Positions 1-35,037 of a stretch of DNA of 35,037 nucleotides are shown here, piece after piece. The notes below the pieces were generated by a model, which was given only the letters and a program-made list of their open reading frames with translations, searched no databases and had not been told where the DNA came from. The stretch is from an uncultured Merdimonas sp. (GTDB taxonomy: Bacteria > Bacillota > Clostridia > Lachnospirales > Lachnospiraceae): positions 1 through 35,037 of the forward strand of contig CALWQJ010000009.1 of assembly GCA_944383645.1 (NCBI GenBank), in the 5' to 3' direction. Position numbers and translations under genes: made by a program. The number at the start of each line of letters is the position of its first letter. Position 1 is the first letter of the stretch.

Positions 1-2040
1 GTCACTATCGTCGGGGCCATGCCCGAGACCCATGTGGGCTCTGTCCTGTCCCTGGAGGGTTTCTGGAAAATGGACGCCAAGTATGGCCGGCAGTTCTCCG
101 TCGAAAAGTTCGAGGAGACCCTTCCGGCCACTGTCTACGGTATCGAGAAATACCTGGGCTCCGGTCTGGTGAAGGGCGTGGGGCCGAAATTCGCGAAGCG
201 CATCGTCCAGAAATTCGGCAAAGACACGCTGGACGTGATAGAGGAGCATCCGGATTCTCTGCTGGAGGTGGAGGGCATCGGGAAGGTCCGGGTGGAGCGC
301 ATCAAAAAGAGCTGGCAGGAGCAAAAGGAGATCAAGAATATCATACTTTTTCTCCAGGGCCATGAGGTCAGCACCGCCCACGCCACGAAGATTTTTAAGA
401 CCTACGGCAGCGACAGTATCAGCATTGTCCAGGAAAATCCCTACCGGCTGGCGGATGATATCTGGGGCATCGGCTTCAAGACAGCCGACCAGATCGCGGA
501 AAAGCTGGGAATCGGCAAAGAGAAATTTGTGCGGCTGCGAAGCGGAATCCTGTACACGCTGAACAAGCTTTCGGAAGAAGGACACTGCTATGCGCTCCGG
601 GAGCAGCTGATTGGCAAAGCCGAGGAGCTTCTGGAGGTAGAGGCGCCGGAGCTTGAGATGACCCTGGACGAGATGCTGCGGACCCAGGATGTCATCCAGG
701 ACGAGGAGGCGATTTACCTTCCGCCCTTTTATTTCTCGGAGGCGGGCTGCGCCAGGAGGCTGACCCGCCTGCTTTTGGCAGAGCGCGCGGTGCAGCTGGA
801 CGCGGACAGGATTCTGGGGCAGATTAGGCAGCGTTCCCGGATTTCCTATGACGAGATACAGCTGGAGGCGATCCGCACGGCAGTCTCCTCGAAGGTCATG
901 GCGCTGACCGGAGGGCCGGGCACGGGAAAGACCACCACGGTAAAAGGCATCATTTCCGCTTATCAGCTGGCGGGCTGCCGGGTGCTGCTGGCTGCGCCCA
1001 CGGGACGGGCGGCGAAACGAATGTCCGAGGCCGCCGGGATGGAGGCGAAGACCATTCACCGGCTGCTGGAATACAAGCCGCCGGAGGGCTATCAGAAGAA
1101 CGGGGAAAATCCTCTGGAGGGCGACGTGCTGATTCTGGACGAGTGCTCCATGATAGATATCATGCTCATGTACAATCTCCTGAAGGCCCTGCCGGATTCC
1201 ATGACGCTCATCCTGGTGGGAGACACGGACCAGCTGCCCAGCGTGGGCGCGGGAAACGTGCTGAAGGATATCATTGCCTCTGGGCGGATTCCGGTGGTCC
1301 GGCTGACCCGGATTTTCCGGCAGGCAGAGGGCAGCAGGATTATCATGAACGCCCACCGGATCAACCGGGGAGAGGCCATCGACATGCGGGGCGGGAAGGA
1401 TTCCGATTTCTTTTTCGCCTCCAGGGACACCAATGAAGAGGTGGTGGAGACGCTGGTGCGCTGGTGCACGAAGAACCTTCCCCAGTATTATCACGTGGAC
1501 GCCCTCCAGGACATCCAGGTGCTCACCCCCATGCAGCGGGGCGTCTGCGGGGCCGCGAACCTGAACCAGGTGCTGCAGGCGGCCATGAATCCCTCGAAAA
1601 TATTTCTGCAGCGGGGCGGGATCCAGTACCGTCTCCGGGACAAGGTCATGCAGATCCGAAACGACTACGACAAGGAAGTATTTAACGGGGATATCGGCGT
1701 CATTTCAAAGGTGGATATGGAGGAACGGGAGCTGACCGTGGATTTCGACGGACGGGCCGTGGTCTACGACGCCAGCGAGCTGGACGAGCTGACACTGGCT
1801 TACGCCACGACCATACATAAGGCTCAGGGAAGCGAGTACCCCATCGTGGTCATGCCCTTTACCATGAGCCATTTCGTCATGCTTCAGAGAAATCTTCTCT
1901 ACACCGGCGTGACCCGGGCGAAGAAGATCCTGGTGCTCATCGGGGAGCGGCGGGCCGTATATTACGCCATCCATCATGTGACCACGGACGCCCGGAACAC
2001 GAAGCTGGCACAGCGTCTTCAGGAGGCGCTGGCAGAATGA
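1..2040 (+). CDS. recD2: RecD2-family ATP-dependent DNA helicase (5' end outside window)
   Basis: Superfamily 1B 5'-3' DNA helicase of the RecD2/TraA type, the form found in bacteria without RecBCD and linked to DNA repair and replication-fork maintenance. The frame is open from base 1, so about 60 N-terminal residues of the usual roughly 740 lie outside the window. Visible in order: the N-terminal RecD2 region with the YLGSG and KGVGP motifs, tandem helix-hairpin-helix segments (VEGIGKVR; DDIWGIGFKTADQIAEKLG), Walker A GGPGTGKTTT near base 910, Walker B LILDECSM near base 1130, the GDTDQLPSVGAG motif, and the C-terminal UvrD-like motif with TTIHKAQGSEYP and NLLYTGVTRAKK. All helicase motifs are intact. 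The next gene starts 57 bases downstream on the same strand, so co-transcription is likely. The family call is firm; the missing start is only a window effect. Confidence 0.95.
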   Translation, partial: VTIVGAMPETHVGSVLSLEGFWKMDAKYGRQFSVEKFEETLPATVYGIEKYLGSGLVKGVGPKFAKRIVQKFGKDTLDVIEEHPDSLLEVEGIGKVRVERIKKSWQEQKEIKNIILFLQGHEVSTAHATKIFKTYGSDSISIVQENPYRLADDIWGIGFKTADQIAEKLGIGKEKFVRLRSGILYTLNKLSEEGHCYALREQLIGKAEELLEVEAPELEMTLDEMLRTQDVIQDEEAIYLPPFYFSEAGCARRLTRLLLAERAVQLDADRILGQIRQRSRISYDEIQLEAIRTAVSSKVMALTGGPGTGKTTTVKGIISAYQLAGCRVLLAAPTGRAAKRMSEAAGMEAKTIHRLLEYKPPEGYQKNGENPLEGDVLILDECSMIDIMLMYNLLKALPDSMTLILVGDTDQLPSVGAGNVLKDIIASGRIPVVRLTRIFRQAEGSRIIMNAHRINRGEAIDMRGGKDSDFFFASRDTNEEVVETLVRWCTKNLPQYYHVDALQDIQVLTPMQRGVCGAANLNQVLQAAMNPSKIFLQRGGIQYRLRDKVMQIRNDYDKEVFNGDIGVISKVDMEERELTVDFDGRAVVYDASELDELTLAYATTIHKAQGSEYPIVVMPFTMSHFVMLQRNLLYTGVTRAKKILVLIGERRAVYYAIHHVTTDARNTKLAQRLQEALAE

Positions 2041-2097
2041 AAGAGACCTGGCGGGAAACGGCGCAGGAAAGAGAGTAAGAAAAAGAAGGTGCGGACA

Positions 2098-2583
2098 ATG
2101 AGACTGTTTATCGCGATTCCCCTTTCAACGGAAATGCAGAAGGCGCTGGTGGCCTGTATGCACGATTTGAAGAAACAGGGGGTGGAGGGAAATTATGTCC
2201 CGGCGGCAAATCTCCATATGACCCTGGCGTTTATCGGGGAGTATGACGATCCGAAGAAGGTAAAACAGGTGATTGCGAGGGTTCCGGTTCCGAAATTCCG
2301 CCTGGCGCTTTCAGAAAAAGGGAATTTTGGAAACATCCTCTGGGCCGGGGTAAAAGGGAACCAGAAGCTGAGCGCGTATGTGAAGGAGCTGCGGGCCGCG
2401 TTGAAGGAAGAAGGGGTTCCCTTTGAAAACGACAAATTTATCCCCCATATTACCCTGATCCGAAAGGCTTGTGCGAAGAAGCCCTATCAGGTCCATCTTC
2501 CTAAAGCCGATATGATGGTCGCGAAGGCGTCCCTCATGAAGTCCGAGTTCCGGAACGGGAAAACCGTCTACCAGGAGCTGTAG
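2098..2583 (+). CDS. thpR: RNA 2',3'-cyclic phosphodiesterase (2H family, ThpR)
   Basis: A 161-residue cytoplasmic protein of the 2H phosphoesterase superfamily (ThpR/LigT), which opens 2',3'-cyclic phosphate ends on RNA. Two HxT signature motifs are visible, LHMTLAFIG near residue 38 and PHITLIR near residue 116, at the spacing expected for the two-lobed fold, and the length is normal. I chose the ATG at 2098 because AAGAAGGTG lies about 8 bases before it; a GTG three codons upstream at 2089 overlaps that ribosome site. It follows recD2 closely on the same strand. The true cellular substrate of these proteins is often unknown, so the name gives the family activity and not a proven role. Confidence 0.9.
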   Translation: MRLFIAIPLSTEMQKALVACMHDLKKQGVEGNYVPAANLHMTLAFIGEYDDPKKVKQVIARVPVPKFRLALSEKGNFGNILWAGVKGNQKLSAYVKELRAALKEEGVPFENDKFIPHITLIRKACAKKPYQVHLPKADMMVAKASLMKSEFRNGKTVYQEL

Positions 2584-2667
2584 AGGCTCTTGACATCCTG
2601 CGGGAATCAGGATAATAATAGGAAGGAAACAGTGCCGCAGGCGCAGAACAAATGGAGGATTTGGGAA

Positions 2668-3561
2668 ATGAAGATAGCAGTAACCTACGACAATGGAAAT
2701 ATTTTTCAGCATTTTGGAAAGACAGAATTTTTTAAAGTATATGAGGTGGAGGACGGCAAAGTCGTCTCCAGCGAGGTGATCGGCTCAAACGGCGTGGGCC
2801 ACGGCGCTCTGGCCGGGCTTTTGGCAGACAGGGCCGTGGATGTACTCATCTGCGGCGGCATCGGCGGCGGAGCCCAGGCGGCCCTGGAGGAAGCGGGCGT
2901 GGAGCTGTGCGCCGGAGCCGAAGGGGACGCGGACAGAGCGGTGGAGGCTTATCTGAAGGGCGAGCTGGTTTCCTCCGGAGCGAACTGCGACCACCACCAT
3001 CACGAGGAAGGCCATTCCTGCGGGGATCACGAGGAGGATCACGGCTGCGGCAGCCATGAGGAGGGCCATTCCTGCGGCGCGGGCGGCTGCGGTTCTGGCT
3101 GCGGCGGCTGCGGAAGCGCCCGTCCGGCCCTGACCGGGCGCAACGTGGGCAAGACCTGCCGCACCCATTACCGGGGAACCTTCAACGACGGAACCCAGTT
3201 CGATTCTTCCTACGACCGGGGCGAGCCGCTGGAGTTCATCTGCGGCGCGGGCCAGATGATCCGGGGCTTCGACGCTGCCGTGGCAGACATGGAGGTCGGC
3301 CAGGTAGTGGACGTTCATCTGATGCCGGAGGAGGCCTACGGTATGCCGGATCCGAACGCTGTTTTCACCCTGGAGATCGCGGATCTTCCCGGTTCCGAAG
3401 ATCTGGAGGCAGGCCAGCAGGTATGGCTTACCAACCAGTACGGCCAGCCCTTCCCGGTGAAGGTGGCGGCGAAGGAGGAGAAGACGATCACCTTTGACGC
3501 CAATCACGAGATGGCGGGAAAGGAGCTGAATTTCCGCATCGAGCTGGTCGAGGTGAAATAG
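2668..3561 (+). CDS. Fusion: NifX/FeMo-cofactor-type domain + His/Cys-rich linker + SlyD-like FKBP prolyl isomerase
   Basis: A 297-residue protein with three parts. Residues 1-100 match the dinitrogenase iron-molybdenum cofactor (NifX/NifB C-terminal) fold: MKIAVTYDNG start, HFGKTEFFKVYEVEDG, and a glycine-rich ICGGIGGGAQ turn. Residues 107-149 are a metal-binding tract with 9 His and 7 Cys, including the unit EEGHSCG twice and a GCGSGCGGCGS tail. Residues 160-297 are an FKBP/SlyD-type peptidyl-prolyl isomerase: GTFNDGTQFDSSYDRGEPLEF, GQMIRGFDAAVADMEVGQVV, then an inserted-flap-like region. The ATG at 2668 has GGAGG nine bases upstream; an open frame running back to 2590 lacks such a site. 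In SlyD a His/Cys tail binds nickel; here it lies between the domains. A role as metal carrier or metallochaperone is inferred. No nif or hydrogenase genes are nearby. Confidence 0.85.
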   Translation: MKIAVTYDNGNIFQHFGKTEFFKVYEVEDGKVVSSEVIGSNGVGHGALAGLLADRAVDVLICGGIGGGAQAALEEAGVELCAGAEGDADRAVEAYLKGELVSSGANCDHHHHEEGHSCGDHEEDHGCGSHEEGHSCGAGGCGSGCGGCGSARPALTGRNVGKTCRTHYRGTFNDGTQFDSSYDRGEPLEFICGAGQMIRGFDAAVADMEVGQVVDVHLMPEEAYGMPDPNAVFTLEIADLPGSEDLEAGQQVWLTNQYGQPFPVKVAAKEEKTITFDANHEMAGKELNFRIELVEVK

Positions 3562-3565
3562 GCGC

Positions 3566-4108
3566 ATGAAGAGCGTATATTTTGTACGGCACGGCCAGAC
3601 TCTTTGGAATGTGGAAAATAAAATCTGCGGGGCCACGGATATCCCGCTGACAGAGCTTGGCCACAGCCAGGCGGTGGAAACTGGAAAACGGATTCTGGAG
3701 GAGGGAATACAGGCGGACGAGATCCTGTATTCCCCTCTTGTGCGCGCGGCGGAGACGGCCCGGCACATCTCGGAGATCACCGGCATCCCCGCCCGGGAGG
3801 AGCCAAGGCTTAAGGAGCAGTGCTTTGGGAAATGGGAGGCCACGCCCCGGGACAGCCGGGAATTCTTCGAGGCAAAGGGAGAATTCTGCTGCCGGTACGA
3901 GGGCGGCGAATCCATGCTGCAGCTGGCCCAGAGAATCTACAATCTGCTGGACGAGATCCGGGAGGATCCGGAGGATAAGACCTATATTCTTGTGGCCCAT
4001 AATGGAATCTCCCGGGTCGTGCATTCGTATTTTTATGAAATGACCAACGCGGAGTTCGCGGTCTTCGGGGTGGAAAACTGCGCGGTTCTGCGGTATGAGT
4101 TCAAATAA
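3566..4108 (+). CDS. Histidine phosphatase family protein (phosphoglycerate mutase-like)
   Basis: A 180-residue cytoplasmic phosphatase of the histidine acid phosphatase/PGM superfamily. The N-terminal catalytic motif is FVRHGQTLWN with nucleophile His9, and the second catalytic histidine lies in LVAHNGISR at about residue 145. The LTELGHSQA and SPLVRAAETA segments are standard for the family. It starts four bases after the preceding gene, so the two are almost certainly translated from one mRNA; the GAGGTGA in the end of that gene serves as ribosome site. Members act on phosphosugars, cofactor phosphates (CobC type) or other small molecules, and nothing here identifies the substrate. Fructose-2,6-bisphosphatase-type and alpha-ribazole-phosphatase-type activities are both possible. 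Confidence 0.88.
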   Translation: MKSVYFVRHGQTLWNVENKICGATDIPLTELGHSQAVETGKRILEEGIQADEILYSPLVRAAETARHISEITGIPAREEPRLKEQCFGKWEATPRDSREFFEAKGEFCCRYEGGESMLQLAQRIYNLLDEIREDPEDKTYILVAHNGISRVVHSYFYEMTNAEFAVFGVENCAVLRYEFK

Positions 4109-4149
4109 AGGACGAAGATAAACTTTCAGGAAAGAGGCGGCGGAAGAAA

Positions 4150-5523
4150 ATGAAAAAGAATACGGAAGCGGATCGGGAGCGGGTATTCCGGGAATACCCC
4201 GTGGCGAAGGCTCTGCGGGTCATGGTGGTTCCGGCGGTGGTCAGCCAGCTGATTGTGCTGATTTACAACATGGCGGATACCTTTTACGTGGGTCTGACGG
4301 ACAATCCCTATATGATTGCGGGCACGTCGCTGATCCTGCCGGTGTTCAATATTTCGCTCTGTCTGGCGGGGCTGGCCGGCGTGGGCGGCGGGGCCCTGAT
4401 TTCGCGGCTGCTGGGCCAGGGAAGAGAGGATGAGGCCCGCAGGGCCAGCGTATTTTCTCTGTACCTGGCGGCTTTTATCGCGGCGGTGTTTGCCGTGGGC
4501 ACGGGCGTGTTTATGGATCCGCTCCTGAAGCTTCTGGGCGCGGGCGAGAATACCTATGAATACGCCAGGCAGTACGCGCTTTGCGTCATTGTCTTCGGAG
4601 GCGTCCCCACGGTTCTCTCCAACGCTCTGGCCAATGTGGTCCGCAGCGTCGGCCGCTCGAAGGAGGCGGGAGCGGGAATCGTCCTGGGCGGACTTCTGAA
4701 TATCGCCCTGGATCCGCTGTTCATGTTCGTGATCCTGCCTCCGGGCCAGGAGGTGCTGGGGGCGGGAATCGCCACGGCGCTCTCCAACGGCATCGCCTGC
4801 CTTTTCTTTATCACGGTAGTGCTCCGGATGGGAAAGGGTTCTGTAGTAACCTTCAATCCCCGGGCCGGCCTTGCGTCGAAGGAGAGCGTGATCGCCGTGT
4901 TCGCGGTGGGCGTGCCCTCGGCGGTGGCGACCTTCCTGTTTGATCTGGATTACGTCATCATTGATAAGCTGATGGTGTCCTACCACGACCTGGCGCTGGC
5001 GGCTGTGGGAATCGTGCTGAAGGTGGAGCGCTTCCCGCTGAATGTGGGCGTCGGGATCTGCCAGGGTATGCTGCCCCTGGTGGCGTACAGCTACGGGGCC
5101 GGCAATCACAGGCGGATGAACGATACGATCCGCCTGGCCCGGAGGGTGGGCCTTCTGATCGCCGCCGTCAGCATTGTCCTGTATGAAATATTCGCGGGCC
5201 CGCTGGTGCGCATTTTCCTTTCGGACGCGCAGGCGGTAGAGATGGCCTCCGGCTTCCTGCGGATCCGGGTGCTGGCCACGCCGCTGATGTTCTTAAGCTT
5301 TTTTACCGTCTACCTGTTCCAGGCCTTCGGAAGGGGAAGAATCTCCCTGTTCCTGGGCGTGATGCGGTGGCTGGTGTTCAATATTCCCATGCTGTTCATC
5401 CTGAATCATTTCTTTGGGATGTACGGGATCGTCTGGTCCCAGGTCGTGGCGGATTCGCTGACCGTGCTGCTGTCGTTCTATGTGCTGTGCCGTTTTGGGC
5501 CGAAGAAGGAAGCAGTCTCATGA
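4150..5523 (+). CDS. MATE-family multidrug/Na+ antiporter
   Basis: A 457-residue integral membrane protein with about 12 hydrophobic segments, the usual MATE size. The start reads VAKALRVMVVPAVVSQLIVL followed by NMADTFYVG, the family signature of the first two helices, and a second copy of the pattern (PSAVATFLFDLDYVIIDKLM) opens the C-terminal half, as expected for the internally duplicated fold. MATE proteins export cationic drugs or metabolites in exchange for Na+ or H+. It follows the phosphatase by 41 bases and precedes a thioesterase by 16, so all three may be one transcript. The transported compound cannot be predicted. Confidence 0.92.
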   Translation: MKKNTEADRERVFREYPVAKALRVMVVPAVVSQLIVLIYNMADTFYVGLTDNPYMIAGTSLILPVFNISLCLAGLAGVGGGALISRLLGQGREDEARRASVFSLYLAAFIAAVFAVGTGVFMDPLLKLLGAGENTYEYARQYALCVIVFGGVPTVLSNALANVVRSVGRSKEAGAGIVLGGLLNIALDPLFMFVILPPGQEVLGAGIATALSNGIACLFFITVVLRMGKGSVVTFNPRAGLASKESVIAVFAVGVPSAVATFLFDLDYVIIDKLMVSYHDLALAAVGIVLKVERFPLNVGVGICQGMLPLVAYSYGAGNHRRMNDTIRLARRVGLLIAAVSIVLYEIFAGPLVRIFLSDAQAVEMASGFLRIRVLATPLMFLSFFTVYLFQAFGRGRISLFLGVMRWLVFNIPMLFILNHFFGMYGIVWSQVVADSLTVLLSFYVLCRFGPKKEAVS

Positions 5524-5539
5524 GGAGGAAAGGAAGATT

Positions 5540-5980
5540 ATGAGAAAATATAAGCATATCGTTCAGTATTACGAGACGGACCGGATGGGCATCACCCACC
5601 ATTCCAATTACATCCGCTGGATGGAGGAGGCGCGCATCGATTTTCTGGATCAGATCGGCTGGAACTACGCGAGGCTGGAGGAGCTGGGCGTCATTTCTCC
5701 GGTGACGGAGGCCTCCTGCCGCTATAAGCACAGCACGACCTTCGCGGACGAGATCCTGATTTCGGTCAGCGTGGAGGAATTCAAGGGCGTGAGGCTGAAG
5801 CTGCGCTATCGGATGGAGAAGGCGGACGGCTCTCTGGCCGCGGAAGGCCATTCCGAGCACTGCTTCCTGGATCCGGACGGAAAAATCGTTCGGCTGGACA
5901 AGCGGTTTCCGGATTTTTTCCGCACGCTGACAGAGCTGGCGCAGGCTAATGAACCACAGGCTGGGGGACACAGACTGTAG
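5540..5980 (+). CDS. Acyl-CoA thioesterase, 4HBT/YbgC-FadM hot-dog family
   Basis: A 146-residue single hot-dog-fold protein. The motif YYETDRMGITHHSNYIRWMEEAR carries the catalytic Asp of the 4-hydroxybenzoyl-CoA thioesterase family followed by the HHSNY segment. The ATG at 5540 is preceded by GGAGGAAAGGAAG; an upstream start inside the MATE gene has no ribosome site. It hydrolyses an acyl-CoA or acyl-ACP; the chain preference is not visible. The C-terminal residues (LTELAQANEPQAGGHRL) look poorly conserved and unstructured. The spacing to the MATE gene argues for translational coupling. Confidence 0.88.
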   Translation: MRKYKHIVQYYETDRMGITHHSNYIRWMEEARIDFLDQIGWNYARLEELGVISPVTEASCRYKHSTTFADEILISVSVEEFKGVRLKLRYRMEKADGSLAAEGHSEHCFLDPDGKIVRLDKRFPDFFRTLTELAQANEPQAGGHRL

Positions 5981-6036
5981 GTCAGCAGGCCGGAGAATAC
6001 GAAGACAGATACTAATCGAGACAAAAGGAAACGAAG

Positions 6037-6948
6037 ATGGAGATACTGTTGATTATGCTTGCGGGAGTGGGAGCCGGGCGCTTCTTTCCCGTGAAATATA
6101 AAGAAAAAAATGAGAAGGTGCAGCTTTTCTGCACTCTGCTTTTGATTTTTTCCATGGGCGTCAGCCTGGGGCGAAGAGAGGGATTTTTCGCGGAGCTGGG
6201 AACGCTGGGCGTCCAGAGCTTCCTGTTTTTTCTCATTCCTGCCGTTTTTTCTGTGGCTGCCGTCTATCTTCTGACCAGGCGGTTTATGGGCGGGAAGCAG
6301 CGGGAGGATGGCGGACGTGCCGCCGGGAACCGGCAGGGGAAGGGAGATCCTATGGTATTCCTGGCGCTGGGGGCCCTCCTTCTGGGGACAGGCAGCAACG
6401 TGGTTCCGGCTCTGGCGGATTTTTTTAAACCGCTGGCCTCCCACAGCGACTGGATTCTCTGGGTGCTGATGTTTTCCGTGGGGATCAGTGTGGGGCTTCA
6501 CAGGGGGCTTCTGTCCAGGCTCTGCCAGTACCATGTGAAGATTCTGGTGATTCCTCTGGGAATCATTCTGGGCTCCCTGGCCGGGGGCGTCCTGTGCGGC
6601 CTGCTTCTTCAGTACCCGCTGAACGAGGCGGTCTCTGTGGCCGGAGGCCTGGGCTGGTACAGCCTGGCAGGCGTGTACGTGGGAAACATGGCGGGGGCCA
6701 GGCTGGGAAGCATCGCCTTTCTGAGCAATCTCTTACGGGAAATCGGATCCTTTTTTATGATCCCCTGCATCACCCGCTACCTGAACGCCTACACCTGCAT
6801 CGCCCCGGCGGGAGCCACCAGCGAGGACACCACCCTTCCCATGCTGATCCGCTATACGAATGAGGAGACCGTTGTCTTCGCCGTGCTCAACGGAATCATC
6901 TGCTCCACCTTCGTGCCGGTGCTGCTTTCATTCTGCTATTCCTTTTAG
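6037..6948 (+). CDS. lysO: LysO-family (DUF340) lysine exporter
   Basis: A 303-residue polytopic membrane protein with about eight hydrophobic helices. The C-terminal half carries the LysO signature GGLGWYSLAGVY...GARLGSIAFLSNLLREIGSF, and the N-terminal half has the shorter DUF340 module (LLIFSMGVSLGRR). E. coli LysO (YbjE) exports lysine and thialysine. A polar insert around residues 85-105 (KQREDGGRAAGNRQGKG) joins the two modules. The ribosome site is weak (GGAAACGAAG). Its last 21 bases overlap the end of a convergent hydrolase gene, so the two 3' ends share DNA. Substrate assignment follows the family and is not proven here. Confidence 0.85.
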   Translation: MEILLIMLAGVGAGRFFPVKYKEKNEKVQLFCTLLLIFSMGVSLGRREGFFAELGTLGVQSFLFFLIPAVFSVAAVYLLTRRFMGGKQREDGGRAAGNRQGKGDPMVFLALGALLLGTGSNVVPALADFFKPLASHSDWILWVLMFSVGISVGLHRGLLSRLCQYHVKILVIPLGIILGSLAGGVLCGLLLQYPLNEAVSVAGGLGWYSLAGVYVGNMAGARLGSIAFLSNLLREIGSFFMIPCITRYLNAYTCIAPAGATSEDTTLPMLIRYTNEETVVFAVLNGIICSTFVPVLLSFCYSF

Positions 6949-7686
6949 GTCCGCCAGATCCCCGATGGCCTCTGCGGTCCGCCTTATCTGTTCTTCATTG
7001 GTAATCCCTGGCGTGCCGTCGCCCTTCTGCGCTCCGTAGCAGCCGAAATAGGCGTGGCAGCCCCCGGGGATGACGACCTCTGTAAAGTCTGCCGGGAGAT
7101 TCTCCCGGTATTTTTCATAAGAGTCCATGTTCAGGACCTGATCCTCCGAACCATAGACAGACAGAACCTGCAGGCCGCTGCCGCTTAAGTCCGAGGTGGA
7201 GTAGGCAGCCAGAAGGACGAGACCCTCGAACTCCTCCGTGTGGCTGCTCAGATAGGAAGCCGCCATGGAGCCGCCCAGGGAGTGGCCGCCGATATACCAG
7301 GCGCCGATCTCAGGATACTGTTCCGGGACGCCTTCAGCCGCGTCCATATCCAGCACCGCCAGATTTCCCGGCATGTGCAGGAGGACGCAGAAGAAGCCCT
7401 GCCGGGCACAGGCTTCCATCAGCGGGGCGTAGGCCTCGTACTGCACCTTGCCTCCAGGGTAGAAGATAAGCCCGGCCTGTGGGTTCTCAGGCGCGAAGGT
7501 GATCTGCCCGTCTTGCCGGGAGACGGTGATTCCGCCTGCGGGCTGCTCGATGGTATTCAGAGCAAGACTGTCTGCGTGGTAATAGTCGTTTACATAGAGG
7601 CCGCAGGCGAGTCCTGCGAGCAGCAGGACCGCCGCGGCGGCGAGCAGGAACTTCCTGCGAAGCAGCGTTCGTTTTTCCTGAGTCAA
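6928..7686 (-). CDS. Membrane-anchored alpha/beta hydrolase
   Basis: A 252-residue protein with a short basic N terminus and one hydrophobic helix (about residues 12-30), so it is likely membrane-anchored with an extracytoplasmic catalytic domain. The nucleophile elbow is GGHSLGGS, a later acidic candidate is in YGSEDQVL, and the histidine is in IPGGCHAYFG. The early IFYPGGKVQYEAYAPL and LLHMPGNLAV segments match the Abhydrolase_5-like group. The start codon is TTG at 7686, supported by AAAGGAG eight bases upstream on the minus strand; no in-frame ATG fits. It lies directly downstream of the tracrRNA terminator on the same strand, so tracrRNA read-through could feed into it. Substrate unknown. 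Confidence 0.85.
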   Translation of the reverse strand: MTQEKRTLLRRKFLLAAAAVLLLAGLACGLYVNDYYHADSLALNTIEQPAGGITVSRQDGQITFAPENPQAGLIFYPGGKVQYEAYAPLMEACARQGFFCVLLHMPGNLAVLDMDAAEGVPEQYPEIGAWYIGGHSLGGSMAASYLSSHTEEFEGLVLLAAYSTSDLSGSGLQVLSVYGSEDQVLNMDSYEKYRENLPADFTEVVIPGGCHAYFGCYGAQKGDGTPGITNEEQIRRTAEAIGDLADLKGIAE

Positions 7687-7719
7687 GATGATTTCTCCTT
7701 TTGCAAAATCCGCGGGAAT

Positions 7720-7750
7720 AAAAAAGCTGCCATATCAGGCGATACGACAG
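7720..7750 (-). terminator. Rho-independent terminator of tracrRNA
   Basis: A 10-bp stem (7741-7750 with 7727-7736, two G-U pairs), a four-base loop and six U residues at 7720-7725 on the minus strand. It doubles as the last structural hairpin of the tracrRNA and separates it from the hydrolase gene that starts at 7686. Confidence 0.88.
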
Positions 7751-7833
7751 TTTTTATGCTGCATCCGCAGCTCTTCTTAAAAAGAAGTGGGTTCGAAAAA
7801 ATTCTTATTTGAACTTATAGTGTAAATTTGTAT
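7720..7833 (-). ncRNA. tracrRNA of the type II-A system
   Basis: Leftward RNA of about 114 nt. Its 5' part (bases 7831 down to 7811) pairs with the array repeat: ACAAAUUUACACUAU is an exact 15-nt complement, then an AAGU bulge faces GA in the repeat, then UCAAAU pairs with GUUUGA. This bulged layout is the same as in the S. pyogenes crRNA:tracrRNA duplex. After an AU-rich nexus region come three hairpins: CUUCUU/AAGAAG (7773-7787), GCUGC-GGAU-GCAGC (7758-7771), and a 10-bp terminator stem with a U run (7720-7750). A near-perfect promoter precedes it. The ends are predicted from promoter and terminator and not mapped. Confidence 0.9.
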
Positions 7834-7839
7834 ATTTAT

Positions 7840-7869
7840 ACTATAGCGTATGGAAGGGGCGGGTGTCAA
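7840..7869 (-). promoter_or_regulatory. tracrRNA promoter
   Basis: On the minus strand the -35 box is TTGACA (7864-7869) and the -10 box TATAGT (7840-7845), with an 18-bp spacer. The predicted start is near 7833, just at the first base of the anti-repeat. The -10 box is also one arm of an imperfect palindrome (7816-7827 with 7834-7845). Confidence 0.85.
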
Positions 7870-7887
7870 TCCTGATTCAAAAAATGC

Positions 7888-7914
7888 TTGCAATTTCCAG
7901 CAAAATATGATAAT
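7888..7914 (+). promoter_or_regulatory. Candidate cas operon promoter
   Basis: TTGCAA at 7888-7893 and GATAAT at 7909-7914 with a 15-bp gap, or overlapping TATGAT at 7906-7911 with a shorter gap. The spacing is poor, so the site is tentative; transcription would begin near 7920 and give a cas9 leader of about 165 bases. It is divergent from the tracrRNA promoter and no better rightward promoter is visible between there and cas9. Confidence 0.4.
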
Positions 7915-7956
7915 TTAATTATGGAGAACAAAGAACTTAATTTTGTTTTTCTGTTT

Positions 7957-7997
7957 AAACTCCTGTTGGAGAACAAGTTTGAGAATAGCGTAGATTT
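7957..7997 (+). ncRNA. Solo degenerate CRISPR repeat with guide-like 5' flank in cas9 leader (candidate crRNA-like regulator)
   Basis: Bases 7977-7997 read GTTTGAGAATAG-C-GTA-G-ATTT and match the array repeat at 19 of 21 positions (differences at repeat positions 13 and 17). One difference gives a G-U pair and one a single mismatch with the tracrRNA anti-repeat, so the duplex should still form. The 20 bases before it (7957-7976) sit where a type II crRNA guide would be. They include CTCC-TGTT-GGAG and end in TGGAGAACAA, which is repeated exactly at 7922-7931. The element lies inside the predicted cas9 mRNA leader. That it makes a functional guide RNA is inference; a decayed array remnant is the main alternative. 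Confidence 0.6.
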
Positions 7998-7998
7998 C

Positions 7999-8066
7999 AA
8001 AGAACAGACTGCGGATGCAGCGTGGGACGGACATAAGGTCTTTACTGCATCCGCAGTCTGTTCTTT
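7999..8066 (+). repeat. Perfect 22-bp inverted repeat in the cas9 leader
   Basis: Arms at 7999-8020 and 8045-8066 are exact reverse complements around a 24-base loop. As mRNA this would be a very stable hairpin ending eight bases before the cas9 Shine-Dalgarno (8075-8079). It is not followed by a proper T run, so it is unlikely to be a simple terminator. Both arms contain the tracrRNA-like core CTGCGGATGCAG. It could protect the 5' end of cas9 mRNA after RNase III cleavage at the solo repeat, or limit ribosome access. Confidence 0.85.
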
Positions 8067-8087
8067 TATACAATGGAGGATCTCTAT

Positions 8088-11000
8088 ATGAAAAAACATC
8101 AGGATTACTTTTTGGGACTGGATCTGGGAACCGGGTCGGTAGGATGGTGCGTGACGGACACAGAGTATCGAATCCTGAAAGCCAACCGGAAGCGGACGAT
8201 CGGAACTGTGCTGTTTTCCACAGCGGAGACGGCAAAAGAAAGGAGAACGCTTCGCTGTGCCAGGCGGCGGCTGAGACGGCAGAAGGAAAGGCTTCGCTGC
8301 CTGCAGGAATTGTTTCGTGAAGAGATTGAGAAGGTGGATCCGGGGTTCTTTTTCCGGCTGCAGGAAAGTCCCTATGCGGTGGAAGAAAAGCAGAATCCCG
8401 ACGGGAGCAGGGCGGAGCTTCCCTATGCGCTGTTCGTGGATAAGGATTATACGGATAAGGAATTTCACGCGCAGTACCCTACGATTTATCATCTGCGGAA
8501 AGAACTGATGGACAATCCGCTGCCCCATGATGCCAGGCTGGTATATCTGGCGGCAGCGCATATCATAAAGCACCGCGGCCATTTCCTGTCTTCTATAAGC
8601 GCGGAGGGAAAGGAAGCTTCTTTTGAAGAGCTTCTGTCCCAGTTCACCCAGCTCTGGAACGAATATATGGATCATACACTGACGCTCTCAGAGGGAGAAA
8701 AAGGGAAACTGAAGGAGACGCTGCTGGATGCTGGTATGACAAAATCAGGGAAAAAGACGGCGATCATCCGGCTTTTGGGGACAAAAGAGCCTCAGTTGAA
8801 AGAAATGGCAGCGCTTCTGACCGGCGCCTCCGCTTCCATAGAAAAGTTATTTGACAAGGAAGAGTATAAAAATCTGGAAGAAAATAAAATCCAGTTTGAC
8901 GCCTCGTCCTACGAAGAGAAGGAAGAATATTACCGCGAAGCGCTGGGAGATGATTTTGAGATCGTCGCGCGGGCACGGGCCATTTACAACTGGTGCGCCC
9001 TTTCCAAAATCCTGAAAAATAATCCCGGCGGCAGAATCTCCGATGCCAGAGTGGAGGATTACGAGCGGCACAGGACAGATTTGCAGCTTCTAAAAAAGCT
9101 GCTGAGCGAGAACTTTCCGAAAGAGACGCAGGAAAGAATTTTGAAGGTTTCAGAAAAAGGACTTGCGAATTACCCTGCCTATATCGGGATGACGAAAAAG
9201 AACGGAAAGAAAGTGCCGGTCGTGGAACGGTGCTCAAAGGAAGATTTTTATAAGCTGCTGGATAAGGAAATCCTGAAGAACCTGGGAGACAGCGAAGAAA
9301 AGGCATATATGGAGCAGCAGATCCGATTGGGCGGTTTTCTGCCGAAGCAGAAGGGAAATGGGAATTCCGTAGTGCCGTATCAGCTGCATGAAAAAGAGCT
9401 GAAATTGATTTTGAAAAACGCGGAAGGCTACCTGCCTTTCCTGAAGGAAAAGGATGAAAGCGGCTATACGGTATCGGAGAAAATCCTTCAGCTGCTCACA
9501 TTCCGCATCCCGTATTATGTCGGCCCTCTGTATGGCGGAGGCGGGGGACACAGCTATGCCTGGGTGAAACGGCTGGAAGATGGAAAGGTATATCCTTGGA
9601 ATTTCGAGCAGAAGATCGATGTGGAAAAGTCAGCGGAGGAATTCATCCGGCGGGCAGTCAGCACATGCAGCTGGTTGAAGAATGAGAAGGTGCTTCCGGC
9701 AGGCTCACTTTTGTTTGAAAAATTTAAGGTGCTGAACGAACTGAACAATGTCAGAATTTATGGCGAAAGGCTGGAGGTAGACATAAAGCAGAGAATCTAT
9801 CAGGAGCTTTTCTGCCGCCATCTGCGGATCACAAAGAAAAGACTGATCCAGTATCTGAAAAAGGAAGGTATTTACGCAAAGGTGGAACCGGAAGACATCT
9901 CTGGGCTCGATGAGAACTTCCAGTCCTCACTGAAATCCCTGCTGGCCTTTAAGCAGATACATTTTGACTCTCCCGTTCCAGAGCAGGCCATGGAGGATAT
10001 GATAAAGGACATTACTTTGTTTGGAGAGGATCCGAAGCTTTTGAAAAAGAGGCTGCTCGTCAAATACCCTGAGTATGGGAAGCAGATCCCTGCCATTATC
10101 AAGACGGTAAAATGTGACGGCTGGGCCTCTCTTTCTGAAAAGCTGCTGACAGGACTGGCAGTGGACATCCCAGGCGAGGGGCCTGTGGGAACCATCCTGT
10201 ATTTTCTCTGGAATACCCGGCAGAATTTGATGGAGATTCTCTATAACCCCGAGTATGCCTTTCAGGATCTGATCAAAACCGAAAATGGAGATACCGGAAG
10301 AAAAGATGGGAAAATAAGCTATGAGCTGGTGGATGAGCTGTATGTATCTCCTTCCGTCAAGCGGCAGATCTGGATGGCCCTGAAGGTGATCGAAGAGGTG
10401 CGCCATTTCATGGGCTGCGAACCGAAGAGGATTTTCGTAGAGATGGCCCGGGAAAAGCAGGAATCCAAGCGGACCTCGGACAGGAAAGCACAGATCATGC
10501 AGCTGTATTCTGCCATTCGGACAGACAAGGATTATAAGGAACTGCTAAAAGAACTGAACGGATGCTCCAATGATGAGCTTCGTAAGGATAAGCTGTTTTT
10601 GTATTTTATGCAGATGGGCCGCTGCGCGTATACAGGGAAAAGGATCCCATTTTCAGATTTGAAATATGACAGCCTCTATGATATCGACCATATCTATCCC
10701 CGCTCCCAGACGGCGGACGACAGCCTGGACAACCGGGTACTGGTAGACGCAGAGTATAACCGGGAGGAAAAGCAGGATCTGTATCCGATCAAAAAGGAGA
10801 CACGCGACGAGCGGGAAGCCCTCTGGCGCTTCTGGCGTGAGAAAAAATTTATCAGTGATGAAAAATATCGCAGGCTGACCCGCGCTGCAAAGTTGACAAA
10901 TGAGGAATTGATCGGTTTTGTAAACCGCCAGCTTGTGGAGACCAGGCAGAGTACAAAAGCCCTCGCGGAAGTGCTGAACCAGACGAAAACCGAACAGACA

Positions 11001-12143
11001 GAGGTGGTGTATGTAAAAGCGAAAAACGTGACTGAGTTCCGGCACAGGTACAAGCTTCTGAAGGTAAGGGCGCTGAACGATTTCCATCACGCCCAGGACG
11101 CCTACCTGAATATCGTGGTGGGGAACGTCTATCATCTGAAATTTACCAAGGATGTCCGCAGATATTTCCTGGACAAAGGGACCTATCGTACCTATAACCT
11201 TACGAAAATGTTTGACGAGACGGTAAAATGCGGGGAAGAGACGGCCTGGATCAAGGGCGTAAGCATCGGCACAGTCAAAGAAATGATGAAAAATGAAAAG
11301 ATTCTTGTGTCCCGGCAGACCTATGAGGAAAAAGGCAAGCTGTATGACGTCCAGCGGCTGAAAAAGAGCCAGGGCCAGGTGCCGGTGAAGGAAAGCGGGC
11401 GAATGTCCGATATCAGCAGGTACGGCGGATACGGAAGCGCGAAAAATACATATTTTATGCTTGTGGAAGCAGAAGATAAAAAGAAAAAGGAAAGCCTCTG
11501 GATTCTGCCCGTGCCGCTTTATCTGAAGCAGAAGATAGAAAGTTCCGAAGAATATGCCCGGAGTTATTTTGAGCAGGAATACAGCCTTTGCCATGTCAGA
11601 GTGCTGAAAAAAATCAGGATACAGACATTGTTTGTATACGAAGGCTTCCGGATGCGGCTGGCCGGGAGAAGCGGCAGCCAGCTGGTATTCCACAATGCCA
11701 ACGAGCTGTGCCTTCCGGCACGTCATCACAACACCATCCGGCAGATCAGCAAGCATATACAGGAGCTCCAGTACGATAAAGACGCCGCGGTATCTGATAA
11801 CGGCCTGCTCACGGAGCAGGATTTAGACGCCCTGTATGCAGAGCTGTGTGAAAAGCTTAAAGGCTCCGTATACCAGACGATGCTCGGAGGATATATCGAA
11901 AAATATGAATCAGGATATGAAAAATATCAGAAGCTGACGCTGGAAAAGAAAGCGCAGGCTTTGTGGCAGATGCTGAAAATCTTCCAGTGTACCCCGGAAA
12001 TGCCGGATCTGACGCTGATAGGAGGCAGCAAGAGCCAGGGGGCCATCCGCATGGGCATGAACGTGACGGGCAGAAAGAGCCTGGCGCTCATCCATCAGTC
12101 AGTAACCGGAATCTATGAACGGGTAGAGAAAATCAGAGGATAA
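8088..12143 (+). CDS. cas9: CRISPR-associated endonuclease Cas9, type II-A
   Basis: RNA-guided double-strand DNA nuclease of 1351 residues, a typical II-A size. RuvC-I: LGLDLGTGSVGW with catalytic Asp12. Arginine-rich bridge helix: residues about 52-76 (RCARRRLRRQKERLR). RuvC-II: RIFVEMAREKQ with Glu785. HNH: YDIDHIYPRS with His868. RuvC-III: DFHHAQDAYLN with His1000 and Asp1004. All nuclease residues are present, so it should cut both strands. The C terminus (TLIHQSVTGIYE-like) is the usual end of the PAM-interacting domain, but the PAM cannot be read. I chose ATG 8088 because GGAGG (8075-8079) lies eight bases before it; the in-frame ATG at 8073 overlaps that site. It begins the cas9-cas1-cas2-csn2 operon, four bases before cas1. 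Confidence 0.97.
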   Translation: MKKHQDYFLGLDLGTGSVGWCVTDTEYRILKANRKRTIGTVLFSTAETAKERRTLRCARRRLRRQKERLRCLQELFREEIEKVDPGFFFRLQESPYAVEEKQNPDGSRAELPYALFVDKDYTDKEFHAQYPTIYHLRKELMDNPLPHDARLVYLAAAHIIKHRGHFLSSISAEGKEASFEELLSQFTQLWNEYMDHTLTLSEGEKGKLKETLLDAGMTKSGKKTAIIRLLGTKEPQLKEMAALLTGASASIEKLFDKEEYKNLEENKIQFDASSYEEKEEYYREALGDDFEIVARARAIYNWCALSKILKNNPGGRISDARVEDYERHRTDLQLLKKLLSENFPKETQERILKVSEKGLANYPAYIGMTKKNGKKVPVVERCSKEDFYKLLDKEILKNLGDSEEKAYMEQQIRLGGFLPKQKGNGNSVVPYQLHEKELKLILKNAEGYLPFLKEKDESGYTVSEKILQLLTFRIPYYVGPLYGGGGGHSYAWVKRLEDGKVYPWNFEQKIDVEKSAEEFIRRAVSTCSWLKNEKVLPAGSLLFEKFKVLNELNNVRIYGERLEVDIKQRIYQELFCRHLRITKKRLIQYLKKEGIYAKVEPEDISGLDENFQSSLKSLLAFKQIHFDSPVPEQAMEDMIKDITLFGEDPKLLKKRLLVKYPEYGKQIPAIIKTVKCDGWASLSEKLLTGLAVDIPGEGPVGTILYFLWNTRQNLMEILYNPEYAFQDLIKTENGDTGRKDGKISYELVDELYVSPSVKRQIWMALKVIEEVRHFMGCEPKRIFVEMAREKQESKRTSDRKAQIMQLYSAIRTDKDYKELLKELNGCSNDELRKDKLFLYFMQMGRCAYTGKRIPFSDLKYDSLYDIDHIYPRSQTADDSLDNRVLVDAEYNREEKQDLYPIKKETRDEREALWRFWREKKFISDEKYRRLTRAAKLTNEELIGFVNRQLVETRQSTKALAEVLNQTKTEQTEVVYVKAKNVTEFRHRYKLLKVRALNDFHHAQDAYLNIVVGNVYHLKFTKDVRRYFLDKGTYRTYNLTKMFDETVKCGEETAWIKGVSIGTVKEMMKNEKILVSRQTYEEKGKLYDVQRLKKSQGQVPVKESGRMSDISRYGGYGSAKNTYFMLVEAEDKKKKESLWILPVPLYLKQKIESSEEYARSYFEQEYSLCHVRVLKKIRIQTLFVYEGFRMRLAGRSGSQLVFHNANELCLPARHHNTIRQISKHIQELQYDKDAAVSDNGLLTEQDLDALYAELCEKLKGSVYQTMLGGYIEKYESGYEKYQKLTLEKKAQALWQMLKIFQCTPEMPDLTLIGGSKSQGAIRMGMNVTGRKSLALIHQSVTGIYERVEKIRG

Positions 12144-12147
12144 GAAA

Positions 12148-13020
12148 ATGGGTTGGAGGACGGTAGTCATCACCAGAAGAGCCAAGCTGGATCTGCAGCT
12201 GGGAAGCCTTGTGGTCAGAAATGAAAACGTCATAAAAATCAATATTGATGAAATTTCCGTGCTGCTCATTGAATGCACGGCGGTTTCGCTGACCGCGGCC
12301 CTGCTTGCCGAGCTCACAAGAAAAAAAGTGAAGGTAATTTTCTGCGACGAGAAGAGGCTGCCGTCTTCCGAGCTGGTACCCTGCTATGGCAGCCACGACA
12401 CCAGCCTGAAATACAAGAGACAGGCCCTCTGGCAGACCGAGATGAAAGAACGGATCTGGACGGAAATCATCAGGGAAAAGATATCTCAGCAGGCGCTTTT
12501 CCTGCGGCATAAAGGGAAGAAAGAAGCGCGGCTGCTGGAGCAGTACCTGACAGAAATCGCCCCCGGGGATTCGTCAAACCGGGAAGGACATGCGGCAAAG
12601 GTGTATTTTAATGCCCTGTTTGGCGTGAATTATTCCCGAACCCAGGATAATGTGCTAAATGCGGCGCTGAATTACGGCTACAGCATTCTGCTTTCCGCAG
12701 TGGCAAGGGAGATTGTCGCGCTGGGCTACTGCACCCAGCTGGGGCTTGGCCACATAAACCAGTTTAACTCCTTTAATTTCGCCTGTGATTTGATGGAGCC
12801 GTTCCGCATCCTGATTGACAGGCTGGTATGCAGTCTGGAGCTCTGTGAGTTCGATGCCTCTGTCCGGCATCAGCTGGTAAATATTTTGAATCACGAGGTT
12901 ATAATCGGCGGGAACAGAGAATATGTGGGGAAAGCCATACGGATCTATGTAAAGAGCGTCTGCGACGCCCTGGAGGAAGGGAATCCGGAGCTTTTAAAAT
13001 TTTACAGGTATGAAGAATGA
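12148..13020 (+). CDS. cas1: CRISPR-associated integrase Cas1 (type II)
   Basis: A 290-residue Cas1, the catalytic subunit of the Cas1-Cas2 spacer integrase. The N terminus ([15 protein letters not shown]...[11 protein letters not shown]) is the type II beta domain. Metal ligands are visible: Glu146 in [11 protein letters not shown], His202 in [13 protein letters not shown] and the acidic Asp214/Glu217 in [10 protein letters not shown]. It begins four bases after the cas9 stop and overlaps cas2 by four bases (ATGA), so the genes are tightly coupled. Length and active site are intact, which agrees with the intact leader-proximal repeats. Confidence 0.96.
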
Positions 13021-13337
13021 GCTATCGATATATGAGAGTGATCGTATTATTTGACTTGCCGGTAGTGACGGCGGAAGACAGGCGGGAATATACAAAGTTC
13101 AGAAAATATCTGCTGAAAAGCGGTTTCCTGATGATGCAGGAATCTGTCTACTGCAAGATGGCTTTAAACCAGACCTCGGCCAGTTCTATTATGGATGGAG
13201 TAAGGAAGAACAGTCCTGCGGAGGGTCTCGTTCAGATGCTTTGCATTACAGAAAAACAGTATAATAAAATGGAATGTGTCTGCGGGAAGATTACTAAAAC
13301 AGTTCTGGATACAGATGAAAGGCTGGTAATCCTGTGA
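13017..13337 (+). CDS. cas2: CRISPR-associated Cas2 (type II)
   Basis: A 106-residue ferredoxin-like protein that forms the central dimer of the spacer integration complex. The signature [11 protein letters not shown] sits near the N terminus with the conserved Asp at residue 13, and [21 protein letters not shown] is the standard second segment. The start overlaps the cas1 stop (ATGA), as is usual for translational coupling. Length is normal for type II Cas2. Confidence 0.95.
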
Positions 13338-13406
13338 GGGCGATGAGGATGCAGACAGGCACAATCAGGCACAGGCAGGTTTCTGGCCTGCAGAAAAGGA
13401 GAATGT

Positions 13407-14063
13407 ATGAAATTAGTAAACTGCAGCAGGCAGCTCAGTCTGGAGCTGCGTCTGGGAGAGCCCTGCTATCTGGTGCTGGAGTCTCCGCGCGAATTCAGAA
13501 CAGCCGTCACAGAACTTGACGCCTCGGTAAAGGAAGATACCGAAGACTGGATTCTGTCGGAGGGCGAAGAGATCCTGGAAAAGAGTTCGACAGCCGAGGT
13601 GATATTTTCTCCATGGACGATAGAACTGGACGGCAGGAAGATACAAAAAGCCTTACTGAAACGCGTCCTGCAGGTAATAGGCCAGGATGAAAACTTTCGC
13701 ATCCAGAAAATCCTGAGCGAGCTGCAGCTTCTGCTGGATGAAGCGGGTGAAGAGATGGGCTGCAGCTTCGATTATGAGGCAGAAGACATTTCAGAAATAA
13801 TCAAAGAATGTAACATACATTTTTCAAAAGAAGGAGATGTGCTGGCGGATCTGCATCAGTATTTCAGAGTCTGCGCAGAATTTTTAAAGATAAAGCTGTT
13901 TATCTTGATCGGCATGAGAAATTATTTTACGAATGGGGAGATAGAAACGCTGTCCAGGGAAGCCGGCTACGCAGGCAGCAGTCTCCTGTTCCTTGAAAAC
14001 TTCAGCGATGGAACAGAAAAAAATATAATTTTAATAGACAGAGATCTATGCCGGGTTGTATAA
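13407..14063 (+). CDS. csn2: Csn2, type II-A adaptation protein
   Basis: A 218-residue Csn2, the ring-forming double-strand-DNA-end-binding protein that defines subtype II-A and is needed for spacer capture together with Cas9, Cas1 and Cas2. Visible features are the N-terminal beta-rich part, FSPWTIELDGRKIQKALLKR in the middle, and the C-terminal LFILIGMRNYFTNGEIETL followed by NIILIDRDLCRVV. The ATG at 13407 is preceded by AAAGGAG. It stands 69 bases after cas2, the only real gap in the operon, and 59 bases before the array. Confidence 0.92.
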   Translation: MKLVNCSRQLSLELRLGEPCYLVLESPREFRTAVTELDASVKEDTEDWILSEGEEILEKSSTAEVIFSPWTIELDGRKIQKALLKRVLQVIGQDENFRIQKILSELQLLLDEAGEEMGCSFDYEAEDISEIIKECNIHFSKEGDVLADLHQYFRVCAEFLKIKLFILIGMRNYFTNGEIETLSREAGYAGSSLLFLENFSDGTEKNIILIDRDLCRVV

Positions 14064-14122
14064 TAATATCGGTACCTGCAAATTTATAATGCGGATAGGG
14101 CATTTATTCCCGGACATTTGAG
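14064..14122 (+). promoter_or_regulatory. CRISPR leader with II-A leader-anchoring motif and array -10 box
   Basis: The 59 bases between csn2 and the first repeat are AT-rich. They end in ATTTGAG (14116-14122), which is identical to the leader-anchoring sequence shown in streptococcal II-A systems to direct spacer insertion. A perfect TATAAT at 14085-14090 could be the -10 box for array transcription; the best -35 (TTGTAT, 14056-14061) is too far upstream at 23 bp. Confidence 0.75.
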
Positions 14123-15260
14123 GTTTGAGAATAGTGTAAATTTGTAGGTTACTTACTACTTTATGCAAGGCTATGGGACAGGATTGGGTTTGAGAATAGT
14201 GTAAATTTGTAGGTTACTTACTACCCCGTCCTGAAGGTTCAGAATCAGCTCTTGTTTGAGAATAGTGTAAATTTGTAGGTTACTTACTACTATGACCTTT
14301 GCAAGAATGGGTTATCATCAGTTTGAGAATAGTGTAAATTTGTAGGTTACTTACTACTTGAAAACCTTACGTTCCTGCTCGGCTTTTGTTTGAGAATAGT
14401 GTAAATTTGTAGGTTACTTACTATCGTGGCTCTTACAATCTCACTGCTTACCTGTTTGAGAATAGTGTAAATTTGTAGGTTACTTACTAGCTGGTTCGCC
14501 GTGATATCCTTTTCCTCCTGTTTGAGAATAGTGTAAATTTGTAGGTTACTTACTACTGCATCATTCAACGCATACTTCATTTTCAGTTTGAGAATAGTGT
14601 AAATTTGTAGGTTACTTACTAATCAGCTCCCAATACGTAACAATTTCACTTGTTTGAGAATAGTGTAAATTTGTAGGTTACTTACTAATTAAATTACTCT
14701 GATAAAGTGTTATGGGTTTGAGAATAGTGTAAATTTGTAGGTTACTTACTGCTTCGATAATGTTTGCAGACTGTGCCTGCTGTTTGAGAATAGTGTAAAT
14801 TTGTAGGTTACTTACTGCATGCAAGACAAAGGCTTGTTGGGTATATAGTTTGAGAATAGTGTAAATTTGTAGGTTACTTACTGTCCCCTTGTAGTAGAAT
14901 CCTATAAGGTTAGTTTGAGAATAGTGTAAATTTGTAGGTTACTTACTCCATTACTATCCGGTTAAAGTAATAGCTTCTGTTTGAGAATAGTGTAAATTTG
15001 TAGGTTACTTACTCGGCCGTAGGGATTGAGACCCTTCCGCCTGCGTTTGAGAATAGTGTAAATTTGTAGATTACTTACTCCTGCATTGCATAACAAAGTA
15101 CCCCGAAACACGTTTGAGAATAGTGAAAATTTGTAGGTTACTTAAGTTCACCATAACAGCCACCTTTCCGCCCGCAGGTTTGAGAATAGTGAAAATTTGT
15201 AGAGTACTTAAACAGTCCACCTGTGTTCCGCCCGGATAGCCCGTTTGAGAATAGTGTAAA
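14123..15260 (+). CRISPR. Type II-A CRISPR array, 18 repeats (last truncated), 17 spacers
   Basis: The repeat is 36 bases: GTTTGAGAATAGTGTAAATT then TGTAGGTTACTTACTA. Repeats start at 14123, 14188, 14254, 14321, 14388, 14454, 14520, 14586, 14652, 14716, 14782, 14848, 14913, 14979, 15045, 15112, 15178 and 15243. Spacers are 28-31 bases (mostly 30). The 36th base is A in repeats 1-9, G in 10-12 and C in 13-15. Repeat 15 has one internal change, repeats 16-17 share T-to-A at position 15 and have altered 3' ends, and repeat 18 stops after 18 bases. Decay at the right end, and csn2 plus leader at the left, show that new spacers enter at the left. Confidence 0.98.
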
Positions 15261-15370
15261 CTCATAGCTCGGCATAAAGAATGGTTATGTAGATGAGCAT
15301 ATTTGGCTGGTGATATTCTAAAAGTAAGAAGAAACCTATAAAAATTGAAAAGTTAAACCTCTAATGAAAT

Positions 15371-15406
15371 AAATTGGATAGACACTGTCTACCCAATTTT
15401 AATTTT
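15371..15406 (+). terminator. Hairpin downstream of the array, possible terminator
   Basis: AAATTGG-A-TAGA pairs with TCTA-C-CCAATTT across 15371-15399, with one A-C mismatch, followed by a T-rich stretch. It lies 110 bases after the last repeat and just before the mazG-like gene. It could end the array transcript or be an operator. The remaining bases between 15261 and 15370 hold no recognisable feature. Confidence 0.5.
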
Positions 15407-15436
15407 GTAAACACACTGATAAAGAAAGGAACCGTC

Positions 15437-15799
15437 ATGACACAGGAAACGATTTCACAGGTATTAAAATTCCGGGATGACCGTGATTGGAGGCAGTTTC
15501 ACAACCCAAAGGATTTGGCCATCTCTATTTCGCTGGAGGCGGCTGAGCTGCTGGAGGTTTTCCAGTGGAGCGCAGAGGATACAGGCTGTGAAGAAAGGCT
15601 GGAGAAAATACGGGAGGAGCTGGCGGATGTGCTGAATTACTGTATTTTGACGGCGGACGCCTGCGGCCTGGATATGGACGAGATTATCCGGGAAAAGCTG
15701 AAAAGAAATGCGGAAAAGTATCCGGTGGAGAAGGCTTATGGCAGTAAAAAGAAATATACCGAGCTGAAATACGGGATGCAGAATAAAGAATCAAAATAA
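15437..15799 (+). CDS. MazG-like nucleotide pyrophosphohydrolase (RS21-C6/dCTPase type)
   Basis: A 120-residue all-alpha NTP pyrophosphatase. The metal-binding motifs are ISLEAAELLEVFQW (ExxE at Glu34/Glu37) and EELADVLNYC (ExxD at Glu61/Asp64). Such small single-domain enzymes hydrolyse dCTP or modified nucleotides to monophosphate and pyrophosphate. I chose ATG 15437, which follows AAAGGA; an upstream in-frame start at 15374 would run through the hairpin and has no ribosome site. It lies right of the CRISPR array on the same strand and 61 bases before the ABC-F gene. A link to phage defence is possible but unsupported beyond position. Confidence 0.88.
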   Translation: MTQETISQVLKFRDDRDWRQFHNPKDLAISISLEAAELLEVFQWSAEDTGCEERLEKIREELADVLNYCILTADACGLDMDEIIREKLKRNAEKYPVEKAYGSKKKYTELKYGMQNKESK

Positions 15800-15860
15800 C
15801 GAATCAAAATAACGGATCAAATAAAGAAGCGAAATAAAGACGAGGAGCAAAATAAGGCAA

Positions 15861-17414
15861 ATGAGTATTTTGACTGTAGAACACCTGACCCACGGCTTTG
15901 GAGACCGGGCTATTTTTCATGATGTGTCATTCCGGCTGCTGAAGGGAGAGCATATCGGGCTGGTGGGGGCCAATGGGGAAGGAAAGTCCACATTTATGAA
16001 TATTATTACCGGGAAGCTGCAGCCGGACGAGGGACGGATCGAATGGGCGAAAAATGTCCGGGTGGGCTATTTGGATCAGCATACCGCTTTGGAGAAAGGC
16101 ATGACCATCCGGGACGTGCTGGCGTCTGCTTTTGAGTTCCTGTTTACTTTGGAAGCGCAGATGAATGAGATGTATGAGAAGATGGCGGAGGCTTCCGATG
16201 AGGAAATGGCCTATTATATGGAAGAGACTGGAGTGATCCAGGAGCTTCTGTCCGCCCATGATTTCTATCTGATCGACGCGAAGGTCGAGGAGGTGGGCCG
16301 GGCCCTGGGGCTGGCGGAGGTGGGCCTCGACCGGGATGTGTCGGAGCTGTCCGGAGGCCAGCGCACCAGGGTGCTTCTTGGAAAACTTCTTCTGGAGAAG
16401 CCGGACATTTTGCTTTTGGACGAGCCGACGAACTATCTGGACGAGGTTCATATCGAGTGGCTGAAACGGTACCTGAACGATTATGAAAACGCGTTTATCC
16501 TGATTTCCCATGACATACCGTTTCTCAACAGCGTCATCAATCTGGTCTATCATATGGACAACCAGGAGCTGAACCGCTATGTGGGTGATTATGACAGGTT
16601 CCAGGAGGTCTACGCGGTGAAAAAGGCCCAGCTGGAGGCGGCCTATAACCGGCAGCAGAAGGAGATCGCGGAGCTTAAAGACTTTGTGGCGAGAAATAAG
16701 GCCCGGGTCGCCACGCGGAATATGGCCATGTCCCGGCAGAAAAAGCTGGATAAGATGGAGCTGATTGAACTGGCGGCGGAGAAGCCGAAGCCGGAATTTC
16801 ATTTTCTGGAGGCTCGGGCGCCTGGGCGTTATCTGGTGGAAGCCCACGAGCTGGTCATAGGCTACGACGAGCCGCTGTCGGCCCCGCTGAATTTCCAGAT
16901 GGAGAGGGGGGAACGGATCGTCCTGACCGGGGCTAACGGCATCGGAAAGACGACCCTGCTTCGGAGCATCCTGGGGCTTATCCCGCCCCTTTCCGGAAGC
17001 GTGGAGCTGGGAGATTATCTGGAAATCGGTTATTTTGAGCAGGAGATGAGCCAGGATATCGAGACGACGACATTGGAGGAGCTGTGGAAGGAATTCCCGG
17101 GCTTCACCCAGTTCGAGATCCGTGCTGCGCTGGCAAAATGCGGCCTGACCACGAAGCATATCGAAAGCCGCGTGAAGGTGTTAAGCGGCGGCGAGCAGGC
17201 CAAGCTGCGCCTCTGCAAGCTGATCAACCGCGCCAGCAATCTGCTGGTGCTGGACGAGCCGACGAACCACCTGGATGTGGACGCCAAGGAAGAGCTCAAA
17301 AGGGCGCTTCAGGCCTATAAGGGCAGTATTTTGATGGTGTGCCATGAGCCGGAGTTCTACGAGGGCCTTGCCACGCGGGTCTGGGACTGCGGCCAGTGGA
17401 CGACGAGAGTGTAG
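15861..17414 (+). CDS. ABC-F family ATPase (ribosome-associated, EttA/YkpA/Uup class)
   Basis: A 517-residue soluble protein with two ABC domains and no membrane segment. First domain: Walker A GANGEGKST (residues 36-45), signature LSGGQRTRV near 160, Walker B LLLDEPTNYLD near 185. Second: GANGIGKTT near 357, LSGGEQAKL near 440, LVLDEPTNHLD near 463. Between them is a charged coiled linker (KKAQLEAAYNRQQKEIAEL) that in the family reaches the ribosomal P-site tRNA. ABC-F proteins act in translation or protect ribosomes from antibiotics; the housekeeping group is more likely because the linker does not look extended. The GAGGAG before the start is distant, with AAGG nearer. Confidence 0.9.
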   Translation: MSILTVEHLTHGFGDRAIFHDVSFRLLKGEHIGLVGANGEGKSTFMNIITGKLQPDEGRIEWAKNVRVGYLDQHTALEKGMTIRDVLASAFEFLFTLEAQMNEMYEKMAEASDEEMAYYMEETGVIQELLSAHDFYLIDAKVEEVGRALGLAEVGLDRDVSELSGGQRTRVLLGKLLLEKPDILLLDEPTNYLDEVHIEWLKRYLNDYENAFILISHDIPFLNSVINLVYHMDNQELNRYVGDYDRFQEVYAVKKAQLEAAYNRQQKEIAELKDFVARNKARVATRNMAMSRQKKLDKMELIELAAEKPKPEFHFLEARAPGRYLVEAHELVIGYDEPLSAPLNFQMERGERIVLTGANGIGKTTLLRSILGLIPPLSGSVELGDYLEIGYFEQEMSQDIETTTLEELWKEFPGFTQFEIRAALAKCGLTTKHIESRVKVLSGGEQAKLRLCKLINRASNLLVLDEPTNHLDVDAKEELKRALQAYKGSILMVCHEPEFYEGLATRVWDCGQWTTRV

Positions 17415-17415
17415 G

Positions 17416-17442
17416 AACAGGTGTAGAAACTTTCCCTGTTTT
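17416..17442 (+). terminator. Weak hairpin after the ABC-F gene
   Basis: AACAGG (17416-17421) pairs with CCTGTT (17435-17440), followed by a very short T stretch. The gap 17415-17695 otherwise holds AT-rich sequence with a repeated GATTTTGT (17520-17527 and 17553-17560) and the sugar-operon promoter. Low confidence as a terminator. Confidence 0.3.
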
Positions 17443-17587
17443 GCCCATTCTGTTTTTCTAGTAAACTCAGAATACTAAATAAATGGTGCTGGAAAGAAAG
17501 GAAAATCATGTAAACACCTGATTTTGTACTAAATACACAAAAATCAAAAAAGGATTTTGTGAATAATATAAAAAATAGATTAGGATA

Positions 17588-17616
17588 TTGACATTTGAGA
17601 TTAGTGAGTATATGAT
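17588..17616 (+). promoter_or_regulatory. Promoter of the sugar operon
   Basis: TTGACA at 17588-17593 and TATGAT at 17611-17616 with an exact 17-bp spacer, a near-consensus vegetative promoter. The predicted start near 17623 gives a 70-base leader. No regulator gene adjoins the operon, so control must come from elsewhere in the genome. Confidence 0.85.
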
Positions 17617-17695
17617 ATTTATAAGTTAGTTAGTAAGGCGAATGCACTAAAGGTTTTGTGAGGTGCAGCCAATCTGAATGAGGAGACAGACACAG

Positions 17696-18406
17696 ATGAA
17701 TGAAAATGTGTGGAAGAAATCCTGCCATGTATCGCCGTCTATGATTACCCTGGATCTCTGCAACCTGGAGCAGCAGTGCCGGCTTGTGGAAGAAGCCGGG
17801 CTTACGATGATCCATGTGGATATTCTGGACGGTCATTTTAGTCCCAGCATGCCGCTGGGGCTTGACACAGTGAAGCAGATCGCGAAGAGAACGGGGCTTG
17901 AGCTGGAAGCCCATGTGATGGTGAAAGACCCTCAGTTTTTTGTGGACGAGCTGATCGAAGCCGGCGTTTCCCAGATCGTGTTCCATCTGGAGACCTGCGA
18001 CCATGTGGACGGCATGCTGAACTACATCCACAGCAAGGGAATCAGGGCGGGAGTGGCGTTAAAGCCGGCCACGCCGCTGTATGAACTGGAGTACATCCTG
18101 GATAAATGTGACGCGGTGCTCCTGATGCTGATTAATCCGGGCTTTGCCCAGATGAAGGGCGAGTCGCAGACGCCGTATTCCGCCAGGAAGATTCATGATC
18201 TTCACGAGATGATCAAGGCAAGAGGCCTGGATACGAAGGTGATTCTTGATGGACGTATTTCTCCGGAAAATATTGAGACTTACGGAAAAGCAGGAGAGGC
18301 CAATATTTTTGTGGCGGGAAGCACCTGCATCAAAAAAGACGACCAGCTGGGAAGCTTAAAGAAGCTGAAAGCGATGGAGGATGAAATCAATGGGATATTA
18401 CAGTGA
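17696..18406 (+). CDS. Ribulose-phosphate 3-epimerase family protein (AlsE-like candidate)
   Basis: A 236-residue TIM-barrel metal-dependent epimerase. Family marks are the SPSMITLDLCNL strand 1, IHVDILDGHFSPSMPLG with metal-binding His/Asp, LEAHVMVKDP with the second His, MLINPGFAQMKGE, and VILDGRIS with the catalytic Asp. Family members invert C3 of ribulose-5-phosphate or, as AlsE, of allulose-6-phosphate to fructose-6-phosphate. The operon context (allose-type importer, ROK kinase) favours the AlsE role, which is inference. ATG 17696 follows AGGAG by ten bases; an in-frame ATG at 17678 precedes that site. First gene of the operon; it overlaps the next by 17 bases. Confidence 0.85.
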   Translation: MNENVWKKSCHVSPSMITLDLCNLEQQCRLVEEAGLTMIHVDILDGHFSPSMPLGLDTVKQIAKRTGLELEAHVMVKDPQFFVDELIEAGVSQIVFHLETCDHVDGMLNYIHSKGIRAGVALKPATPLYELEYILDKCDAVLLMLINPGFAQMKGESQTPYSARKIHDLHEMIKARGLDTKVILDGRISPENIETYGKAGEANIFVAGSTCIKKDDQLGSLKKLKAMEDEINGILQ

Positions 18407-18962
18407 GCATTACAGCCAGAATGTAAAAGATGTTCTGGCAGAGATTGATAAAGCTTTATGCGCGGTAGATCCGGAATCCGTGGAGCGGTTTGTGGACGCG
18501 GTGCTGAAAGCGGATCAGGTTTATTTTGTGGGAGTAGGAAGAGTGCTTCTTTCCCTGCAGGCCATCTGCAAGAGACTGGCCCATTTGGGAATTAAGACCC
18601 ATTATGTAGGCGAGATCACGGAGCCGGCTATCACGGATAAGGATCTGCTGGTGGTGGGATCCGGAAGCGGCGGCTCTCTGTTCCCGCTGGGAATCGCAAA
18701 GAAGGCCCACAGCATCGGGGCGAAGATTGTACATATCGGTTCCAACCCCCACAGCGAGATGAAGGATCTCTGCGAGTTCATGGTCCGGATTCCGGTGAGA
18801 ACGAAGAATTATCTGGAGGATGAGATTGATTCCATTCAGCCCATGACTTCTCTGTTTGAGCAGAGCCTTCTGCTTTTCGGAGACGTGGTGGCGAAGATGA
18901 TCATCGACGAGCGCGGGCTGGACATGAAGAGCCTGTGGAGATATCACGCGAATCTTGAGTAA
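18390..18962 (+). CDS. SIS-domain sugar-phosphate isomerase (6-phospho-3-hexuloisomerase-like)
   Basis: A 190-residue single SIS domain. VYFVGVGRVLLSLQAICKRLAHLG and LLVVGSGSGGSLFPLGIAKKA are the phosphosugar-binding segments. The size and the DSIQPMTSLFEQSLLLFGD tail match HxlB/PHI-type isomerases, which interconvert 3-hexulose-6-phosphate and fructose-6-phosphate. The partner synthase HxlA is absent; an RPE-family barrel stands in front instead. ATG 18390 is chosen because GGAGG (18376-18380) is nine bases before it, while the ATG at 18381 touches that site. Overlap with the upstream gene suggests coupled translation. Confidence 0.8.
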   Translation: MGYYSEHYSQNVKDVLAEIDKALCAVDPESVERFVDAVLKADQVYFVGVGRVLLSLQAICKRLAHLGIKTHYVGEITEPAITDKDLLVVGSGSGGSLFPLGIAKKAHSIGAKIVHIGSNPHSEMKDLCEFMVRIPVRTKNYLEDEIDSIQPMTSLFEQSLLLFGDVVAKMIIDERGLDMKSLWRYHANLE

Positions 18963-18978
18963 AAAAGGACTGACAGCG

Positions 18979-20034
18979 ATGGACAGAAAGCTTATGAAAT
19001 ACTGTGGGAGCCTTCAGCAGCTGGTATACGCGAGGCCCGTCACCTACAAAGAGGGACGCGCGGAGCATATGAACGCTATCGAAGCCAAATGTGGGGATTT
19101 GTTTTTCCATTCCGCGGCGGATAAGGCTCTTGACATTACGGATTTAACCTATAAGGGAATGAATATGACATTCCTGGCCAAGCCGGGACTGGAGGGAAGG
19201 AACCAGTACGACACCAACGGCCAGGAGGCCCAGAGAAGCATCATGGGCGGCCTGTTTTTCACCTGCGGCCTTGAGAATATCTGCGCTCCCTGCACGATAG
19301 ATGGAAAAGATTATCCGATGCATGGCAGGATGCGCACGACTCCGGCGGAGCATGTGTGTACGGATGTGCTGACAGACGGAGATGAGGTGCGGCTCGTGAT
19401 TTCTGGCGAGATGCGGGAAGCAGAGCTTTTCGGCGAGAATCTGGTTCTCCGCAGAAAGATAGAGAGCGTGCTTGGGGAGAACAGCATCACTGTGACAGAT
19501 GAGATTGAGAACCAGGCGTTCCGGCCGGAGCCTTTGATGCTTCTGTACCACTGCAATATGGGGTATCCTTTCCTGGATGAAAACTGCCGGCTCTATGTGC
19601 CCTCTGTGAAGGTGACGGGCAGGGAAGAGTTTTCAGAAGAGCATGTGGACGGCTGGGATCGGATCGATTCTCCGAAGGACAACGAGCCGGAGTACGTATT
19701 CATCCACGAGATGAAGACGGATGAAAATCTGGACACCATGGTTCTTGTGGCCAACCACGAGCAGAATATCGGCCTTGTGATTGAGTTTAATCAGAAGAAC
19801 CTGCCTTATTTTATGGAGTGGAAGTCCATGGCTTCCGGGGACTATGTCCTGGGCCTGGAGCCCTCGAATTCCAGCGTATATGGAAAGCCCTATCATGTGG
19901 AGCATGACAGCGTGCATTACCTTCAGCCTTTTGAGAAAGAGACGAATGTGCTTAAGTTCTCCGTAGTGGAAGGAAAAGAAAAGCTGGATGAGATTATTGC
20001 GAAAATTAACGCGCTGAAAGCGCAGGAGGAGTAG
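18979..20034 (+). CDS. DUF4432 aldose 1-epimerase-like protein
   Basis: A 351-residue beta-sandwich protein of the galactose mutarotase superfamily, DUF4432 branch. Features include DLFFHSAADKALDITDLTYKG, the IMGGLFFTCGLENICAP segment, YPMHGRM with a conserved His, LLYHCNMGYPF with a second His, and LGLEPSNSSVYG near the end. Such proteins are thought to interconvert anomers of a sugar before or after phosphorylation. Start ATG 18979 follows AAAGGA. It lies between the isomerase and the D-lyxose isomerase genes, with spacings of 16 and 6 bases, so it belongs to the operon. The sugar is not known. Confidence 0.82.
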   Translation: MDRKLMKYCGSLQQLVYARPVTYKEGRAEHMNAIEAKCGDLFFHSAADKALDITDLTYKGMNMTFLAKPGLEGRNQYDTNGQEAQRSIMGGLFFTCGLENICAPCTIDGKDYPMHGRMRTTPAEHVCTDVLTDGDEVRLVISGEMREAELFGENLVLRRKIESVLGENSITVTDEIENQAFRPEPLMLLYHCNMGYPFLDENCRLYVPSVKVTGREEFSEEHVDGWDRIDSPKDNEPEYVFIHEMKTDENLDTMVLVANHEQNIGLVIEFNQKNLPYFMEWKSMASGDYVLGLEPSNSSVYGKPYHVEHDSVHYLQPFEKETNVLKFSVVEGKEKLDEIIAKINALKAQEE

Positions 20035-20040
20035 AAAAAG

Positions 20041-20724
20041 ATGAAAAGATCTGAGATTAACGCAGTTATCAAAAAATTTGAAGCGCTGTTGGCGGAGTAT
20101 AAATTCGCCCTGCCGCCTTACTTAAGCTTCACTCCGGAGGAGTGGGCAGAGAAAGGCCATGAGTACGACGAGATCCGCGACAACGCCCTTGGCTGGGACG
20201 TGACGGATTACGGCGAGGGACATTTCGACACCCTGGGCCTTGCCCTGATCACCATCCGCAACGGAAACGTACATAATCCCAAGTACAAGAAGCCCTACGC
20301 AGAGAAGATTATGATGTGTGATTCTGGCCAGGTATCCCCGATGCACTTCCACTGGAACAAGATGGAGGATATCATTAACCGGGGCGGAAACGATATCATA
20401 TTTACCTTCTACAACGCGGATCCGGAGACGGGCGAGTATCTGGATACAGACGTTCTGATCTGTCAGGACGGAAGGCAGTACACCATGCCTGCGGGAAGCA
20501 AGGTAACTCTTCACCCGGGCGAGAGCATGACTCTTTATCCTTATCTGTATCATGAGTTCATCATTCCGGAAGGCGGCCCCTCTCTGATTGGCGAGGTGTC
20601 CATGACGAATGATGACAATACGGACAACCGGTTCAAAAACCCGCTGGGAAGATATCCGTCCATCGAGGAGGATGAACCGCCCTACCGTCTGCTCTGCACC
20701 GAGTATCCGCCCGCGAAGGACTGA
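20041..20724 (+). CDS. D-lyxose ketol-isomerase family protein (cupin)
   Basis: A 227-residue cupin, the exact length of E. coli YdaE, the founding D-lyxose isomerase. Metal ligands are visible in SPMHFHWNKMEDIINRGG (HxH and Glu) and LYHEFIIPEGGPSLIGEVS (His). The family converts D-lyxose to D-xylulose and D-mannose to D-fructose, with Mn as cofactor. In this operon it could act on the imported sugar before phosphorylation. The start is six bases after the preceding stop with GGAGGAG ahead, so it is translationally coupled. Confidence 0.87.
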   Translation: MKRSEINAVIKKFEALLAEYKFALPPYLSFTPEEWAEKGHEYDEIRDNALGWDVTDYGEGHFDTLGLALITIRNGNVHNPKYKKPYAEKIMMCDSGQVSPMHFHWNKMEDIINRGGNDIIFTFYNADPETGEYLDTDVLICQDGRQYTMPAGSKVTLHPGESMTLYPYLYHEFIIPEGGPSLIGEVSMTNDDNTDNRFKNPLGRYPSIEEDEPPYRLLCTEYPPAKD

Positions 20725-20741
20725 ATCTTTCAGGAAAAGGA

Positions 20742-20810
20742 GGATTCCGGGAGGAATCCGTAAGGGAGAGAAAGTGTATGCTTCGTAAGAAGGAGCATTA
20801 AAAATACACT
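20742..20810 (+). promoter_or_regulatory. Two hairpins before the binding-protein gene
   Basis: GGATTCC-GGGA-GGAATCC at 20742-20759, then a longer stem with AGTGTAT (20773-20779) and ATACACT (20804-20810) enclosing ATGCT/AGCAT. Neither has a proper T run. They may be mRNA processing or stabilising elements that raise the level of the binding-protein message, as is common in importer operons. Confidence 0.5.
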
Positions 20811-20839
20811 CAAAAAATTCATTTAGGAGGATGAAAAAG

Positions 20840-21919
20840 ATGAAAAAGAAAATTCTGGCTGCTCTGCTGGCAGCAGCAATGGTTGTTTCTCTGACCGCAT
20901 GCGGCGGCGGAAACGATGCCGAGACCGCAGACACAGCGGCTGAGACAACCGAGGAGACCACCGAGGACGCAGCACCCGCTGAGGACGCGGCTGAGGAGAC
21001 TGCAGACGCTGCAGGAGAGACCAAAGCTCTTTCTGAGCTGAAGCTGGCGTTCATCGTAGGTACCGAGAACGACGCTTTCTATCAGAGCGTTGAGGAAGGT
21101 ATCGTTGCACAGTGCGAAGCTCTTGGAATTCCGGAGCCGACCCTGGCTGACCAGCAGCTGGATGGAAACATCTGCTCTGACCTGATCAACAACTATGTTG
21201 CAGCTGGCTATGACGCAATCGCTCTTTCCGCAAATGACCCGGCAGGAACGATGCCCGCTATCCAGGCAGCTAACGAGCAGGGCGTGAAGATCTTCACCTT
21301 CGACTGCACGCTGGATGACGAGTATCTGGATCAGTATGTTGCATTCGTAGGATCCAACAACTACGCAGGCGGCGTTACCGCTGGCGAGTACATTGCTGAG
21401 CATGCTCCGGAAGGATCTACAGTAGGCTGCATCACCTACGCTTCCGCACAGTCCACAAGAGACCGTCAGGCTGGTTTCGAGGAGACCATTCAGGCTGCTA
21501 TCGACGGCGGCAAGGATCTGACCCTCATCGAGTCTCAGGATGCTGATAACGACCAGTCCAAGGCTTCTGATATCATGCAGAACCTGATCACCCAGTACGG
21601 CGAAGATCTTTCCTACATCTTCGTAGTAGGTGACCCGACCGGTTACGGCGCTCTGGCTTCCATCCAGTCCGCTGGCGCTTCCACCAAGATCGTTGGTTTC
21701 GACGCTGGACAGACTGCCTGCGAGTACATTGCAGATCCGGAAGTTGGACAGATTTGGGAGGCTGAGGTTGCACAGAATCCGGTAGGTATCGGTTCTGGTA
21801 TCGTAGACAAGATCGCTGAGTACTTCGAGACTGGCGCAGTAGCCGGAGAGCAGAAGGACCTGATCGAGTGCGAGCTTGTAACTGCTGAAAACGTAGCAGA
21901 TTACCTGCCTGCAGAATAA
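20840..21919 (+). CDS. Sugar ABC transporter substrate-binding lipoprotein (ribose/allose class)
   Basis: A 359-residue periplasmic-binding-protein-like-4 (LacI-like fold) receptor, anchored as a lipoprotein. The signal peptide runs to the lipobox LTAC, followed by an acidic, threonine/alanine-rich linker (residues about 25-62). The ligand domain begins at LKLAFIVGTENDAFYQSVEEG and ends ...ECELVTAENVADYLPAE. It captures a sugar outside the cell for the importer encoded next. ATG 20840 is chosen because AGGAGG (20825-20830) is nine bases away; the ATG at 20831 touches the site. Codon use appears more biased than in neighbours, fitting high expression. A terminator-like hairpin follows. Confidence 0.93.
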   Translation: MKKKILAALLAAAMVVSLTACGGGNDAETADTAAETTEETTEDAAPAEDAAEETADAAGETKALSELKLAFIVGTENDAFYQSVEEGIVAQCEALGIPEPTLADQQLDGNICSDLINNYVAAGYDAIALSANDPAGTMPAIQAANEQGVKIFTFDCTLDDEYLDQYVAFVGSNNYAGGVTAGEYIAEHAPEGSTVGCITYASAQSTRDRQAGFEETIQAAIDGGKDLTLIESQDADNDQSKASDIMQNLITQYGEDLSYIFVVGDPTGYGALASIQSAGASTKIVGFDAGQTACEYIADPEVGQIWEAEVAQNPVGIGSGIVDKIAEYFETGAVAGEQKDLIECELVTAENVADYLPAE

Positions 21920-21963
21920 GAGATAAGACAGACGGACTAAGTGTTAGATTGGTCTGAAGAAGG

Positions 21964-21998
21964 GAGGGCCGGATACAGGAAATCCGGTCCTCTTTTTA
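21964..21998 (+). terminator. Intra-operon terminator/attenuator after the binding protein
   Basis: An 11-bp stem (21964-21974 with 21982-21992, one G-U pair), seven-base loop and a CTTTTTAA tail. It looks like a full Rho-independent terminator between the binding-protein and ATPase genes. Partial read-through would keep the lipoprotein in excess over the membrane parts. Confidence 0.85.
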
Positions 21999-22027
21999 AT
22001 AAAAAATAAAGGAAATGGAGGACAGAT

Positions 22028-23539
22028 ATGGAACCGGTCTTACAGGTAAAGAATATTGCCAAGGAATTTCCGGGCGTAAAGGCGCTGGAGGATATCAGCA
22101 TTGACTTTTATCCCGGCGAGTGCCATGCTCTGGTCGGTGAGAACGGCGCCGGAAAATCCACGCTGATTAAAATCATTGCCTCGATTTACAAGCCTACGAA
22201 GGGCAAGGTGTTCCTGGACGGAAAGGAATGTAATTTCAAGACTCCGAAGGACGCCCTGGACGCCGGAATCGCTGTTATTCAGCAGGAGACTTCCATCGCT
22301 CCTCATCTGACCGTGGCCGAGAATATTTATCTTGGATGCGAGCCGAGACTGAAGAACGGACTGCTGGACCGCAAAAAAATGGAGGCCGATGCGCAGGCCG
22401 TGCTGGACGAGATGGGACTTGAAATTGATGCGCATACCCTTTGCTCTACCCTGACTGCCGCCCAGCTGCAGATGGTGGAGATCGCAAAGGTTATCTCAAA
22501 ACATGCAAAGGTAGTCGTACTGGACGAGCCAACCTCGTCGCTTTCTGAGAAAGAGATCGATTCTCTTTTTGAGCAGGTGCGCAAGATGAAGGCTGCCAAG
22601 ACTACCATGATTTATGTAACCCATCGTATGGCCGAGCTGTCCATTATCTGTGAGCGCTGCTCCATCTTCCGCGACGGCCTGAAAGTCGCGGAGTATATGA
22701 TCAAGGATGTGGACGAGCAGACCATCGTAAACAGTATGGTTGGACGTGAGCTGGGCGCATTTGTGAAGCCCGATCATACGGCGAAAGAAGAAGTGCTCCG
22801 CGTGGAAAACCTTTGCCAGAAGGGCAAATTTGAGAACGTGAGCTTCCACGCGAACGCAGGCGAGATCGTTGCCTTCTCCGGTCTGGTAGGCGCGGGCCGT
22901 ACAGAAGTTATGGAAGCTATTTTTGGAGCGACGAAGCTGACCTCCGGAAAAGTCTTCCTGAACGGTGAGGAAGTACATATCAAGAGTCCGTGGGATGCCA
23001 TCAGCAGAGGCATCGGCCTGGCGACAGAAGACCGCCGCCGTACCGGACTACTTCTGAAAAAAGATATTGAGGAGAATATCGCGCTTCCCAACCTTCCGTT
23101 CCATGCGAAAAATGGTTTTGTAAATGTCCCCTGGGAGAAAAAGGTCAGCGAAGAGTACATGGAAAAGCTGAAAATCAAAGCGCCTAACATTCAGGCTCTC
23201 TGCCGGAACCTTTCCGGAGGAAACCAGCAGAAGGTTATCCTTTCCAAATGGCTGGCGGCTGGCGTCAAGCTTCTGATTCTTGACGAGCCGACCAAGGGTA
23301 TCGACGTAAACGCAAGGGCAGAGTTCTACGCGCTGATGGATCAGTTCGTGGAAGCCGGCGGTGCCATTATCATGGTATCTTCGGATATGCCGGAGATCAT
23401 CAAGGTGGCCGACAGAGCGTATGTCATGTCGGAAGGCCGTCTGACCGGCGAGCTGAACCGTGCTGAGATCACCGAGCTGAATCTGATTTCTCTTGCGAAC
23501 CCCGTCTCTGACGGCTCGGATCAGAAGAAGAAAAACTGA
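22028..23539 (+). CDS. Sugar ABC transporter ATP-binding protein, RbsA/AlsA-type double ATPase
   Basis: A 503-residue protein with two fused ABC domains, typical of CUT2 monosaccharide importers. The N-terminal domain has Walker A GENGAGKST (37-45) and VVVLDEPTSSLS, with a weak signature (LTAAQLQM). The C-terminal domain has a degenerate P-loop (GLVGAGRTEV) but intact LSGGNQQKV and LLILDEPTKGID. One active and one degenerate site is the normal CUT2 pattern. It energises uptake of the sugar bound by the preceding lipoprotein and pairs with the next permease. Confidence 0.93.
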   Translation: MEPVLQVKNIAKEFPGVKALEDISIDFYPGECHALVGENGAGKSTLIKIIASIYKPTKGKVFLDGKECNFKTPKDALDAGIAVIQQETSIAPHLTVAENIYLGCEPRLKNGLLDRKKMEADAQAVLDEMGLEIDAHTLCSTLTAAQLQMVEIAKVISKHAKVVVLDEPTSSLSEKEIDSLFEQVRKMKAAKTTMIYVTHRMAELSIICERCSIFRDGLKVAEYMIKDVDEQTIVNSMVGRELGAFVKPDHTAKEEVLRVENLCQKGKFENVSFHANAGEIVAFSGLVGAGRTEVMEAIFGATKLTSGKVFLNGEEVHIKSPWDAISRGIGLATEDRRRTGLLLKKDIEENIALPNLPFHAKNGFVNVPWEKKVSEEYMEKLKIKAPNIQALCRNLSGGNQQKVILSKWLAAGVKLLILDEPTKGIDVNARAEFYALMDQFVEAGGAIIMVSSDMPEIIKVADRAYVMSEGRLTGELNRAEITELNLISLANPVSDGSDQKKKN

Positions 23540-23596
23540 CATCAGGACAGACCATTGTAATAGAATCTTTATTTTTAGAGAGAGGAAAAGAAGGAA

Positions 23597-24586
23597 ATGA
23601 AAAAAGGGAATGCGAAGGAGTTAATCACTAATAATATCGTTGTAGTGGTTCTGGTACTTCTTGTTATTGGTTTCTCCATCGGAAACAGTACGTTCTTAAA
23701 GATGGCAAACGTTATTAACCTGTTCGGCCAGATGTGTCTGAACGCGATTCTGGCCTGCGGTCTTACCTATGTAATCATCCTGGGCGGCATCGATATCAGC
23801 GTTGGTTCCACCATGGCTATCACCGGTATTCTGGCGGCACAGGCAGTTCTGGCCCTGGGCGTAGAGTCCACCTTTGCGTGTATGGCGATTTCCATCCTGG
23901 TAGGTCTGGCAGCCGGCGCTGTGATCGGACTTTTCATCGGCTGGCTGATTGCTTACCGCGGACTGGTTCCCATGATTTGTACCCTGGCTCTGATGCAGGC
24001 CTTCCGTGGACTTGCCTACATCATCTCCGGCGGCGGTCCGGTTTACGGTCTTCCGAACGGATTCTCCGTACTGGGCGCAGGCCGTCTGATCAAGACTGAG
24101 AGCTTTAAGACAGGTATCATTCCGGTTATCGTTATCTTCACGGTAATTGTAGTAGTTATTTTCCACATCATCCTGACCAAGACCGTCTTTGGCCGTCACG
24201 TATTCGCGGTAGGCTCCAACGCTTCCGTAGCTCATATGTGCGGTATCAATACGAAGATGGTAACCCTGAAGTGCCACATGATCTGCGGCATCACAGCGGG
24301 TCTGGCAGGTATCGTGGCTGCTTCCAAGGTAAACAATGGTCATCCGAACACCGGTGACGGATACGAGATGTTCGCTATCGCGGCTACCGTACTTGGCGGA
24401 ACTTCTCTTTCCGGCGGTACCGGATCGGTAGCGAGAGCTATGTTCGGATGCGCTATCATCGCAGTTATCAACAACGGCATGACCCTGATGGAGATCTCCG
24501 CTTACTGGCAGAAGGTCGTAATCGGCGCCATCATCATTCTGGCAGTTATGCTTGACATGGCTCAGAAGGGAAAAGCTGACGAATAA
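23597..24586 (+). CDS. Sugar ABC transporter permease, RbsC/AlsC-type
   Basis: A 329-residue membrane protein with 8-10 hydrophobic helices, belonging to the BPD_transp_2 family. Key segments are ILGGIDISVGSTMAITGI near residue 60 and the loop VGSNASVAHMCGINTKMVTLKCHMICGI, the coupling region that contacts the ATPase, followed by AATVLGGTSLSGGTGSV. It forms the channel of the importer as a homodimer. A single permease gene is usual for CUT2 systems. It starts 57 bases after the ATPase gene with a GAGAGGAAAAGAAGG ribosome site. Confidence 0.93.
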   Translation: MKKGNAKELITNNIVVVVLVLLVIGFSIGNSTFLKMANVINLFGQMCLNAILACGLTYVIILGGIDISVGSTMAITGILAAQAVLALGVESTFACMAISILVGLAAGAVIGLFIGWLIAYRGLVPMICTLALMQAFRGLAYIISGGGPVYGLPNGFSVLGAGRLIKTESFKTGIIPVIVIFTVIVVVIFHIILTKTVFGRHVFAVGSNASVAHMCGINTKMVTLKCHMICGITAGLAGIVAASKVNNGHPNTGDGYEMFAIAATVLGGTSLSGGTGSVARAMFGCAIIAVINNGMTLMEISAYWQKVVIGAIIILAVMLDMAQKGKADE

Positions 24587-24604
24587 AACAGCGGGTTAAG
24601 GCAT

Positions 24605-25573
24605 ATGAGACACTTTTTGATTATCGATATTGGCGGAACAAAGACGACAGCAGTGGTATTCAATGATCAGGGAGAGCCTATCACAGATTTTATCGTAAAA
24701 AGCTCCAGAACCTATGAAGGAGAGGACGCGGTATTCCAGAACACCGTGGAGCTGGCCTATGAGGTGCTGGAGGCGGCAGGAATGAAGAAAGAGGATATCG
24801 CGGGCGTGGGCGTAGCCGCGCCCGGTCCTCTGGATTACCGGACAGGCCTGATTCTGGATGTTCCCATGATGGGATGGAGGAATTTCCCGCTCGGGGATCG
24901 TCTGAAGGCGGAATTCGGCGCTCCTGTCTATGTGGAAAACGATGGAAATCTGGGGGCCCTTGCTGAGGCGAACGTGGGCGTGGCAAAAGGGGAGAATGTG
25001 GTTCTGTATCAGACCATCAGCACCGGCTGCGGCGGCGGTATCGCCATCGGGGGAGAGATTTTCCACGGTCATTCCGGTTTTGCCGGGGAATTTGGCCATG
25101 TGTCCATTAATTTTTCGGGACCCAAATGCGGTTGCGGAGGAAGCGGCTGCTTCGAGCTGTATGCGTCAGGGACGGCAGTAAACAACCGCATGAAACGGGA
25201 TATGAAGTGCGGCATCAAGTCGCTGGCCTTTGAGGCCGTCGGCTATGATCCGGACAAAGTAAACGGAAAAATCCTGAGCGATGCGGCGGAGAAGGGTGAT
25301 CCCTACGCCATCAATATGCTGCAGCAGGAGGGCTACTATATCGGAGTCGGATTGTCGAATTTGTTTAACATGTTCGACCCGGATGTGGTAGTACTGGCAG
25401 GCGGGATGGTAAAAGCGGATAAATATTTCTGGTATAACATGATAAACGAGATTCGCAGACATACCTGCTTCCATGTAGAGGAAGACAGAATCCGGATTTC
25501 CAAGCTCAATGACAAGGTCGTGGCCTATGGGGCATATGTCATGGTAAAGAAGGCCATCGACGGAAAGCTGTAG
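24605..25573 (+). CDS. ROK-family sugar kinase
   Basis: A 322-residue sugar kinase. Phosphate-binding motif IDIGGTKTTAVV (from residue 7), catalytic Asp in VENDGNLGALAE, and the zinc-binding ROK signature GHVSINFSGPKCGCGGSGCF with His and three Cys. There is no N-terminal DNA-binding domain, so it is a kinase and not a repressor. ROK kinases phosphorylate C6 of glucose, mannose, allose or fructose. It starts 18 bases after the permease gene. In an als-like pathway it would be AlsK, making the 6-phosphate of the imported aldose; this is inference. Confidence 0.9.
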   Translation: MRHFLIIDIGGTKTTAVVFNDQGEPITDFIVKSSRTYEGEDAVFQNTVELAYEVLEAAGMKKEDIAGVGVAAPGPLDYRTGLILDVPMMGWRNFPLGDRLKAEFGAPVYVENDGNLGALAEANVGVAKGENVVLYQTISTGCGGGIAIGGEIFHGHSGFAGEFGHVSINFSGPKCGCGGSGCFELYASGTAVNNRMKRDMKCGIKSLAFEAVGYDPDKVNGKILSDAAEKGDPYAINMLQQEGYYIGVGLSNLFNMFDPDVVVLAGGMVKADKYFWYNMINEIRRHTCFHVEEDRIRISKLNDKVVAYGAYVMVKKAIDGKL

Positions 25574-25651
25574 CCAGCTGGCCGCCGATGGGGGACAGTG
25601 GCTTATGTATTGGGGATTATCAGAGAAAGTGATTGAAAAAGGAGAAAAGAT

Positions 25652-26590
25652 ATGCCATTATTAACGATGAAACAGATCATGGCTGACTCTGTCAGACTTG
25701 CTACGTCTGCAGATGCGAAGCCGGAAGAAAGGTACGCGGTAGGAGCATTTAATTTCAGCACGATCCCGGAGATGGTCGGCATTGTGGAAGGCGCCAGATC
25801 CAAGAACGCGCCGGTTATCCTGATGGCTTCCCTGGGGGCAATTAAGTATATTGGCTCTCTGGAGCTGATCGCGGAGACGGCAAAGGGAATCGCTAAGACT
25901 TATCCGGAAGTTCCGTTCTGCCTTCATCTTGACCATGCTACAGATCTGGAACAGATCAAGCAGGCGGTGGTAGCAGGCTTTACCAATGTCATGATTGACG
26001 CTTCCCAGGAGGATTTTGAGACCAATATCGCAAAGTCCAAGGAGATTGCAGACTTTGCCCATAAGCACAGCCCCTACGGCGTGAATGGCTGTTCTGTGGA
26101 GGCTGAGCTGGGAATGCTGGCAGGTCATGAGGACAATATTCATGTAGAGGAGTCCGGAAAAGCTTACACAGATCCGAATCTGGTTGCGGAATTCGTAGAG
26201 AAAACCGGAATCGACGCGCTTGCCGTCGCCATCGGAACCGCCCATGGCTTCTATAAGGCGGCTCCGGAGATTCGTTTTGATCTTCTGGAGGAAATCCGCA
26301 CGAAGACAGATATCGCTCTGGTGCTTCACGGAGGAACCGGCGTACCGGAGGATGATTTCCGCAGATGTGTGGCTATGGGCATGAGTAAGATCAATGTGGG
26401 AACAGGTCTTAAGAAAGTCTATACGGATGCTGTGAGAGAGGCGATCCGCACGCTTCCTGAGACTGAGTATGATCCCCGCAAGATCGCTGGACCGGGACGT
26501 CATGCGATTGCCGCAGAGATTGCTTCCAAGAGCGATCTGTTCAACTGTTCCGGAAAGGCTCCGGCAGTATTGAGAAGTATTTATCAGTAA
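25652..26590 (+). CDS. Class II ketose-bisphosphate aldolase (FbaA/GatY family)
   Basis: A 312-residue zinc aldolase of the TIM-barrel class II family. Metal and catalytic residues appear in CLHLDHATDLEQ, NGCSVEAELGMLAGHED, VAIGTAHGFYK and LHGGTGVPEDDF, then the phosphate-binding KINVGTGLK. It splits fructose- or tagatose-1,6-bisphosphate into two triose phosphates. An insert (SAAD-like, VRLATSADAKPEERYAVG) near residue 20 is slightly longer than usual. Together with the PfkB kinase two genes on, it completes a route from ketose phosphate to glycolysis. AAGGAG precedes the start. Confidence 0.9.
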   Translation: MPLLTMKQIMADSVRLATSADAKPEERYAVGAFNFSTIPEMVGIVEGARSKNAPVILMASLGAIKYIGSLELIAETAKGIAKTYPEVPFCLHLDHATDLEQIKQAVVAGFTNVMIDASQEDFETNIAKSKEIADFAHKHSPYGVNGCSVEAELGMLAGHEDNIHVEESGKAYTDPNLVAEFVEKTGIDALAVAIGTAHGFYKAAPEIRFDLLEEIRTKTDIALVLHGGTGVPEDDFRRCVAMGMSKINVGTGLKKVYTDAVREAIRTLPETEYDPRKIAGPGRHAIAAEIASKSDLFNCSGKAPAVLRSIYQ

Positions 26591-26601
26591 AAGGAAAGCT
26601 G

Positions 26602-26660
26602 GGGCAGATAGTTTCAGGGCCATAGGATAATGGAACAGGAAATTATCTGCCCTTTGTACA
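26602..26660 (+). terminator. Intra-operon hairpin after the aldolase gene
   Basis: GGGCAGATAGTTTC (26602-26615) pairs over 14 bp, one G-U, with GAAATTATCTGCCC (26639-26652), then TTTG. The loop of 23 bases is long and the T run short, so partial termination or processing is more likely than a full stop. Confidence 0.55.
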
Positions 26661-26684
26661 TTTTTATAAAGGAGGTAGTGACTT

Positions 26685-27110
26685 ATGCTTACGCAGTATG
26701 TGGACGGGTATCAGCACATTGGAATTCCGACAGACGATATTAATAAGACTGCGGAATTCTATCTGGGACTGGGCTTCAAACTGAAATGGGAAACCGTTTA
26801 CGGAGGAAATCCGGTCAAGTTTTTTGAGTGGGGAAATATTATCATCGAGACATACGAAAAGGATGGCGGAGCGTCAAACACTATCGGAGCTATCGATCAC
26901 ATCGCCCTGAACTGTACGGACATCGTGGCCTGTGTAAAGGAACTGAAGGAAGAGGGCTATGAGTTCCGTGAGGGACCGGCCTTCCTGCCTTACTGGGAGC
27001 ATGGCGTAGAGTATGTGACGATTCTGGGCCCGAATCAGGAGATTGTAGAGTTCATCCAGAAATTTAACTCTGAGGAAGAAAAAGAAAAGGCGGTGAAGGC
27101 TCTTGGCTGA
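26685..27110 (+). CDS. VOC (glyoxalase/methylmalonyl-CoA epimerase-like) family protein
   Basis: A 141-residue protein with two beta-alpha-beta-beta-beta units of the vicinal oxygen chelate fold. The four metal-ligand positions are plausible: His11 (YQHIGIPT), Glu55 (IIIETYEK), His72 (IDHIALN) and Glu122 (QEIVEFIQKF). GGAGG precedes the ATG. VOC enzymes include glyoxalase I, dioxygenases and epimerases. A role as a sugar epimerase/isomerase or a detoxifier of methylglyoxal from triose phosphates would suit the operon, but neither is shown by the sequence. Its stop overlaps the next gene start by 8 bases. Confidence 0.82.
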   Translation: MLTQYVDGYQHIGIPTDDINKTAEFYLGLGFKLKWETVYGGNPVKFFEWGNIIIETYEKDGGASNTIGAIDHIALNCTDIVACVKELKEEGYEFREGPAFLPYWEHGVEYVTILGPNQEIVEFIQKFNSEEEKEKAVKALG

Positions 27111-28068
27111 AATTTGGACAATGGGCGAGACCCTGGTGGAGATTATGCGGACAGAGGTGGACAAGCCCCTGAATGAGACAGGGCTGTTTTCAGGTCCCTA
27201 TCCGTCAGGATCTTCTGCGATTATGATTTCTACAGTGGCCCGCATGGGACACAGCTGCGGTATTATTTCTGGAGTGGGAAATGACGGATTCGGAGAGTGT
27301 ATGCTGAACCGGCTGAAGAAGGACGGCGTAGACGTATCCAAGGTACTGGTAGATCCGGACGGCTCCACGGCCTGCGCTTTTGTGGCTTATGACAGCCAGG
27401 GCGACCGCAGATATCTGTTTCACTGGGATGAGACGCCGGCTACCAAAGCTGTGATGCCGGACGTGACGGAACCTTCCCTGAAGGAAGCGAAATACTTCCA
27501 TGTAATGGGCTGTGCGCTGACTGCGAAGCTGAGCTATGGCTGGGAGATTGTGAAGACAGCCAGAGCTATGAAGGCCCAAGGAACGAAAATCAGCTTTGAT
27601 CCCAATGTTCGTACGGAGCACCTGACGAATCCGAAGAAGAGCAAGGAATCCTTTGAGATTATCAACGCCATGCTGGAGATCACGAATCTCTTTGCGCCGG
27701 GCCTTGATGAGCTGAAGCTGGTGACGGGCATTGATGATGTGGAAGAAGCGGTAAAGAAGTGCTTCGAAAATCCGAACCTGGAAATTCTGATGCTGAAAAT
27801 GGGCTCCAAAGGCTCCAGAATCTATACAAGAGACGGACAAGTGGTGGATCAGGGACTGTACAAGGTGGAATCAGTGGATCCCACCGGCGCAGGCGACACT
27901 TCTCTGGGCGCTTTCCTCTGCGCGCTTCTGGAGGGAAAGAATATGAAGGAATGCGCGGAGATTGCCGCGGCGGCGGGAGCTCTCAATGTGGCGGCCTTCG
28001 GCCCCATGGAAGGAAAGATCAGTCCTGAGAACGTACAGGCTATGCGCGACGGGACCTTTCAGTTCTAG
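27103..28068 (+). CDS. PfkB-family carbohydrate kinase
   Basis: A 321-residue ribokinase-fold kinase. The catalytic segment is DPTGAGDTSLGAFLCALLEG with the Asp base, and the N terminus has the GETLVEIMR strand and the GVGNDGFGECML nucleotide-lid region. The start codon is TTG at 27103, inside the end of the VOC gene; a later ATG (27121) would cut the first beta strand. PfkB members phosphorylate fructose-1-P, tagatose-6-P, ketohexoses, KDG or nucleosides. With the aldolase it could make a ketose bisphosphate. Substrate not identified. Confidence 0.88.
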   Translation: MAEIWTMGETLVEIMRTEVDKPLNETGLFSGPYPSGSSAIMISTVARMGHSCGIISGVGNDGFGECMLNRLKKDGVDVSKVLVDPDGSTACAFVAYDSQGDRRYLFHWDETPATKAVMPDVTEPSLKEAKYFHVMGCALTAKLSYGWEIVKTARAMKAQGTKISFDPNVRTEHLTNPKKSKESFEIINAMLEITNLFAPGLDELKLVTGIDDVEEAVKKCFENPNLEILMLKMGSKGSRIYTRDGQVVDQGLYKVESVDPTGAGDTSLGAFLCALLEGKNMKECAEIAAAAGALNVAAFGPMEGKISPENVQAMRDGTFQF

Positions 28069-28077
28069 GTGCAGGCG

Positions 28078-28734
28078 ATGAAAAGAAAATTTCCCAATCC
28101 CAGAACTCTGATTATTTTCACTGGCGGACCGGGAACCGGAAAAAGCGGCACGGCTCAGAGATTTCTTGACTATCTGGGAGATGATGAGATTGTAAAAATC
28201 AGTTATGACCAGATTAAGGAAAAAAACTGGGATATTTTCGGCTTTGACAATGAGAAGCAGAAAGACCGGCTCAACTGGTTCAGTCTGGAGGAGTTTTACC
28301 TGACCATCCAGAAGCGGATGTGGGAAAACAAGACCATTCTGATTGAATATCCGTTTTATCAGCGCCATAAGCCGAAGCTCCAGGAGCTGCTGGACGAGTC
28401 CGGTTACGACGCGGTGACCATCTGTCTTTACACGGATATGGAGACGGTGTACCGCAGAGGGGCTCTGCGGGATGAGACAGACAGCCGTCATCCGGGGCAT
28501 TTGCTGACCTGTTACCATCGGGAAACCTACCAACCGGAGCAGCTCAAATCTGTGAACCGGATTGCCCCGACTTTCGAGGAATTTACGGCGGGCATTGCCC
28601 ACAAAGAATACAATATCGGTCTGGGACTTGATATCCTGGTGGATGTGACAGATTTTTCTGCCATCAGCTATGAAGAAATATATCAGCAGATCGCAGAATA
28701 TCAGAGCAGGAAGCTGGAAGCTGCGCCGCAGTAA
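28078..28734 (+). CDS. P-loop kinase of the AAA_33/zeta-toxin-like group
   Basis: A 218-residue nucleotide-binding protein. Walker A is TGGPGTGKS (residues 15-23), followed by VKISYDQIKEKNWDIFGFDN and ILIEYPFYQRHKPKLQEL, the substrate-side segments of small-molecule kinases, and YRRGALRDETDSRHPGH as an arginine-rich lid. I use ATG 28078; a GTG at 28069 directly follows the stop of PfkB. No antitoxin gene adjoins it, which argues against a toxin role. It closes the sugar operon before a strong terminator and probably phosphorylates a small molecule, perhaps the sugar; the substrate is unknown. Confidence 0.72.
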   Translation: MKRKFPNPRTLIIFTGGPGTGKSGTAQRFLDYLGDDEIVKISYDQIKEKNWDIFGFDNEKQKDRLNWFSLEEFYLTIQKRMWENKTILIEYPFYQRHKPKLQELLDESGYDAVTICLYTDMETVYRRGALRDETDSRHPGHLLTCYHRETYQPEQLKSVNRIAPTFEEFTAGIAHKEYNIGLGLDILVDVTDFSAISYEEIYQQIAEYQSRKLEAAPQ

Positions 28735-28765
28735 AAGCGAGGCGGATACCGGCTGCAGAGAATAA

Positions 28766-28813
28766 AAAACAGAGGGTTTCTTTTCCATAGGGGAAAAAGA
28801 GATCCTCTGTTTT
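28766..28813. terminator. Bidirectional terminator between the sugar operon and asnA
   Basis: AAACAGAGG (28767-28775) pairs with CCTCTGTTT (28804-28812), extended inward by a CTTTTCC/GGGAAAAAG stem with small mismatches. T runs lie at the 3' side on the plus strand and at the matching side on the minus strand, so it can stop the operon and the convergent asnA gene. Confidence 0.85.
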
Positions 28814-28832
28814 ATGTGGAAACGAAAAATGC

Positions 28833-29843
28833 TTACAGCAGATTGATGCCGTACCGCGCTGCTTTCTCACGCACCTCATCCGGCCAGATAGACACCTGGA
28901 CCTCGCCGATGTGGGCTTTTCTGAGGTAGAACATACAGATACGGGACTGGCCGATGCCGCCGCCTACGGTGTAGGGCAGCTTCTTTTCCAGAATCGCTTT
29001 CTGGAAGGGAAGCTCCGCGCGTTCCTCGCAGCCTGCAGCCTTCAGCTGGCGTGCCAGGGAGTCCTCGTCCACGCGGATACCCATGGAGGACAGCTCCAGA
29101 GCATGGCCCAGAACCGGATACCAGACCAGGATGTCGCCGTTTAAGTGCCAGTCGTCATAGTCCGGCGCGCGGCCGTCATGGGGCTTGCCGTCCGCCAGCT
29201 TGTCGCCGATTTCCATCAGGAAGACGGCGCCCTTTTCCTGGGCGATCAGATCCTCCCGCTCCTTGGGAGACTTGTCGGGATAGAGATCTGCCAGCTCCTG
29301 GGTGGTAATGAAGAAAATGTCCTTTGGCAGAATTTCTTCAATATAATCATACTGGATAGCCATGTATTTTTCCGTCTTTTTCAGCGCCTTGTAGACCTTG
29401 CGTACGGTATCCTTCAGGTAGTCCACATTGCGGTCTTCTTTGAGAAGAATTTTCTCCCAGTCCCACTGATCCACATAGATGGAATGAATATTGTCGGTGT
29501 CCTCATCCCGGCGGATGGCGCTCATGTCCGTGTAAAGGCCTTCGCCGATGTGAAAGCCGTACTGCTTCAGGGCGTAGCGCTTCCATTTTGCCAGGGAATG
29601 CACGATTTCAGCCGGGCGCTCATTCTGCTCCCGGATGCCGAAGGTGACGGGACGCTCTACGCCGTTCAGGTTGTCGTTGAGGCCGGATTCCGGGGTCACG
29701 AAAAGCGGAGCGGAGACGCGCAGCAGGTAGAGCTGCTCTGCCAGAGCCTTCTGAAAAAAGTCCTTGACGGTCTTGATAGCGACCTGGGTGTCATAGAGAC
29801 TGAGTTCAGATTTGTAGTCAGGCGGTATATACAGATGTTCCAT
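28833..29843 (-). CDS. asnA: Aspartate-ammonia ligase (asparagine synthetase A)
   Basis: A 336-residue class II aminoacyl-tRNA-synthetase-like enzyme that makes asparagine from aspartate, ammonia and ATP in the cytoplasm. The sequence is collinear with AsnA: the SAPLFVTPESGLNDNLNGVERPV motif, SLAKWKRYALK, GLYTDMSAIRRDEDTDNIHSIYVDQWDWEK, and the C-terminal GGGIGQSRICMF arginine motif. Full length for the family. A good promoter lies upstream (29905-29933) and AGGAG precedes the ATG. Single-gene unit, convergent with the sugar operon. Confidence 0.96.
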   Translation of the reverse strand: MEHLYIPPDYKSELSLYDTQVAIKTVKDFFQKALAEQLYLLRVSAPLFVTPESGLNDNLNGVERPVTFGIREQNERPAEIVHSLAKWKRYALKQYGFHIGEGLYTDMSAIRRDEDTDNIHSIYVDQWDWEKILLKEDRNVDYLKDTVRKVYKALKKTEKYMAIQYDYIEEILPKDIFFITTQELADLYPDKSPKEREDLIAQEKGAVFLMEIGDKLADGKPHDGRAPDYDDWHLNGDILVWYPVLGHALELSSMGIRVDEDSLARQLKAAGCEERAELPFQKAILEKKLPYTVGGGIGQSRICMFYLRKAHIGEVQVSIWPDEVREKAARYGINLL

Positions 29844-29904
29844 AATAGTTCACTCCTGTTCCTTATAGTGTAACGGGCGACGCTGTTTCCCGCATATGGA
29901 AAAT

Positions 29905-29933
29905 ATTATACTATAAGTAAAGACAAAGAACAA
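29905..29933 (-). promoter_or_regulatory. asnA promoter
   Basis: Minus strand: TTGTTC (29928-29933), a 17-bp spacer and TATAAT (29905-29910). The start is near 29898, leaving a leader of about 55 bases. Confidence 0.78.
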
Positions 29934-30068
29934 GGGGCGGATGGCATTGACTTTTTCCACCGTTGTCATTACACTGGGAATATCGGAAGCTGCCGGCGGC
30001 GGTCTGGGACGGACAGACGTCTGGGACAGACCCTTCGGGCAGCCGGACAGGAAATGGAGCTGATAGAG

Positions 30069-30944
30069 ATGTTTGGAGAGTGCCACGCCCATATCATTAT
30101 GGATGGGAAGAATTATAAGGCGGCTGTGGGACTGCACAGGGACGGAGTGGCAGACGGGCCGATTCGGGAGCATTTTGCGGCCTGGCAGCAGGCGGACGTC
30201 ACCTTTGTACGGGACGGCGGAGACGCCCGGGGAGTCTCCGCGAGAGCCCGGGAAATCGCGCCGGAATATGGCATAGATTATAGAACGCCGCTTTTCGCGA
30301 TCCATAAAAAAGGACACTATGGCGGAATCGTGGGTCTTGCGTTCAACGGCAGAGAGGAATACCGGGAGCTGGTCCGGCGCGCGAAAAGAGAGGGCGCTGA
30401 TTTTATCAAAATTATGGTGAGCGGCCTGATGGAATTTGACCGGTATGGCGTGCTGACGGAGGAGGGCCTGTCCGCAGAGGAGATTCGGGAAATGATAGAG
30501 ACTGCCCACGATATGGGCATGAAGGTTATGGCCCACTGCAATGGAGACGGCCCTGCGCGGGCGGCCATCCGGGCGGGGCTGGATACGCTGGAGCACGGGG
30601 ATTACCTGGAGAGGGATACGTTGGATATGCTGGCGGAAAGCCGCACGATCTGGGTGCCCACCCTTGCGCCGACCGGGAACCTTCTGGGCTGCGGACGCTA
30701 TCCGGACGAGCAGGTGGAGCAGATCCTGCGGCGCCAGATGAAATGTGTCCGGTATGTCTTTGACCGGGGAGGCAGGCTCGGTCTGGGAAGCGACGCGGGG
30801 GCTTACCTGGTTCCCCACGGACAAGGGCTTTTGGACGAGTATGCTTTGATGAAGCAGGCGGTGGGACCGGAGCGTGTGCCAGAGCTGAACGAAAGGCTGA
30901 GAGAGTCGGAGAGCTGGATCAAAAAAGAGATGAAGCGCGGTTAG
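30069..30944 (+). CDS. Amidohydrolase-superfamily metal-dependent hydrolase
   Basis: A 291-residue TIM-barrel hydrolase. Metal-site residues are visible: HxH in GECHAHIIMDG, the candidate carboxylated Lys in FIKIMVSG, His in KVMAHCNGDG, His in LEHGDYLER and Asp in LGLGSDAGAYL. The protein is short for the superfamily and lacks the usual flanking beta-sandwich domain. It most resembles the prolidase/imidazolonepropionase-like branch. The ATG at 30069 is preceded by GGAG about 9 bases upstream; an in-frame ATG at 30054 has a poor site. No clear promoter was seen, though the gene starts beyond the divergent asnA promoter. Substrate unknown. Confidence 0.83.
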   Translation: MFGECHAHIIMDGKNYKAAVGLHRDGVADGPIREHFAAWQQADVTFVRDGGDARGVSARAREIAPEYGIDYRTPLFAIHKKGHYGGIVGLAFNGREEYRELVRRAKREGADFIKIMVSGLMEFDRYGVLTEEGLSAEEIREMIETAHDMGMKVMAHCNGDGPARAAIRAGLDTLEHGDYLERDTLDMLAESRTIWVPTLAPTGNLLGCGRYPDEQVEQILRRQMKCVRYVFDRGGRLGLGSDAGAYLVPHGQGLLDEYALMKQAVGPERVPELNERLRESESWIKKEMKRG

Positions 30945-30982
30945 GCGCCCCATCTCAGAACGGAACATTTCGCAGTGATAAG

Positions 30983-31348
30983 CTATAATTCCTCCCGGCA
31001 GAAATAGCAGGTAAAATTTTTCGGATCCGAGTGCTTGGGAATGAGGTTATCCGCCCCGCAGTAGCCGCAGTGGCAGACCCGTTTCCCTTCCGGGACCGGC
31101 ATCCATTCCTCGTACCGTTCGCCTGCGTTGTAAGCGGGACGGTAGGGCTTGGCAGGTTCGATGAAGGTACGGCTTTCCAGAGGCTCGTCAGCCTTTGAAG
31201 AAGCCGGCAGCGGCGCTTCCGGCTTCTGGCGCCGGAGCGGCTTTTTCTGCCCGGCGGTAAAGGGCGGAGTCTGGCGGGGCTGGCTCTTCTTTTTACTGTT
31301 TTTTATAACGACTGCGATAATAATGATAAAGACAATAATTTCAATCAT
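30983..31348 (-). CDS. Small membrane-anchored zinc-ribbon protein
   Basis: A 121-residue protein of unknown function. Residues 2-16 are a hydrophobic helix (IEIIVFIIIIAVVIK) followed by a basic, proline-rich region (residues 17-75). The C terminus has two Cys pairs, CHCGYCG and CYFC, about 20 residues apart, a typical zinc ribbon. The topology would put the ribbon in the cytoplasm if the basic stretch follows the positive-inside rule. AAGGAG lies 12 bases before the ATG. It is convergent with the amidohydrolase and divergent from truA. Confidence 0.7.
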   Translation of the reverse strand: MIEIIVFIIIIAVVIKNSKKKSQPRQTPPFTAGQKKPLRRQKPEAPLPASSKADEPLESRTFIEPAKPYRPAYNAGERYEEWMPVPEGKRVCHCGYCGADNLIPKHSDPKNFTCYFCREEL

Positions 31349-31447
31349 AGCGGTAATCTGCTCCTTGCATATGGACTCATGGAATCAACAAAAGCTGTCC
31401 GTCAAGTCTATGATACACGAAAATTCAGGAAAGGGAAAGTAAAATTT

Positions 31448-32188
31448 ATGAGAAACATAAGGCTGGTGCTTCAGTATGACGGAAGCCGGTACAGCGGCTG
31501 GCAGAGTCAGAAGCATGAAGAAAATACCATACAGGGGCGGGTGACTGCCGTTCTGGAGAGGCTGCTTGGGGAAAGCATCGAGCTGGCCGGATCCGGGCGT
31601 ACGGACGCTGGCGTCCACGCCCTGGGGCAGGTGGCTAATTTCAGGACAGAGTCCGAGCTTGGCTGCGCGGAGCTGGTAAAGGAGCTGAACCGTTATCTGC
31701 CGGAGGATATCGCCGTTCTCTCTGCCCAGGAGGCGCCGCCTCGGTTTCACAGCAGGCTGAACGCGGCGCGCAAAACCTATCTCTATCGGATCTGGAACAG
31801 CCCGGTTCACAATGTGTTTGAAAGGAAATACGTCTATGCCCTGGAGCAGGAGCTGGATGAAGAGGCTATGAGGCGGGCGGCTGATCGGCTGCTGGGCACG
31901 CACGATTTCCGCGCCTTCAGCTCTTACCGGAGGACAAAAAAATCTACCGTGCGCACTCTAGAACGGATCGGGATAGAACGAAGGGGAGAGGAGCTGCAGC
32001 TGTCCTTTACCGGAGACGGCTTCCTTTATCATATGGTGCGGATTCTCGCAGGCACGCTGATCGAGGTGGGCCTGCACAGGAGGGAGCCGGAAGAGATGGA
32101 AAGGATCCTGGCTTCCCTGGACCGTGAGCAGGCCGGATTTACGGCGCCTGCTCAGGGGCTCTGTCTGGTGAGCGTGGAGTATGAGTGA
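31448..32188 (+). CDS. truA: tRNA pseudouridine(38-40) synthase TruA
   Basis: A 246-residue tRNA-modifying enzyme that makes pseudouridine at positions 38-40 of the anticodon arm. The catalytic Asp53 is in GSGRTDAGVHALGQV; RNIRLVLQYDGSRYSGWQ is the conserved start and MVRILAGTLIEVG the conserved C-terminal part. The ATG at 31448 follows GGGAAAG; an in-frame ATG at 31379 adds an unrelated 23-residue extension and is rejected. Full length and no odd residues. Confidence 0.95.
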   Translation: MRNIRLVLQYDGSRYSGWQSQKHEENTIQGRVTAVLERLLGESIELAGSGRTDAGVHALGQVANFRTESELGCAELVKELNRYLPEDIAVLSAQEAPPRFHSRLNAARKTYLYRIWNSPVHNVFERKYVYALEQELDEEAMRRAADRLLGTHDFRAFSSYRRTKKSTVRTLERIGIERRGEELQLSFTGDGFLYHMVRILAGTLIEVGLHRREPEEMERILASLDREQAGFTAPAQGLCLVSVEYE

Positions 32189-32245
32189 GCAGGCGTTTAT
32201 GGGATACAGCCTGCGGTTTGAGATATGATACGAGGAGGAAGGATT

Positions 32246-33787
32246 ATGAAAAGAGAGAAGAAGATTTCGAAAAGAATTTTGATTTCTGCCGCCGTTCTGC
32301 TGATTCTGGCGATCCTGGCGGCCGGAAAGGCGGCAGGCATGCTCAAAGAGGAAGCAGGGGATCCTGCTGCCGCTCAGGAGCAGAGTACGGACGCCCTGGA
32401 GGCGGCCCCCGACGCTCAGACGGAAGAACAGCGGCCCGAAGAGCAGCCGGATGCCGGCACAGAACAAGAGGCTTTGAACGGGCAGGAAAACGGCGGCTCC
32501 GAAGAGACGGCAGGCGGGGACGGCGGGCTGACGGAGGAGGAGCAGAAGGCGGCGTTTCTGCCGGATTATACAAGCGCGCCCCTTCTGAACACTACGGTGA
32601 TCCGGGATCTTTCCATGGAGGTGGGGACGTCTGAGACAGAGCTTCGTTTCAACTGGCTGTCTCCGAGCGCCCGAAAGGGACAGGTGCGTCTGACGGATAC
32701 GGAATCCGGCGAAACAAAGGTCTTCGACGCGGACTGCTCCGCGTCTGCCACAGTACCGGGATATTATGTAAACAAAGCGTCTGCTGACGGTCTGACACCA
32801 GGAGCGTCCTACAGGTACCAGGTGGGAAATGAGGAGGGCTGGTCCCCGGAATATACGTACCGCTGCCCGGAGGAGAACCTGGACAGCCTGACCTTTCTCG
32901 TCACGGCAGACGCTCAGATCGGGCAGTCAGATATGGAAGACCCTTCCGTGACAGCGGAACGCTGGGACAGCGTTCTTACGCGCCTGGCGGCTTATGTGCC
33001 GGAAGCTTCGTTTCTCTTTCATCTGGGAGATCAGGTGGCTGATTTTGGAAGCGAGGAGCATTACGGCCTGTTTCTGGACCACCTGGCTCTGTACAGCATG
33101 CCTCTTGCGCCCGCTGTAGGCAACCACGATGTGGCGAATGAGACGTCCATAGAAGAAAACGGACATCCGGGAGGCCCCTATTTCTATGAGCATTTCAACG
33201 TGCCGAACCGCTCTGCTGTCGGGCAGAGCCAGTACGGGCAGGATGGAAATTATTATTTTATCCGGAAAAACGTACTCTTCATCGTGCTGAACAGCAGCAC
33301 CAGCCAGGGAAGCGAAGCTCAGGAGCAGTATGTGACCCAGATAGTGGCGGAGCATCCCGATACGAAATGGCGCGTGCTCGCCCAGCATTATCCGGCCTAC
33401 CCGGGAGCGGAGCGTTCCCACACGGACTGCAAGGAGTACCTGGCGCGCATTGCCGATGCCAATGACATCGATCTGATTCTGGGCGCGCACGACCACGTCT
33501 ATTCCCGGACGGCATTTGTCAACGGACTTTGCGAGACCCTGAATGATTATCCCTATTCCTCCGGTTCCGTAGTCTCCAATCCGGAGGGGACGCTTTATAT
33601 TACCTGCAGCACCTCCAGCGGCTGCCTGTACCATGAGCCGGACAGCGAGATTCGGATTGTGAAGCAGGGACCGCCCTATACGCCCCTGGCGCTGCGGTTC
33701 GACGTGACGGATACAGAGCTCCGCCTGCGCGCTTATCTGGTGGATAGCTGGACAGTGTATGACGAGTATACCATCCGGAAGGAATAG
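32246..33787 (+). CDS. Anchored metallophosphoesterase, purple-acid-phosphatase type
   Basis: A 513-residue extracytoplasmic phosphoesterase. A basic N terminus and one helix (residues about 10-28) form a signal anchor. Residues about 35-105 are a low-complexity acidic, Gln/Ala-rich spacer, then a fibronectin-like N-terminal PAP domain (to about 210). The catalytic domain has TADAQIG (about 220), FHLGDQVADFG (about 261), AVGNHD (about 291), LAQHYPAYPG and LGAHDHVYSRT (about 412), the full set of metal ligands for a binuclear centre. GAGGAGGAAGG precedes the ATG. The substrate could be phosphomonoesters or nucleotides. The long spacer would hold it off the membrane through the cell wall. Confidence 0.9.
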   Translation: MKREKKISKRILISAAVLLILAILAAGKAAGMLKEEAGDPAAAQEQSTDALEAAPDAQTEEQRPEEQPDAGTEQEALNGQENGGSEETAGGDGGLTEEEQKAAFLPDYTSAPLLNTTVIRDLSMEVGTSETELRFNWLSPSARKGQVRLTDTESGETKVFDADCSASATVPGYYVNKASADGLTPGASYRYQVGNEEGWSPEYTYRCPEENLDSLTFLVTADAQIGQSDMEDPSVTAERWDSVLTRLAAYVPEASFLFHLGDQVADFGSEEHYGLFLDHLALYSMPLAPAVGNHDVANETSIEENGHPGGPYFYEHFNVPNRSAVGQSQYGQDGNYYFIRKNVLFIVLNSSTSQGSEAQEQYVTQIVAEHPDTKWRVLAQHYPAYPGAERSHTDCKEYLARIADANDIDLILGAHDHVYSRTAFVNGLCETLNDYPYSSGSVVSNPEGTLYITCSTSSGCLYHEPDSEIRIVKQGPPYTPLALRFDVTDTELRLRAYLVDSWTVYDEYTIRKE

Positions 33788-33846
33788 GGAAAGGACTGTC
33801 AAAGCTGCGTCCGGGCACAGGAAACAGAGGGACGCCGGACGAATCG

Positions 33847-33885
33847 GCCGGAGGCAGAAATATGAGCTGCCTCCGGCTGAATTTT
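33847..33885 (+). terminator. Terminator-like hairpin after the phosphoesterase gene
   Basis: GCCGGAGGCAG (33847-33857) and CTGCCTCCGGC (33867-33877) form a perfect 11-bp stem with a nine-base loop, followed by TGAATTTTAT. It sits between convergent genes and may serve both. Confidence 0.7.
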
Positions 33886-33958
33886 ATGCGATACGTCCGG
33901 CGGAAAGAAAGCGGCTCTCCTCAGCGCCTCAGTCCGATCGCTTTTACGCTTCTTGCTC

Positions 33959-34978
33959 TTATTGTCCGGCGGCCTTCACTGCAAATTCTGTATTGACCAG
34001 GTCCTCATAGGGCACCCGCTGCTCCAGCTCGCCGGCTTCGTCCAGGATATCCTGCAGAAGCGTGAAGCTGTCTTCTTCAAAAATCAGATCCGCTTTCCAG
34101 GTATTCTGTTCGTAATAGCGGGTCACGATCGCAGTGATGTCCTCAAGCTCTGTCTCCGGGAACTGCGGCTCGATGCTTTCGGCGATCTCTTCCGGCGTAT
34201 GCTTCTGCACGAAATCCATACCCTTCTGGAGCGCGTTTACAAAGCCCTGGATCAGCTCCGGATTTTCTGCGATAAAGCTCTGCCTGGCGCTGAAGGCGGT
34301 GTAAGGCACATAGCCGGAATCTACGCCAAGGGAAGCGACGACATAACCGGCTCCTTCTTTCTCCAGGGTCGTCGCGCCAGGCTCGAATTCGACAGTAAAA
34401 TCCCCCTGGCCGCCGGAAAACGCCGCGGCGGTGGAGCCAAAATCAATGCTCTGGTCGATGTCCATATCCACAGTGGGATCCAGGTTATTCTTTTTTAAGA
34501 TGTACTCGAAGACCATCTGGGGCATTCCGCCTTTGCGTCCGCCCAATATGGAGCTGCCGCGTAGATCAGACCACTGAAAATCGTCCATCGGCTCCCGGGA
34601 GACCAGAAAATTTCCGGCCCTCTGGGTGAGCTGCGCGAAATTGACGATGTAATCGTCCGGGTTCTGGCTGTAGACATAGATGGAGGATTCTGACCCCATA
34701 AAGCCGATGTCAGCCTCGCCGGAGAGGACGGCGGTCATCGTCTTGTCGGCGCCAAATCCCGTCACCAGATCCAGAGCAATGCCCTCGTCCTCAAAATACC
34801 CCTCTTCGATGGCCACATACATGGGCGCGTAAAATATGGAGTGCGCCACCTCATTCAGCGTTACTTTTGTCAGCTCTCCGCCGGAGCCGGATTCCCTGCC
34901 GCAGCCGGTCAGGCCCGTGCAGATCACGGCTGCGGCAAGCATGGCTGCCAGCAGAACAGACGGTTTCTTTTTCATCAT
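33959..34978 (-). CDS. SsuA/NMT1-type ABC transporter substrate-binding lipoprotein
   Basis: A 339-residue lipoprotein with a signal peptide ending in the lipobox LTGC (Cys26). The mature part matches the NitT/TauT/SsuA or thiamine-precursor (NMT1) group: HSIFYAPMYVAIEEGYFEDEGIALDLVTG, then GADKTMTAVLSGEADIGFMGSE. These bind taurine, sulfonates, nitrate or pyrimidine precursors for import. The start has tandem ATGs at 34978 and 34975, both fitting AGGAGG upstream. Its ATPase and permease partners are not in the window; they would be expected on the same strand either upstream (beyond 35037) or nowhere near. Confidence 0.87.
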   Translation of the reverse strand: MMKKKPSVLLAAMLAAAVICTGLTGCGRESGSGGELTKVTLNEVAHSIFYAPMYVAIEEGYFEDEGIALDLVTGFGADKTMTAVLSGEADIGFMGSESSIYVYSQNPDDYIVNFAQLTQRAGNFLVSREPMDDFQWSDLRGSSILGGRKGGMPQMVFEYILKKNNLDPTVDMDIDQSIDFGSTAAAFSGGQGDFTVEFEPGATTLEKEGAGYVVASLGVDSGYVPYTAFSARQSFIAENPELIQGFVNALQKGMDFVQKHTPEEIAESIEPQFPETELEDITAIVTRYYEQNTWKADLIFEEDSFTLLQDILDEAGELEQRVPYEDLVNTEFAVKAAGQ

Positions 34979-35037
34979 TAAAATCCTCCTGATTTTCCGA
35001 ATACTATATGATACACAGCAAAGAGAAAAAGGTGACT

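Follow-up and report, generated by a model that had tools for sequence, protein, structure and literature searches.

A solo CRISPR repeat in the cas9 leader of a type II-A locus as a candidate crRNA-like guide for cas9 autorepression

CRISPR-derived RNA regulatory elements reportedly occur mostly in type I and type V-A systems. Among the described cases, CreR are crRNA-like RNAs that regulate the promoter of their own cas operon, in types I and V-A (PMC12737573). In the II-A system of S. pyogenes, tracr-L represses the cas promoter, Pcas, through an 11-nt match and without cutting (PMC8616872). In S. aureus, Pcas of the S. pyogenes system was repressed by a crRNA with 11 matching bases together with the short tracrRNA, tracr-S, and Pcas-gfp was as low with this 11-base crRNA and short tracrRNA as with tracr-L (PMC11417352), which is the arrangement that we propose for the cas9 leader described here. 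In Mycoplasma gallisepticum F a putative scaRNA has been predicted, from the reverse strand, immediately upstream of cas9, and in a II-A system of Listeria an sgRNA-like RNA has been predicted upstream of the cas genes (PMC6199352). The scaRNA predicted beside cas9 aside, our literature search found, in the accessible parts of its sources, no crRNA-like autorepressor of cas9 in type II.

The window of 35,037 nucleotides that holds the locus studied here spans an entire contig of a draft genome of 2.73 Mb, which comprises 194 contigs and is 92% complete. Its cas9, cas1, cas2 and csn2 genes all score above the NCBIfam cut-offs, and the system is therefore of subtype II-A; an Rfam search of the window gave no match. 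Sequence and prediction together support a repeat copy in the cas9 leader, a tracrRNA gene, the potential of the two to pair and a seed match, alongside the cas9-cas1-cas2-csn2 set (Table 1). From an initial annotation, the solo repeat had emerged as part of a candidate autoregulatory guide; that reading was made without two of the elements found here, the divergent tracrRNA and a perfect 22-bp hairpin (7999-8020/8045-8066). The proposed leader RNA would share with tracr-L the subtype and an autorepression by Cas9 through a short match at Pcas. In tracr-L, however, a single transcript of the tracrRNA gene serves as both guide and tracrRNA, whereas here a separate crRNA-like RNA would come from the cas9 leader. 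A tracrRNA extended at its 5' end and carrying its own Pcas guide was looked for at this locus and not found: when 20-mers from the minus strand of 7837-7900 were compared with 7687-8087, the longest self-match was 8. With CreR the element has in common that it is stand-alone, repeat-like and situated at a cas operon, but CreR works with a type I or V-A effector, whereas this is a II-A, tracrRNA-dependent system and the element lies inside the cas9 leader. Like scaRNA, the solo repeat is an array-sense partial repeat outside the array with complementarity to tracrRNA; on its two sides lie a weak predicted promoter and a terminator-like hairpin. The scaRNA of F. novicida has other genes as its targets, whereas here the candidate target is cas9 and the candidate RNA is contained in the cas9 transcript. 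Racr, or solitary repeat units, are likewise single repeat units outside an array, yet they are described as virus-encoded inhibitors (PMC10651486), whereas the solo repeat sits between tracrRNA and cas9 in the cas locus.

Table 1. Features of the locus, in window coordinates unless another contig is named.
Feature	Position	Strand	Remarks
Predicted tracrRNA	about 7833-7722	-	divergent, upstream of cas9
tracrRNA anti-repeat	about 7836-7807	-	pairs with first part of array repeat
Predicted tracrRNA promoter, TTGACA-18-TATAGT	7869-7840	-	11/12 consensus matches
Terminator-like site of predicted tracrRNA	7750-7727	-	prediction
Best predicted cas9 promoter, TTGCAA-15-GATAAT	7888-7914	+	start about 7921, weak
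Candidate target, 10-base seed match	7922-7931	+	at predicted cas9 start site
Target flank AGAACTT	7932-7938	+	has A4 C5, lacks G6 G7 of inferred NNNACGG
Putative guide, 20 nt, 5' of solo repeat	7957-7976	+	PAM-proximal 10 bases are 7967-7976
Solo repeat GTTTGAGAATAGCGTAGATTT	7977-7997	+	first 21 bases of array repeat, 2 changes
Leader hairpin	7999-8066	+	22-bp perfect arms 7999-8020/8045-8066, then TATAC; terminator-like
cas9	8088-12143	+	TIGR01865, above NCBIfam cut-off
cas1, cas2, csn2	12148-14063	+	TIGR03639, TIGR01573, TIGR01866, above NCBIfam cut-offs
CRISPR array	14123-15278	+	18 repeats, 17 spacers, last repeat degenerate
Deletion locus L153 of sister species (G003:C237)	2614-2990		matches window 7690-7894 and 14014-14153

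The reported repeat copy was confirmed: 19 of the 21 bases of 7977-7997 agree with the array repeat, on the sense strand, and the cas9 ATG (8088) follows 111 bases downstream. A genome search with the repeat 21-mer, allowing up to three mismatches, returned 19 sites, namely the 18 array repeats and the solo repeat, which is the sole non-array site at this threshold in the 2.73 Mb draft genome. Compared over its full length, the copy matches 21 of 36 bases, and past base 21 (the last 15 bases) the likeness is at chance level. The retained stretch falls inside the tracrRNA-pairing part of the repeat, for which the predicted pairing of array repeat and anti-repeat comprises the first 24 bases and three more, and 21 repeat bases are about the length retained in a mature crRNA. 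Because a decaying whole repeat is not expected to lose one half first, the kept half was either selected or copied alone. The predicted duplex of solo repeat and anti-repeat reaches -14.0 kcal/mol (-20.3 for the same 21 bases of the array version) and retains all array pairs of the stretch but one, the C at base 13 being unpaired. None of 1056 control 22-mers reached -14.0 kcal/mol; the best attained -13.0, 1 kcal/mol short of the solo duplex. In a predicted co-fold of leader and tracrRNA, a crRNA:tracrRNA-like duplex forms and the leader hairpin stays closed. The guide seed, for its part, is predicted to be able to fold on itself (CTCC-TGTT-GGAG).

The seed match, too, was found as claimed, with TGGAGAACAA present exactly at both 7922-7931 and 7967-7976 and AGAAC following the former at 7932-7936. 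The best predicted cas9 start is 7921, but the promoter is weak, having 9 of 12 matches and a short spacer (GATAAT box at 7909-7914), and a stricter scan that required a spacer of 16-18 did not list TTGCAA-15-GATAAT. Within 7837-8087, TGGAGAACAA is the only exact 10-mer repeat in direct orientation. The guide matches the intergenic region over 10 bases when anchored at its 3' end, against 0-8 bases for 18 control 20-mers, one in front of each array repeat and drawn from the 17 spacers and the end of the array leader; among window 20-mers outside the locus and the array, 19 of 33,169 have a 3'-anchored match of at least 10 to 7837-8087. In the whole genome there are 13 copies of the 10-mer, 11 of them elsewhere. 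The original estimate of one in a million for such an identity was overstated, since 0.3-0.6% of positions have a local exact 10-mer copy: in the window, 103 of 32,327 positions (0.32%) have a direct copy within 250 nt, as do 53 of 9,360 positions upstream of the relatives' cas9 (0.57%; 39 of 42 regions used), and with both orientations counted the values are 0.41% and 1.9%, respectively. We take the 10-base match at the predicted cas9 start to be suggestive, not overwhelming.

Protospacers for the array were sought in 397 genomes of the family, 385 relatives of G119 and 16 genomes of the genus, and additionally in 1 and 20 genomes from two other genera, all sets that overlap. Spacer 16 has a protospacer matching at 29/30 with the flank GCTACGG (G516, G119, G570), and spacer 17 one matching at 27/29 in G005 and G013, with the flank TGGACGG three times and TGGACCG once. 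A protospacer search with the arrays of the two nearest relatives produced one useful match, of a spacer of the closest relative, G445, to Dulem virus 39 (28/30, flank GGAACGG; by BLAST 29/30 over spacer bases 2-30 plus one flanking base); the Cas9 of G445 is 52% identical to that of the window, and 46% in the C-terminal part. The ACGG at positions 4-7 that is common to these three best protospacers suggests NNNACGG as the PAM. Four weaker matches were not used: those of spacer 6 (26/30, CGTAACT; mismatched at the PAM side) and spacer 1 (viral, 21 PAM-side bases, CTGGGCA, with the distal 8 bases mostly unlike), and those of spacers 2 (23/30, CAAACCT) and 10 (22/30, CAGGCTC), which like that of spacer 6 lie in genomes. 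Among their flanks, AC stands at positions 4-5 only in that of spacer 2, and ACGG in none of the four. No protospacer emerged when phages and plasmids were searched with the array, and scans of viral contigs with the exact PAM-proximal parts of 7 of the 17 spacers matched for one of the seven (spacer 1). The same phage and plasmid searches with the leader gave only short, weak matches; one, at E = 1e-3, covers the AT-rich stretch 7875-7919.

Judged by this PAM, the partial guide match at the cas9 promoter consists of 10 bases with a flank that holds half of the motif inferred from the three protospacers. AC occurs at flank positions 4-5 at 3040 of 70,018 window sites on both strands, and among these NNNAC sites a seed match that reaches 6 is confined to the target; AC is absent from these positions at all 11 further copies of the 10-mer in the genome. 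GTTTGAG, which flanks the solo element itself, departs from the inferred PAM, in agreement with the initial view that the element itself lacks one.

A single spacer base separates the leader hairpin from the solo repeat, and 8 bases separate its end from GGAGG at 8075; the leader folds with z = -7.2. Its arm 8000-8021 is 91% identical, with one gap, to tracrRNA positions 7778-7758, 240 bases apart, a likeness for which a genome-wide search gives E = 1.4. The arm is perhaps a copied piece of tracrRNA and, as it resembles tracrRNA, the 3' arm (8045-8066) could pair with tracrRNA. Arm 8000-8021 and the 3' part of tracrRNA have CTGCGGATGCAGC in common, plus most bases before it. The leader also contains an open frame of 56 codons (7921-8091), which begins at the predicted transcript start, overlaps the cas9 start with its stop codon as ATGA and has no NCBIfam match; with a 3% chance of staying open and a similar frame in 2 of 40 relatives, a leader peptide was set aside.

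How widespread is this arrangement? Two overlapping sets, of 395 and 397 genomes, contain 31 and 32 genomes, respectively, with a Cas9 relative (E <= 1e-50), each count including the window's own, and three additional loci came from genome contigs. Flanks were fetched for 42 of 43 relatives, two of which were dropped for having too little upstream sequence, leaving 40. A solo repeat, defined as a sense 21-mer with at least 17 matches to the repeat and at most 500 nt from cas9, was found in none of these 40 (best 15 matches, against 19 in the window), with 29 pooled repeats used for the 8 relatives whose own repeat is unknown. In G424 (L075), two tandem anti-repeat-like stretches were seen by eye at about -280 to -180 of cas9. 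Within the genus, cas9 occurs in one genome out of 16, that of the window. The sister species G003, with flanks 97.3% and 96.6% identical to the window, lacks about 7894-14013, so that target, solo repeat and the cas9-cas1-cas2-csn2 block are deleted, and retains the tracrRNA and two repeats that adjoin each other with no spacer between them. Cas9 relatives in plasmids (14 records) and phages (5) are all below 60% identity and, among the records listed, reach at most 43.5%. A lone repeat of the same type, with no second copy in the stretch inspected, occurs in another genus of the family (L164 141-176, G571:C180), and a scan of viral contigs with the repeat 21-mer, two bases being left free, gave the same intergenic match in two contigs (L083 231-251, L084 9378-9398), which is either a solitary repeat unit or chance.

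How might such a leader act on cas9? Our leading reading, tentative and given a probability of about 40%, is that crRNA-like cas autorepression exists here in a type II form, in which Cas9 represses its own gene. We envision that transcription from about 7921 would yield the guide followed by the tracrRNA-pairing part of a CRISPR repeat, and that the transcript would end at, or read through, the hairpin. The leader RNA would pair with the divergently made tracrRNA, be processed and loaded into Cas9, and direct Cas9 back to 7912-7931, the cas9 start site; there Cas9 would only block transcription, because ten seed base pairs would be too few for cutting. This would constitute a negative feedback, and crRNAs from the array would be competitors of the leader RNA for both tracrRNA and Cas9. 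We infer the transcription, processing, loading, DNA binding and repression by the leader RNA. The initial proposal of a crRNA-like autoregulatory guide is supported in part: it gains from the retained tracrRNA-pairing stretch, the match at the predicted start and the crRNA:tracrRNA-like co-fold, and loses by the overstated significance of the match, the half PAM and the weak promoter.

In favour of autorepression count a sole non-array repeat whose likeness is limited to the first 21 of 36 bases and whose pairing exceeds that of all controls, a seed match of 10 against 0-8 at the one NNNAC window site with a seed of at least 6, the lack of an AC flank at all 11 other 10-mer copies, the absence of a tracr-L-type self-match and, by analogy, the reported precedents of 11-nt matches (PMC8616872, PMC11417352). 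Against it count a flank, AGAACTT, without the GG of the inferred PAM, the local copy background, the weak promoter, an element seen in one genome and in 0 of 40 relatives, a solo duplex weaker than that of the array and 1 kcal/mol past the best control, and a seed that folds on itself. The same pairing would also suit a post-transcriptional control, in which tracrRNA would bind the solo repeat together with Cas9 and RNase III and either cut the leader or alter termination at the adjacent hairpin. Such a control, to which the perfect hairpin between solo repeat and GGAGG and the possible pairing of arm 8045-8066 with tracrRNA lend themselves, would treat the seed match as incidental and leaves unexplained that its 10 bases end exactly at the guide's 3' end and recur at the predicted start; with the hairpin closed in the predicted co-fold and an arm likeness of E = 1.4, we regard it as rather unlikely.

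We are similarly doubtful that the element is a non-functional fragment, made up of a partial repeat copy and a local duplication that drift within a long leader. Its occurrence in a single genome, the fact that local 10-mer copies are not very rare and the partial PAM would all accord with such drift, but a copy that retains 19 of 21 bases in the tracrRNA-pairing part and chance likeness past it, in sense orientation and with a pairing that beats all 1056 controls, would not be expected from it. A scaRNA-like or decoy RNA that regulates another gene, or titrates tracrRNA, fits the in-silico definition of scaRNA (PMC6199352) in part, through a sense partial repeat outside the array with a possible start and terminator; given 0 of 11 other genomic exact 10-mer sites with AC at flank positions 4-5, it appears improbable. 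Conceivably, the leader might even be guide and sensor at once, in a two-way tracrRNA-gated feedback in type II-A: the solo repeat would bind the anti-repeat and arm 8045-8066 the 3' region of tracrRNA, free tracrRNA would open the hairpin so that cas9 is read, and the processed solo RNA would guide Cas9 back. The odds of this scenario, small from the outset, were lowered further because the predicted co-fold leaves the hairpin closed, and we consider it very improbable.

Should the leader RNA indeed mediate autorepression, there would be a dual-RNA form of Cas9 autoregulation, with the repressor guide cut from the repressed mRNA itself. A corollary is that the dose of the guide would be tied to cas9 transcription, and that array crRNAs and tracrRNA would become inputs to the circuit. 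Moreover, crRNA-like cas autorepression, as described for types I and V-A, would then reach type II without tracr-L.
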